Assembly (NCBI GenBank): GCA_910574455.1
Contig: CAJSYZ010000003.1
Location: 5,369,088 to 5,433,087 of the forward strand
Direction of reading: 5' to 3'
Source: Trichaptum fuscoviolaceum
Lineage: Eukaryota; Basidiomycota; Agaricomycetes; Hymenochaetales; Trichaptaceae
Length of the DNA: 64,000 nt
The first letter of the stretch is position 1; each line of letters starts with the position of its first letter. Both the position numbers and the translations under genes were made by a program. Below, piece by piece: positions 1-64,000 of this stretch. Under the pieces are notes generated by a model that worked only from the letters and a program-made list of their open reading frames with translations, was not told the origin of the DNA and did not search any database.

Positions 1-210
1 GCTTCTTTCTCCCTTCGTGCTTTGCGACTGTTGATACGGTTGTGCGTACGCCCGGGGGCGACCGTATCCTGAACCAGAAGTTAGAGTAAGTCCATGCGAA
101 GTGCACAGACTACTTACCTTAGGAACAGGTTTTGCCGATTTGAGACGTGCAGAGCCTGCTTTGTCGATCATAGATTGAATCGACGGGCCGGGTTTGGTAG
201 CGTCGGCCAT
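1..210 (-). CDS. 5' part of an unrecognised protein-coding gene, cut by the left edge
   Basis: Read on the minus strand, an ATG at 210-208 opens 31 codons beginning MADATKPGPS and ending at 118. A good donor (GTAAGT, 117-112) follows, and a 49-base intron with a CTAAC branch site ends in CAG at 71-69. The frame then continues open from 68 to the window edge with a basic stretch (SRKARREKE). The intron splices in phase 0 and keeps the frame, which is the main support for a real gene. The family is not recognised and no domain is visible. Only about 53 codons are inside the window. It could also be the 5' part of a transposon-borne gene. Confidence 0.4.
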   Translation of the reverse strand, partial: MADATKPGPSIQSMIDKAGSARLKSAKPVPKVSSLCTSHGLTLTSGSGYGRPRAYAQPYQQSQSTKGERS

Positions 211-1060
211 CTCAATGTCTACGTCTTTGTGAAGTTCTACCCTGGGCTTTGATTTTACTCTCAGCCTTGGCAGCCTTGCCATCCGCGAGGTGAATCAGGC
301 GGTAGGCATAAAGCAATATGTCGTTGAGAAGGGTACTCGGACAAATGCTGCTGCGGTTGACGGTTTCCATCCCGTGATCCGCAGTTCACCAGAATTCGCG
401 TCTTGAGTCCAGACGGGAAGGTGCATGCGTTTTCAGCAGATCCGCGCCTTTCTGAGTGATTAGCGGGCTCAGCTACTGAACATGGCCTGGTGGCCAGCCC
501 ATCCTCTAACGCCGTAATCTCATCTGCCTTAGCCCTAATGGAAGAGGCTAGAGCATCAGTAGACGCCTGACGTGCGCCTCCTGAAGAGCTGTCTGGGCTG
601 CCTTGGCTGCCTCAGAACTGGCGTACTCCTTGGTAACTGGACCGAAGGAGCCTTTCGAACGAAGGTGGGTGGGGACTACCGGCAGCAGCATGCTGCCGCC
701 ACTTGCTTATAGTGGCCCGCGCCGCATTAAGCTTCTTCCAGCTGTGCGGTAAACCCCTATGAGGGGTTCGCGGAGTACGCCCTGGTACCCATGGGGAGGA
801 GTGCCAGGACCTCATCACAGATGAGGCGCGCCGATAAGCGCCATTGCCAATAACCTGGTCCTCGTTCAGGCGGCCTCGCTCGTAAGCGTTGCGCCATAAC
901 TCCGTTCGCGTGGAAGAGGGGACATAGCCCGCAGGAAACAGAGGGTTGGCAGTGGACGACATGGGGCTCTATAGGTGTGCAGCCTGTCCCCATGGAGTTG
1001 GGGACTTCCCACGCTTTTCCGTAAAAGGACTCGGCTAAGCTCGAAATGCCTCGGGTAGTG
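211..1060. other. Stretch without a supportable gene
   Basis: Several overlapping open frames on the minus strand between about 610 and 1093 show no recognisable domain and overlap one another in different frames. I see no terminal repeats here. It may be upstream sequence of the partial gene at the left edge, or old repeat sequence. Confidence 0.3.
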
Positions 1061-1062
1061 AA

Positions 1063-1212
1063 ATGACTCGGCAAGTACGAGTTCCCTTGGCAAATCGTTC
1101 GGCTAGCAAAGTTCCCTTGGCAAGTCCCTCGGTTAGTAGGTGTTCCCTTGGCAAATCGTTCGGCAAGTAGGTGTCCCCTCGGGTAGTGTCGAAATGACTC
1201 GGCTAATCGAGC
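1063..1212. repeat. Short degenerate tandem repeat, about 30-bp unit
   Basis: The phrase GTTCCCTTGGCAA recurs at about 30-31 base spacing, followed by TCGTTCGGC or CCCTCGGTTAG, and ends with flanking copies of AAATGACTCGGC. The TCGTTCGGCTA core also occurs in the 43-bp minisatellite at 3.1-3.8 kb, so the two arrays may be related. Confidence 0.6.
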
Positions 1213-1287
1213 AGTTACAGCAATCGATTCCGCTACTTGGAATCACTCCCTTGCTGTTGCTGCTGCTGTTTCCCCCTCACGGTCGCT

Positions 1288-2940
1288 TCACTCCCGCCAG
1301 CACAAGTCTTCGCCGCTCTTAGCAGCCTCATCACGCATGGCACGTCAGGCGCAGACCGACGCTGATGAAGACGCACCATCGCGTTCTGCGCTGCGCATCA
1401 TCAACACCCTCTCAACGTCGCTCCCGCCCGCTCAAGTCTTCCCAGCACTCAGCAGCCTCTCTTTGAATGAGTTGAAGACGAGTACATCAGCAAGCGCGCC
1501 GCACTCCTCTCCTCTGCACCGCCATCGTGCTTTTCGCCAACCCTGCATCACAGCGCCAGGCCTGCACTGCGCTCGACGCGCTGCTCATGATTCTGCAGGA
1601 TGTCATCGAGGACTACCTCGCGCTGCTCATGGTGCGCCTCAAGGCCTGCTCGAGACCGCGCCGCTGAAGGTCAAGGCCGTCGACACAATTGGGACTGCCA
1701 CGCACGCGTCGTGAGGCAACTTCCTGTCGTTCTTCGCACCACTGATGGACAAGCTGAAGCACTTCCTCATCTTGGCTGGCGAGGGCGAGAAGACGGAGCT
1801 AAGGGGCATTGCTATGGATGCGGTGGGCACGTTCGCAGAGGTGGTAGGAAAGGAGGCATTCCACCCGTACTTCGTAGATGTAGCAGATCTTCGACGGCAT
1901 CAAGACGGGCAACGCACGACTGCGCGAGTGCAGATTCCTCGTCTTCGGCGTGATGGCTAGGGTGGGGCTCTCGCCGTACATCAGCTAGGATGTGCGGTCG
2001 CTGCTGCAGAGGAGAACGTCAAGCAGGACAAATCCTTGGGCTCCGGTGAGTTCCTTTCAAATTGATCTTCCATGCTTTGCTTAATCTCTTGTAGTAGAAA
2101 GGATTTCACCGAGTTCTTCACCACCGGCGATTCCGCAACTTTCGCTATCAAGATCAAGGCCAAGTACACGAACGCGACGATCGTTGACGACGACAAGGAA
2201 TCCATCAGCGATGACAAGCTCTTCGAGGTTAACTCAGCCATCGCTGTGGAGAAGGAGATCGCCGCAGACATCATTGGTACCGTTTTTGCCGCGACGGGCC
2301 AGCACCTACTGCCGTCTTGAAATCATCAAGATCTTCTACAAGCTGAGCAAATCGCGGGACTGACAGCCCGGCTTAGCAGGTGCTGTGCCGCAAACTGTCG
2401 GTCCTGCATTCTTCGAAAGCCGTAAGTATCTCTTCTTAATAGTTGACTTTCGCTAATTGCTGTCAAAGACCTTGAAGAGATATGCAACATCGCCATTCAG
2501 ATCCTAGAGCATAAGGCGCTTTGCCAGCAAGACCCGGATCAAGAAGAGGACAACGAGCGGCTGCAGAACCAGGCAGGGTACGACTTTGTTTTGTTCTCTT
2601 CTGTTGGTGAACTCGTTGCGTTGCTCGCTGCTTGACACCGACTTTGCGCAGGTGTTCCAGTCCTTCTTCCCTCTTATTTCTAAGTTCTATGTATGTCATG
2701 TTTACCTTCTTACTTTCATAGACTGACAATCGACCTGTAGGGAAAGAAACGCTCAATCAGCAGTCGTTCATTGTCGGCGCGCTCGCTGAGATAACCAACG
2801 GGATGAAGGAAGCAATATCGCCTTCAACGCAGCCTCTTCTCGTCGTCCTTGCACTGTTTGGTCTCAACCAGCTGAAGGTTAGGGCAGAGTTCTGTGCCGG
2901 CGCTGAAGGCGGAGAGCTTTGTGAAGATCCATGTAGCTAG
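1288..2940 (+). pseudogene. KAP123: Decayed importin beta-4 (Kap123-type karyopherin) fragment
   Basis: Blocks of a HEAT-repeat importin are readable in order but in changing frames: SALRIINTLSTSLPPAQVF near 1395, LETAPLKVKAVDTIGTATHA near 1645, ELRGIAMDAVGTFAEVVGKE near 1795, RECRFLVFGVMARVG near 1928, EVNSAIAVEKEIAADIIG near 2225, ILEHKALCQQDPDQEED near 2500 and SFIVGALAEITNGMKEAI near 2765. In intact fungal Kap123 these blocks form one protein that imports ribosomal proteins and histones through the nuclear pore. Here in-frame stops and frameshifts (for example at 1712 and 2631) break it. Intron-like gaps remain, for example near 2420-2470, so it arose from DNA rather than a processed mRNA. 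A block like SLPPAQVF is duplicated near 1288 and 1425. The N-terminal third and the C-terminus are missing. Confidence 0.75.
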
Positions 2941-3061
2941 TCCTACAGCAATTTGTAGTAGTTTATCCATCTATTGCTAATGGGATGCAAACAGTGTTTG
3001 TGTAATGCTGTGAATTATTTTTTGAAGTGAAGACATCTTTGATTGTATATTAAACAGTATA

Positions 3062-3785
3062 CAGAGTCGAACTTGGTCGGCTACTGAAGTGGTTGCGCTT
3101 GATCTATGGACGAACTCGTTCGGCTATTGACATGATTGCACACGATCTATGGTCGAACTCGTTCGGCTATTAAAGTGGTTGCGCTTGATCTATGGTCGAA
3201 CTCGCTCGGCTATTGACATGATTGCACACGATTTATGGTCGAACTCGTTCGGCTATTAAAGTGGTTGCGCTTGATCTATGGTCGAACTCGCTCGGCTATT
3301 GACATGATTGCGTGTGATCTATGGTCGAACTCGTTCGGCTATTGACATGATTGCACACGATTTATGGTCGAACTCGTTCGGCTATTGACATGATTGCACA
3401 CGATTTATGGTCGAACTCGTTCGGCTATTGACATGATGCACACGATTGTGTGTGATCTATGGTCGAACTCGTTCGGCTATTGACATGATTGGCACACGAT
3501 ATATGGTCGAACTCGTTCGGCTATTGACATGATTGCACACGATTTATGGTCGAACTACATTCGGCTATTGACATGATTGCACGACGATTTATGGTCGAAC
3601 TCGTTCGGCTATTGACATGATTGCGCTTGATCTCCATGGTCGAGCTCGCTAGGATATTGAACATGATTGCGTGTGATTTCTATGGTCGAACTGGCTCGGC
3701 TATTGACATGATTGCGTAGTGATCTATGGTCGAACTCGTTCGGCTATTGACATGATTGCACACGATCTATGGTCGAACTCGGTCT
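3062..3785. repeat. 43-bp minisatellite, about 16-17 degenerate units
   Basis: The unit reads roughly ATGGTCGAACTCGTTCGGCT followed by ATTGACATGATTGCACACGA and TTT. Two flavours alternate in the left half: an ATTAAAGTGGTTGCGCTTGA type and an ATTGACATGATTGCACACGA type. The right half holds mainly the second type with small indels. No coding potential is apparent. The array runs directly into the dispersed repeat that begins near 3786. Confidence 0.9.
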
Positions 3786-4600
3786 CGCTATAACAAGCCC
3801 ATTCGGACGAGGCCTTACTCGTGCCACCGAATCATTGTAGATAGTGGACATTTCCCAGTATGCAGCCTTGACTGCCACAGAGGACGCACCCGCTTTCAAA
3901 GCAGAGGACGCTACGCGCTTTCAAAGCAGCTGATTGCCACCTGCTATATCAAAGCGCAGTGGATGCGACGAACATCAGTGGTGTAGAATAGAGGTAGAAT
4001 AAGGTGAGTATTGCATTTCATTGTCTATCTACACGGGTTATAGAGACCTCGGTCGGTATCTAGCCTTCCTTGTGGGTTTGCCGAGGTTTCTCCTCGTCAG
4101 AGGCTGCGCCTCTCTTCGGTTTTGGGCTGACTCGTCGGCCCCTCGGCAAACCTAAGTCGCTCTTGAGACAAGGACCTTTTCAAGCGAGCTCAAGGGCGGC
4201 TTCTCCCACACGAACCTGCCAGTCACAATTCTTCACTTCAGCATCCTTCGAGGGAGCCTTCTCTTTCTAGATAGCCAACCACAGACGGCAGCGTGCAGGA
4301 GCGCAAGATCGAATTGGAAGGACTTCGAAGACATAACACAACTCGTGACAAGCGGGAGCACGCGTACGTCACGCATCAAGTCGCGTCGTGTGACTCGTGT
4401 CTTTTTATCCTCATGCAACCACGGCATGAAGGTACGTCTTCAAGCCTCAAGACAGCGGCGACGCATGATGAAGACCTCAAATATTTCGCAACACACCCAC
4501 CCTCGCCTCCGTTGGTGCTTATAAAGGCTTCAAAGAAGGTCTTCTTTTCGTGGTTGGTAGTGCCAGGGCGACGGCTGGCTTGACTCGTCGGCTATGGATG
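3786..4600 (+). repeat. Dispersed LTR-like repeat (copy 1)
   Basis: This stretch shares several hundred bases with 20.1-21.0 kb and 55.7-56.2 kb. It has a T/CAAAGCAG-rich part (3890-3960), a conserved tail (about 4064-4305, with CCGAGGTTTCTCCTCGTCAG and CGACTCGTCGG-like words), then a head of a second copy (4308-4580). The head contains an ACGTCACGC motif (CRE-like) and a TATAAAG box (about 4520), so it resembles the promoter part of an LTR. No gag or pol frame was found. It may be solo or truncated LTRs, or a non-autonomous element; the exact ends are not defined. Confidence 0.6.
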
Positions 4601-5315
4601 TGGCTGTCGGATAAGATATGTAGTTCAGCATCCCTGTAAAGTATACATGTCAGCCATTGACATTAGATCAAGTTTTTCTGAAGCAAATATTGCAGAAAAA
4701 AACGTCAAGTGTTATATGAAATTTAAGGGTGGATTGATTACTTTATGTTAGAAAGATACGTTAGATTGTTAACAGTCTGAATGTTGGTCTTCATTGGAAC
4801 CGTGCCGCTGAAAGTGAAGGTCAAGTTTGTTGTGAGAGACGGAATCACTCCGTTGCTGACATAGTATGTGTCATCTCCCTGCTGTATTGCATACAGGTGA
4901 TGTTTGAAGTGTTGTATATATCTTCGTCCTGTATGAAAAAGACAATAAGGCTATTCAAAGGTCTCATTGGGCACACGCTGGAATGATTTCTTCATTTGTA
5001 TATTTATCAATAAACATGACATATGTGTATCTGTATGGAGCTCTGAATAACTCATAACACAAATGAAATAGATAGCTTAAGGTTAATATCTGAGAGACGT
5101 TTAGGCTTTGCGAGTAACTAGCTGGTTGTGGGATGTTATTATCTGTAAAGAATAGGTTCTCATATGTGTTTTACGTCCTTCACTTATTTTGATTTTGGTC
5201 TTAATTGTTTAAGCCCATATCCCGTTTGTTATTTGCTACATGGGTATTGCTGAGGATGTACACACCAAGGTGGCTATAGGATTGAATTTGCAATCTGTCT
5301 CGAGGACTTTTCAAG
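4601..5315. other. AT-rich sequence without a gene
   Basis: No open frame with recognisable content on either strand and no obvious repeat. Confidence 0.5.
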
Positions 5316-5319
5316 TGAC

Positions 5320-6700
5320 AAGACCGTGATTAAATATATGAAACGATGATATGCTTCTTCCTAAGTCCTTTACGGAGCCAGATCTCGCGAGGGCTCTCAA
5401 CCTCGGCTGTTGATGACTTTTATGCAAGATGGAATTCCAGCACCGTAGTATATAAATCCAACCGGCTGTTTAATAATATTTGACCCCCCGTAATATACAA
5501 ATCTGACCCCCCATACTATATAAAAAGTATATAAATCTGACGCCGGGAGAAATGATATGCTGACGATTTCAGTAATAAAATCCCAACATCATGGGATATA
5601 TATATCCAACCCCTCTGGAGTAATAATTTCCAACCCCCCATAGTAATAATTTCCAACCGCCCGTAGTATTGTATTCCAACCCGTGCATTATCTGAATCCA
5701 ACCACCGGAAGTATTTCATTGAAAATCCAACCCCCTTGTAGTATTCAATCCAACTACCCTGAGTATTAAATTTCAACCCCGTGCATTATTTAATATCCAT
5801 CCCATGGAACTAATTCTATCCCGCAATCAACTACTGGAGGCGATTCAAAAGGTTCCCGCACACAATTTGCAGAGACGGGTTTGGGCAAGACAACACAACT
5901 ACCGCAGCACCTTCTCAAGCCTGCAAGCAGCTGCGTTGCGTTGCTGAGAAGAGCGTTGCAGCGCGTGTTGCTGAGGAAGTAGTAGGAACCAATGGTGGGC
6001 TATGAGGTTGTATATCGATAAGACCGTGATAAATACATGAACGGCCATATACTTCTTTGTGAGTCCTTGACGGAGCCGGATCTGGCGAGTTTCTCGGCCA
6101 TTGATTGTGACGAAGTTCATGAGCAAAACGAATAAGTACAGACATCTTGCTTCAATCAACGCATTCCATGTGTGGCGGGGACTTCGGACAAGCTATATAA
6201 TTTCTACTGAGGGTGGAAAATATTTCTACAAGTGGTCAGATATTGATACTGTAAGGGGTCGGATACCATTTCTGCAGGTGGTCGGATATTAATTCTGCGA
6301 GGGGTTGGATATCATTTCTACTGCGGGGTTGGATATTAATTCTGTGAGGGGTCAGATATAAATAAAGCATTCAGGGGGTTGAAAATGTATTCTACAGTGG
6401 GTTGGAATTTATTTCCGCATGTTATCAGATTTAGATTCTGTTTTCGCCCGATTTCAATTCTCCTGTGGGTTGGATATCATTTCTCCAAAGGGTTGGATTT
6501 TATTTCTCAAGCACATTTTTGTTGGATATTATTTCTCCCTGGGTTGGATTGGTATTTACTACGGTGCTGGAATCCTATTTTGGGACTTTTTATGAGCAAT
6601 TGTTAAGTACAGAAATCTTGTTTGTTATATTCATTGTGGTTTACACATTCATTCATAATGTGAGCAAGCTGGCTCTGACAGCGGTCTATAATTGTGTACT
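5320..6700. mobile_element. Foldback-like repeat with inverted arms of short tandem motifs
   Basis: The left arm (about 5440-5820) is a string of degenerate units such as ATAATTTCCAACCCCCCATAG, about 25-35 bases each. The right arm (about 6200-6560) is the same motif in reverse complement (GGGGTTGGATATTAATTCTG). They flank a 350-bp centre. A block at about 5320-5420 (GACCGTGAT ... GGAGCC(A/G)GATCT) recurs in direct orientation at 6020-6100 and again at 39.2 kb. The end with GCTGGCTCTGACAGCG near 6668 matches 39.3 kb. No transposase frame is visible, so this is a non-autonomous element or a remnant. Confidence 0.55.
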
Positions 6701-6722
6701 TATATTATATCATAATAAATGT

Positions 6723-7065
6723 TATTTTCTAATATTAGGATTGTTAGTAGTCATTCTCACGCTCTTGTGATAAGCGCTAGTTATGGTTGTGACGTAAAAT
6801 ATTGTTAAACATCAATTGTATGTTGGTAATGTAGATTATCTGTCTTACTAGGATTAATGACGCTTGATATAATCTACTACAATTAAAGAAGATCATGAAG
6901 AGTATTTTATATAATTGTTGTAACTTTATTATATCACAATATCTGTTATAATTAAATATGTCGTTTGCTTATCATGATTCTCACGCCTTTTTGATAAGCG
7001 CCAGTCTTGATCATTGATGTAAATGTTGTGTTGAACATAAATTGTATAGTGGTAATGCTCCAGCA
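6723..7065 (+). repeat. Tandem duplication with about 219-bp period
   Basis: The stretch CATTCTCACGCTCTTGTGAT with its following ~80 bases (6755-6838) recurs with drift at about 6974-7060 (GATTCTCACGCCTTTTTGAT and onward to TGGTAATG). Two copies only. The second copy abuts the start of the alpha-glucan synthase fragment. Confidence 0.6.
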
Positions 7066-7490
7066 TGGCGACCTGGTGGCCTTTGGTGTTCATTCGAATT
7101 GAAAGCTTCAACTGAGCAAGTTAACATTGCAAGATCGTCTGACGGAGTGGAATCCTTAAGCGATGGCGAATCGCAAGACATTTGTATGCATGGTGATCAA
7201 GGCACTCGACATCGACGCCATTTGTATCAACAACAGCACTCAAGTTGTATTGGACGCACTGACAGAATGGACCACAGCTGCATGCTCGTGTGCGGCAAGT
7301 GTCAACAAGAACTACTTCTTTATTACCGGGTGGCATCACCTTCAGAGCTTTGTATATTGGCCGTGGTCGTACACCGACGATGCTGCTGCCTCCTGATTTG
7401 GCTGCGATTATCAACATGACGTCGGACGATAATCAATACTTCTTCCGCTTGAACGGCATGAACGCTCTCAATGGCGTTGCCTTCCACTTC
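7042..7490 (+). pseudogene. AGS1: Alpha-1,3-glucan synthase fragment (GH13 amylase-like part), decayed
   Basis: Readable pieces KTFVCMVIKALDIDAI, STQVVLDALTEWTTAA and SVNKNYFFITG (7170-7325), then GRGRTPTM and PDLAAIINMTSDDNQYFF (7365-7450), match the extracellular amylase-like domain of the large cell-wall alpha-glucan synthases. In the intact enzyme the region ...KALDIDGIRIDKSTQ... carries the catalytic Asp of GH13; here it reads ALDIDAICINNSTQ, so the Asp position is Asn. Two frames are used, so at least one frameshift is present. About 150 residues of an enzyme of about 2,400 remain. It is fused at about 7490 to the TFIIF-alpha fragment in the same orientation. A longer, independent copy lies at 45.6-47.2 kb on the minus strand. 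Confidence 0.75.
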
Positions 7491-9270
7491 AGCCATTCGA
7501 CGCACAAGTCCACCTCTGCGGAAGATAAAGCGAGAAAAAAGAGAGCCCACGCTCTTCCAAAAGAATCCGTACCGACTCATCCTGGTGCAGGTCCAAAAGC
7601 CATACCCAGCGCCGCCGTCGCGACCGAAGCCGAAAGTCAAGACAGAGCCAGATACAGGGAAGTGGCTGGTGAAGCTCGAGCCGAAGTCTGAGATCAGGGT
7701 CAAGGGCTCCGGGTCGTCTTTGGCCTTGACGTTCACGGCTGTCAGAGGCGAGGACGCGCTGTACCAGGAGTTCAAGCTCTTCAGCTGCGACAGGCATGGG
7801 TGGCAATACGACGTGATGAAGTTCGACTCACGGAAACCAGTCGACATCAGTACGTGGCCGCGGCCCGTGAAGCTCAACCACAAGGAGCTACGCCGTGACC
7901 CTACTAGTGAGGGTGTGGTTGGCGTCGCAGGTGCCCATGAAGCGGATGTTAGGGGCAGATGGGAAGCCCGTCATTGGTGCAGACGGACGTATAGTCATGG
8001 TCGATGCAGAGGAGCGGTCGATCCACAACGAGGCAAATCGGAAGGACGTCAAAGACAAAGACAAAGGCAAGCGGAAACGCAAGTTTCAGAAGAAGACTCG
8101 GCAGGTGTTCCTGGTGCCCGAGCATATCCGATAGAGCGTCGAGAGGAACGGTATCCCTGGGTTGTGGAGGATGGGACGGGCAGCAAGGTATGGGTGGGAC
8201 GGATGGAGGAGGCGGCGAAGACCAAGACGCATGCGCTGTTCATGCCCGCAGCGGACCAGATGTTCAAGTTAGTGCCTGCGCAAGATCGTGCCGAGCCTTG
8301 AGGGAGCGGAGAAGCTGATGGGAAAGATGGAGAAGAATCGCGAGATGGACCACTAGTCGATGCGCTTGCGCAATAACGCAGCGAATGGTATCTCTGCGCC
8401 GATTGCGAGCGGTGCCATGACTGGCGCGAGTCTCGTGTATGATATGGGGGGCAGTTCACAGGGCCCCGGGGAAGGAGACTGAAGACTGTGGCGGGCTATT
8501 CGAGGAAGATGATGAAGAGGGTGTTGATAATAGTCGGAGGTGGGAAAGGCACAGAGGGGACAAGGGCGACTTGGTTGAGATGGAGGAGGAGTTTGCAGAT
8601 GATGAAGAGAAGATGGATGTTGAGGACACCCGTGGGGCCGTGATGAAGAGGCCAAGGAGATTGAGGTTTGTTCAATTCTTTCTCTCTCACTATTCGATAA
8701 ATGAACTTTATTATTTGTTATCCAGGAACGTCAAACGCGTGAATATTGCATGGCAAATAAGACACGAGAGGGTTATATAGACGAATCAGACGAAGATGAG
8801 GAAACAGAGCAGCAGTTAACGGGTGCAGGCAAGCAAATTGTCCGTAAGATTGAAAAGAATAGCGCATACGATAGCAATGAAGATGAAAATCCTTGTGCCT
8901 CCTCGGTAAGTGGCTGTACTTCATGACATTTATCTGCTGATAATACTACTCGTAAGGCCGAGGAAGAAGAGGAACCAGAAGTCATAGCTGCTGGAGTAGC
9001 CCAACAACAAACAACACAACAACAGTGTTCTGGCTCACAAGGTCCGTCACCGACAGCAGCGCCCACGTCTTCTGCTGGATCCAAGCCCTCGTCCCGCCGC
9101 CCACCCTCCAACCCACTCTCACGCTCAGGTTCTCCCGCGCCTACTCAAATCAAGACAGAACCGGCACCAACGCCGCTCGTGCTGAGTGTCAGCGTCAGCG
9201 GACAGTGTCGTTGCGAAGTGCGCAGCGTCCCCCTCCGCGCCCGTCGATGCCAACTCGAAAGGCAGTAGGA
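7491..9270 (+). pseudogene. TFG1: TFIIF alpha subunit (RAP74/Tfg1) pseudogene
   Basis: Many blocks of the largest subunit of general transcription factor IIF are present in order: KVKTEPDTGKWLVKLEP (7635), YQEFKLFSCDR (7763), DVMKFDSRKPVDI (7810), MKRMLGADGKPVIGADG (7937), KFQKKTRQVFLVPEHI (8080), REERYPWVVEDG (8140), THALFMPAADQMFKLVPA (8228) and acidic LFEEDDEEGV (8497). Two intron positions survive (about 8667-8724 and 8909-8957). The C-terminal Ser/Pro-rich tail with IKTEP is near 9150. TFG1 helps recruit RNA polymerase II to promoters. Frameshifts occur near 7480-7500, 7900, 8120 and 8290, and there is a stop at 8355. Retained introns argue for DNA-level copying. The fragment is followed about 500 bp later by the right end of a hairpin-ended element (9.8 kb), which may have carried it. 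Confidence 0.85.
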
Positions 9271-9725
9271 GCCGGGAGACGAGCCCGCTTGTGGGTAGGC
9301 GGCGAGTTCTTAGTTTACTTACTATTGTACTTATTTTGTGTTTATGATATTATTATCTACTTAATATATTTGAGTGATTGAATGACTGAACTGCCTGAAT
9401 GTCTGACCTGACTGACCTGACTGACTGATTGAAGCACTGTTTTAACTCAACAACACTGATTTCAGTGCCAATCCTGAATAAGTCTCTCAGGACATTTAAG
9501 TGATGTTTATTTACTGTAAGTAACTTTCACTGGTAGCAGAAAATACTTGGTTTTCCTGAGGCTATGGAAAGAAAGGATCAAGTGTTAGGAAAAAAACTTA
9601 AAAAAGGTTTACTACTAGTACATGTATTATTGGTAGAGCACAAAATCCCCAGCAACTTTGGTGCATGCTCCTTGGACGATCCGCGAGATTTGCAACCTTA
9701 CGCTTGTCTCAAAAGAAAACTCTTG
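9271..9725. other. Noncoding stretch with simple TGACTGAC-type sequence
   Basis: Contains a short run of TGACTGACC repeats at about 9400-9430 and an imperfect palindromic stretch around 9440-9480. No supportable gene. Confidence 0.4.
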
Positions 9726-9727
9726 GA

Positions 9728-9852
9728 CAGTATTGTGATAGTTCTGTATGTATGTCTAAAGAATATAAATTTCCCTTTTCTCCATAACATTTCATGCCCA
9801 TCTCCGGGTAGCGGGCTCTGCTGTGAGGAACTCACAGCCTGTAACTGCTTGT
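9728..9852 (+). mobile_element. Right end of a hairpin-ended, gene-capturing element (copy 0)
   Basis: About 120 bases matching the right ends at 11.1, 31.2 and 33.4 kb: TGTATGTA...CCATAAC...CCGGGTAGCGGGCTCTGCTG, hairpin GCTGTGAGGAACTCACAGC (9820-9838), then the conserved TAACTGCTTGTT terminus. The left end of this copy was not found. The cargo could be the AGS1-TFG1 chimera just upstream. A 3' hairpin about 11-14 bases from the end resembles Helitron-type rolling-circle transposons, but the canonical CTRR end is not present. Confidence 0.55.
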
Positions 9853-11217
9853 TCCCTCGACCTAGGGGTCGCTAGGGTACCTTAGGAAAACGCAACTGTG
9901 TCGATTCTCCGCCAAAACTTAAAAAGTCATGTGACGTGCACTTTCGGTACCGAAATTACTTTTCATAGCAGGTTATTCTCACGCGGTTTTGCCTGTTTGC
10001 TCAACCTGTCGCACGACTCGCATTGCAAGCCTGTTCCTCATCCAACTTCTTACTACTACTGCTGCTGTGACTGCTCATCAAGCTACTCGACGGCGCGGAC
10101 GACGCATGCGGGAGGAAGGTGAGCGCCTTTTCGAACTGCTCCTGGGTTGACATCGTGAATGGGCCGTACGGATAGGGCGGCATTGACACGCCAGGCACGG
10201 CGCCGTTGAGCTCGAGAGGTGGCGACACAACGCCGTCACTCTCGTCCGACTCGTGTCACAGACCTTTCACGCGGAAAGGAGGTGCGGTTCGTCACACTCT
10301 TGCTACCTTCAGAGAGCTCATCCACTTTACAATTTTATTGCAAGAGCTGACACTCACTAAAACATATAAGAGTATTTTTTAAAGGGATACAGTAGGGTAT
10401 ATAGCATACCAGTGCTGTAAAAATAGAGTAGAAATATGTTGCAGAATTAATGTAAGCCATCCAAAAGTGCACATGAGCAAAATTTGCCTTAATTTTGTGC
10501 ATTTCATGCAATAACATTGCAATTTCTTCAACTAAAAATATAAAAAAAAAGCAAGACACACAAGAACATATAAACAAAGACTAATACAAAGTTTGAAGTG
10601 AATATGTTCATTTTTCATTCCAGTGTTGTAGATTGTTCAAAGGAAGGGGCATGTTCAAAGGAGTGGTGATACACTGTAGTTGTCATAGGTGCGGCTCGAG
10701 TAGCCATGCTCGGGGAGGGCTCAGTCATTGGGCAGGAAGACAATGGGTGCACAGTTGTACTGCGCACCAGAGTGGGTTGGGTATGTCTGGGTGAGCGAGG
10801 GCGTTGGCGGTAAGTGGACCTTGGGCTGCTCGGCCGTACAGGCATCAAGTACCTGTTAGCTGCGATCACTTGGAACTACCTCCATTCTCGAGGCCATCTG
10901 CGGTGATGTGATCAGGCTTGCCCGTGACCAGTGCTCTGGTGACAATTGTGGCACTGTTTTGGTTGCTGGGGGGCAACATCTACTTTACATGCCACCTTCT
11001 CGGGCAGTTGAAGTCCATGAAGTATTCAATTGTATAGATAGTACTAATAGACTTCTGTATGTAAAAATGATTTTTGCTTTCTTTCCATAACACTTTGTAC
11101 CCATCTCCGGGTAGCCTATGAGATAACTGCTTGTAAAAAAGGATAGCACTTCCTTCATGTTGATCCACGGGTCGCGGGCTCTGCTGTGAGTTTACTTACA
11201 GCCTCTAACTGCTTGTT
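9852..11217 (+). mobile_element. Hairpin-ended element A, about 1.36 kb
   Basis: The left end TTCCCTCGACCTAGGGGTCG directly abuts the right end of copy 0. It is followed by CTTAGGAAAACGCAACTG, as in copies B and C. The right end has hairpin GCTGTGAGTTTACTTACAGC (11183-11202) and terminus TAACTGCTTGTT. A second degenerate right end (CTCCGGGTAG...ATAACTGCTTGT) lies at about 11112-11137, just before it. The cargo between about 10000 and 11000 has short open frames on both strands (for example 10001-10228 and 10615-10869 minus) that I cannot assign. No transposase or Rep/helicase is encoded, so the element is non-autonomous. Confidence 0.6.
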
Positions 11218-11550
11218 ATATAAGAGTGGATGTGGCCGTGCTTTGTTATATATTTTATGGTATAATGCTGCGGGCGCATTGTTGGTATCACGTGCCAGCA
11301 AAAACGTTAATGAGACTGTGCATCCGTGAGGATGCTGCGCTTCTCTGTTACTCTCATTCTATCATCTTCGGTTGTCTAAGACACTGTCGTCTCTATTGAA
11401 AATACATTGCGCTGACGCTGGAAGATATCGTGTCGAGGACTCGAGCGGTTGTTTAGGAAAGGTTGATCTGTGAATGTGAGTATTCGTCCATTGCTGCAGT
11501 GAGTCATGTGCTTTATCGTCTAATGTTGAATGATATAGACTGTTGAGAAG
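11218..11550. promoter_or_regulatory. Upstream region of the first F-box gene
   Basis: A GTGAGT-like donor near 11477 and a TATAGACTG stretch just before the ATG at 11551 are compatible with a 5'-UTR intron. No promoter element is clear enough to name. Confidence 0.2.
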
Positions 11551-13041
11551 ATGTCGCAGAAGACCGATGGTGTGATGAGATTGTCTGGCTGCAACAATAC
11601 TGTTTCAGTTGCAAGTGATGAAGGGGATTGTGATGCTTTGAAATTGAATCAAAATGCGCGGGATGTGTAAGTCAGAAGTTTCATACGCTTCTAAACTGTA
11701 CTTATATTATATTGAAATATGTCATGCAGAACTCGTCAGGGATCTTTAAGGACAGGTCTCAATATTGGCGAGGCGTCCAGAAGAAAGGACTATCTAAAAT
11801 GTCTTCCAGTCGAGATTCTGACATTAATGTGTCTTAATCTGACAAGCTCAATTCGGGATATGATAACGGTATCTGCGCTATCGAGTAGTCTTCGGGCAAT
11901 CATTATCGACACCGCTGTCTTGTGGTCACGAGTCTGCCTTTGCAACACCATGAATGTCGATTTAATTGAAATGATCACACGGAGAATGAAAGACCTCTGT
12001 TGTGATGTCGTAATTGATGAAGAAAAGACATTTGGCCAAGTCATCATCAAAGGGAAATCATTTCAGGCGAATCTGGTCTCGATTCGAAAGTTATTATCGT
12101 TGTGCTGGAAATGGAGGTCCGCCACATTCACAATTCGAGCGGAAACTTCGGATATGATTCGGGAGTACTATGGAACTGCGGAGATGACGAACCTGAAGTA
12201 CATGAAAGTTTACGGGATTGAAGAAACGGAAGAGGCGAATGACAGATGTTTCTACAGAAACTGGTCACTCCCATCGTTAAAATCGATAGACGATAGCCAG
12301 TCGATGGCACTAAGCTTTCCCTCGATTCATGCGCCTTCTTTGACATCGTGTTCCTTCAGTATCTGCGATACACAACTAAAGGAAGCGGCAGCGTTCTTCA
12401 TGCGTATTGAGAGCCTGAAAGATCTCGAGATTTATCTTTACACGGAGGACATTTGGAACGTTGAAGGGAAAGTGGAAATTGCCATACCATGGCTAGAGAG
12501 GTTGTCCGTGACGTTTATGAACGCGGACGAAGCTGCATTCAAAGTGTTCAAAGACATTTTCCATACTTGCAATATCGGATTCCTGAAAATCGAAGTCTGC
12601 TTGGAAGATGGGGAACATAGGAATTCAATAGCGGAGGGGTGTAGAGCTTGGCTTAAAGTCTTGGGGAGAAGATTCGGAAAACTTAAAACTCTTTTCCTCA
12701 AGATCTCCAGGTGCGAGTTGTTGGAAATGGGAAATGCCACGGGAGATCTGGGAGAGGATGAATGGAGAAGATGTCGGCTCTATCTGATTGATGACATACT
12801 ATATAATCTTCCATTGACAACCTCGACGTTGAAGATCTCAGTTTCGGACTTACCAATGGAAGCATTTAGAGACGATGGCAAGGGAAGAATGGTCTTGGAT
12901 GGTAGGCATGAGTTGAAGAGGATTTCGTATAGTGATTGCAATATGTTGGAGGTCGGATTTCTTGAGAAGATGACGGAGAGCCTAGCGAATACCGACATAG
13001 TTATTAGATGTGTAGATTGTGTCGATTGTGGCAATATGTGA
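11551..13041 (+). CDS. F-box-like protein, family member 1
   Basis: Two exons, 11551-11666 and 11730-13041, joined by a 63-base intron (GTAAGT ... CAG) in phase 2, give 475 residues. The F-box-like segment is at about residues 60-105 (YLKCLPVEILTLMCL ... LWSRVCL). The long C-terminal part has amphipathic LRR-like stretches and two family signatures: YRNWSLPSL and DDILYNLPLT. F-box proteins bridge a substrate to an SCF (Skp1-cullin) ubiquitin ligase; that role here is inferred from the domain only. It belongs to the same family as the genes at 25.2, 26.9, 39.9, 50.8 and 56.4 kb and the pseudogene at 52.8 kb. The reading frame is intact. The start is chosen because the upstream exon splices cleanly. 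Confidence 0.7.
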
Positions 13042-14200
13042 TATCTATGTGGGTTTTTGGCTGGTTACATAGATCAATATAGCAATTCTAGCTTCTTTCA
13101 ATATACTCGAAATTGGAGGAGGCAATATGCCTATCTAATTATAAGTCAGCCATTCTTTAGAGATGAAGTGGTAGAGGATTGGCAATATAATTATGAGTCT
13201 TTTGTGATGCGTTTTGTGTAGTCAACTTCATGTTCGACTATTGGAAATTGAGCGGATAACCGTCTGTTACAAGTCACAACGATAAGTGACATAGAGAGTT
13301 GGCATGGATATGTATATGATCTATTGCATTGTGCTGGCGTGGCTGATGGGGGTAATTAAATATTGAGGTTATGGTACAGAAGGGAGAAGTCATTTAGTGA
13401 TTGAGGGAATGTGCGATGTGGTTCTTTTGCGGTCTGTTGTGATGTAGATAAGGTACAAAGCAGGGGCTGTTGAAGGAATTAATTATACGAGTTGGAAAAC
13501 GGTGATGAATTAGAAATGAATAATCTTTAGTGCTTGCAGTGATTCTTCTCTCATGTAATCCACCACGTTCCGAGAGCCTCTAGTGGTTATCCTATGAGCT
13601 TTTCAACCATGTTTGAGAAGCAATGGCTTAATGATAGTATCCTTTCTGACTACCATGCTATATTTAGTGCTCTCGCAAAGATAAAATTATGATTGAAGGA
13701 ATACGTGACTGATTTAGGGATATCTGCCTGGTAGGTACACTGTGGAACAAATGTGGAACAAGGTGTTCTATCGACATCAGTTCGCTCTGACATATCGCGC
13801 CGCTTCAAGTCCCATGGTCTTTACACTGACTACATGAAGTTCGATTAGTAAAAGGGGATTAGGTACAGGAGAATATTGCTCTATGAGAGCGGAGATCTGA
13901 TATGAGGAAGAGATTTTACACGATGGAGGAGCTTGCATGGTGTGATTCAATTGTGTCAGTATCGAAGAAGACTTGTTGAGATCACTTCTAGACGAAGATA
14001 TGTCAGAGGTTGACATTGAGAGCAGAATAAACCGGGTCCCTCACCTTTAAGAGTATTCCTGGCTGACTTAAGCGTCACCGGAGACAATATGTGTATCTGT
14101 GGCTGGACTAAGCATTGTGCGAAGAGGTAGACTCGGAAGATGTAGAAATCAAAGTACGTTGTCTGTTCCATATAAGTTATTGCAGTTGCTAATATCCGTT
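13042..14200. other. Intergenic sequence, possibly with decayed coding traces
   Basis: No complete gene. A short plus-strand trace (EEDLLRSLLDEDMSEVDIES near 13965-14025) is acidic but unassigned. The rest looks noncoding. Confidence 0.3.
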
Positions 14201-14900
14201 CACGCAGAATCATGATCGGATATAGTAAGCATACGGAGCAGCATTACAAGTGGTTTCTCAAAAGGAATTCCCACTTGCAAAGTTGTGGCTCAGGTTGCGA
14301 GCTTCGAGGTCCACGGCTTGAACTACCAGTAGCAGGAAAATTTCAAAAGCTATATCCAACTTGTGCTCGACAAAATTGCCTTTGTTTCTATTATTTGGAT
14401 TGATAGCTAACACTCTATCGAGCCTCGAGACCTTGGCGGTGTGCAAACGCTCTACAAAACTTTCATCAAATAGAATTCAACGATCTTCTCAGCATGGATT
14501 TAATCCATATAGTTGGAGTCGGTGCTCGTTTATGGTTATCGAGCGGAATCCGTATTAAACGTTGAGAAATTTCAGCAGCCACTCTGGTACCCTGAGTACC
14601 ACTGGAAGGCGTTAATTGACTTCGAGTTTGAGTAAGACAAGAAACTGCGACTCGAGCGAGATGTCTGTATGAGTACCCTGGGCATTTCAGTGGCCACGTG
14701 AAGGTCTGGCGTGCGTACGCATAATTTGAAGCAAGCCCGATCCCTGTTAGCCAGGCTTCGTGTGCTGAGGGAAGATGGAGGAGAAGATGCTGGATGGCGT
14801 TTTGACCCTTGCTGATTTTGTTATGAGTCAAAACATGCATATTTCTGTCGTTTTGTCTTCAAATTGATTGTATTATTGATATTTTGAGTTGAATATATCC
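14200..14900. other. Unassigned sequence with short broken frames
   Basis: Short open frames on both strands (for example 14212-14403 plus and 14466-14840 minus) show no domain I recognise. It may be a decayed gene fragment. Confidence 0.25.
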
Positions 14901-15019
14901 AGAGTGGATGGGTGTTGAGGCAAAGAGCGGAAGAAGCAAAGATCATCATTACGAGTGTGCTACGAAAGGAGTATAATCGAAACCATATGAACGCAAAGAG
15001 AATTCAAAGACCTTTTGAA

Positions 15020-15878
15020 TCAAGAGAAAAATGTATCGAATGTGAGCGGGACCGCCTCATTTGTCTGTTTTGTCTGTGGGCTATCTTCCCTGTCTGCCAT
15101 ACGTGCGACCATCTCTACCGTGCGTTTAATAAGCAGTATCTCTTGCGGACTTTGCGTAATGAGTGCATGGCATGCCGGGCAAGTGTAAACAAGCTTTTCG
15201 CGAGGTTTATTATTGTCCTGTTAATGGTGAGTAATGTGATCTTGAAAATTAAGATCATCTTAACCAACCGATTCGGGACTTTGTGTGAGTTGACCGGAGT
15301 GGGATGAGGAATCTGCCTTCTTCAAGTGACTGTTAAACAAGTCATATAGGCATTTCTTGCAGAAGGTGTGCTTGCATCCTAGCAAACTAAAACACCATTC
15401 AGCATAGGATTGGTACAGCAAAACATAGTAAGCGTACGTATATGGTTTCCACAATGTTCTGTGACAAATTAAGCACTGCATGTGGTCTTGCAAGTCCGAG
15501 ATAAACCTGTGTTGTGCTTAGACATGACTTTTGAGTGACATGTAGAAGTCTTACGTTCTGGAATTCGGTTATCTGCTTTTTCATGTTTGCGATTTCCCTG
15601 GATTTTGCCTTGTCGTCGTACTGGGAGTCCGAGAGCACGACAATGTCGTCGTCGCTGTTTGTGAGGTCAATGATGGTTCTGGTACCTCGTGCTCGATGAT
15701 ACGGTGACGCTGTGACTTTGGAGGATGTAGCAGCTTTCCTGTTGCTGGGTCTGGGTGGGTTTGCTATGTCAATGACATCGACATCATCGATTGTAAGGTC
15801 GACGACCGTCTTGATACGTTGAGATTTGCGTGTTTGGGACATGGATTTATTGGCGATCGTTGTCCTTTCGGACGGCAT
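15020..15878 (-). CDS. Small RING-finger protein with SUMO-interaction-like motifs (STUbL-like)
   Basis: Minus-strand gene starting at ATG 15878. The N-terminus carries two hydrophobic-acidic motifs, VVDLTIDD and IIDLTNSDDDIVVLSD, typical of SUMO-interaction motifs, then a short helix (MKKQITEFQ). The RING is assembled over introns. The exon ending near 15555 joins to one starting at 15475 (CLICHRTLWKPY). A second intron (15437-15387, GTACGC...TAG) joins to LLGCKHTFCKKCLYDLF. A third of about 50 bases (donor uncertain near 15278) joins to EKLVYTCPACHALIT and onward to the stop at 15020. Spliced, this gives C-x2-C, C-x-H-x2-C-x2-C and C-P-x-C, a complete C3HC4-type RING. Such proteins ubiquitinate SUMOylated targets and act in DNA repair. 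Exon edges are my reconstruction, and the first intron has an alternative (15621-15507). Confidence 0.6.
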
Positions 15879-16550
15879 GCGTGGAGTTGTGAGAGTCGAT
15901 GTAGGTCTTGAGGACAGATTTGTAGTAAGAAATGTGTTTTTGTTGAATAGATGCGATGGTGGTGGTTGTGATGAAGGTGACTTATGGTGTTGTGTACGTA
16001 TGTATAGGTAAACATGTTCCGACTACAGCTTAGCGGATTCTATTATTAGTGTGCTAGCTTTTTTAACTGTTTAAGAGCAAACCCTCATTTACAATGTGAC
16101 CAATGTCAGGAACTGTCTTTTGGATATATGAAAAACCGGTTGAATGCGGTGGTCTGAATATACATCTTCAGTCGCGAGTGTTGTAAGTTGAAAGGGTATT
16201 GTGAAAGAATGATAATAAGGTGACCCTGTCCTTTTATTCTTCTGAACATATCAAAACCAAATATGATTCAGTGACGGTAAGCTCTTTAGATACTGGAATC
16301 ATAGTGTGAATTGGGGAATTGAAGCGGGGAGCTGGGTGCGAAGAGCTATGTTTCTCCGGCTCGAGTCGCTCCTCAACACCAACCTGTTTCCTCAGACGTG
16401 ACTATTTACGCAATGCGCTTCTTCATGCTGACGTCGACCGAAAGGGAGGACCTGATAGGCCCCCATTTTGTACCAGAATTGTACAAGTAAAATCGACTCA
16501 TCATGTCTTCTGTGCGTGCGCCTGTATGCACATCAAACTTCAACCACATA
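15879..16550. other. Divergent upstream region and unassigned sequence
   Basis: 15879-16015 is likely the promoter/5'-UTR of the minus-strand RING gene. 16016-16550 holds only short unassigned frames. Confidence 0.3.
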
Positions 16551-16554
16551 CTAA

Positions 16555-16745
16555 ATATCAGAGTCAGTGTACGCCTTAGGTCCATCAGCTTGGACGGTAG
16601 TTTCTCTTCCGAAACTGTGAGTATCCATGTCTTCTTTTGCTATGGTAATGCAGACCAACCCTCAGACGCAGTGTAGGAATTTGCTACACAAACGTCCAGA
16701 ATTCTTGGTCTAACTTGTTAAGTGGCAGACCACTTCTGAAAACGT
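16555..16745 (+). repeat. Dispersed duplicate (pair with 23985-24195)
   Basis: The stretch from CAGAGTCAGTGTACGCCTTA through AAGTGGCAGACCACTTCTGA matches 23985-24195 with many substitutions and small indels. Both copies keep GTGAGT-like donor positions, so this may be two decayed copies of one exon-intron segment. The parent gene is not recognised. Confidence 0.5.
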
Positions 16746-16904
16746 GAGCATCTGTGCAGTACTTTTGCGATGTTGACAACTAATTTGGTTTATATTGGGT
16801 GAGGTTGCGGCATCGTATGATTTTCCGTAGCTTACTGACAAGCTCGACGAAAGTTAACAACCTCGGCCGTTTCCCATAAGTCCAACACCAAAAGTAGGAC
16901 TTTG

Positions 16905-17340
16905 GCATTTGAAAATGCCACTCGTCGTACATCCGAAGAAGAACCCAATTACCCCCCTTGTGTTGTCAAACGTATCACTAGATCCAGAGGAAGGTGCTCA
17001 TGCATGTTGGCTCCACGAACAGCAGGAAGACTCATGCTGAGCAGCTTTTATCGAAGCCATAGAGGAACAGCTTCACCGCAATCTTGGACACGCATGCGAC
17101 ACCTGCTTCTGTCGCCTCGCACTATCCACTGTGCTGGGAGAACACATGGCCATCTTTAGTGCACCTGTGTAGTGGCGCCCCAGACATCGAGCAGGGGATG
17201 CTCTCTTTCCTCAATATGTACATTGTGGCGAAAGCCTTGACATCATGACCGTGCTGGCTGAGCTCCGGCTGGAGAAACAGGTGAGCAACGTACAAGAACT
17301 GATGAAAGCGGGGGAAAGCCAGATTCAAGCTCGACGATGC
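16905..17340 (+). pseudogene. Decayed fragment of an unrecognised gene
   Basis: A continuous trace with few stops reads PLVVHPKKNPITPLVL, EEGAHACWLHEQQED, IEEQLHRNLGHACDTC, then (after a frame break) DIMTVLAELRLEKQVS and NVQELMKAGESQIQARR. The periodic composition looks coding, but I do not recognise the family. Stops at about 17038 and 17168 break it. Confidence 0.35.
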
Positions 17341-17533
17341 TGAACTACTTGGAAAGACTGTACCTCATTGTAGTTATATACATGTCGTTCTCCCGGATGA
17401 ATCCACATATGCTCCTCTCCATCACACTGAATGTCTCCATTCATTTTTTTAATTCTAGGGACTCGTTGAAGGACTCAACTGGTGGCTGTGGTCCTGCGTA
17501 AGTGTGTAACTTTATAAATCCCTAGCCCATGGC

Positions 17534-18000
17534 TTGACGTCAGCAGCGTTTCCTACCGTGTACCCGCAATGTACCTACTTCAGAGACTTTGCACTTGTAT
17601 TCAATATCCTTGTAACTGCATTTATCTTCTTGGTCCTCAGACCAACCCGGATCTTCTTTTACTGGTGCCTTATTTGCCTCGGGTTCTGGAATGTGACGCT
17701 CTTCTCTCATCCACACGATTACATTCCTTCGCTTGACAAAGCCATTGCTACCTTCCTTCCAACACTATATGTGGCTTACATCTTGTGATGATTTTCTTTC
17801 CGATCCACTCTTTTAACACTTGCAAAGGCGGACTGATTAGTACATCGAGGCATTTTAGCCTAGTGTATTGTTAGATATTATCACAGACAATATTCCATTG
17901 GGCCGGATTATCGCTAGCGACATACGGGAAGCAATGGGGACATTGGCGGACGTGATAACTATTGCTCTTGTTGTCTTTTTCCTCGTCGAGCCTGTACTGC
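17534..18000 (+). pseudogene. Fragment of a multi-pass membrane protein, probably the fungal LCCL-domain type
   Basis: An 84-residue open stretch (17534-17788) holds two transmembrane segments (FALVFNILVTAFIFLVL and FYWCLICLGFWNVTLF), then HPHDYIPSLDKAIATFLPTL. After an intron-like or broken gap, DNIPLGRIIASDIREAMGTL and a further hydrophobic segment follow (17885-17995). From memory of the family this order matches the membrane part after the LCCL domain in basidiomycete LCCL-domain proteins, whose role is poorly known. No start or full-length frame is present, so it is a fragment. Confidence 0.45.
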
Positions 18001-18397
18001 GTTGCCATTGTATACATGTCGTTCCCCTGACGAGCCCCATGTCCTTCAATCAGCGCGACATTGCGACGGCCCCCGTTCTTCTCCGTTTGTTATTTGGTTT
18101 TTGTACATATTTATAATCGGTAGTATTTTTAACTTTTTTGTTTTGATTAATGTTTTGGGAAATTTGGGAGGGGTATCGGGCCTTGCCAGTCATGCTGGTC
18201 CTCCCGAATTATCTATTGTTGTTGTTAAATATTTGTATGTATTTGTATCAGGTAGTATAAAGAGATTGGCTTTCGTTCGAAATGTTCTTGATCTTTCTTT
18301 CTATCTTCCTAATTAAAGCATTAAGTTTTAAGTCTGATAGTTTTATTAGACATATGTTACTATGTTTCTAATTTTCTATTATATTCCAGACTCGGCC

Positions 18398-18722
18398 ATG
18401 CTTTCGTACATTTGCACTAAAGCTACGTGCAATACAGCAATCCGTGGATATCAAGCTAGGCTCAAACATGAGCGTGATTTCCATGAATCACCTGTGAAAG
18501 TGACTAGCAAATGTACGTATCTTATACTGTGACTATGTAGATAGAGTTACTAACTGCTCTACAGATGGAAAAGTCTTTTTTGTCGACAGGGAGTTATATG
18601 TCGATCGTCTCCTCTGCCCAGTTTGTCGAGTACATAAGACTAAGAACAGGGTTAGGTTTCAGAAGCATGTCCGATATTGTATATATGGGATAGAAGAAGA
18701 TAGAACTGTTTCCGATGTTTGA
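18398..18722 (+). CDS. Small two-finger C2H2/C2HC protein related to the N-terminus of the recombinase-helicase gene
   Basis: Two exons, 18398-18512 and 18565-18722, separated by a 52-base intron (GTACGT ... CTACAG, branch TACTAAC), encode 90 residues. Finger 1 is C-x4-C-x12-H-x4-H (CTKATCNTAIRG...KHERDFH), the same unusual spacing as the fingers of the gene at 59.2 kb. Finger 2 is C-x2-C-x12-H-x3-C (CPVCRVHKTKN...KHVRYC). The stop follows shortly after. It is either a free-standing DNA-binding protein or a truncated relic of a larger OrsD/RecQ-type gene. The clean splice and intact ligands support a real reading frame, though upstream exons may exist (an acceptor-like TTCCAG lies at 18384-18389). 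Confidence 0.5.
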
Positions 18723-19870
18723 CATTTGTCCTAATGCCACTTTACTTCTTTCCCGATCGGAAAATATCTCGTTGTTTTATGCCAGTGATTTTCTCAAAAT
18801 CCCTTCTTCCCCAGACTCACTTCTTTCTTAATTCCATCCATTTGTTTACCTCTCTGTCCTTTCCTGATTTGTTAGTTTTCTATATATGACCAGCCAACCG
18901 TCTGCTACCGCTTTACATTGCATTCTCTCTGAATGAGTATTCATGGAAAAAAATAATTATCAGTGAGCCGATTCGGATCAATGTTGACGGTATGCTAGAC
19001 ATTATATAAAGTATATGTGTACAACAGTTGGATGTATTCACTAAAGCAGTTCGGAAGTCGTCGACTTTCGTACTCCTTTTATGTCCTGAACTAGCGGGGT
19101 CGGAGTGTTATATCACAATCCAACCGATATACATATGCGATAAAGTTACTTTTTCGTATATTTAAAATTTGATAAGGGCAGGGAATGTTTATCTTGGACA
19201 AAATCAAAATGTACCTAATTGCTAATAAATATCTCTGTGAAAGTTAGCTTTACTCCGGCCGTATTGTTTGAGTATTTTGATTATATCATTGCTACGGTGA
19301 ATAGCGGATAGAAGTTGTAGTGTCGATGAGACGTTGTCCGATGGCTGAGAGAGTCTGTTTAATAGATCCGAGAGTTTTGAAAGATAGGGAACGTCCTTGC
19401 AAATTGGCTACCAATCTGAGGTATATCTTGGCGAGCATAAGTGCGGCACTATACCATTTGACAGGAATGTGTCTTTACCTATGAATGACAATAGACCACA
19501 AATCAATTGGTTCGCAATAGATACTATTATATATCACAAAGATATTCCGCAAAAAAAGTGTCTGGCAGCAGGGAATCTGTTTCGAACAGTAAACCTCAGA
19601 TTTAGCATCATTGCTCTGTGAGAATTTAGGCTTACGCGTGATTGTGCCATTTGGTGAAAGGAAGCGGTTCAGCTCAGAGATTTTTCATCCATGATGGTGC
19701 ATTTGGGCCTTGAAACTGTTCTTGACGTACGTGCTCGATGTGCAGATCTTATCACTGCTATGGGTGTGGATTTTGCTGCGCATTGCTTCTTTAGTCTGGG
19801 AGCTATGTCACTAGTTGTCGCATAGTGAGATGGTTGTGTTTGGTTTGATATAGTCATGTGATACTGTGCT
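18723..19870. other. AT-rich stretch without a supportable gene
   Basis: An open frame of 74 codons at 19397-19621 has no recognisable domain. I see no repeat ends. It might be degenerate coding sequence downstream of the small zinc-finger gene. Confidence 0.3.
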
Positions 19871-19879
19871 CACATGAGA

Positions 19880-20985
19880 ATGAGAAAGATGCATATGTTA
19901 CGCTAGAAGAAATACCACAACTCGAGACAAGTGGGTGCACGCGTACGTCACGCGTCAAACTGCGTCGCGTCTCTTCATCATTGACGCTCCGAACCTCAAG
20001 ACAGCGGCGACACACAATGAAGACCGCGAATATGTCGTTTCGTAAGAATGCAAGATGAAGACCCATTTGTCAATGCCTAGCGGACGCTAACCGCTGTAAC
20101 AAAGTCATTCGGTCAAAGCCTTATTTGTACCACCTGGCTCTCTGCTCAAGGCCTCGCGGATGCTACCCCGGGCCGCTTTCAAAGCAGCAGACACTATCTG
20201 CTATAACAAAGCTTGCAATGCCTGTGTCGGTCGAGGCCTTCTTTGTGTCACCCGACTTATTTGCTCAACGCCTAGGGGACGCTACCTGTTTCAACAAAGC
20301 CATTCGGACGAGGCCTTATTTGTGGTACCCAACTTATTGGTCAAGGCCTTTCGGACGCAACTCGCTTTCAAAGCAGCAGATGCTACCTGCTATAAAAAAA
20401 AGCGCAATCAGCCGCGGCTGTCTGTGTGCCCAGCGCATGCTTCCCGCAGCAGCAGATGCTATTTGCTAAATAAAAGCCCAGTCAGTCGCGGTGGTCTCTC
20501 ATTGCTAAATAGTGGATGCTCCCATTATGCAGCCTGGCTGCCCAGCAGATGCTACCTGCTTTCAAATTAGAGGTTACAACCCACTTTTAAAGCAGCAGAT
20601 TCCACCTGCAATATCAAAGCCCATTACTTGTTGCCGAGATTCAGGGTGTGGAACAGAAGTAAAGTGAGTATTGTACTCAAGTGTTTATTTACATGGGTGG
20701 CACTATCTATGGAGACCTTCGGTTGGCCTAGCCTTCCCTGTGGGTTTGCCGAGGTTTCTCCTCGTCAGAGGCTGCGCCTCCCTTCGGTTGTGGGCTTGAC
20801 TCGTCGGTCCCTCGGGAACCCAAGTTGTCCTAGAGCAAGGACCTGTTCAGGGAGCTCCTGGGCGGCTTCTCCCACAAGAACCTGCAAGCCCAATTTTATA
20901 CTACAGCATCCTTCGAGGAAGCCTTTCTTTCTAGATTGTCGACAACGGACGGTAGCGTGCGGGAGCGCAGGAACGAGTCAGTGTA
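19880..20985 (+). repeat. Dispersed LTR-like repeat (copy 2) with internal degenerate minisatellite
   Basis: The head with CACGCGTACGTCACGCGTCA is at 19938-19957. A degenerate array of TTTCAAAGCAGCAGATGCTA / CCTGCTATAACAAAGCCCAT units follows (20100-20630), then the conserved tail CCGAGGTTTCTCCTCGTCAG (20749) to GACAACGGACGGTAGCGTGC (about 20940-20960). The order head-array-tail suggests the full layout of this element; copies at 4 kb and 56 kb lack part of it. No protein is encoded. Confidence 0.6.
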
Positions 20986-21164
20986 ATGTACAGTAATGTC
21001 TCGGATCTATCCGGTACATCGCAAGAGGCAGCACCGCCCGCAGTTCATCGCCATCGATTAATATAAGTTCTCTTATTCGTTTTTCTTGTATTTCCTTCAC
21101 AGTTTCTTGTAATCTGATGCTAATCTCACATACCATTGTCCACCTTATTTACGACGTGTCGAGG

Positions 21165-21480
21165 TTGAGCAAAATGGAAAGCGGTCCGACATCATCTTCG
21201 GCGTCCTGTGCAAATTTCTTCGCTTGATCAATGCCTTCAGCATCGGTGACCTTGTCTGTGGAGAATGTGGATTGGTATTGGGTGATATAGATGTAGATAC
21301 TGGTAGTAAATGGAGTGTAAGTCATATTTGGTGGCCTTTTCCATAAGTCTCTTTAGAATTTTGGAAATGAGAAAGGAGACGATCTATCGCGTGTTGACGC
21401 TACCATTGATGCTGTAATGGATGGAATGGATTTATTCAACACGATCATCAGCTTCGCGATGCTTAGCCCGCTGGATGCAG
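21165..21480 (+). pseudogene. SUA7: TFIIB fragment (zinc-ribbon end and following exon)
   Basis: FSIGDLVCGECGLVLGDIDV at 21238-21297 is the second half of the TFIIB zinc ribbon (C-x2-C). It is followed by a 40-base intron (GTAAGT...TTTAG, about 21320-21356) and then NFGNEKGDDLSRVDATIDAV and DLFNTIISFA. In intact TFIIB this region precedes the cyclin folds and contacts the RNA polymerase II active site. The first CxxC pair and the cyclin folds are missing, and the frame ends at a stop soon after, so this is a captured or decayed piece with an intact intron. Confidence 0.7.
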
Positions 21481-22430
21481 CTTGTCGCTTCCTGCGCCAA
21501 GCGCTGCGCTTAGAGTGAAACTTGATACAACCCTTCGTGATTAGCTCTTATTCCGACGATAGCAGTGTCAATTGGGAGAAGATTGGTAACTGTGTGCAAG
21601 CTTTCTGTATCTCATACAGCTAAGCGAGGTTTCGTCCAGAACTCGTTAGTCTTACACTCATGTAGTCCTTAAAAATGGTTTTCTCCAAACGATTCTGAAA
21701 AAACGGTGCCTATCACAGAATCTGCCTATTTGAGGCACCCGCTTACGGGAAGGAAGATTAGGAGGCTTTTGCTGAGGAAGAGTAAATTGCGGTACATGTG
21801 GTTATTTTGATTGTTATAGTTATGTAGTTACTGATGATCTAGTGGATTTAAAAATTCTGCCTTTTCAGCCAGGTCCGAACTGCGTCGCGGATGAAACGGT
21901 GTCGAGGTTCGCAGATGTGCATACCCGTTTGGGCGTCATTGAAACCGACAACCAAGAGCACTGGAAGCTTCCGATGCCGCGACGGATGTTGATCCGCACA
22001 CTGGCATACTGCACTTTCCCCGACACGAAGCGTAGCTGAGGGAGTGATGTGTCGTCGTGAACTTTAATCCAGTTTTACAGAAAGTAAGCCAATTCTCACG
22101 CTCCCAGCCAATCGCCCATTTTCTCTTATCTCCTTCGTTCCTGGTAAACTGTCTTTTTAATCTCATGTGTAGCCTAAATCTTCCATTCCTAGTTTATTCT
22201 CTGTGTAGCCTGTTTTCTCTTGGTTATTGTGGTTTTTATCTTATTATTTTTTCGTACCTTTTCCCTGCTTCTGTGGTCTACTTTCAGTTTATTTATTATT
22301 TTACCTTATCCTCCAGCTCAATTTCTTCAACCGACACACCTCACTCACTCACGACAACAGCAGCAATGATCATGATTTGCCTCCGCTCGTTTCCAAGGAT
22401 GTTTGTACTTCGATAGTCTTGCTTACCTCA
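21481..22430. other. Unassigned sequence with broken frames
   Basis: A 65-codon frame (21842-22039) and a hydrophobic frame in T-rich sequence (22057-22416) are not recognisable. Probably decayed or noncoding. Confidence 0.3.
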
Positions 22431-23530
22431 AACACGGAGCACGCTTGAGAAGTGCCAACTGGGCTGCCATCAAACAGGCCGACGCCAACAGGACATTCTT
22501 TCGTTCATCAAGCAAGGGTCGATGAGGTACACCTCGCATACACCGGTCTTGAGACGCAGGTAGTTGTTGGGTACGCTGTGTCACCTGGTGAGCCGGAATT
22601 ATCTCTACATCATCCAAACTGAAGATGAATTCAAGAGCAATCCATTTGAGACCTTTATTCATCCGATGAGAAATCATCCGAAGGACAGCCCCAATTGTCA
22701 GACTGATGACGAGAACACGCCCGTCTTCTTTGTCGCCGACACCTATAAAGTCCTGCGTCGTGTTCCGCCTCCTCTGAAACTGCGGCCCCGCCTGGCTTCT
22801 CGCACAACGTCGGTCTCTATTCCGAATGTGCACAACTTCTGGAAGCCTACAGACGACAGTGCGCTGGCTCAGACGTTTCGAGTGTCAGCGACTTATCAGG
22901 ATTAACACCTCCCTACATATACTTACCTGATGCTGGAACCCTGGCGAACGAACCTGATACTGTCCGTGCTGCACACTTCGTGTATGAGCATGTCTTTGCT
23001 GGCGAGGATACGCCCAAAGCGATGTTCCAAGGGGTGGAAGAGCTCATGCGCATGGCGTCCACCGTTAATATGTCCGTGCTTCGCTCGACGCTCAGAAAAA
23101 CCACAATGTTATCATTCGGGGAGATGTGCATTCGGGGAGATGTGGAAGACCGTGCGTGCCCATGATGAGTCTGACCAGAACTTTCAACTGCTTCACAGAG
23201 ATCGGCACTTTTGAGTCATGTTGAGACCACCTCGAACTCGTTTGCGTCTCACAGATCATGTGCGGGAACCTATGGCACCCCAGTGCGCAAGCTCGCCTCG
23301 TTCGCTGGGATCCTCTTCGCGTACGAGATCCTGAACTTGTATCGACCAGCTGCGGACAAAGCCATCTTGCGTTGCGCTGGAATCTCTACGCGATTTGCGT
23401 TGATACACAGGAGACAGGACGTGCAAGTCGAATAACTGGGAGTTCATGGGTGAACTTGGGGCCGAGCAAGCAAATAAATCCAGACTGCCAGAGTTTCTTT
23501 CCCACCAGGGCACCGAGAACTTGATTTCAG
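22430..23530 (+). pseudogene. Long decayed fragment of an unrecognised gene
   Basis: A frame with coding-like composition runs from about 22575 to 22900 (NPFETFIHPMRNHPKDSPNC, ENTPVFFVADTYKVLRRVPP, VHNFWKP). It continues in other frames with YEHVFAGEDTPKAMFQGVEE, LRKTTMLSFGEMCIRGDVED (22980-23160) and LASFAGILFAYEILNLYRPA (about 23290-23350). The pieces look like one protein broken by stops and frameshifts. I do not recognise the family. Confidence 0.4.
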
Positions 23531-23672
23531 TGAGCGGGAATAGTACTACTTGTTATCTCTGTCAGATTTGACAATGTAAAATCTTCCAGGAGATCTGCCA
23601 GATCGTATCAGGTTATTTCATTGTTCAGACAAGCAAGCGAGAGAATAGTTTGAGAGTTTTGGGGAAGCCTCG

Positions 23673-23975
23673 TTACTCAAGCACCCCAATCCCCAAAGCA
23701 TCCGCCATTTTCTTGTACTGTTCGTTGAGTGCTTTTCTCCTTCGACGCTCCTGCACGAATCCGCTATTGGTGCTGCTTCCGATGCAGCCCGGACGACCAT
23801 CCATCGATCTCTCTATCATTGATCTTCGCCTTTGCCACCGCCACTCTAGTATGTCCTCCGTCACCATTTTTGAGGGCGCTGACTCGCGGGGCACTTTAGT
23901 TGGTATTTTATGCTCCACATTGCCACTATAGTGGAGGCTTTTCATTACATCGTAGGCAGCACTCTTTTTCGACAC
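23673..23975 (-). other. Open frame of 100 codons, unassigned
   Basis: Minus-strand frame rich in Arg/Lys, with a basic helix-like C-terminal part (QERRRRKALNEQYKKMADAL). No family recognised. It could be the end of a gene or a remnant. The stretch 23985-24195 downstream on the plus strand is the partner of the repeat at 16.6 kb. Confidence 0.25.
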
Positions 23976-24409
23976 TCGATAGCTTACTGAACTTCAGAGT
24001 TAGTGTATGCCTCGGGCCCATTAGCTTGGACAGCAGTTCCCCTTCCGAAATCGTGAGTTTATTATTCTTCTGGTCTTGAATATCATTCTCACCTCACACG
24101 CAGTGTATGAAGTTGCCACCCAGATATCCATCATCCTGGGTCCAATCCTGAGTCCAATCTCCTAAGTGGCAGACCGCTTCTGAAAATGTGAGTATATCCT
24201 CTCTTATCTTCTTTCCATCTCTCTCACCATTGGCGTAGGAAGTTTGCCATTTTCGTCTTTCGACCGTCAACAACCATGCAGGTGCAAGTACCGACGCACC
24301 CGAGGTTGTGTCCACCAAGCAGCCTCGTTAACCTTCCGCTACCGCTTCTGTCGCCACAGTTCCTCGGCCTTCCGACATTCGCCTGTCTCGAGTCTAGCAT
24401 ACGAGTCAA

Positions 24410-24700
24410 TACGATCCGCAAGACCGTTTGACATCACTGGCACAAACATACGTACATGTGTAATTGTTTTCTCTTTTTTATATTCATTACCTATAGTACT
24501 TTGTACTCCGCACATTGCCTTACGTTTCAACTATTTTTTCCCCTATTTTTCTGTCTCTTCTGCTAAGTAGTAAAGGAATTGAATGATATCTTATGACAGT
24601 ATTACCCGCCTCTGTATTGGGTTCAGCGTCAAAATTAATGCATGTTCGTGTCGGGGACCGCTGGCTCTGACGGCGCACACTGGCATACTGCACTTTGACT
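24410..24700 (+). repeat. Dispersed repeat (pair with 55165-55440)
   Basis: From TCCGCAAGACCGTTTGACAT through TGACAGTATTACCCGCCTCT to GACCGCTGGCTCTGACGGCG, this matches 55.2-55.4 kb with drift. The CTGGCTCTGAC(A/G)GCG end is also shared with 6.67 kb and 39.33 kb, so it may be a common terminus of one repeat family. Confidence 0.5.
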
Positions 24701-24724
24701 TTCTTCCTTCTGCTGCTTACCTTA

Positions 24725-24812
24725 CATTATATAATGTTTGCTTTCCATAACAATGGCTTCATGCGAAACTGCGGTAGAGGGCTCTGTTGTGATCTTATCC
24801 ACTAACTGCCGG
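24725..24812 (+). mobile_element. Degenerate right end of the hairpin-ended element family
   Basis: TTTGCTTTCCATAACAATGG...GAGGGCTCTGTTGTGATCTT...CACTAACTGC resembles the right ends at 9.8, 11.2, 31.2 and 33.4 kb, but the hairpin is eroded. The left end is not identified. It may mark an old insertion that carried some of the unassigned fragments at 22-24 kb. Confidence 0.35.
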
Positions 24813-25214
24813 TTTGAGATTTGGCATCAAAGTTTTTTTACTGTATAACATTTGTGGTTTTGTTTGTGTACTTGTTTGGGGGTTCGTAAGGGTATTATGT
24901 CACGTGAATTTGCGTAGTACTGGATGCCGGAGGGACTTTCCGTACACGGCTGTTTTGGTTTGAAGCGATGCTTTATAACTTCGTTCGATATCACTCTATG
25001 AGGTTTTTTTCTCAACAGATAATAAAATTCTCTTCAGGTCGTGGAAACTCTTGTTCTTGCAATAGTGTGTGGATTTACTTTGTTCTGTGAGTATTGTTAT
25101 TTGATATAAGTGAATAATTGATACTTATGATATTTGTGATTTTTAGCATGTGAGTTTCGATAAAGTTCGAACCCGATGGAGGTATGGTTAGATTGATTTA
25201 AACCTTTATTACAG
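24813..25214. other. Upstream region of the second F-box gene
   Basis: Probably promoter and 5' exon sequence. The true start codon of the downstream gene was not located. GTGAGT-type donors at about 25087 and 25149 suggest further 5' introns. Confidence 0.3.
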
Positions 25215-26651
25215 GTCATACGTACCCTTTCTGGGAGCTGGGAACGATAAGGATACTGTGGAGAATTCGAAGTCGTCTGGGACAAGAATTGAAGGGTAAG
25301 TGGGATCAGATGTGTACTTCTATGTGATGGTTGAAGTGAGGGATATAGGGAAAGGCCATTTTGTGCTGGAGATCAGGTGAACTATTCATGTGAAGAGTTG
25401 AGTAGCAGTCGATACGCTGGAAAGAATTGGTTCAGGTGCTTGCCTTTGGAACTGATCTTTATGGTGTTCCATAATCTAAGCTTCTGTCCGGGAGATTTGA
25501 TGGCTATCTCGAGTCTTTCTCACTGGATTCGAGAACTGGTTGTGGAAAATGCTGGTTTATGGTCGAACATACGTCTTACAAGCGATATGAGGATGGATTT
25601 CATTAACATGGTAATCAAGAGGTGCAAGGACCGCGACTTTGACGTTGTTATCGACGAAAGGGACTCTTTTCAATTACATGGGGAAAGGCTATTCGAAGCC
25701 TGTCTCGGAAACATGTCTGCGATATGTACCTTGTTTCGCTACTGCGGGAGATGGAGAAGCGTCGAGTTCAACATTAGGTCGGAAACGGAAGTAGCAATCC
25801 GAGAGGTATACGGCTCTGAGATAATGACCAAGTTGTTGACGATGAAAATCGGCAATATTTATGGTTCTTATCATCAGGTACCTTTCTATGGATACTGGAA
25901 ATTTCCCATACTCCAAGATCTATCGGATGGCGAATCCCGGTGTCAAATTTTCCGCCCAATAGACGCACCGATGACAATAACGTGCTGTTTCGCATTGTCT
26001 GTTGAACAGCTTTCGGTTTTGGCATCATTTCTCAACAAGTCCCGACATCTACGAGAATTGACTGTGAAATTATATTCCAAACACGCGACGGGATTTGCAG
26101 AAGAGGGTTCGATAGTTATGCCATGGTTAAAGGAATTAACTATTGTCTTTTTGGATGCGACCGAGGGTGGTTTGTCGGTTATTACTGGCGTTTTCGACAC
26201 TAAAAATCTGGATCGACTAACAATTGTGTTTAATCTCGGTGACGGTCGGAATCGGATGTCAAGCGTGGATGATTGCAAGGAGTGGATGCGGAATATGAAG
26301 AAGCAGTTCGGAAGTCTGACATATTTCTCACTTCATATGGGGTCTGATCAAATCGAGGTGGAAACTCGAGATGACCATGTTGGTGATGCTGGTACGAATT
26401 GCCGATTATACTTCGTGGAGGATATTTTCTATTATCTTCCTGAATTGGTTCGACGGGTCGACTTGTCAATCTCGTATATCCCGTTGTACGCTTGCCGTGA
26501 AGACGCTCAGGGTAATGCTAGAGTACTCGCTAGTCCTGCTTTTATGGATGTAGTGGTATCTGCATGCGATATGGTAGAGGAGGGATTTAAAGGGAAGGTA
26601 GAGAGGGAGTTTGGATTATTATTGGAGAGGAGAAGGAGTTTGGAATTGTGA
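25215..26651 (+). CDS. F-box-like protein, family member 2 (start uncertain)
   Basis: The main exon 25349-26651 joins in phase 2 to an upstream exon 25215-25295 (intron GTAAGT...ATAG, 53 bases), adding SYVPFLGAGNDKDTVENS and onward. The start ATG lies further upstream and was not found. The F-box-like segment begins NWFRCLPLELIFMVFHN and ends LWSNIRLT. Family signatures YGYWKFPIL and VEDIFYYLPEL are present. The closest visible relative is member 1 at 11.5 kb (shared spacing, VVIDE motif, CxWRS motif). The predicted role is an SCF substrate adaptor, by domain only. Apparently intact from the F-box to the stop. Confidence 0.65.
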
Positions 26652-26925
26652 GGAGGTGGTTTGAAGTTATGGGTGTTCATTGGCAACTACATAACAGAGT
26701 AGTTTGTCTGGTATTGTATGCCGGTACGGTGTAGCTAGAAGGTCGAATCTGTATGTAGAGAGAGAGATCAGTAGATATATTATTCAGTGGTCTGAAGAAA
26801 ATCATAAGTCATAATAAGTGGTGACAGTATATACCAAGGTTCTGCTTTAGTTTAGTGATAATATATAATGGGAGCTCGAAGCTGAAATTGAGGGTGAGAT
26901 GTCATGTTCATAGTTATGTGGAAAA

Positions 26926-28566
26926 ATGTTTGAAAAAATGGGTGTCGTGGACAGTTCTTATGTAATCTTTTTTTCACTGAGGATGGGTCTGCGTTCTGAG
27001 TTGGTCGTCATTCCTCTTTATACTCATATCTGTGTCTCTGCGTGCGGTAAGCTTGTCAATCTGTCTTCACTATGTATGGAAGTACTAAACTATCATCCAG
27101 TTAAAGCTAATTTACAAATTAGAACGAGGAAATGGAAAAGTGAGTTTATATTGTTGGTCTGGGTGTTGAGTGAAATTTATGGGTTTAGGAGGAAATTCTG
27201 GGAAGTGAAAACAAGGAAGCGGCGAGATATCAATGTGTCGCAAGGTGACAAGGAAGAGCGTGGTGATGGGATGGTGCAGCTCGAGGCTGCGGAAGACTCA
27301 CGAATCGGAAGATGTCATTCTACATTAGTGATGGGAGGTTGTGGACAAGTTGGCACGGACAGGTCTATTCCTGTACCCAAACTAGCAAAAGCAACTGGGC
27401 GAAAGTTCAACGATCTACCGAACGATATCATTTATAACCTACTTGACCTCTCGGAAGGCGACTGGAAGTTGATTTTCAGGATGGCGACAGTTAATCGGCG
27501 TATCCGAGTTGTTGCTTTGGGTATGTCTGGCATGTGGGCAAGCATAACTCTGACGGACATGATGGAGCCAGAAATGATCGATGTTGTGGCAGAAAGGGCA
27601 GGCTGTAAAGGGCTCAAGGTAGCGATCGATGAGTACGCTAGAGATATGCAATATGGAAGCAAAAGGAGAGACGATTGGCGATCGATCTCAACACTTTTTG
27701 CGCGTTCGGATAGATGGTACGAAGCAAGATTTTGTCTGTCGATGGCTACGTCGGAAACGATTATTGGAAAATTCTCTAATTCAAATATGGTCAAGCTGCA
27801 TAGTCTCATCGTTGAAAGCTATGCGCACGAGCGTTTTGCCGTCGGAGAGCCGGTATATGCAAAGTGGAAACTTCCAGTTGTTTTGAGGCTGAAGGATGAC
27901 ACGTTTTCCGCTCCAATACATCGAAAGGATCTCTCGGCTCGACTTACAGGCTGTCATCTAAGGGCGTTTGACGGGAACGTTCGGGGGTTTCGCGAGTTCC
28001 TTTCTTGTGGGAAGGAAATAGTTGATCTTGCAATATCGGACTACTGCCTGTATGGAATAGGCCTGGAAATCGACGGTACTGTTGAACTTAACAAGGTTCA
28101 AAGTATGTTTTTTGGGCGGGTTGGCTCATTCAAAACTGCATTCGTTAAGCTTAGAGGATCGATTAAGACTCCATGGATCACTACGCTTAATATTCGACTT
28201 GAGCCTTGGATTTGGGAACGGGGAGAGGAGTTAGTGAATAGTTGGAAAATCGGTGTCGTGGGCTTGAGGGATGATTATCCAGTGTTGAGGTATTTCTCGT
28301 TCATCATAGTGGGAGATTCGACACCGCCGCCGACGGAAAAGGATATTCCAGTGGTCATGTTCGTTGAAGACATGTTATTTCAGTTGCCACTGACAATTAC
28401 ATCTGTCTATTTGCAGGTGCCTTCGGTGAGGGTTGGAGTATATGGGAACACATTGAAAAGGAAGGATATTGATGTTATAATGGGGTGGTACAATAATTTG
28501 ACTGATGTGGAAGTTACGGATTTTGACTGTAGACGAAGATTAATTTCGAATCGTCAATTTGAATGA
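26926..28566 (+). CDS. F-box-like protein, family member 3
   Basis: A single open frame of 546 codons. Residues 161-212 form the F-box-like segment (KFNDLPNDIIYNLLDLSEGD ... MWASITLTDMM). The N-terminal 150 residues have no visible domain and could partly be 5'-UTR or contain introns; an internal ATG at 26938 is the one shared with the paralogue at 39.9 kb. The C-terminal part has the family signatures YAKWKLPVV and FVEDMLFQLPLT. Bases 26938-27579 are 99% identical to 39930-40571, after which the two genes diverge sharply. It lies 274 bases downstream of member 2, in the same direction. Confidence 0.65.
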   Translation: MFEKMGVVDSSYVIFFSLRMGLRSELVVIPLYTHICVSACGKLVNLSSLCMEVLNYHPVKANLQIRTRKWKSEFILLVWVLSEIYGFRRKFWEVKTRKRRDINVSQGDKEERGDGMVQLEAAEDSRIGRCHSTLVMGGCGQVGTDRSIPVPKLAKATGRKFNDLPNDIIYNLLDLSEGDWKLIFRMATVNRRIRVVALGMSGMWASITLTDMMEPEMIDVVAERAGCKGLKVAIDEYARDMQYGSKRRDDWRSISTLFARSDRWYEARFCLSMATSETIIGKFSNSNMVKLHSLIVESYAHERFAVGEPVYAKWKLPVVLRLKDDTFSAPIHRKDLSARLTGCHLRAFDGNVRGFREFLSCGKEIVDLAISDYCLYGIGLEIDGTVELNKVQSMFFGRVGSFKTAFVKLRGSIKTPWITTLNIRLEPWIWERGEELVNSWKIGVVGLRDDYPVLRYFSFIIVGDSTPPPTEKDIPVVMFVEDMLFQLPLTITSVYLQVPSVRVGVYGNTLKRKDIDVIMGWYNNLTDVEVTDFDCRRRLISNRQFE

Positions 28567-29889
28567 TTTTGTAGTAAGGGGAGGTAGATTCCTTTATACA
28601 ATAATACTTTATATGTTATCTACTGGCATTAAAGATTTTTATATGTTACGTAGCTACGTGGTTTATTAGAAGGTGATGCTGGAATGGTGAGATGTCGTAC
28701 AAGACTTCGAATTGAGTACGCATATTTGTAGAGGTAAATTGTGTCAACAATGTTTGAAGCACATGAAACCAATAATGATAAACTGTACGATTTATCCGCC
28801 CTTTGTATCTTTCCAGCTCATACACTACAGCCATGCTTGTTGATGAAGATATAGTATGGATCCGTCTGGGTGGGTCTCTTTTCTTACTCAGCGCAACTTG
28901 TCTACATTGTATATGTCATGCTGAACCCTATATTAGATGTAGTCTTTCTCCAGTCGGACCTACAGATGTATGTGACAGAGAAGGACTCGGCCGCATTATC
29001 TGGCTATTATGTATAGTCCTTCACTTTTCCGGCAACGGATAGAAATATATAGTGCCCTACAACGCGTCAGACTTTGATTTGGACATGTTTCAGGCTGTTA
29101 TGCTGTTATACCAGTATGAGTTCGCTAGTGCAGAGAAATGTCCTTCTGGAGTGAAACTGTACCCTCTCGGCGATCCACAGGACTTTATTAGTAGCAAATT
29201 TCAGAAAGATAATCGTGCTTCATCGGGCTGTACTAAGTAGGCACTTAGTGATATTTATTGTTCGATATTGTCAAGTCTCCTCCATCGTATTCATGAGGAT
29301 CATGTCGCAATGAGTCGAGTGGCGTCGCGGATCCTGCCTCGCGAGACGTCCCGTCCAGACGCGTGATGATGTGCGTGATTGTCCTCGTTGCAACGTCGGT
29401 CATGATCGCTATTTTCTCGAAAGACTTAAGCGCAGATGTATAGCGTGTGACGAATAGAGCAGGAGTTGCTGTTTTGATAGAGGGTGGTGTCGGGATCGGC
29501 AATCAATTGAGATGAAATGCAGCTTAAAAGTACTTTCTTAGTGACATAGAAAGACTGTGGAGGGTTGGACAAATACCATGATTTTGGCCCACTCTAATAC
29601 GGCCTTTGGGAACTTGTGGGAAGCCAATTCTTACCTTGGAACTGGTGTCAACGTTTGGACATCAGATCTATCCTGCAGCGCGCCAACGTTCGCCGTTATG
29701 TGAAGACGGCCACAACCGAACCAAGTAGTAATCCTCGGTGCGGCTGCTTCCATGAGACCTTCGCGGCTCACCCATTGTGAGAGGACGGGAGGACGGGGAA
29801 CCAAAACAAACCGCAAACGGAAGGATGGTGCCAAAGTTACGGCAGCTCAAGGCCCATCTGCCGGCTTTCTTAATAATAGTCGCATCAAT
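28567..29889. other. Intergenic stretch with unassigned short frames
   Basis: The frame 29052-29240 (FDLDMFQAVMLLYQYEF, YPLGDPQDFISSKF) and the minus-strand frame 29245-29502 (SALKSFEKIAIMTDVATRTI) have coding-like composition but are not recognised. They may be further captured or decayed fragments. Confidence 0.3.
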
Positions 29890-31245
29890 ATTCCCGCGAC
29901 CTAGGGGTCGCTAGGGTACCTTAGGAAAACGCAACTGTGTCGATTCTCCGCCAAAACTTAAAAAGTCATGTGACTGGCACTTTCGGTACCGAAAACTGCC
30001 TTTCAAAGCAAGTTGTTCTCACTCATTCAAGTTTTTGCCTGTTCTTCAAACTACATATGCGCACCGAGCGCAAGCCTTCGACGATCTACCCTTCGCAGGT
30101 CAACGGCGCGTTACCCTCCAGTTCCTATGTGATGAGCAGTAGCTGCCCCAGTGTCTCCGTGTCTACACCCTGCGGCGGTGCAAAGCCCGCTTTGTCTGTG
30201 AGGACATCCAACACTGGCGACGAGCGGACACCAAGCGCAACTGTATCAGGTGCAGTGAGCATTGTAGCTGCCGGAAACACGGGGCGAACTACTCAAGCAC
30301 AGCTGGTCCTGTTGCATGTCCAAGGTCGAATCGTGGCCCGGGCTTTGAGTGGGCACACCGCGTCCTCCCTGGCCGTATTGCAGGTTGCTTAACTGGAAGT
30401 CGGTGCAAGGAACGAAGGCGGGTCATTGGCGGCGGGACTGGGAATGATGGTGTCTTTGCGAATGTCACTGCGAAACTGGGCCTCTCCAATGCCATAGGAA
30501 GGTGAGCCTAATTTGCTGCATCAACAGATTGCTTCTTTACTTTGTAGGCTAACGAGTCTATTTCAGCTACTTTTGCATCCCATATTCAATAGAAGACGGT
30601 GTCCATGTTATACTGGAGGAGACAGAGAAGGATGCACCACCATTGTACGCCGCCGCACAGGCGGATGTTGTCCCGCCGGACTGGGAAACGACAGCCCATG
30701 CGCCTTCGTCCTTATCGTCGGGAATGATGCTTCAAGGCGAGCGCCCGATTGATGGTCTCGCATCGGGCACGCTCTTCTCATTTGCTTGGAACATGTTCGT
30801 TTCTACTTCATTCCAATATGTGGGCTTTCTCCTTACTTACCTCCTGCGTACCACACATGCGGCGAAGCTTGATGCTTGTGCTGGTCTTGGCCTGCCGCTG
30901 CTGCAATATGGGTTTGCGTTGAGGACAGGCAAGGATGACGAAGGCATAGGCACGAATGGTGAAGACAGCATGTGCTGGGCGGCTGGGGGAAATCCTGAAG
31001 ACACTGTACCTCCACCGACGCTGATGTTTGATACAGCTGCGGCTACTGAAAGTTGGGCAGCTACTCGCAATGGCACTGTTCGTGTGGCAGATGCGCCTCT
31101 GCGGCAGCAAGAGTATGGTGTATAATACTTCTGTACTGTATATGTGCTTAAAAATATAATTTTTTTCCCTCTCACTCTTGCTCTAACCGCATTCCCGGGT
31201 AGCGGGCTTTGCTGTGAGTTAGCTCACAGCCTTTAACTGCTTGTT
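29890..31245 (+). mobile_element. Hairpin-ended element B carrying a BSD2 fragment, about 1.36 kb
   Basis: Left end TTCCCGCGACCTAGGGGTCG (hairpin GCGACC-TAGG-GGTCGC, 29896-29911), then TAGGGTACCTTAGGAAAACG and CAACTGTGTCGATTCTCCGC, nearly identical to element A for about 100 bases. Right end: CCGGGTAGCGGGCTTTGCTG, hairpin GCTGTGAGTTAGCTCACAGC (31211-31230) and TAACTGCTTGTT. The interior is a piece of a host gene with an intron. No transposition protein is encoded. Confidence 0.65.
30400..31125 (+). pseudogene. BSD2: BSD2/Ndfip-type membrane adaptor fragment inside element B
   Basis: The trace GGGTGNDGVFANVTAK (30430-30475), an intron at about 30502-30566, then EDGVHVILEETEKDAPPLYA and AAQADVVPPDWETTAHAP lead into the hydrophobic segments GTLFSFAWNMFVSTSFQYVG and FLLTYLLRTTHAAKLDACAG and a tail ending QQEYGV at 31125. 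These match the PPxY-containing, three-membrane-span BSD2/Ndfip family, which recruits Rsp5-type ubiquitin ligases to misfolded or metal transporters in the Golgi/vacuole route. The PPxY motif reads PPLY here. The 3' exon is open, but the 5' part is frame-broken and incomplete, so a functional product is unlikely though not excluded. Confidence 0.65.
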
Positions 31246-31383
31246 ACATAGTAATAGATGTGTAGTACCGCCGATGTGGAAGGAGTGTTGTAAGGACCAT
31301 GTTGTTTAGCAAGAAATGTAGATTCCCCTTTCTATTTCATCACCTTGGTATAAGGATGGAAGGTGCGAAACTCGTTTCTGGAT

Positions 31384-33476
31384 ATTCCCGCGACCCCTTG
31401 GGTCGCTGGGTATTCTTAGGGTATGCAACTGTCTGTTTTTACCGCCAAAACTCATTCCCGCGAACCGTAGGGTTCGCTTGGGTACCTTAGAAAAACGCAA
31501 CTGTCCGGATTCTCTGCGAAAACTGATCCAGTCACGTGAAATTTCCTTTATGGGTAAGCGACTTATAAGTCAACTTCGATCACATGCTGATGACAAAGAT
31601 ACGTAGCACCCGAGACACCGCCAGATGCAATCCGCCATCGTCGCGCCAACGTTCAACGTGTGTCGTCTTTCTTCTCTTTCTTCGGGCTCACAAACAGACA
31701 CTCCTAATGGCAACTCGTCCTCGTGAGTTTATGCTGATTTCTCTTCCATCTATATGTCCCTAACATTGCTAATATTTTGTGTTTTTGTCGATCTTCTACG
31801 ACTTGACCTGCCAGGATCTGCCGCCCGTCTTTGAACTCCGCTCTTTGCTCTCCTCCTTCAGCTCACACTCAATGTCTCCCAAGGCCGTTCGGTGCGGCTC
31901 GCAGCCAGTGTCTATCTCAAGAACACGATCAAACGGCGATGGGAGGATGAGGACTCGCCTTTGGCGGACGCAGAGAGAAGACGCAGCTAAGGGTCAGCTG
32001 GTCCCTGCAATGATCGCGCTTTCGAGTCCAGCGGACAAGACATTACGAGCGCAGGTTGCGGAGGCCGTGTCCATTGTCGCAAGGTACGGTATCCCCGAGC
32101 AATGGCCAGATCTCATCGATCAGCTCGTCTCTTCACTCTCGCCCGAAGCTGCAAATTATCCAACAATCGTCTCTGTTCTCGAAACTGCCGCTCGATCTTC
32201 GCGCCTTGGCGTTCTGAAATACGCTCGGACTTGCTTTACTCAATGATCAACTTCGCCGCTTCTCGAGCACCTTCCTCCAGATCTTCGAACACACCGCCAC
32301 CAATCTTCTGAATGGATTGGGAACTGAAGCGATGCGCAGGCTCAGGTCGTGCTTCTGTCCTTCTTCTACGACTTGACGTGCCAGGATGTGCCAGACTCGA
32401 ACTCCGCTTTCTCTGGCGCCGAGCTGGGAGTGCTCACCAAGTTCCTTGCTTGGGACCATGCGCAGTGATCCCGACGATTTGACTCCCTCTTTCCTCACCC
32501 AAATCAAACCTTCGCTTTTCGAGCTCGCCAAGCTTTATACGCATCGATACCCGGAGGCCCTCTCGTCTTCAAATACTGTACCGGCCACAGCTCTGTGGGG
32601 ACATCTCGGTGGAGGTCAGATAGCATGTGACGGGCTGGTCAGTCAGGGACTACGCTTCCTCAGCACGGTCATTCGATCAGGAAACTACAAGGCGACGTTA
32701 GCGGAAAGGGAGATGATTAAGGTTGTGTTCAATGGCGTAGTTGTCGCCAATGTCACATTACGAGGTGCGCAAGCTTCTTCTTTAATCGCGCTCATCTTTT
32801 TACTGATATTACCTTAACCTGCAGAACACGTAGTGGAACAATTTGAGGACGATCCTCTGGAGTATGTCCCAGTCGACCTTTCTTTCGTGGTGTCCTCTTG
32901 GTCCATTGGCGGGTTGACTGCGTAGGAACCACGCGGCGCCAAGCTGCGGCCGATGTCCTGCCTGTGCTCGTTGCCTCAGGTTTCGAGGCTGAGACAACCG
33001 AAGTCGTCTTGACGCTAGTAGGGAACGGACTGGAGGAGTACAACAGGAAGAAGGGCGACAAGGAGAGTTGGAAGAGGAGGGATGAGAGTGTATACCTGCT
33101 CACGGCGGTTGCAACTGTTGGCGCAACAGCTCAGGCGAGTGATGTAAATCGTTTAGGAGGAACTGTGAATAATTATGAGGATCTATAGCTAGGTGTTACA
33201 AGCACGAATGCCCTTGTGGATGTCGTGCAGTTCTTCTCGCAACACGTGTACGAGGACCTACAGGCCAATTAACAATCTGTGCATCCAATTCTCCAGGTTG
33301 ATGTGAATCGCTTTTTGTATTCCTTCCGAGATCAGGTGTGTAATTATAACATAATAGAATTTTGTATGTACAGATGTAAAGAAGAAAAAATGTTTTTTTT
33401 CTCTAACAATAACCTTACACCCATCCACGGGTAGCGGGCTCTGCTGTGAGGAACTCGCAGCCACTAACTGCTTGTT
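31384..33476 (+). mobile_element. Hairpin-ended element C with doubled left end, carrying a CSE1 fragment
   Basis: Two left ends lie 71 bases apart: TTCCCGCGACCCCTTGGGTC at 31384 and TTCCCGCGAACCGTAGGGTT at 31455, each followed by a (T)TAG(G/A)...GCAACTG block. The right end has hairpin GCTGTGAGGAACTCGCAGC (33443-33461) and TAACTGCTTGTT (to 33476). Inside is an exportin-2 pseudogene. The doubled left end could be nested insertion or use of alternative ends during replication. No transposition protein is encoded. Confidence 0.6.
31779..33350 (+). pseudogene. CSE1: Exportin-2 (CSE1/CAS) pseudogene fragment
   Basis: Blocks of the importin-alpha re-exporter are in order: LTLNVSQGRSVRLAASVYLK (about 31862), LVPAMIALSSPADKTLRAQV (32000), AEAVSIVARYGIPEQWPDLI, FYDLTCQDVPDS (32367), SLFELAKLYTHRYPEAL (32512), SQGLRFLSTVIRSGNYKATL (32640), GVVVANVTLR (32735), EQFEDDPLEYV (32838), TTEVVLTLVGNGLEEYN, WKRRDESVYLLTAVATVG (33070) and NALVDVVQFFSQHVYEDLQ (33205). 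At least five frame changes or stops break it. An intron remains at about 32766-32822. A stray copy of the FYDLTCQDLPP block sits upstream of its normal place, at about 31795, showing internal rearrangement. Only the N-terminal half of the protein is represented. Confidence 0.85.
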
Positions 33477-33800
33477 AGGGAGAAGTTCGCCTAGTGGCAT
33501 CGGAAGACCTTAGCTGCACAGGCTCGAATAGCAACACGTGATCGATAAAATTCTGGCGCGCATTTGGGAGTGATACTTTTTGTTCCAATTCCCAGCTATC
33601 TTTGACTGGGGGATTTATCGGTGATATTAAAGTTTAAACATTTGCTATAAGCATCGTACAAGTGAGTGTAGATTTTATTATGAATTGAGTCAGCTAGAAT
33701 AATATGTGTTTTCGTAGTGTTGGTATCGTGTTCTGAACGATCGTCAAATTGTAAGTTAAAATGTGCTGAATAAGAGTTTGGCTATATCATTTCTGATCAT
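33477..33800. other. Intergenic
   Basis: No gene or repeat seen beyond the end of element C. Confidence 0.4.
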
Positions 33801-33807
33801 ATCTTAA

Positions 33808-34083
33808 GTGCATTGTTCAGGTACGAAAACTATAGATACTGGTATTAGTTTAATTTTTGAGTTTGAAGGTGTAGAGAAGTTAAATCCGGGTGACTTCGTT
33901 CTTGCGCGTACCGATGATAATAGTGGTATATGGGTTACTGCTCATATTGTACGCGAGTCTCGTTTGTGGGTTGAGAAAGATCTCTTCATACAGGCAGGAT
34001 ATGTCGTAAGGGGAACAGAGTTTGGGAAGCTTTGGGAAGTTGAGGATACAGATATTTGGTTGTTGAGACGAGGTGGTGGTTGA
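33808..34083 (+). CDS. Small open frame, unassigned
   Basis: A frame of 91 codons with coding-like composition (FEFEGVEKLNPGDFVLARTD, SRLWVEKDLFIQAGYVVRG). It has no ATG at its 5' edge and an acceptor-like CAG next to it, so an upstream exon is likely. One base out of frame after the stop, an acidic stretch continues (EVDITDLDFLCEDDISMD, to 34174), so the gene may be longer or frame-shifted. No family recognised. Confidence 0.25.
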   Translation: MHCSGTKTIDTGISLIFEFEGVEKLNPGDFVLARTDDNSGIWVTAHIVRESRLWVEKDLFIQAGYVVRGTEFGKLWEVEDTDIWLLRRGGG

Positions 34084-34599
34084 TTCCGAAGTGAGTTCAT
34101 TCATGCGTTCTGGGAATGAAGTTGATATAACTGATTTGGACTTCTTGTGTGAAGATGATATTTCCATGGATTGATATTGTATCTTCATGAATTAAATACT
34201 GAAAAAATGCATGTTGGAAATGTGTATGAAAGAGGATATAACATTGGATACAATATTCTGATGGATCCGCCCTCGTCGCCGAGGCAGATGAGATTTCATG
34301 TATCTTCAGAAGCCGTCTTCATCATTGAGGTAATCGGATAGATCTACACTTTAATCAAGTCAGTAGTGCGCAATAAATTCAACGTAACTGTACTGTACTG
34401 CGCGGTAGCATGGTATTGTATTTGTGAAAATCTAGCTTCCCGCTGCCAAATATAGTGGCAGCAAATGAACAGAAGTGGACATTGTCCCTTGGAACATTGT
34501 TTGTGTCTGCATTGATGCTAAGAGAGAACACGTATGGGTGTCTCTTTGGGTTCTACTTACGGTAACAAAGATTGGGACTGGGACCAAATCAGCGATTTA

Positions 34600-35010
34600 A
34601 TTTTGAAAGCTGTCGAAATTGAGAAGTGTTCCGGTCGGCTATGTAGAAGATGCATTAGTTAGACGAATGAAATTAATGTTATGCTGGGTGCAAGTAGTCA
34701 AGCTCGTATTGTACCTTTACATCATTGACAGCTGTGTAAACGTAACCAATGTGGGATTTATGTGTATGGTTAGTAGGTAATTAGGCAATCTGGGTGGCAT
34801 ATTTGTGTTGATGTACTGGCGAGTAAGTGGTTTTTAAAGGGGGAGGAGGGAGTGAGTTGGATCATGGTACCGCCGAGGGATTGGAATCAGGCATTGCAAG
34901 TTATGATAAAGCATAATGAACCTTAATAATTCTACCAAATTGAAATATTTGAAAAAGCGTTAAACGTCATTGCAAGGATCGTGACAACATATCACACTTG
35001 GCGCGTAGAT
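34600..35010 (+). pseudogene. Decayed copy of the F-box gene at 35.4 kb
   Basis: Scattered blocks match the downstream gene in the same order and direction: ATCATTGACAGCTGTGTAAA (34720) corresponds to 35873-35892, and TGGTACCGCCGAGGGATTGG with CAGGCATTGCAAG (34864-34898) corresponds to 36361-36397. The blocks are closer together than in the intact gene, so internal sequence was lost. No open frame survives. Confidence 0.5.
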
Positions 35011-35421
35011 GAAAAAGAAATGCATACCTCTGTGATTCTGATTGAAAAGAATTTCGATTGTAATGTATGCGAAAGGCAAATCTGACTGTTTGGGGTTTAC
35101 TTTTTCGATGAAAAACCAAATCATATACTATAATATAAGATATTTATAATTAGATTTCCGCACTACGGAGCTCAATGAAAGGGATTGTTGTGTGTTGGAC
35201 TCGATTCAGGTATCTTATTGAAGTAAAAGATGCTGCTGGAATTTTGCTATTGTTTTTTCTTTAGGTCCGTCTTTCGTGGTCATGTGATGACTTGTTCTAT
35301 TTGGTCTTGTGTGTGCTAACAAGTGCGACCTTTAAACATTGTGAGTATCAGCACAAAGCGATAAGAATATGTTTATCTCATCATCAACATCCTTCCTAGC
35401 TTGGTTCAACGATAATTTCTA

Positions 35422-36673
35422 ATGGCGACACTAAGTGACGATATCTTGCTGGTCATTGCGGGGTATTTAATCCTTATAAACGATATTGCGATCTGTCGTA
35501 GACGAGCATTCCTGAATCCTACCACGGTCGTACTTTCTACCTTTGGTTCTAGTGTGCAAACAGTGGCACCGAGTATTCGAGCGTTGTATATATCATACTA
35601 TTGAACTTGGAGATAAAGTTGCTAGCTGGGCTAGCCCGGATTCGATCGCGTCTAATGTCAGTTTGTGTGAAGACGTAAATACTGCGTATTGGCTGCCCGA
35701 TTACGATCCATATTTCTTCAGTGGAGACGAGCCCTCGCGTCGGTCATCCGTTGAAATTTCGTCAGATGTCCTGGATTGTCTTTCGGAGTACTTGGAAAAG
35801 GCTGCGTGGGTTAGACGGCTGACGTTGATGGTGAACGCGTTTCCGACAATCGAGACAAAGTTATACCTTTTCGTCATTGACAGCTGTCCGAACGTAACAC
35901 ACGTTGTGTTTAGACGAATGCTCAGTAGGGATATGGAGACACTGCGTAGCATTCTTCGGATGAAGAATGGACTGATATCGCTCGAGATATCAGTGGAAGA
36001 TGAAAATGAAGAGAGGACGCGATGGGATTTGTTCGAATTGCTCCGATGCTGTCCATCATTGAGGTCTGTGAAGGTCTGCGCAACTATTGGGAGCTTTTAT
36101 GATGTGGAAGGACGACCACTCGTAGTACGTTGCTGTCCGGACCTAAAGGAAGTGACCATCTACAACCAACCCCTGAATGCGGCACAGTTTGCAGCTTTGT
36201 GCGCTATGTGTAGCAGTACATTAACAAAACCCCATGTGACATTGGCCGAAGATGTGTTCGGAACGACTGCGAATATTGATGGAGTATTTGGCGCATTGCG
36301 TGGATGGTCGGGCTCACTGGTGCACTTGGATATTGGAGATGGAATGCCTCGTTTGAATCACGGTACCGCGGAGCAGTTGAATCACGCATTGCAAGACATG
36401 ACAAGACTCAAAGTGTTGGATTGTCAAATGCATGAAGCATTGACTTGTATTCCGAATCTTCCGTGTCTCGAGCGTCTTTATTTCTATCGTGGATCAAACG
36501 AGCCCGAAGTTGAAAAGGCGTTTCTGGGGAAGTTATGTGACTCAACGAAGTTTCTATTTCTCAAACACCTTCATATGACATTCGTTTCCTGGTCGGAGTT
36601 GAGGACCCGGATAAGAAGGAAGTGCAAGGATCGCAGAATTTGTATAAGTAGTATCTGGAAGAGAGTCGTTTAA
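35422..36673 (+). CDS. F-box protein with LRR-like C-terminus (separate family)
   Basis: ATG at 35422. A 55-base intron (35498-35552; donor GTAGAC, acceptor TTCTAG) joins exon 1 to 35553-36673, giving 398 residues. Splicing rebuilds a canonical N-terminal F-box: MATLSDDILLVIAGYL ... CKQWHRVFERCIYHTIEL (residues 1-45). The rest has regular hydrophobic repeats (VRRLTLMVNAFP, CPSLRSVKVC, CPDLKEVTIY, LVHLDIGDGMPRLN, MTRLKVLDCQ) like degenerate LRRs, as in many basidiomycete F-box proteins. It lacks the YxxW(K/R)LP and VEDILLQLP signatures of the other local family. The donor is unusual, but the joined frame is convincing. A decayed copy lies 0.5 kb upstream. Confidence 0.7.
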
Positions 36674-37223
36674 TCTTTATTGCCTTCTTATAAACCTGAC
36701 TTTAATGTTTCTTTACAAAAAAACTAAGCTCTTTAATACGCGCATATGCACAATGCCTCCGCCTCCTGCACCGCTGACGAAGGAGCAGAGACTTGGGTTG
36801 GTTGGACGAATATCAGTGAAGTTTAAGAAATAGATGATGCTCAGCAGTGAGTATACGTGCATGGCCCTTGTGAGCAATTACATCGAAGTTGTGGACATTG
36901 GCAATACATTCTGGAGGGGTTCCGTGAACCGCAAGATATATTACAGTGTAACAGAACTGTACGCCGTCGAAAAGAGCACATTCTTCCAAGTTCATGAGTG
37001 TTGGGCACGACCTTCTTCTTCTACTATATCTTCGACTCAGACACTGCTAAGTGTTCAAATATGTGTATTGTTTCCTGCAAGAGATCACCTTATAAATTCA
37101 CTCTCAACAACCATAATTTCCGGCTATTTCACATTCAAGTTACTCCCACAATGTTCGCCGTTCGGCAGTAATGATACTGTGACTCTTTCGAATACCCATA
37201 GTCCCCAGGCTCTTAGATCGCAT
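36674..37223. other. Intergenic with unassigned frames
   Basis: A short frame at 36834-37010 (SNYIEVVDIGNTFWRGSVNR) and MPPPPAPLTKEQRLGLVGRI at about 36753 look coding-like but are not recognised. Confidence 0.25.
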
Positions 37224-39022
37224 CGTGATATTCGAAGGACACACACACTACACTGGCATCCTTGTATTCAACCCAAGGACCCCAACACCTTCGCCTCATC
37301 TTGTCTTGATCGTACGCGAAGATGTGGTCGCTCGGTTCCTTGACGCCGAATTTTATCCTCGAGGCGCACGGGAAGGGCGGCGTAAACTGCGTCGACTTCT
37401 ATCCAAGAGCAGAGAAGTCATATCTTGTCAGGAGCGGTGACGACCAAACAATCAAAATCTTGGGCTACCTCAGCAAACGCTGTGTACAAAGGATGAAGGG
37501 TCACACCAACAACGTTTTGTTTGCCGTATTCGGTATTTCACCCTAGTCTGCCCTTCATCGCCAGCGGTTCGGAGGATGGTACGATGAAGATCTGGATCTC
37601 CGGTACGTACCGTCTGGACTTTGGAAAATGCCTTGAGCTATGCTCTTGAAAGCGCACACATTACCATCCGACTAGAGGGGACGAGGTTGCCGTAGGGTAC
37701 GACGAAGGGTCTTGGTCAAACTTGGCCGTGACGAGCGGACGAGCCTTCGAAGAGCATTGACCCATCAGGCAAACTGGTGTATACTCGCAACGCAGAAGTC
37801 TTGTCCGCCAATCTCCAAGGCGCTGTGGAAGACGAGACGCCCGAAGGTCAACGAATCTCACTGTCTGTGCGAGTACTCGGAACGACGGTCATTTTCGCGA
37901 TGTCCTTTTACCACTCTCCCAACGGGTGCTTCATCACCGTCGTCGGAGACAGGGAGTATATCATTTACACTGCCTGCGCTGGCCTGGCAAAACAAGGCGT
38001 TCGGCAGCGGCTCTTCCTTCGCATGGGCGACAGGCTCGATCACGTACGTTGTGCTTGAGGGGCGGACGAAGGTGCGGGTGTACAAGGACTTGAAGGAGAG
38101 GAGTAGTCCGGCAATGAATGGCCCTTGATCGTGGCCAGTTCAAAGATTACATGGTGGCGCTCTTCTATGTGCTCGTGGAAGCGGTTTCGTCGTTTTTTGG
38201 GACTGTTGAGATCGTGCGCAGGATCGACGCAGATGCAAAGAGTGTAAGTGCAGTTTCATCTTACCTTCAATGGAATTTATTTCACTTTCGATGTAGATAT
38301 TTTGGTCTGGGTCTGGAAATCTCGTGGGCATCATCGCCGACGACTCGCTCTACTTCCTGGGCTTCAAACGTGAGGCGTACAAAGCAGCGGTGGAGTCTAA
38401 GGTATACACAGCAGAAGAGGTTATTGACGAGACATTTGACGTTGTCGCTGAGATTTATGAAAGGTATGATTTCTTGTTCACTTTTCGTTGTGTATCGTAA
38501 TTGAATTTAATAATTTAGCGTCAAGACCTCGAAGTAGATTGGCGATTGCTTTATCTAAACGAATGTCGTTAACGGCTTAGCTATTTGATTGGCAGTGAAA
38601 CACAGACCGTAACACATTTTGAAAAGCAAGTTTTCTTTCCCTACCTTCGACTTCTACTCGCTGTCATAGAATGATAGCCCAACGTACGGTAGTACCTACT
38701 GGGCTACATCCCCGCTCGCAACCGTGTTTATCTTGCCGATAAAGACATTACTGTGTTTGGTTACTCCCTGTCTTCGAACCTTATCGAGTATTAGAGTGCA
38801 ATCCTACATGGAAATATGGAGTCTGTGGTGGAGATTCTGCCGACTGTACGGAAAGAGCAGCGGAGTCTTTCAGAATCATCGAACTCAAGAGAAAAACTAA
38901 CTCAATTGCTTTCGTTTAAGGAGCTGGTGTTACAGGTTACAACAGACCCTGATCATAAGTTCGACCTCGTGCTTCAGCTCAATGTACAGTACCTTCACAA
39001 GCCTGGCTACATAGCGATATGA
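37224..39022 (+). pseudogene. SEC27: Coatomer beta' subunit (COPB2/Sec27) pseudogene
   Basis: WD40 and later blocks of beta'-COP are in order with many frame breaks: FEGHTHY (37228), MWSLGSLTPNFILEAHGKG (37322), SGDDQTIKILGYLSKRC (37435), [13 protein letters not shown] (37493), KLVYTRNAEVLSANLQGAVE (37768), FYHSPNGCF (37908), WQNKAFGSGSSFAWA (37985), RTKVRVYKDLKER (38066), VEIVRRIDADAKS (38206), an intron at about 38242-38296, SLYFLGFKREAYKAAVES, then EILPTVRKEQ (38834) and ELVLQVTTDPDHKFDLVLQL (38922). The intact protein is a COPI vesicle coat subunit that binds dilysine cargo signals. The N-terminal WD40 repeats and the C-terminal half are missing. Retained intron positions argue against retroposition. 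Confidence 0.85.
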
Positions 39023-39375
39023 TGACTGTCGGGTGCAAGCAGCCGTAACGCGTTGCTGCGATGAGGGCCACAGTGCGTACTGCCGAGGAAGTAGGCAATA
39101 ATGTGTGCTATGAGGTTGGATATTCGATTTTGACATTTCTGCAAGAGAAAAGTCCATGTTTAAAATTCATAGAATACATGAACGGATTTTATGCTTCTGA
39201 GTCTTTGTGAGTCCTTGGCGGAGCCGAATCTTGCGATTTTTTTGGCCATAATTAACAAACCTCATAAGCGAACACTAAGTACGGACATCTTGTTTGATGT
39301 AATCAAAGCTTTCCATGTGTGGCGGGGACAAGCTGGCTCAGACAGCGCTATATAATAAATATTTAATTCTTGGCA
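39023..39375 (+). repeat. Dispersed repeat related to the centre of the foldback element at 5.3-6.7 kb
   Basis: Blocks shared with 5900-6180 and 6590-6690: GCTATGAGGTTG, ACATGAACGG, GTGAGTCCTTGGCGGAGCCG, AAGTA(C)GGACATCTTG, TTTCCATGTGTGGCGGGGAC and ACAAGCTGGCTCAGACAGCG. It lacks the CCAACCCC arms, so it is either a different subfamily or a deleted copy. It lies directly after the coatomer pseudogene. Confidence 0.55.
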
Positions 39376-39908
39376 GAGTCTCAGACAAATGGAGACCGGT
39401 TAAGTGACGGGCATGACTTCCTGGCTCTCATCAGCGATTTTCGCCATACTTAATCCTTCCCACAGTTTAGATCCCCACCCTGCGTTTGATTGAGTTATAA
39501 ACTTGAGTGCGCCGTAGGGCCTCCAGTCACTATAATGGCTCAAATCAAATCAAATCAAGTGAAGTTTTCCTGATGTGCCGAAATATATCCAGAAAACCCC
39601 AAATAAGGCAGAAAAACGTGGCCAAATCCGTTTTAGTGAGGAAATCAGATAGTTGTATACCCATAGAACACCCAGCTAAAGTAGCGAGAACTAGATTTAG
39701 ATAAAGAAAAAGTTTAAAAGGGTATAATCATCAAGTGTCCGGGATAAGTCGGATTGTTCGAGCTGATTACAGGAAACATCTGAAAAGTAATATCAACCTG
39801 GCAATGAAGTCTGCGAAGCTTCACGGCTTCATCTAGGGTTCATTCTCTTTGCTAGAGTTTGCGCTTTTCGCATTTACGTCTTAAAGCCCGCTAGCAGGGG
39901 TAGAGGAA
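39376..39908. other. Upstream region of F-box member 4
   Basis: A 65-codon basic frame at 39507-39704 is unassigned. No clear promoter motif. Confidence 0.3.
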
Positions 39909-41561
39909 ATGTTAGTACTATGTGAGAAAATGGGCGTCGTGGACAGTTCTTATGTAATCTTTTTTTCACTGAGGATGGGTCTGCATTCTGAGTTGGTCGT
40001 CATTCCTCTTTATACTCATATCTGTGTCTCTGCGTGCGGTAAGCTTGTCAATCTGTCTTCACTATGTATGGAAGTACTAAACTATCATCCAGTTAAAGCT
40101 AATTTACAATTTAGAACGAGGAAATGGAAAAGTGAGTTTATATTGTTGGTCTGGGTGTTGAGTGAAATTTATGGGTTTAGGAGGAAATTCTGGGAAGTGA
40201 AAACAAGGAAGCGGCGAGATATCAATGTGTCGCAAGGTGACAAGGAAGGGCGTGGTGATGGGATGGTGCAGCTCGAGGCTGCGGAAGACTCACGAATCGG
40301 AAGATGTCATTCTACATTAGTGATGGGAGGTTGTGGACAAGTTGGCACGGACAGGTCTATTCCTGTACCCAAACTAGCAAAAGCAACTGGGCGAAAGTTC
40401 AACGATCTACCGAACGATATCATTTATAACCTACTTGACCTCTCGGAAGGCGACTGGAAGTTGATTTTCAGGATGGCGACAGTTAATCGGCGTATCCGAG
40501 TTGTTGCTTTGGGTATGTCTGGCATGTGGGCTAGCATAACTCTGACGGACATGATGGAGCCAGAAATGATCAATGTCATAGTAGGAAGGGCGGGTTCCAA
40601 GGGACTGAAGATTGAAATAGACGAGTGTTCGTTGGGAGATGTGTATGGGGGGGACAGAAGGGAAAACGGGCGTGCAATTGCTACACTATTTAGGTATTCG
40701 TATAGATGGTGCGAAGCAAGGATATGTGCGTCGATGGAAAGCATGGATATGATGAACAGGAACTTTGCGGATTCAGAAATGGATAATCTGGATCGACTCT
40801 TTATCGTGCGATACTGGATGGAATACACTCCTAATGGAAAAGCAGTCTATTCGAGATGGAAGCTACCAATGTTGACGTGCATACAGGACGATACGTTTTT
40901 CGCAGCTTTCATTCGGAAAGAGCTTGCACCTCGTCTTAAAGTTTGTGACCTGACAGTATTCGACAAGAACGCCAACGACTTCCTCGAGTTCCTATCTTCT
41001 GCGTACGAAATAGAGGATCTTGCGATTCAAGACTTTTGTCGACATGGGGTTGGGAAAGCGTTAGATCGAAGGGTGGTTCTTCTGAACGTGAAAAGATTAG
41101 TGGTTGATACGTGTGGCCGACCGGAACTGCCATTCCTTGGATTTAGATCCACTATAAGGACGGAATCCGTTACTACTCTTTATGTCAGATTTGACTTCTG
41201 GTCTTGGCATGGTGGGTCGGAAATGATAGATCGATGGAGATGGAGTTTAGAGTCATTGAAGGATGACTATCCATTGTTGAAAGACTTCACGTTTATTCAG
41301 CTTCCGAATTCAAGAGTGTCGATTGTTGATGTCGAAATCACAACAATGTTTTTCGTGGAGGACATTCTACTGCAGTTGCCGTCGACAATTCGAAAGATAT
41401 TCGTGAAAACTAGGACAGTTGCAATCGAGACAAGTAAAGAAACGATGGATGGGTGCGATGTGGAAAGGATTTTTGAGCTGTATAGATCTTTGATGTTGTG
41501 TGAGGTCTCGGATATGAATGGGCAAAGGTCGATTGATTTGAAGGATTGTGGAAAGTCCTGA
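39909..41561 (+). CDS. F-box-like protein, family member 4
   Basis: A single open frame of 550 codons; the ATG at 39930 is the one shared with member 3. The F-box-like segment (residues ~168-219) is identical to that of member 3. From 39930 to 40571 only five bases differ between the two genes (three change residues), and no indels were seen. After 40571 similarity drops to that of ordinary paralogues. The C-terminal part carries YSRWKLPML and FFVEDILLQLPST. The layout suggests a recent copy or conversion of the N-terminal half onto a different substrate-binding half. The role as an SCF adaptor is inferred. Confidence 0.65.
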   Translation: MLVLCEKMGVVDSSYVIFFSLRMGLHSELVVIPLYTHICVSACGKLVNLSSLCMEVLNYHPVKANLQFRTRKWKSEFILLVWVLSEIYGFRRKFWEVKTRKRRDINVSQGDKEGRGDGMVQLEAAEDSRIGRCHSTLVMGGCGQVGTDRSIPVPKLAKATGRKFNDLPNDIIYNLLDLSEGDWKLIFRMATVNRRIRVVALGMSGMWASITLTDMMEPEMINVIVGRAGSKGLKIEIDECSLGDVYGGDRRENGRAIATLFRYSYRWCEARICASMESMDMMNRNFADSEMDNLDRLFIVRYWMEYTPNGKAVYSRWKLPMLTCIQDDTFFAAFIRKELAPRLKVCDLTVFDKNANDFLEFLSSAYEIEDLAIQDFCRHGVGKALDRRVVLLNVKRLVVDTCGRPELPFLGFRSTIRTESVTTLYVRFDFWSWHGGSEMIDRWRWSLESLKDDYPLLKDFTFIQLPNSRVSIVDVEITTMFFVEDILLQLPSTIRKIFVKTRTVAIETSKETMDGCDVERIFELYRSLMLCEVSDMNGQRSIDLKDCGKS

Positions 41562-42400
41562 GGATAATGTTGTTGTAGTTCTGGATAAATATTGTGTCGG
41601 GTTGATTGCTTGGACTCTTTAGTCTTGTTGGTTGTGAATCTTCGGTAAATGCAGACAAAAGTGTTGAAGAGAATAACTTAATGAACTTATTGTGTCTGAA
41701 TCGTCATTGTGTAAATTACTTCAAAAGTCTATATTATCAAACGAGACGAATCGACCTTTAGCAAGTCTTATGGTTGTTGATAATTATGTTAACAGAACTA
41801 TATAGTGTATATAACTGTATGTCCGTAGTATTCTGAAGGAGTTTTGCCAACAAGTGCGCTTGGATATGAAAACATGTATTTCGTTTCTTACGTATTTAAA
41901 TAAATATCTATATAGTGTCTGAAGTAATGTGTATTTCAAATAATTGTCACTGCGGCGGGGAAACGTGAGTATAGGGATTGGAGTTTGGATGAAGTTCGAG
42001 TTTCGCTAACTGGAGCTTTTCGTGACTGGCAAGAGACAGATGGGTCTAAGCTTGAGTCCCGGTTATTGCAGTAATGCTTGCGCGATTCTTCTCCTCAAGT
42101 TGACTTCAATTGCGCAGACCGTCGCGGTCTGGGGCATCCAGCAGAGTGCGTTATAGATAGGAAACATACTCAGGAGGCGGGAATAGCACATTGCATCGGG
42201 TTGGAACTTTATTGATATGTTTGAGACTGGTCTAGATACGAATTGCTGCGTAACCATTGCCGTGAAGTGCACAAGAACAGAGGAGAAGGCGATAGATTCT
42301 CTTGTCGAGAGATGAATCTCTCCTTTTTCCATGAAAGCGTCTACGGCGCTCTCGCACGGCTCGAGTCTCCACCGCAGCTTCGCATTGTCTTATTTTCGCC
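41562..42400. other. Intergenic, AT-rich, with an unassigned minus-strand frame
   Basis: The frame 42063-42332 (minus, 89 codons) is not recognised and could belong to the fragment run to its right. The remainder shows nothing. Confidence 0.3.
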
Positions 42401-42849
42401 TCACAGTAGAAGTTGATGTCGGCGCAGGTGACTCATTGTCTGAAGGTGAGTCCTGCCATGGTAGATGAGCAGTAAACAAACCTGATGCGTTGACCTTCGA
42501 GAAGACTTTTGGACAAGTTTCTCGTCTTCTTCGTCCTCTGGTCTCTTCGCATTCTTCTCCTTGTCTTCCACCTCGTTCCATGCTAGCTTGTCCAGCGTCT
42601 CTGCACTCTCACCATGAGCTACACGTTTGTTCTGAGAGTTCGAAGCTAGGATGTCTCGCGGCGCGTCCAAAATATCCATTTCATGCTCCGAGTCCTGTGT
42701 TCGATTACACTTCCGGCACAATTGCTCCGGGGGCTCCTGCTTCTTTCCTTTTTCTTCGCGCCTTTTGTCGCAAGCGTCATTTGTGCGATGATTCCGAAGG
42801 GATCTGCGGATGTTGCGGGTAGAGGAGCAAGGCGTGGAACCAGGCTTCG
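42401..42849 (-). pseudogene. Unassigned coding-like fragment next to the CLF1 piece
   Basis: Minus-strand trace with CRKCNRTQDSEHEMDILDAP, AETLDKLAWNEVEDKEKNAK and EDEEDEKLVQKSS. It looks like part of a charged protein, but I do not recognise it. It continues the minus-strand run of fragments without a gap. Confidence 0.35.
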
Positions 42850-44210
42850 CCACTTCTTCAAACAATGCATAGTCCAGCCACAGAAAGATGTATCGTCTCC
42901 AGTGACACTTCAAGTCACCGGGGGGGTATTTGCGCAACAGCTCGCTTGTAGACTTCAATAATCCCGTTTATCGCGCTTTCTATCTTGTCCTTTGACGCAT
43001 CTTCCTCCCGAAGTGACCTCAGTGAGTCTTCTTCCAAGCGAGCATAGTCAAACCATATGTCGTAATTTCGACGGTCGTGCACAAGTTCTTCCTCATATTG
43101 GATCCTCCTTTTCTCAGAACAGCGGTTTCTAGGGTGTTCCGAGCTCCATGCTGCTTTTCAAGCTTGGTGTAGGTAGCATAGAGTGCCTGGGACTTGGAGC
43201 CAGGTAATCTGTCCAACGCGAACTAGGGCGGTTTAAAACTTAGAAGCACATAAGCTTCGGGGAGTGCGTACCTTGTAGATTACCCTAGCTCGGTCGTACT
43301 CCTTCAATCGTGTTTCCATCTTTGCGAAAGCGCTAAACACCGCCTGTGCCTTCTCGATTTGTTCCGCATCATCACCAAACAACTCCAGTGCCATCCGGAA
43401 CACCTCACGAGCCTTTTCAGGCCTGATTCGCTCCTCCTCAAACATCGCCCACTTGACTCAGATGCGGGGTTCAGGTCGAACAGCAACCCACCGCTCGTAG
43501 ATTGCACTCGCGCAATGAAGTTATTGGTACCGCTCTTTAAGCTTGATGTACGCTTGCCATTTTTTGTCCTCTGGCTCCCATTACACCCATAGCTCAAACA
43601 CTTGATACGCGCCAGCGACGTTTCCGAGCAGTTCCTCCAGATACACGTATTTGTGCCAGAGTTGGTCTACGCGCGGCAACAAAATCACTGCTTGGTCAAA
43701 CAGATTGCGTGCATGCTGGACGCTTCGCCCTTCAGTTCCATCTCCGTGTAGGAGAGCCAGAGTTGGACTCTTCGTGGGTCTTCGAGAGCGCGCTCGTATA
43801 CCGAGCGCGAACGTTCGTATTCGCCTTGATTCGCCTACTTTGGGTTCAGTCACATCTCCGGTCATTTTGATAGTGTAAGTACCTCCTAACTAGCACAGGC
43901 TTTCCATTCTTTCCCGTTTCAACTCAGCACCTGAAAGATGAACCCAAGCATGATAACATATAAGTTTCCCCTCGTCCGCCGAATCCTCTCCTTGAACTCC
44001 TTACACTTCCGGCCTCGGTATTTATGGAGTTCCTCAAAGTCTTCAATGCGTTCTTTTGGCTTGCGAAGAACTGTTTCCTGGCGCTCTTGTCCTTCCCGAA
44101 GCAGTTGTTCTGCTGTAATCTACTTGAGCTTAAGCATCATCCTTGAATAAAAGTGATTGGGTACATACTTGTATCGCCGCGGGTGCACGCAATGTTTTTA
44201 CGCCTTCCGC
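42850..44210 (-). pseudogene. CLF1: Pre-mRNA-splicing factor CLF1/Syf3 (crooked-neck, HAT repeat) pseudogene
   Basis: On the minus strand, HAT-repeat blocks follow the order of the intact protein: EQLLREG-like start near 44110, GRKCKEFKE-like near 44000, [20 protein letters not shown] (43720-43661), [20 protein letters not shown], then [20 protein letters not shown] (43442), [37 protein letters not shown] (43323), [18 protein letters not shown] (43198) and HWRRYIFLWLDYALFEEV (about 42900). The protein is a scaffold of the Prp19/NTC spliceosome complex. Frameshifts and stops interrupt it repeatedly, and intron-like gaps remain (for example 43274-43210). Confidence 0.85.
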
Positions 44211-44344
44211 CTGCTGAACTGTGTTGTGAAAGATGCGATGACCCTTCATGAGCCGACCCGCAAGCGTTGAAGCGGGTGAAGCGTGCCTGACAGTTCCGAC
44301 TCATGTCCCTCGAAGCCATCTTCATCTGGGCCCTGAAGAGTGAT

Positions 44345-45375
44345 TTCGCCGTCGAATTAATCCTTAGCATCCGCGAGCTCAGAACCACCTCCTGACGGTC
44401 CTTCTCCGCCACTCGAAAAGTAGGCATTGACAACTATATCCCAAGTATCTTGCTCGTTCTCTTCCGTGTCCCACTCCTCTTCCGCAATTGCTCTGTTGTC
44501 CAGCAGTTCGCCTATTGTCTCAATTGATGCCCTTGCTCGAGAGATCCATTCCCGAACTTCTCGTCGTGGCTTGGGCTGAATATACGAGCCTGACGCGCTA
44601 ACGTTTCCCGACGCAGAAGAGCTTGTGATCGGGGTTGTTACATCACACACGCTTCCTGGCGTGGGTGTTGTTCCCTTTGGGGGAGAAAGGGGTGTATTAG
44701 AAAGCGAGAGGCGTGGAGGTTGGCCGTGATGAAGACGTTGGCGACGGTTAGCCTCCTCGAGCTACTCCGTTAGCTTTTGTATCTGTGAGGCCTAATCTCT
44801 TATTTGATTGAGCAAAAGTTCGCGTTTTCTGACAAAATAAGAGTAATTAGTAAACGAGAACGAAACTGACAAGTCCATCGAGAGTTGTTAATTCAAGACG
44901 TGAAAAGTACACTTACGGTGGTTGCCTCCGTCCTTTCCGTCCCGGAATCATATATTTGTGATTCCTATTCAAACAACACCTGCAAGTATTTGGATCTGTC
45001 GTGAATTCGTAACAGACGTTCAAGTTCTTGTATCGAACACAAGCGCCTCTGTTTGACAAATTTATCAGCCAGCGAGAAGAGGAACTAATCCTGAGTCCAC
45101 TTACGCTTTTGGCTTCTGTTCTTGCGATGGCTGTCCAACCGTCCACTCTGTGCGTCATTCATGGGCATGCTAGGCGTTCCGGGAAGCACTTCTGACATCA
45201 CGGTCGGTTGACCCATCTGCTGATGGTAAACCGCGTCTCTCTCACAAATTCGGTCCATCTTGATATTGACCCTCATACTCATAAGCATCGCCATATGGCT
45301 ATAGTTTGGATCCGTCGTGTATCCGTCGATGCTGCCGAAGCTTTGTCCTTGGTATTGTTCGTAGTCTGAATCCGG
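44345..45375 (-). pseudogene. Zn2Cys6 transcription-factor fragment with damaged zinc cluster
   Basis: Minus-strand blocks: GSIDGYTTDPNYSHMAMLMS (45335), VNIKMDRICERDAVYHQQMG, LPGTPSMPMNDAQSGRLDSH, a short intron, then GACVRYKNLNVCYEFTTDPN and TCRCCLNRNHKYMIPGRKGR (45045-44920), and after another gap DVTTPITSSSASGNVSASG, REWISRARASIETIGELLDN (about 44550) ending at 44345. The Cys6 cluster should be CxxC-x6-C ... CxxC ... C; here the second Cys is Tyr, the third is displaced and the last is Tyr, so zinc binding is lost. It is joined directly to the DRS1 piece on one side and the CLF1 piece on the other, in the same orientation. Confidence 0.7.
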
Positions 45376-45604
45376 ATCATGCCCAAGAAGCGCAACCGGG
45401 ATCGTCGCAGCTTGAATGGGCGTGGTGGCCCTGAAGCCCATAGCCGTGAGCGACTCCAGGAGTGGCTGCGAGAGTGACATGGTGGTGAATGGGGTGTGGA
45501 CGGGTTGAGCGGAAGATTGCGCGAGTTCGGGGTTCGTGGGAAAGGCGAAGAAAGCGGCTTTGCGCTCTTTCTGAGCTCAGTCTCTTCTTCGGAGGCAAGG
45601 TCAG
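45376..45604 (-). pseudogene. DRS1: DEAD-box helicase DRS1 fragment (Q motif only)
   Basis: Minus strand: LASEEETELRK, then (frame-shifted) ERKAAFFAFPTNPELAQS and MSLSQPLLESLTAMGF followed by TTPIQAATIPVALLGHD (45480-45385). This matches the segment of DRS1/DDX27, a ribosome-biogenesis helicase, up to the Q motif. It stops just before motif I and reads in frame into the transcription-factor piece. The right edge touches the glucan synthase piece at about 45604. Too short to function. Confidence 0.7.
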
Positions 45605-47225
45605 AGGAAGCGGGGGCGCATCAGCCTCTCCGCCTCGGGCACAAGCAACTTGAAGCTATACGGATCCATCGAGATCATATTTGAACATCCATGAAACGGC
45701 GCCTTGCCATTGTTGAAGAATGAAGACAGCGTGTCTTGAAATGTGTACGTCTTAAACGGCGCAAACAGATTCTTCACAACCGTCTTGCTCACATACAGTT
45801 CGCTTTCCGTCTAGTTTGATCCAGGTAGCTGCGCAAGTGCGTCCAATTTCCACATTGCGCAAGGTCGAATCCATCGTGGAGGGCAGTGTAAACAGAACGG
45901 AGGTAGTTGAACTTCGTGTCCATATGCTACGCCTCCATTGCTGGGTCAAAGTAAACAAGCGAATTCGAGTCATTGTAGCAACGTGTAAGAGCCTTCTGCA
46001 ACTTGAAATACTGATCTGAGAAAAGCTTGTAGCATCCATGGCGCGGCCAAGCGAAGTTGGCGGGTTTAGCTTGATGACTGTTCCAAGATCAGCACTATGA
46101 AGTGAAAGATGAAAAAAGTACTGACCCAAAGAGATAATTGCTAGCACCGTTCTCATACATGTGGAAGCTCTGCTCCTCACCGTAGTACAGAAGGGAAATA
46201 GCAGGCATGACCAAGCTTGTCACGAACGTTGCAAGTACTAAATTCGCAGCCGTTTACCACGCTCGCCAGTGATAGACATCGAAGTTAGTCTTGCCGAAGA
46301 TACAATGCGGGTCTGTCTTGCCCGACTGCGCGATAATGAAATCATTTGTCACGAACATTGCATCCCACCGTGACGCGTCGACGAAGTTCACGCCAACATC
46401 ATCAGGGGCTTGCAAGTTACCGTCCATACCAAGGAAGCGCGTGAAGGAACGATATGTTGAGTAGTGGAAGCCAACGCCATCCAGACCGTTGATGCCCTTC
46501 GAGCGGAGGAAATGCTGCTTATCGTCCGATGCCATGTTGTTAATGGCAGCCAAATCAGGGAGCGGCGACATCGTCGGTGTATAACCAAAACCAAGATACA
46601 AAGCTCAAAATGTGTTGTCACCGGTGACTTCGCCGGTAATGAAGAAGTTGTTCTTATTGACACTTGCAGTGCATGAGCGCGCAGCTGTGGTCCATTCTGC
46701 CAGAGCGGTCAATGTGACCTGTGTGCTCTTGTCGATACAGATGGTGTCGATGTCAAGTGCCTTGATCACCATGCATTCGAACGTCTTGAGCTTTGCCATC
46801 ACTTGAGGACTCCACTCCCTTAGACAATCTTGCACGGATGCGAACTTGGTCAGTTGACGCTGCCAATCCGGATGACAGCACCAAAGGCCCCCAGGTCACA
46901 TACAAGTCTGCCTGCCATGGCATGCTCACGAACGCAGTACCCGCAATGAAAATGCCCTTGATGTCCATGTCCTTGAGGTAATCGAGTTTGTTCGCCAAGC
47001 CATGGACATCGCCGCCAAAGCGCAGCGTCTCGCGCCAATCGTTTTCGAACATCGTCTGGATGAAGTCATTGTTACTCGGGTCTCCATCGGCGATTTTGTC
47101 AAGCAACACGGTGTAGAATGGCAGCGCCCGCCAGTTAGGGGGCGACTGTGTGTAGGTGGTGTTCTTGCGAGTGGACTGGTACTGCGTCCGGTCCTGCGCG
47201 TTCTGGTCAACATTCAGTTTCCACT
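45605..47225 (-). pseudogene. AGS1: Alpha-1,3-glucan synthase pseudogene, long fragment
   Basis: Minus-strand blocks in order: ALPFYTVLLDKIADGDPSNN (47135), LRFGGDVHGLANKLDYLKDM (47020), DIKGIFIAGTAFVSMPWQAD (46970), KTFECMVIKALDIDTICID (46790), KSTQVTLTALAEWTTAA, GFGYTPTMSPLPDLAAINN (46590), FHYSTYRSFTRFLGMDGNLQ, DAMFVTNDFIIAQSGKTDPH, TNFDVYHWRAW (46286), LVMPAISLLYYGEEQSFHMY (about 46215), then KTVVKNLFAPFKTYTFQDTL and FHGCSNMISMDPYSF to 45605. It covers much of the extracellular GH13-like domain of the cell-wall enzyme. A block between FVSMPWQAD and the ALDID region is deleted, and several stops are present. The ALDIDTICID text has Cys where family members have Arg next to the catalytic Asp. 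It begins the co-oriented run of fragments down to 42.4 kb. Confidence 0.8.
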
Positions 47226-47690
47226 GTGCCAGGTCAGAGCTGTAAGGAGCGGCATTGGCGTGTGTCGATAGGAGTGTAGTGAGTGTGGTAGGTCATGGAT
47301 GATGGTGAGAAGGAAAAGGTCTGGGCAAGCCCGCAATACTTCAAGTTCAACATCGAGTTTCCTGTTTTGAAAGCAGCAAAATCTTGTTAAGAATTTCCAA
47401 GTCCTAATACACTTGAACACTGAAACCCTGACTTGCTTTCTGATGTACTGAGAGATGGCTTGCATGCTGAAACACTCCTTATTTCAATGAATTAAGGCAA
47501 TCAGTGTATTTTCAGACGAAGTAGCGACCCTTCAGACAGCTGCCAGCCATATCAGGACGCGTCAGTTGCCATAAGCAGAAAGAAGTTTCCCGTAGTATTC
47601 AAGTTGGCAGGTGATTTGTAATGCTTAGTACAGGCTGACAAATGAAACTTTTTTTCCCGGCCTAGATCTCTCTAGTAACGCTTTGTGGCG
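47226..47690. other. Spacer between the glucan synthase fragment and the 95-bp array
   Basis: No gene. No copy of the hairpin-element left end was found here, in either orientation. Confidence 0.4.
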
Positions 47691-47695
47691 AATAT

Positions 47696-49098
47696 TTCCA
47701 GTTGGGAAGGTGCAGCTGCGGCTTGCACCTGGGCTATGAAACTATACTATCTGTTCGTCACAGCAAGCATTCCTTCTACGGACAGGATGTTTCCAGTTGG
47801 GCAGGTGCAGCTGCGGCTTGCACCTGGGCTATGAAACTATACTATCTGTTCGTCACAGCAAGCATTCCTTCTACGGACAGGATGTTTCCAGTTGGGCAGG
47901 TGCAGCTGCGGCTTTGCACCTGGGCTATGAAACTATACTATCTGTTCGTTACAGCAAGCATTCCTTCTACGGACAGGATGTTTCCAGTTGGGCAGGTGCA
48001 GCTGCGGCTTGCACCTGGGCTATGAAACTATACTATCTGTTCGTTACAGCAAGCATTCCTTCTACGGACAGGATGTTTCCAGTTGGGCAGGTGCAGCTGC
48101 GGCTTGCACCTGGGCTATGAAACTATACTATCTGTTCGTTACAGCAAGCATTCCTTCTACGGACAGGATGTTTCCAGTTGGGCAGGTGCAGCTGCGGCTT
48201 GCACCTGGGCTATGAAACTATACTATCTGTTCGTCACAGCAAGCATTCCTTCTACGGACAGGATGTTTCCAGTTGGGCAGGTGCAGCTGCGGCTTGCACC
48301 TGGGCTATGAAACTATACTATCTGTTCGTTACAGCAAGCATTCCTTCTACGGACAGGATGTTTCCAGTTGGGCAGGTGCAGCTGCGGCTTGCACCTGGGC
48401 TATGAAACTATACTATCTGTTCGTTACAGCAAGCATTCCTTCTACGGACAGGATGTTTCCAGTTGGGCAGGTGCAGCTGCGGCTTGCACCTGGGCTATGA
48501 AACTATACTATCTGTTCGTCACAGCAAGCATTCCTTCTACGGACAGGATGTTTCCAGTTGGGCAGGTGCAGCTGCGGCTTGCACCTGGGCTATGAAACTA
48601 TACTATCTGTTCGTTACAGCAAGCATTCCTTCTACGGACAGGATGTTTCCAGTTGGGCAGGTGCAGCTGCGGCTTGCACCTGGGCTATGAAACTATACTA
48701 TCTGTTCGTTACAGCAAGCATTCCTTCTACGGACAGGATGTTTCCAGTTGGGCAGGTGCAGCTGCGGCTTGCACCTGGGCTATGAAACTATACTATCTGT
48801 TCGTTACAGCAAGCATTCCTTCTACGGACAGGATGTTTCCAGTTGGGCAGGTGCAGCTGCGGCTTGCACCTGGGCTATGAAACTATACTATCTGTTCGTC
48901 ACAGCAAGCATTCCTTCTACGGACAGGATGTTTCCAGTTGGGCAGGTGCAGCTGCGGCTTGCACCTGGGCTATGAAACTATACTATCTGTTCGTTACAGC
49001 AAGCATTCCTTCTACGGACAGGATGTTTCCAGTTGGGCAGGTGCAGCTGTGACTTGCACCTGGGCTATGAAACTATACTATCTACGACAGGATGTTTC
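47696..49098 (+). repeat. 95-bp minisatellite, about 14.5 near-identical units
   Basis: The unit starts GTTGGGCAGGTGCAGCTGCG and ends ACAGGATGTTTCCA. Spacing is 95 bases throughout except one 96-base unit (third). Each unit contains a hairpin, CAGGTGCA - 9 bases - TGCACCTG. Apart from the edge units, the main variable base is C or T in TTCGT(C/T)ACAGC. Overlapping 75-codon frames occur in every unit, but they are a by-product of the repeat: 95 is not a multiple of 3 and each frame ends in the next unit or two. Array homogeneity implies recent expansion or conversion. Confidence 0.95.
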
Positions 49099-50750
49099 CA
49101 GACAGTGAGATGTTCAGTTGTGCGCAGGGCTCCTCAAGTGTCCCGTATTTGGTTACGACCGTAATCGGTGCCCACTTTACCGTTACGCGTTGGATAAATA
49201 CGGGCCGTAAATGTTCTACGGATATTGTTTACGGTAGGGTACCGGAAGTATACGATTCGTAAGCGGAAATTAAGGTATTCGTTAATTATTTTCATACCTT
49301 TGTTATGTGACTCTGCTAGAGCAAGAGGATAACACCTACTGGAGATTTTGTTGTTGTTGTTTACCATGTAGTAAACTAGCACTATTTTATATATAAATTT
49401 GAATTGGAGAAGTTATATTCTTTAAGTAACATAAAGTATCATGGCTGGGAGAGAAACGAATGGAAGATAGGACGTGGGCGGGGAAGATGATTAGTTGCCT
49501 GAAGAGCTTCGGTGGCGCAGCATATTGATCAGTAAATGACGAGATAAAAAGCGAGTACACTTACATAGTAGGTAGATACTGTTGGGATCAGGAGAATCTT
49601 CCTTGACATGTGGCGGGACAGCAAGTACATATCAATGACATATGTGTGGACAGTATACACAGGCATCTCAGGGTCGTTTTTCGGGGCGATGAGACATCGA
49701 ACCTCGGGGTACGGTGAGTCATCAAGTGAGTGACTACGTCAGTAGAGAGTAAAGTGTTGACCTAGGATAGTAGTTCTCCTTTTGATGTTGTGTTCGTCGA
49801 ACTCAGTGAAGGGGAGGTTCATGTCATCGACTATCCACGGATAATGTTCCGTTCGTTCTTTCGAGATAAATGCGACAGATCGACATACCATTGTCGCACT
49901 ACTAGTACTCGGTGTCCCTGTTTTTCAAGTTTGAGCTCTGTTTGTTGCGCTCTTATATCATTGTACGATCGCGTTCAAATGCTTGATACAGAAGTGGGTA
50001 AGGGAAGAAATTGTAAGAGGTACGTCGTTACTCAATGGCGCCAAGACGCGGGAAGAATCGGATACATTGAATCGAATACTTTTGCGTCGAAAAAAGGTAG
50101 AAATTAGCTGATTCCAAGCAATGCAATCCCGAATGGAAGCCGTACAGTCCGCAATTCTGCACTCGGAACGGATAGTGCGGTACAAATGTGGCCGTGGCTT
50201 TGGGCGTTGGAAAGTCTACATGGTACGGTGTTGAGGAGCTGAAATTCAGCGATTGGGTGTCTTTTCTATGTATGAGTGGACTTTATTATTGTTCTGTCTT
50301 TGACGTTAAACTACATCTATAATGCGAGAATGATATTGGATGTGTTAAGTGTAGTATATGGGCCCTTTTCAGGAAGTCCGTCAAGTAATTTTTCAATTGA
50401 TGCATCTATTGAGTGAGAGTTATCCTTGTTAGTCTATCAAGGCTTATGTGTAAGTTAACATAGTGCTGCGACCGAAATGCTGTAGGCGCTCGCGGCAATG
50501 ATTATATTATTAATGTTCTGAAAGAATTTAAGGGTGGTAAGGTGATCAGTAATTAACAGTGTTGAAGTGTATTTGAAGTTACGAATAGCTTAAAGTATGA
50601 ATAGCAAGTACAGTTGTGCTTAGCTAAGAATTGTCGGGCTGGAAGTTATATGAAGTTGATGAGAAGTTGAATGGGAAGAAGTATGAGAACACAGATTGGC
50701 AAGAGGAAGATTGCATAAGGTACGCATGGGCTAAGCTGTATATACTATTA
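49099..50750. other. Gene-poor stretch with TACGG-rich palindromic part
   Basis: 49140-49280 is rich in TACGG/CCGTA words, with an inverted pair CCCGTATTT (49141) and AAATACGGG (49195). A 105-codon frame at 49790-50107 is unassigned. Nothing else is recognised. Confidence 0.35.
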
Positions 50751-50754
50751 AATT

Positions 50755-52104
50755 CTAAAAGACGTCTATGATTGTAGTTTTATAGAGAAGGCGAATGTCT
50801 GGGATAGGAAGCTTCAAGAACTGTCCAATGTTTCGAATGTTTATTACTCTGGAATGGTCTCTTTCCCCTTCTTCTTCACAGCGACTCTCGTCTTCCCTGT
50901 CGCCATCCTCTTCAGTGTCAGTGTCTGGTTCAACCAACGATGCTTCAAAGGGATAAGAGGACACAAGTATCCTCTCTCGAACGAGGGTAAAGCTTGTTAA
51001 AAAAGGGTATGTATCTCCAAAATGAGGAATACATCTTTTAACAATTTGTCTTGTGCCGCTGACCGTCTCTACCATAGAGTCAGATGCCGTAATCGTCAGT
51101 CGTTTGAGCCTCGGGCAATGCACGGAAGGAATGCACATATCGAAAGCAAAAGTGATTGATCCCCTGATAATTATCTCCAATGATTCGAGTGCGTTTAATG
51201 TTGGTTTATTGTATGTTGAGATTTCGTTGGTATGATGACATTCGAATATCTTGAGCCTTAGATGTGTGAGACGTTGAGAATGAGCAAATATATATGCAAA
51301 TTTGAAGAAAGTCTTTTTGCCTAGATCGACATCGGGCAGTGTAAGACTTTCGATGTAATCGTCGAATTGGGAAGTAGACTGATGGCCGACGTCCGTAAAT
51401 CGCTCCAGTTTGGGTAGCTTCCATGACTCGTAGAGGTTGATGAATGATGGGAAGCTTGTGACCGAAAGCTCGCGGAGATTATTCATGGTCAGGCCGAATA
51501 AGAATTGAACAATGGATACGTCGAAAATGAAGTCGATAAAGAGTCTTGCACTGCTCCAGGAATCGGAAATGTCAATGAGTGTCAAAAGTGATGGTCGCTT
51601 TTCCTCCCGTATATCTGTCTGTTCTATGCGCTTGTCGATTATTATATTTGCTTTGAACCCATGTCGTCCGCAGCGATATGCCATTTCGTTAATGACGTGA
51701 ACATCCGTAAAGTTCGTCAAAGTGATTCCTGTCCACAGACGGCTTTCTTGGCGGAGAATTGATCGCATTTTTTTCGATGTATTAGTAAATCGTACGATTG
51801 CTTTGAGGTCGTTGATAAGCTGTTTGGCTATCGTAGTAATAACTTCGTGTGGGAGGTGGAGAATATGGAAGGAGTTTGTGTATAAAGGTTGCATGAGCTG
51901 GGGATGTAGATTGTGGCTGATATTGGTAGCTGCGGTAATTGAATACGTAGACCCGGAAGGAGAAGTCTGTGTCGGATGATGATCATAACTAATCGCTTTT
52001 GAATGAATTTCCCCAATCCTGCGCACTGCATCCGTAGACTTTGTCCAGCCTGTTGAGTGAGAGCTTCCGTGCACCATTGCGGTTGTGAATTCGGTCGCCT
52101 TCAT
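50755..52104 (-). CDS. F-box-like protein, family member 5, with acidic C-terminus
   Basis: The only intact family member on the minus strand. The first ATG is at 52104, giving 449 residues; the frame is open 12 codons further upstream without ATG. F-box-like segment at residues ~79-125 (FHILHLPHEVITTIAKQL ... LWTGITLTNF). Family signature YESWKLPKLERF is present, while the second signature is replaced. Near the C-terminus there is a strongly acidic stretch (EPDTDTEEDGDREDESRCEE) unlike the other members. It is more diverged than members 1-4 and 6. Predicted SCF adaptor by domain only. Confidence 0.65.
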   Translation of the reverse strand: MKATEFTTAMVHGSSHSTGWTKSTDAVRRIGEIHSKAISYDHHPTQTSPSGSTYSITAATNISHNLHPQLMQPLYTNSFHILHLPHEVITTIAKQLINDLKAIVRFTNTSKKMRSILRQESRLWTGITLTNFTDVHVINEMAYRCGRHGFKANIIIDKRIEQTDIREEKRPSLLTLIDISDSWSSARLFIDFIFDVSIVQFLFGLTMNNLRELSVTSFPSFINLYESWKLPKLERFTDVGHQSTSQFDDYIESLTLPDVDLGKKTFFKFAYIFAHSQRLTHLRLKIFECHHTNEISTYNKPTLNALESLEIIIRGSITFAFDMCIPSVHCPRLKRLTITASDSMVETVSGTRQIVKRCIPHFGDTYPFLTSFTLVRERILVSSYPFEASLVEPDTDTEEDGDREDESRCEEEGERDHSRVINIRNIGQFLKLPIPDIRLLYKTTIIDVF

Positions 52105-52800
52105 AGATGCTTCCTGGGAGGTGGTGCTGATACAACCCACGGTCGAGCGTCTGTGACAATCTGCTTAGTGTAGATGAGATTAGTGATGCAGGTTAATATG
52201 GCGGACTGAAAACTTGCATTTGATTATGTGATGGCAGTGGCTGTTGAGTATATGGCCTGAGTATAGATAGACGCTAGATGTTCTAAGAAATGCACTGAAA
52301 GTGGGCAATTCTCTACCTGCGGAATGCTATTTGACTTTGTTTATCCTATTTGACTTTGTTTACTCCTATGTTACCATATTAGGGTATGGAAATATTATGG
52401 CCGGAAAATTCTTATAATGGTGGTTGCTTGGGAGACTAATTTTGCGAACGCTGTGGATGCATGGTCATCCGAGAATGTACCAAATTTTAATTTGTGACAA
52501 TGGTTATAGTTATAAGGGTTGTTTTATATGAATGAAAGGAAGCCGACCGGTGTCCTCGTAGTCGCACAGGTCCGAAAGACTACTATTTGAGCTTGCTTGG
52601 ACTTGAGGTTACTTATACTACTAGTATTTGGGTTTACTGTGGATATTGTGACGACAACGGGTATGAAAGTTGGGAAATATTACACATTATAGTTTTATAT
52701 CTTTCTTCACTAATACTGGCTCTTCTATATACGCTTAGGTGTTTTCGGATGCCTTGAGAAGAAGATTGGAAGAAACATAGAAATTTCTGTAATCTGAAGA
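52105..52800. other. Divergent intergenic region between F-box members
   Basis: Likely promoters of the minus-strand gene and of the ancestral plus-strand pseudogene. A GACTTTGTTTA(T/C)CCTAT sequence is tandemly doubled at about 52331-52368. Confidence 0.3.
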
Positions 52801-52807
52801 TTGTTCT

Positions 52808-53563
52808 ATGGGCACAAAAGAGAAAAGAAACTCTGGAATCTCAAATATAACGGATGAGACGTTGTTAGGGGACGAGGAATATTGTACATCGGTGTTCTCG
52901 GGGCTTGTAGGAAATTGGTATGAATCTTTTCAGTGTAATGCAGTGTGGAATATAGCTAAATCGATAGATATGAATGATAGATGTTCTGTTTCAAGCCAGT
53001 TGTGGGTTGCCTAGTGATGGTGTGGCTGAGACAAATGACTGTGGAAATGACTTTCTTAGTCATCTTCCTCAAGAGTTGTTTATACTCATATTCTGGAGAC
53101 TGAGTCATTCAGTAAAGGAGATGATGGAAGTACCGGGTATTTGTCGTAGCATCTGATTGGTTCTTCTTGGCTGTTCTTGCCTTTGGTCAAGCGTTTGTCT
53201 AGCGAACAAAATGAACCCGGAGAATATTGTGGTTATATCTAGGTGAGCGGTTGTCATGGCTTAAATGTTGCAATCAATGATGGAGAGCCCTATTGTAGGA
53301 CGCGAGTGGGTAAACTTGACGTGGATGCAGATGCGCAGGCTTTGCGCGTTTTATTCAATCTCTCTAACGAATGAAGGAAAGTTGTCTTCAACATAGGACT
53401 AGAATCGGAAGAAGCCATACAAAAGCTTTATGGAGACGCGGAGTTTGGTAAATTGCAGTCTTTGGTAGTGACTGGAGTAGATGGTTGTGTAATGGAAACA
53501 CAGGATTGTTTCTATCATAACTGGAGGCTTCCGATACTTTGGAACGTAGAGGATACGTGATCG
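52808..53563 (+). pseudogene. Decayed F-box family member
   Basis: Collinear with member 1 but with several stops and frameshifts. It begins MGTKEKRNSGISNITDETLL (52808); a possible splice near 53005 leads to LSHLPQELFILIFWRLS (about 53062), then LDVDADAQALRVLFNLS (53320), NIGLESEEAIQKLYGDAEFG (53390) and YHNWRLPILWNVEDT (53514). The YxxWRLP signature is intact. The remaining C-terminal half is missing. Confidence 0.7.
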
Positions 53564-53679
53564 ATGACTACAATTTTTCCGTTCATAAAGGTTCCATTAT
53601 TATTGTTAGAACATGCGAGTTACTGTTATGCAACTTTCGAAAGAATGCTCATTTATCATAAGAGTAAGGTTTGGCTTGT

Positions 53680-54620
53680 GGTCCACAAATCGGTAGACCT
53701 CGCCGCTCCGCACTATTTTCCGCCTCCTGGTACCTTGCCTGCTCCTGTCTTTCCAGCTCATCAATGCTGTCTTCCAATAAGCTTATATCCCTTAGCGGTT
53801 CTTCACGACTACCTTCGTTATTTCTACCAAACTCTAAATATAATAATATATCAACGTAAAATTATAGAAGAGAGAGTGAAGGAAATACGCACGAAGTATC
53901 TGCATGTGCTCGAGTTTCACTTCTTCGTGAATGTCCATGATATATGGCCATATAAATTCCGTGACCTGATGTGATTCTTCAGCAACAAAGCAATGAGTTC
54001 TGTAGGCTTTACTCACTCGCCACGATCTTTCCCATTCTTTCAGGATGTCGCTCTCCTTTCCCGGTTTGCTTTTGGAGTTTGCGTGCTGTTGCTCTTGTTT
54101 GGTTGTAGTTTGTTCCATGACCGCATTGTCACTTTCACTTGGAGATTGAGAAGGTTGCTCCCCTGATGGATGCCTTGGAGAAACAATATCGTTCAGTAAG
54201 TCTCGACCAGCTGGTATACGAGAACGACGCCTTTGTAAGGTATGTTTTTCTACTTCCTTTTCCACCTTCAGCACATTCCTGTGGAACTAGTTGATGCCTA
54301 AACAGTACGGCGGAGTCATAGCATCATGCTCACCCTCCTCCGCCCCCTTCTCGGAGACTCTCACACCAAGCTTTCATGTCTTCGTTCGTCTCAAGGTCTC
54401 TCGGATTACCGAACACGCCTTCGGAGTCTGAGTCGATGACGCTCACAAGGTTCACTTCAAGCGCTAAGCGCTTGACTGAATCAATTCCTTGACCATTAGA
54501 TAGCGGTAAGTGTGCAAAGAAGGGCTTAAACTGCCCAAGGGTAGCGAGTGCGTGATTCCTTTTCGTAAGTCGGAAGGTGGGATCGGCAAGGACATTACTA
54601 GGCCTGGTAACAGAATTAGC
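53680..54620 (-). other. Possible gene or fragment of unknown family (minus strand)
   Basis: A coding-like minus-strand trace: PTFRLTKRNHALATLGQFKP and SVKRLALEVNLVSVIDSDSE (54580-54430), LETNEDMKAWCESL, then an open 146-codon frame 54274-53834 with charged text (DILKEWERSWRVSKAYRTHC), an intron-like gap near 53885-53830, and SLLEDSIDELERQEQARYQE, RGLPICGPQAKP to about 53680. Charged, helix-rich, no catalytic motif seen. Its continuity over 900 bases suggests a gene that is recent or still intact, but I could not close the exons or name the family. Confidence 0.35.
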
Positions 54621-55164
54621 AGATAATATTAAATCGAACGGGACCGTATATACGAATTGTAGTGTGAGACGGCTTTGTTAGTAAATTTGACGTGGACAGA
54701 AAACTCCTTGTCAGAGACAAGAGCCCAAATGGCCTGGTCAGGGTGATCATGTCTGGGATGTGTCAGGAACTATGGAGCTCATGAGTGTCATATTCTTGTT
54801 CGGGAAACGTACGCCGAAATGGATGTACCTGTGTTATTTGAACACGTTGTGTCTTTGCGGATTCCGGCACGTTCAGCAGATTCCCTCCATGCGTTTGTGC
54901 AATTTCCGAGAAGTACTTGAGAATCCAGTGGACCTTCATTGACTCAGACATTTGGTCTGAATGGATAAGGTCGGTCTGAAGGGCTAATAAGAACAACAGC
55001 AGGGAGAATACTGACTGTATTGTAGGACTGATTTACTTTGGATGGCGGAAAGGAGATGGTGGTCACGGACGTCCAAGTCGCGTGGGAGTCGCGTTCAATT
55101 TATGTTGTTTGCACTGCGCTTTCGGGCTCAGCACTTTACCACGCCAAACATCGAGAATTCTTGG
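54621..55164. other. Unassigned sequence
   Basis: Short frames on both strands (for example 54760-54942 and 54763-54996) without recognisable content. Confidence 0.3.
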
Positions 55165-55440
55165 TAGTCCGCAAGACCGTTCGAAATTTCTGGCATAAAT
55201 TTACATGTATAATCGTTTTCTCTTTCTGAGTCTTTATCACTTTCTTGTACATGATACTCCGCACAATCCTTTAGGCTTCAACTGTTTAGTTTCTTCTTTT
55301 TCTCTTTTTGTCTCTTTTACTATTTAAAGGAATTGGATGGCATTGTATGACAGTATTACCCACGTCTGTAGTAGGTTCAGCATCAGACTTAATGCATATT
55401 CGTATTGGGACCGCTGGTTCTGACGGTGCTATCTAATTTG
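55165..55440 (+). repeat. Dispersed repeat (pair with 24410-24700)
   Basis: TCCGCAAGACCGTTCGAAAT ... TGACAGTATTACCCACGTCT ... GACCGCTGGTTCTGACGGTG matches 24.4-24.7 kb. Same orientation. No coding content. Confidence 0.5.
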
Positions 55441-55734
55441 TTGGTATGTGATGTAATGTGGGTGTTCATATTTTTACCAGCATAAATCCCCGTCGTTGCG
55501 GTGTTTAAGTAGGCATGGAGATAAGTAATATGCTCTTAAGTTATTAATTTGTACATATATCAGATTTTCTCTATTAAGTAATTAGCCACATTACGTTGGC
55601 CCAGCATTACCACTCAAGCCTTTGGAGAATGTAATTTTTTTCTTCCTTGTTTACCTCTCATTCCAGATGGGCCATTTTATGCACCCTCAATTAGAAATAT
55701 ATATATAGAAATAGATAGCTATATAGAATAGAAT

Positions 55735-56160
55735 TGGAAGGACTTTGAAGACGCAACACGACTTGTGACAAGCGGGAGCACGCGCACGTCACGCATCAAG
55801 TCGCGTCATGTGACTCGTGTCCTCATCGACCACAACGTCAGGGACATCTCCGAGCCTCAAGACAGCAGCGATGAAGACCGAGAATATTTAGCAACTCACC
55901 CATCCTCTGCTCTCTTGGTGTTTATAAAGACCTCACAGTGGTCTTTCTGTGGCTGGTAGTGCCCTGGGGACGATGGGCTTGACTCGTCGGGCCCTCGGAA
56001 ACCTAAGTCGCTCTTGTGTAAGGACCTTGTCAGCGAGCTCTAGGGCGGCTTCTCCGACAAGAACCTGTCAGCCCAATGTTTCACTATTGCATCCTTCGAG
56101 GAAGCCTTTCTTTCTAAATTGTCGACAACGGACGGGAGGGAGCGGTAGCGCATTAGTTAT
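55735..56160 (+). repeat. Dispersed LTR-like repeat (copy 3)
   Basis: Head GAATTGGAAGGACTTTGAAG with CACGCGCACGTCACGCATCA (CRE-like), TATAAAG (55922-55928), GTGGCTGGTAGTGCCCTGGG, then the conserved tail to GACAACGGACGG (56126). Compared with copy 2 the internal array is absent, so head and tail are directly joined, like a solo LTR. It ends about 200 bases before the F-box gene. Confidence 0.6.
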
Positions 56161-56373
56161 ATAGATACATATATTCTTATACGTACATCGTGAGAACGTT
56201 TGAGCCATACAAAGGTAAAGAGAGCACTGTGTCAAATTTAGTATCATGACTTTTGAGTGTATTCTTCACTTCAAGTTATTTACGGGCAATATCTGCTGCG
56301 GTTGAAGCAGATTTCAAGGTGAGATTTGAATTACTGGATGATAAGAGGATAGGCTTACGAGTATTTGGAAAGA

Positions 56374-57735
56374 ATGAAATCAAGCTATATTTATGCCGAA
56401 TTGAAGGACAACAGGCTATGTGTGGAAAACAGTGTAATCGTCGATGTCGGGACTAACAATCTGTATGATATAGTGCGAGCTGACGTGGAATGTAAAGGGT
56501 CTGAAAGTGGAAGTGGTCTGGAGATGATAAGCGATTGTAGGAAGGAGAGGATGTGGAACAAAGTGCATTCGCCGAAGAAACCTAGGTCACTGTTGGACAA
56601 CATACCCGATGACATCCTTCACAGGCTTTTTATGGAATCGGATGGGAACTGGAAGGAGGTGATGAGGTTGGGGATCGTTTGTAGAAGACTTCGGGAAATA
56701 GCGTTAGCGTCAAGTTCTATCTGGGAACAGATAACTCTTACGGATCTGATGCAACCCGAAGTGATAAACGCAATCTCTGAAAGGTGTGGAAGCAAAGGGT
56801 TAAGAGTAGTAGTTGATGAAAGCTTGGAGTCAGGGTGGACCGCGGCAGGAAAGCGTGCTAATTACTCGTCTATGGTCGCGTTGTTTGCGCACTCAAGGAG
56901 GTGGTGCGACGCACGATTCACGATTACGAAAACGACGTCTCGTATGATCCGCATTAATTTCTCTAGATCAGATATGGATCGACTACACACGTTATGGATC
57001 GGTATATTTTGGCCGGAGGTGCATCTGATCAGTCAACCATTCTATTCTGAATGGAGACTTCCCGCTTTAACGAACATTTTCGACAAATCAAGCATTCCAC
57101 CCTTCCGACAGGGAGCTTGTGCGCCTTGTCTGAAAACGTGTCATACAATGGTTTTGGACGAAAATGTAAAGGATATGATGGACTTCCTTTCGGTTTTCCC
57201 TCAGATCGACGAGCTTTGCGTAGATGTGTATTGCTGGTTTGAAATGGGTCTGGGATCCAAAATCCCTCTGGTATTGGATAACATACGGAGACTAGCTGTT
57301 ACGTTTCTGGGTACGACGGATATGCTTTTTGTGGACTTCAGGAAATCCGTTCAGACTCGGTTCGTTACGAGACTCAGTATCACAAGTAGCCCGATGAGTA
57401 CAGAACGCGGAGAGAGGTTGGTGGAGGGTTGGAAGAGAGGATTGAGGTCGGTGAGCGTCGACTACCCCGTATTGGAGGAATTTCAGTTCGTTATAACTGG
57501 CCGTCCGCGAGAGCCCTTGGTGGAGTCGAATATCCCAGTTTTATTTTTCGTGGAGGACATTTTGTTACAATTACCAACCACGATAAAGACAGTGACAATG
57601 TCATTGTTATGCTTAAAGGTTCGGTATGGTTACGGTTCGTCATCGGGACTAGATTTTGAAGGAGCATTACGAAGTTATCCTATGTTGCGAAAGATTAGTA
57701 TAGAGGGGTTTGATGACATGTCGAAGATGTCCTAG
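56374..57735 (+). CDS. F-box-like protein, family member 6
   Basis: ATG at 56374, 453 residues. The F-box-like segment is RSLLDNIPDDILHRLFM ... SIWEQITLTDLM (about residues 69-125). Its immediate C-terminal text (QPEVINAISERCGSKGLRVV) is closest to members 3 and 4. Family signatures YSEWRLPAL and FFVEDILLQLPTT are present. No frame damage. The N-terminal 65 residues have no visible domain and an upstream exon cannot be excluded. It lies just downstream of LTR-like copy 3, which could influence its expression (inference). Confidence 0.7.
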   Translation: MKSSYIYAELKDNRLCVENSVIVDVGTNNLYDIVRADVECKGSESGSGLEMISDCRKERMWNKVHSPKKPRSLLDNIPDDILHRLFMESDGNWKEVMRLGIVCRRLREIALASSSIWEQITLTDLMQPEVINAISERCGSKGLRVVVDESLESGWTAAGKRANYSSMVALFAHSRRWCDARFTITKTTSRMIRINFSRSDMDRLHTLWIGIFWPEVHLISQPFYSEWRLPALTNIFDKSSIPPFRQGACAPCLKTCHTMVLDENVKDMMDFLSVFPQIDELCVDVYCWFEMGLGSKIPLVLDNIRRLAVTFLGTTDMLFVDFRKSVQTRFVTRLSITSSPMSTERGERLVEGWKRGLRSVSVDYPVLEEFQFVITGRPREPLVESNIPVLFFVEDILLQLPTTIKTVTMSLLCLKVRYGYGSSSGLDFEGALRSYPMLRKISIEGFDDMSKMS

Positions 57736-57879
57736 ATAGACGAGCATATTCATGGCGATTTGTTATTTGAAATGTTCTCCTGATACAATAATATAATGGA
57801 GAGGATGTTTAATGTGTGATCCTTGATCAGAGGTTTGAAATCTCTTGGGCACTATGAGGGGAGAGGGGCCTACAGATTT

Positions 57880-58690
57880 CAACAAACAGGTTTAGCGCGC
57901 GGTAAATGGTAAATTGATCGATTTACCGCGGATACGAAGCATTACCGCGAGTACTCTCGCACAACTAAGTGCACAGCTCCATGACTGTCGTATGCAATTT
58001 CAGATTGTTTAAGTAATATTCCGAATTTATTGGAGTTATAAATGACAAAAAAGGCATACAGTTAGAAACAAGAAGTTGAAAGGGGGTGCGGTAATGTGTA
58101 TGGTAGGCGCGGTAGACTTTGTTACAGCGCGGTAATTGTCCGCGGTAGTTGCATGGTAACTGCATGATAGAGCGGTAAAGCTCCAAGAAATAGTGCGGAA
58201 ATCATGGTAGAATGAACGGAAGGCATGGTAAAATTAACGGTAATGAGCGGTAATGGCGCGGAAGTGCGCGGTAAATTCGACGGTAACAGCATGTTATTCT
58301 TGGATGTGCCTGAAATTGCGCGGTAAACTTCGAAAGTTCCATACCGTGTATATATGCTCTTCCAGTACACTTCCCACTAATTTCTTTCCATTTTTCAATC
58401 CAAGTCGCTATTGATTGTGTATAAATTGAGGACAATCTATATGTGAAGCTACAGCCACTACTGAGAATCCAACTAAGGACAAAATGCACTATTTACATGC
58501 TAAGATAATGTCTCACTAATGTTTTGTAATTTATCAGACATTTTTATTGCTCTATTTGGTGCTCTATTAACATCAATCTCTTTATGAAAACTGCACGGTG
58601 AAGTGGTACCTCCCGCGGTACTGCGCGGAACTGCGCGGAACTGTGCGGTACTGCGCGGTAGGACGGTAATCTGTATATTGAAATCTAGTA
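57880..58690. repeat. Stretch saturated with GCGGTA / TACCGC words
   Basis: At least a dozen copies of (C)GCGGTA(A) in about 800 bases, irregularly spaced, with close variants (ACGGTAA, TGGTAA, GCGGAA). The left edge has a palindrome CGCGGTAAAT (57898) / ATTTACCGCG (57921), and the right edge a cluster of CTGCGCGGAA/CTGCGCGGTA repeats (58618-58660). No gene. It may be a repeat element or a protein-binding-site array. Confidence 0.7.
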
Positions 58691-58784
58691 GCCCGCCCTC
58701 TACCCTGCTGGCCTGCAAGATATTTGCTGTCTGCATCCTACGTTGCCACTGTTTAGAGGGTCGAAGCCGTCCTTGTTGTCGTGG

Positions 58785-58875
58785 TCGATTATGAAGAGAT
58801 ATGAAACGACTTGACGTGTGACATATGTGTGCTCCTGCTTGTCATGAGTCGTGGTAGGATCTTCTTCCATGGTTG
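58785..58875 (-). repeat. Fragment of the LTR-like repeat head, inverted
   Basis: In reverse complement this reads GATCCTACCACGACTCATGA CAAGCAGGAGCACACATATG TCACACGTCAAGTCG, matching the heads at 4.33, 19.92 and 55.76 kb. Only about 90 bases remain. Confidence 0.5.
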
Positions 58876-59196
58876 TTATGATAGATGCAGTATAATTATA
58901 ATTTGATCTAATCAATTTTTTAGTGAGATTCGTTTCTGGTAAAATTGTGTGGTCCATGCGCTGTGGGAAAATTCGCCTTTCTGAGAAGTACAAAGCTGAC
59001 TACGATCTTCGAACATTGATCCTGAACTTTATCACTCTCTTTGTGGCAGGTCTTTCTTGATCAATTTCTGGGACTACTAGTTAGTAACAATATTCAAGAT
59101 ATCTGAAGATTACTAGATCATTTGATTGAAGGTTAAGTAAGTTCAATATGTACGGTGGTGTAGTCTGTGGATCTAATTGTTCGGTGTTTTATAGGC

Positions 59197-62100
59197 ATGG
59201 TTTTTTCATGCAGCTACCGTGACTGCAAGTTTAGCGTTCGAGTTCGGACTAAGCTCGACGAACATATTTCTAATAAGCATCCGGGACACCGGGAGCCGTG
59301 TATGGTGGCCGGTTGTTCTGCGTTGTTGAGAGACACTAAATCAGTGGAGACGCATGATTTAGTGGCGCATACGGAAAAATTCAAAGAAAAGTCGAAGGTA
59401 AGTAGATATAGCTTATCATTGCAATTTTGCACTGATTGTGTTAGGCATGGGGAAGCGGATTACCCTCATAAGACAAGACGACGGTTTGTTCTGGTGCCAA
59501 GTTGTCGGATGCAAGTATGCACGTGTGCATCCGCTGTTCGTTTTTGAACATATGGCGCAATGCAATAGGGTGTTTCTTGGAACGGGAATACCGCTAAACC
59601 CGACATCTGTGGAGGATCTTCCCAAAGACAAGCAAGTAGCAGAAGTGGATGGTTTAGGACGGATAGTAGCAGAACACGACTTCACCTTTGATTCGACGAT
59701 AACAGCTAGTGAGTTTGGCTTTCAGGAACTGGAATGGGAGCTGGTATCGGATAGTGGAAATAAGGAACGCTTGGATGGACATTCCGATAAAGAGAATTTC
59801 AGCGATGTCGCGAATGATTGTTCCGGCTGCGACAGTATAGAAGGATCCAATAAGGCGCATCTCCCTGATGTCGAGTTGATTCCTACTGGCCAGAGCACGG
59901 ACAAAATGGATGTCGATGTACATTGTGATGATGTCAGTATGTGTCTAAGTCTAGGTATGTTGAACGGCTACTATTGATGGCAAGTTCTAACAAATTGTCT
60001 AGGCAGTGATAAATACTGGAATGGGGATGAAAATGATGAAGTATGGGCAGCTGCAGCAGATGCCATAGATGTATCTTGTGCATTGGGTCGTTCTACTGAG
60101 TCACAGTCCAATTGTAAATCTGAGAAGGCGAAGGGAAAAGAAAAGGAAAATACAAAAGGTGCGAAGTTGGTTAAGTAGATGAAGTGCTTTAATGTTGCTA
60201 ACTGGGTTGTAGACAGCAAAGCCTTATTTTATGACGATGCTAATAATGGGGATGTGGACGTGCTCATGCGGGAAGTCGAGGATCAAGAATACGCAATGAT
60301 TCAAGATGCGATAGAGCAAACTAAAAAAGAAAAGGAAAGGTCTGAAAGGTTAGCATTCATGGAAGATCGTGGCGAAGGAACAAGTGGAAGCTCTAGTGAG
60401 TTATTGAGTAGTATTCTTGGTTTAAAACGATATTCTGATATATATGCTTATTATTTGATAAAGAGCTGCATGGCATCTCGAAGTCTGTAAACACGGGCAT
60501 ATCTGAAGACTTACGGGAAGGAGAGACCGTTGGATGTAGCAAAGAAACATCCATAGTGGACGGGGAGATGGTTACAGAAGATATTTCTGCAGAAACTATC
60601 TCCAAAACTGTCGATAGACAGCCATCAAGGATGGTTAACTTGGTGGACGATGTACGAAGGATGCAGACGATCGGGTCAAATCACTCTGGACGTGGACAAG
60701 CATTGGGACAAGTTCATACCGAATTGGATAACGGGGAGATTCCTACGAAGTCGAAGCAAAGAGGTTTGGACAACATCAATGTCGATTCCAATCAGTTCGC
60801 TGGTCATTATATCACCGTAGTGAATGATCACGACTTGAACGACATAGGTTGTGTTGTTCTGCCTCAACTGGGAGTCATTGTCTGTCAAACACATCGTATT
60901 GGACTCAATCCGGAGCCTACTGCGTTGTTGAATCATGTTAAAAATTGCAAGAAGACGACAACGGCTACGCTTGAATTTATCGAGAGCATTATAAATCGAT
61001 ATCAAATTCTACAGGTATCGAACGTCAAGATTCCGGTCGACTGTGACGAGATCGAGGCATTACACGAGCCTACGAGCGCTTTTCATTGTGTCTTTTGTGG
61101 CTATGTTGGTCAGTCTCAATCACGAATTAAAAGTCATATAGTGGAAGAACACAAAGGGTTGATGGGAAGCAAACCAACAAAGTCGTTTTACAAGATTTGC
61201 TACTCTCAACAGTTATTTGATTGTCGGGTACGGCCGCAATCGAGGTTTCGAGTCAGATGGGGTGGGCCTACTACGAGCACGAGAAATAACACAAGTCTCC
61301 TCGAGCTCTTCAATTCGTCGTACGTGGGTAATTCAACAACAGCAGCAAACGAGTTTATCAAGTCGCCGGATGAGAGGGCTATGAACGCTTTCCTGTCGCA
61401 AGTGCGATGGTTGGATATCATTTCCGGGTGCAGCCATGAACAGCTCTTACGATATATTGCACCTCCTCATGCCGATGAGAAGGGGTTCTCCGTGCTCGGC
61501 GTTATACAGGAATATTTCAAGAAAATGATCGCAAATCTTTCTACTATGACAAATGTAACATTGCGTGCCTTTCGAGGCAAAGATGGGTGCGTTTTTACTA
61601 TTCGTTTCCGTTAGATGTGCTAAATTCAAGTCATTCTCTTTGTTATATTAGGGATTCAAGTGATCCGTCTTTGCGCCCGCCTCAGAACGAATCAGCCTGG
61701 TCTCAATATGAGTCGATGATGTCGAAGCTGGCATTGTTTGCGATGCGAACATTAGAGGACCCCTACAACAAGTATTGTGTAGATATGACCAAGGAGCAAA
61801 GGGATGCCGTGAAGAATGTTTTGGACAAGGTGGAGAGCACGGTCAAGGAGAATATAAACGTCGACGATATGCAGAGATTGTTCTACAGCCTATTTTGCGG
61901 GGAACTGCTGGAAGGAGCAGATCGGAGGGCTAAGAGTGTCGTGGAAAGCTTTATCATCGTGAAATGCCTGAAACCTGACGAGATGTGCTTCATCGCGACG
62001 CGCTCAATCCCACCATTGATGTCTCGACTTATGTACATAATCAGGCTTGTCGTCGTGCCGAATGTTTGCAGAGAGCGAAGGAAAAGAATGTCTCGTCATT

Positions 62101-64000
62101 TAGGTGAGTAAATAGTATACCTGTTTATGCGTGTAACTGATCAAGCTTGGTCGTTTTTTAACAGTGAATCGAAGGATCACATTGATCTGGTTGACAAGAA
62201 TATGCCGTATCCGTTTAGTGTTGTTTGTCAGATCAAGCAACTTAGTTCGAGCATTACGCAGAAGACTCCAAGCGAGCCTAACATATATATGGCAATGGAC
62301 AAGAAGTCCTTCGAATATCAGGGGTATCCTTTCAAGATAGCGGATTTGAAAGAAAGTGGGCCTAAGTACATGGAGGCGCTCGAGACTTCTTACCGTAGAT
62401 GTCTTCGCGGACACAAATTTCCGGAATACGAGGCAACAGTGACTATGGTCCTTGATAAGGATAATAGTGATGTCACAATTCGCGACGACACTCGGGAAAG
62501 AAGAGTAGGCTACTCTCCGTTCACAGACGACAAAGGTCCACTGTCAATCTACGGAGACAATCTTCTAACAGCCTTTTTATTGGATGGACAAACTCGACGT
62601 CAGAATAAAGATGACGGTACTGAAGTGGACACCTCAATCCAGGATGGCGCTGTTGGTAGTGGCCGAATGACTATGGATAATGACTGCGGAAATGAATCAG
62701 ATTGCTCAAAAGCATCAGGAGATATGGGCAAAGTGGACGAGGAATCGCGTGACGTTGCCTTCTACAATCAAATAGTCCGAGTCACTCAGAATGGAATCAT
62801 GCAATGGGACTTTGTGGAGTTGTCGAAATGGTACTTGGATGCACTGGAGTTTCAAAAACGTCTTTTATTCGGGATACAGGCGTTTGGAGGTCCTAGTCGA
62901 GGTGCTGAATTGGTTGCGCTCTTGATACGGGTGTCGATTGAAGGCGGTATTGCTGTAGGATTTCATAACGGGTTGGTAATGATCATACAGCGATATTTGA
63001 AGACGAGGAACTTGACAGGTTCTGATGGGATGGCCATAAAGTCTTTCGGTCCAGGACTGGGTAGATACTTGATCTATCTCTTGACTCTGGTACGGCCGAC
63101 GGAGGTGGCGCTTTCGAACGTGTACTTTGGTTCTGATCAGAAGACCACAGCGAGGACCAACTATGAGAGGTTTTTATTTGTTGATCACGGGAAACTATTC
63201 AGTCCAGAGAAAGTGTCAAAGGTTATTAGGACACATAGCAAGATGTTTTTTGGCTGGGAGTTAGGTCCAGTTGATCTTCGACAGATCACAAAGTTTCTCT
63301 TGACGAATGTGCTTGAAGTGCGTGTTCCTGGTGAAGAAGACAGTATCGAGGACGAAGAACAGGCTGTGCACTATATAATGGGGCATAGAACACGTACTGC
63401 GAACAGACATTATGCAATTACCAGCAATTCTATTGCGTCAAACGAGCCGGAGAAGATTCGTCTGTCGGAGGCAGTTAGTTTGCATTGCAAGTGTTCTATG
63501 GTATCGAATCTTCAGCAATATTGCCGTCAAACCCAAAGACTGCGTCAAATAGTGATTACTGTGCCGGTGATATGAAACAGCTTTTAGCAGAGTTCTCTAA
63601 GGTTTGTTTGTTATCCTTTGGAAGATGATATTGAACTTACTGTTGCACAAATTGGTGATTAGAACATATTGGTGCGAATGGATCTTAAACTTAAAGATTC
63701 GATGAGGTCATATGTTACGGATTCTCTGGTTCCGGCAGTCAGAAGCATGGCCCTGGATGTTGCAATAGCTGGGAGGCTTCAAGACGGTCGAAGGACAGAT
63801 ATCGTGGGTGGGTCGAAAATGGTGGACCCAATTTTTCTACGCGCACTCTCCGACCTATTGGGACAAGACAATGCATCATTTCGTTCAGTCTTGCAAGCGG
63901 ATGCAGTTGTGCATGCGGTGTCTAGTCGAAAGCACACTCTAATCGTCATGCCTGTAGGTTCAGGGAAAACGTTGCCCATCCTAATGTCCGCGGTTATGAA
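59197..64000 (+). CDS. Zinc-finger / OrsD-like / tyrosine-recombinase-like / RecQ-like helicase fusion protein, 3' end outside the window
   Basis: Reconstructed exons: 59197-59397, 59456-59954, 60003-60158, 60213-60395, 60464-61586, 61652-62103, 62146 to about 63480-63515, then frame-shifted coding to 63601, and 63663-64000 onward. All junctions except the one near 63.5 kb keep the frame with GT...AG introns of 42-68 bases. The product starts with three fingers, followed by an acidic linker, an OrsD-like (DUF3505-type) zinc region, a long helical part, a tyrosine-recombinase catalytic region, and finally FRSVLQAD (Q-like motif) and VMPVGSGKT (Walker A) of a RecQ-like SF2 helicase. More than 1,350 residues lie in the window. 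OrsD domains joined to RecQ-like helicases are known in fungi; the recombinase reading is mine. A nuclear DNA-processing role or a mobile-element origin are both possible. The frame change near 63.5 kb may be a 38-base intron or real damage. Confidence 0.6.
59203..59574 (+). other. Three zinc fingers at the N-terminus of the fusion gene
   Basis: Finger 1 CSYRDC...HISNKH and finger 2 CMVAGC...HDLVAH are both C-x4-C-x12-H-x4-H. Finger 3 CQVVGC...HMAQC is C-x4-C-x12-H-x3-C and lies in the second exon. All ligands are intact. The same finger grammar occurs in the small gene at 18.4 kb. Confidence 0.7.
60840..61165 (+). other. OrsD-like (DUF3505-type) zinc-binding domain
   Basis: VVLPQLGVIVCQTHRIGLNP with LLNHVKNC, then after about 45 residues VDCDEIEALHEPTSAFHCVF and a C-x2-C-x12-H-x4-H finger (CVFC...HIVEEH). 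The layout (a first Cys/His segment followed by 'I..L' and a second C2H2 segment) is that of the OrsD domain, named after the orsellinic acid cluster protein OrsD and often found with fungal RecQ-like helicases and transposons. Confidence 0.6.
62860..63430 (+). other. Tyrosine-recombinase-like catalytic region
   Basis: First Arg box GGPSRGAELVALLI (Arg codon 62898-62900), second Arg box VDLRQITKFLL (Arg 63279-63281), then MGHRTRTANRHYAI with His at 63384-63386 and Tyr at 63411-63413. His-to-Tyr spacing is 9 codons, as in XerD and lambda Int, and the R1-to-R2 gap is 127 codons. The His of the usual HxxR is replaced by Val. A Lys in DHGKLFS (about 63180-63200) could be the beta-hairpin Lys. An acidic insert lies between the second Arg and the GH motif. 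Confidence 0.55.
63840..64000 (+). other. Start of a RecQ-like helicase core
   Basis: LLGQDNASFRSVLQADAVVH followed by SSRKHTLIVMPVGSGKTLPI corresponds to RecQ motif 0 (FRxxQ) and motif I (Walker A, here GSGKT preceded by VMPV). The DEAH and later motifs would be beyond the right edge. Confidence 0.75.

Follow-up and report, generated by a model that had tools for sequence, protein, structure and literature searches.

A putative tyrosine-recombinase domain within a telomere-linked-helicase-like gene of Trichaptum fuscoviolaceum

The right-hand end of the window (the whole stretch of 64,000 nucleotides of Trichaptum fuscoviolaceum DNA analysed here) raises the question of whether one gene joins a tyrosine-recombinase (YR) domain to a RecQ-type helicase and, if so, what such a protein might do. 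Subtelomeric RecQ genes are known from several fungi (PMC7473861, PMC4522978 and PMC10532341), and one paper describes subtelomeric RecQ proteins as lacking any domain besides the helicase core. There is no settled view of the role of these genes or of the way in which they spread. If their helicase were fused to a conserved strand-exchange domain, subtelomeric RecQ would be linked to site-specific recombinases, and a testable mechanism would be at hand.

Organization of the gene and joining of its two parts

The gene lies on the + strand, starts at position 59197 and extends about 2.8 kb beyond the window edge into the DNA to its right, for which L009 coordinates are used (L009:1027 is equivalent to 65027). 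Its product has C2H2 fingers at the front, followed by a weak OrsD-like region, then a YR catalytic domain and finally a RecQ-type helicase. This is the order given in a preliminary description of the locus, and all of these parts are present, with the catalytic residues and the Walker A motif located. Exon 1 (59197-59397), placed from the sequence, its splice sites and the finger spacing, holds two C2H2 fingers. The third finger that had been claimed is C2HC-like, was recognized by eye and lies in exon 2 (59445-59954), which also holds an acidic linker and is supported by the open frame of the C8 copy and the preceding GT-AG intron. Exons 3 (60003-60158) and 4 (60213-60395) encode linker. The OrsD-like domain (60862-61155, in exon 5, 60464-61586) matches Pfam OrsD in the window with an E value of 0.0012 and only 19.7 bits against a cut-off of 26.6, whereas the C5 and C11 paralogues pass it with 34.4 and 34.7 bits. 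Exon 6 (61652-62103) is open in the C8 copy. Exon 7 (62165-63601) corresponds to a 505-aa open frame of the C8 copy and contains a pre-YR region, the YR catalytic domain and a linker. In the C8 copy this exon ends at the equivalent of 63601 and not at 63515, the limit of the spliced product previously given as 62146-63515.

The catalytic residues span 62898-63413 in an alignment of the window, C5, P0001 and P0002 sequences, and the motifs also occur in P0005 and P0006; the codons begin at 62898 (R), 63000 (K), 63279 (R), 63384 (H) and 63411 (Y). Exon 8 (63663-64000, continuing to L009:1027) starts the helicase, with Walker A at 63951-63971 read from the sequence. Extension to the right, as had been advised, reveals DEAH, QECGRGGRDG and a Helicase_C match of 56.5 bits in L009, which together with Walker A make up a RecQ-type helicase core. 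A helicase profile that includes P0001 and P0002 finds RECQ5 structures as its best match (E 1.7e-40).

In the C8 copy, which is near-identical to the window gene, a single spliced frame of 1938 codons runs through the helicase; its YR exon is followed by one 61-base intron and then by the helicase exon. The distant C5 paralogue reads from YR through Walker A in an uninterrupted frame of 699 aa, and its gene model predicts an OrsD-YR-RecQ protein of 1517 aa with three introns. YR and RecQ are thus joined in a single polypeptide, as had been proposed. The window copy, however, differs in length by one base at three places from the C8 copy and the C9 copy alike; these differences could be either mutations or sequencing errors. 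Because of these differences it does not form one open frame as assembled, even with the best splice sites, and its reading frame breaks near the end of exon 7. The broken frame would suit two separate genes, one for YR and one for RecQ, but the C8 copy is open across both parts, in C5 the YR and Walker A are not separated by an intron, and the same order, which the earlier description had suggested looking for in other Agaricomycetes, is kept in the distant relatives P0001, P0002, P0005 and P0006. Two separate genes are hardly conceivable in the face of this evidence.

Identity and catalytic state of the recombinase-like domain

Our comparison of six divergent proteins (window, C5, P0001, P0002, P0005 and P0006) suggests that the region ahead of the helicase is a previously unrecognised YR domain, of putative fold, within a telomere-linked-helicase-like protein. 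Pairwise identity in this region is only 13-28%, and all six keep the R, K, R, H and Y motifs ahead of the helicase. R, R, H and Y are present in six of six members and are in register in five of six in one automatic alignment; K is likewise in register in five, the K of P0006 being offset by one. In P0006 one alignment brings both arginines into register but fills the H column with another His and the Y column with a Phe; in a second alignment NHSAATSKSDY falls in these columns. The His of an H-x-x-R motif is clear in P0006 only and is missing from the window and C5.

Used alone as a query, the YR part finds P0001 (E 3.2e-10) and P0002 (E 8.6e-5), two proteins that also contain helicase domains. 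When P0005 and P0006 are left out of the YR model, P0005 scores 22.1 bits on it against 9.4 for the best of 5000 self-shuffles, and P0006 scores 9.4 against 6.0 bits (best of 5000 self-shuffles), its match covering no more than the first half. The six-member profile scores 33.9 against eight known YRs, a value reached by none of 300 column permutations (maximum 18.8) and none of 200 block shuffles (maximum 23.3), and all six leave-one-out profiles (25.6-38.9) score above the best control. Windows of a four-member profile that contain the stretch from the second Arg to the Tyr score 21.1-21.6, below that best six-member block shuffle, compared with at most 17.1 elsewhere. The HH-suite probability is 27.9% and rises to 56.2% without the window sequence, when the profile alignment extends from the first Arg to the Tyr.

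Some of these results leave room for chance motifs within an unrelated helical region. No YR match was obtained with Pfam or NCBIfam models in the parts scanned or with PDB sequences, the HH-suite probability is modest, an AlphaFold model from an alignment of three sequences has a pLDDT of 32.6, too low to read the fold, and the register of P0006 differs between the two alignments. Against this stand the spaced motifs in six such dissimilar proteins, the failure of all 500 permuted profiles to reach the observed score, the leave-one-out scores and the contrast between the second-Arg-to-Tyr windows and the others, and we consider a wrong YR assignment highly improbable.

A recombinase fold might also be catalytically dead or idle and serve for DNA binding only. 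Such a role has been proposed for Gcr1, Cbf2 and similar domesticated proteins of Crypton origin (PMC3212892), and the missing H-x-x-R histidine and the offset K of P0006 could be read likewise. However, Cbf2 and Gcr1 are reported not to have preserved their catalytic site, unlike the R, R, H and Y kept here in every member. The YR of C5 and that of C11 differ for the most part at silent sites: pN/pS is 0.144 (0.092-0.206), with silent sites saturated, over 477 codons of one exon in a protein-guided alignment. This pattern shows that amino-acid changes in the YR have been selected against in the paralogous pair. An earlier nucleotide alignment of the same pair (645 codons, one stop in C11, overall dN/dS 0.103) was superseded by the protein-guided one. 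We therefore regard a purely DNA-binding fold as unlikely, and the YR of the telomere-linked-helicase-like protein is probably active.

A protein search with the C5 YR as query gave no match at E 0.01 among 948 candidates. Among the eight matches listed in a profile search, P0001, P0005 and P0006 carry the YR, and P0003, P0004, P0007, P0008 and P0009 give no score on the YR model; P0002 stands outside that list, and the database seemingly holds few fungal proteomes. Viral or prokaryotic relatives were not confirmed among the pattern matches (A2 viral, 25; A2 genome contigs, 32; P0005 viral, 5). Titles and abstract starts among the literature matches listed, a set excluding most subscription journals and bioRxiv, give no hint of a RecQ or OrsD protein that contains a tyrosine recombinase.

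Duplicated surroundings and chromosomal location

Near-identical copies of the gene are present in C3 (the copy in the window), C8 and C9, with a partial copy in C1 cut by a gap; some of them may be haplotypes. Cryptons and Starships are mobilized by YR enzymes, and near-identical copies on several scaffolds could point to the transposase gene of a discrete, self-moving element of either kind that captured a RecQ helicase, much as the preliminary description had envisaged for a Crypton. However, the C3, C8 and C9 copies are embedded in shared blocks that span roughly 30 kb or more and have no gene-sized borders. Neither terminal direct repeats, element borders nor target duplications were found around the copies, although the gap left of the window, where 7.5 kb of sequence is all N, leaves room for a large element. 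Neither GCR1_C nor DUF3435, the domain of Starship captains, has a Pfam match in the parts scanned (all but exons 3 and 4 and L009:1076-2043), the YR exon among them; a DUF3435 search of the genome gave zero matches, but so did its control query. A discrete element thus appears unlikely.

The C8 and C11 copies lie at scaffold ends and the C5 copy 35 kb from one; the C1 and C3 copies are about 320 kb and 107 kb from an end, and the C9 copy is interior. Telomere arrays are absent from the first 30 kb of C8 and the last 10 kb of C5, and the C3 contig extends past the positions at which C5 and C8 terminate; the ends of C5 and C8, and that of C11 as well, may therefore be assembly breaks. Three (TTAGGG)2 tracts lie at and just beyond the 3' end of the C5 gene. 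A subtelomeric role for the gene is plausible, the location evidence for it being weak. A CGGTAA-rich array upstream (57.9-58.7 kb), considered as cis binding sites of the gene, was rejected; it belongs to a repeat dispersed over many other places.

Possible function and comparison with known systems

We give about an even chance to the reading that this is a telomere-linked-helicase-like gene with a probably active YR placed after the zinc-finger/OrsD part and ahead of the RecQ motor. In such a protein, the fingers and OrsD would hold repeated, perhaps chromosome-end, DNA, RecQ would open or branch-migrate it, and the YR would break and rejoin strands through a covalent tyrosine bond. Rejoining could then promote the exchange or spread of duplicated segments bearing the gene, and the fusion could help to explain how chromosome-end segments spread or are swapped. 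The recombinase-helicase could be either selfish or host-serving. A broader and more doubtful idea is that fungal telomere-linked helicases (TLHs), those with a Sir1 domain such as P0005 among them, are fundamentally recombinase-helicases that cut, rejoin and unwind chromosome-end DNA; if true, this would supply the mechanism that has been missing for the spread of subtelomeric elements, and perhaps also one for telomerase-free chromosome-end maintenance.

Among known systems, the TLHs of Ustilago maydis, UTASa and UTASb, are also RecQ-like, multicopy and chromosome-end-associated, and OrsD is described for UTASb; however, the word "recombinase" is absent from PMC10532341. The present family shares the near-identical multiple copies and the OrsD domain. 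The subtelomeric RecQ helicases of Agaricus bisporus var. burnettii similarly occur in many near-identical, partly truncated copies. CryptonF offers a fungal tyrosine recombinase with domesticated relatives, but its proteins carry GCR1_C, and PMC3212892 nowhere uses the word "helicase". XerC/XerD, FimB/FimE, Cre and phage integrases match in profile, with Arg, Lys, second Arg, GH and Tyr in register, although these are free-standing recombinases and identity in the profile alignments is 17-18%. The database protein P0005 has the YR motifs followed by a helicase, but instead of OrsD it bears an N-terminal Sir1 ORC-binding domain (48.2 bits, cut-off 24), a domain also carried by yeast Y' helicases.

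Extent of the gene and joining of its domains

The gene is located on scaffold C3 of the 59.1-Mb genome (12 scaffolds), in which the window occupies C3:5369088-5433087. Analysis of the window's right end plus the adjoining 20 kb places its start at window position 59197 and its likely last exon up to about L009:2793 in the DNA directly right of the window, i.e. 2.8 kb beyond the edge. The helicase start inside the window gives a weak Pfam match, and extension past the edge, where the preliminary description proposed to look for further RecQ motifs, reveals Helicase_C at 56.5 bits. OrsD is weak in this copy (19.7 bits against the Pfam cut-off of 26.6), and no Pfam model matched the exon assigned to the tyrosine-recombinase-type (YR) domain. 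A 223-aa open frame, which presumably resembles a 2OG-oxygenase, lies just downstream of the gene (L009:3007-3678, minus strand). A CGGTAA-rich dispersed repeat at window 57862-58695 has kin at many other places in the genome and, by eye, apparent inverted ends (CTACAGATTTCAA / CTACTAGATTTCAA); it looks like a non-autonomous DNA transposon.

The YR exon of the window copy can be joined to the helicase exon only through weak or debatable splice sites, because this copy has three one-base length differences from both near-identical copies, on C8 and C9. The C8 copy, read in its own letters, resolves into nine exons separated by GT-AG introns, and its frame stays open for 1938 codons, beginning at the fingers and including the helicase; several alternative joins are possible for the last exon. 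The helicase match of the C9 copy contains two stops, and the C1 copy (5220961-5225517) is interrupted by an N gap ahead of YR. A divergent paralogue at C5:7813762-7818451, modelled with three introns as a 1517-aa protein, comprises OrsD (34.4 bits, Pfam), YR and helicase. Its YR and Walker A share one 699-aa open frame, and the fusion is therefore shown independently of the splice model. Together with the C8 frame, this unbroken frame upholds the earlier proposal that YR and RecQ belong to a single gene.

Motifs and relatives of the YR domain

Residues 1060-1320 of a gene model retrieved two database proteins, P0001 and P0002, each with helicase domains. Common to these two, the window and C5 are G-x-x-x-R-x-x-E, Y-x-K-T, a second Arg, and a His followed nine residues on by a Tyr. 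A profile search with YR and helicase gave eight proteins, with YR present in three (P0001, P0005 and P0006) and absent from five. On a YR model built without P0005 and P0006, P0005 scores 22.1 bits (best of 5000 self-shuffles, 9.4) and P0006 9.4 bits (6.0), the latter match spanning the first half of YR only. The His and Tyr of P0006 are in register in one alignment, while another fills these positions with a different His and with a Phe. YR starts about 350-420 residues ahead of Walker A in all six members (these four proteins, the window and C5). In front of its YR-helicase, P0005 carries a Sir1 ORC-binding domain (residues 6-125, 48.2 bits), which suggests that this hidden YR is also present in a yeast helicase.

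The six-member profile was compared with XerC, XerD, FimB, FimE, lambda Int, Cre, P2 Int and HP1 Int, and scored 33.9 (P 6.3e-4, HH-suite probability 27.9%). This score was reached by none of 300 column permutations (maximum 18.8) or 200 block shuffles (maximum 23.3); the reversed profile scores 14.4 and leave-one-out profiles 25.6 to 38.9. With the window left out, the alignment spans 144 columns, starting at the first Arg and ending at the Tyr (P 1.1e-4, probability 56.2%). Sliding 250-residue windows of four members score 21.1-21.6 with the second-Arg-to-Tyr stretch, by themselves below the best six-member block shuffle (23.3), and at most 17.1 elsewhere. Two results count against the predicted recombinase fold: YR had no match among PDB sequences or, in the five proteins scanned, in NCBIfam, and the AlphaFold model, built on three sequences, has a mean pLDDT of 32.6.

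A relative on C11 (77% over 394 residues) reaches the very end of its scaffold and stops just short of the catalytic Tyr. Over 177 YR codons, C5 and C11 share 80% amino-acid identity, with pN 0.11, pS 0.79 (saturated) and pN/pS 0.144 (bootstrap 0.092-0.206), against 0.234 (0.186-0.292) for the preceding 300 codons. A nucleotide alignment, which has one stop codon in C11, agrees.

Duplicated surroundings and scaffold ends

The surroundings are duplicated: C8:1-30000 corresponds to window 42-72 kb (99.5-99.8%), C9 to 46-82 kb (99.4-99.6%) and the C5 end, in the parts compared, to 1-13 and 22-32 kb (98.7-99.1%). A 1.5-kb probe at window 31 kb matches whole-length on C3, C9 and C10 and partially (98-100%) on C1, C5, C8 and C11; because it is partly dispersed repeat, C11 need not belong to the duplicated block. 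A tandem array of ~95-bp units (window 47692-49083) varies in length among the blocks. Since a telomere array lies inside C3 (C3:5169263-5169394) with an N gap directly after it, and the window begins immediately after N, the tail of C3 that contains the window may have been misplaced. The C3 contig extends beyond the stopping points of C5 and C8, and no telomere arrays were found in the fetched ends of these two, so that scaffold-end position supports a subtelomere only weakly. Within C5:7818395-7818917 there are three (TTAGGG)2 tracts, the first in the last codons of the gene. Near them, a 1146-aa frame (L037:4203-7643, minus strand; C5:7819203-7822643), its 5' part common to the window start, had no Pfam match; we take it to resemble a Penelope-type reverse transcriptase.

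Proposed working and comparison with telomere-linked helicases

Binding, unwinding, and breakage and rejoining are the known chemistry of the finger/OrsD, RecQ and YR families, respectively. By analogy, the C2H2 fingers and OrsD would bind DNA, the RecQ part would unwind it and YR might break and rejoin it. Among the matches listed in a full-text literature search, none places a YR in fungal subtelomeric RecQ or telomere-linked helicase (TLH) proteins. In U. maydis lacking telomerase, certain TLH genes are induced, according to excerpts of PMC10532341, and in yeast without a telomere-replication gene the Y' elements, which carry a helicase, amplify, according to those of PMC4522978. A strand-exchange domain in a TLH-type protein would fit both the induction in U. 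maydis and the Y' amplification.
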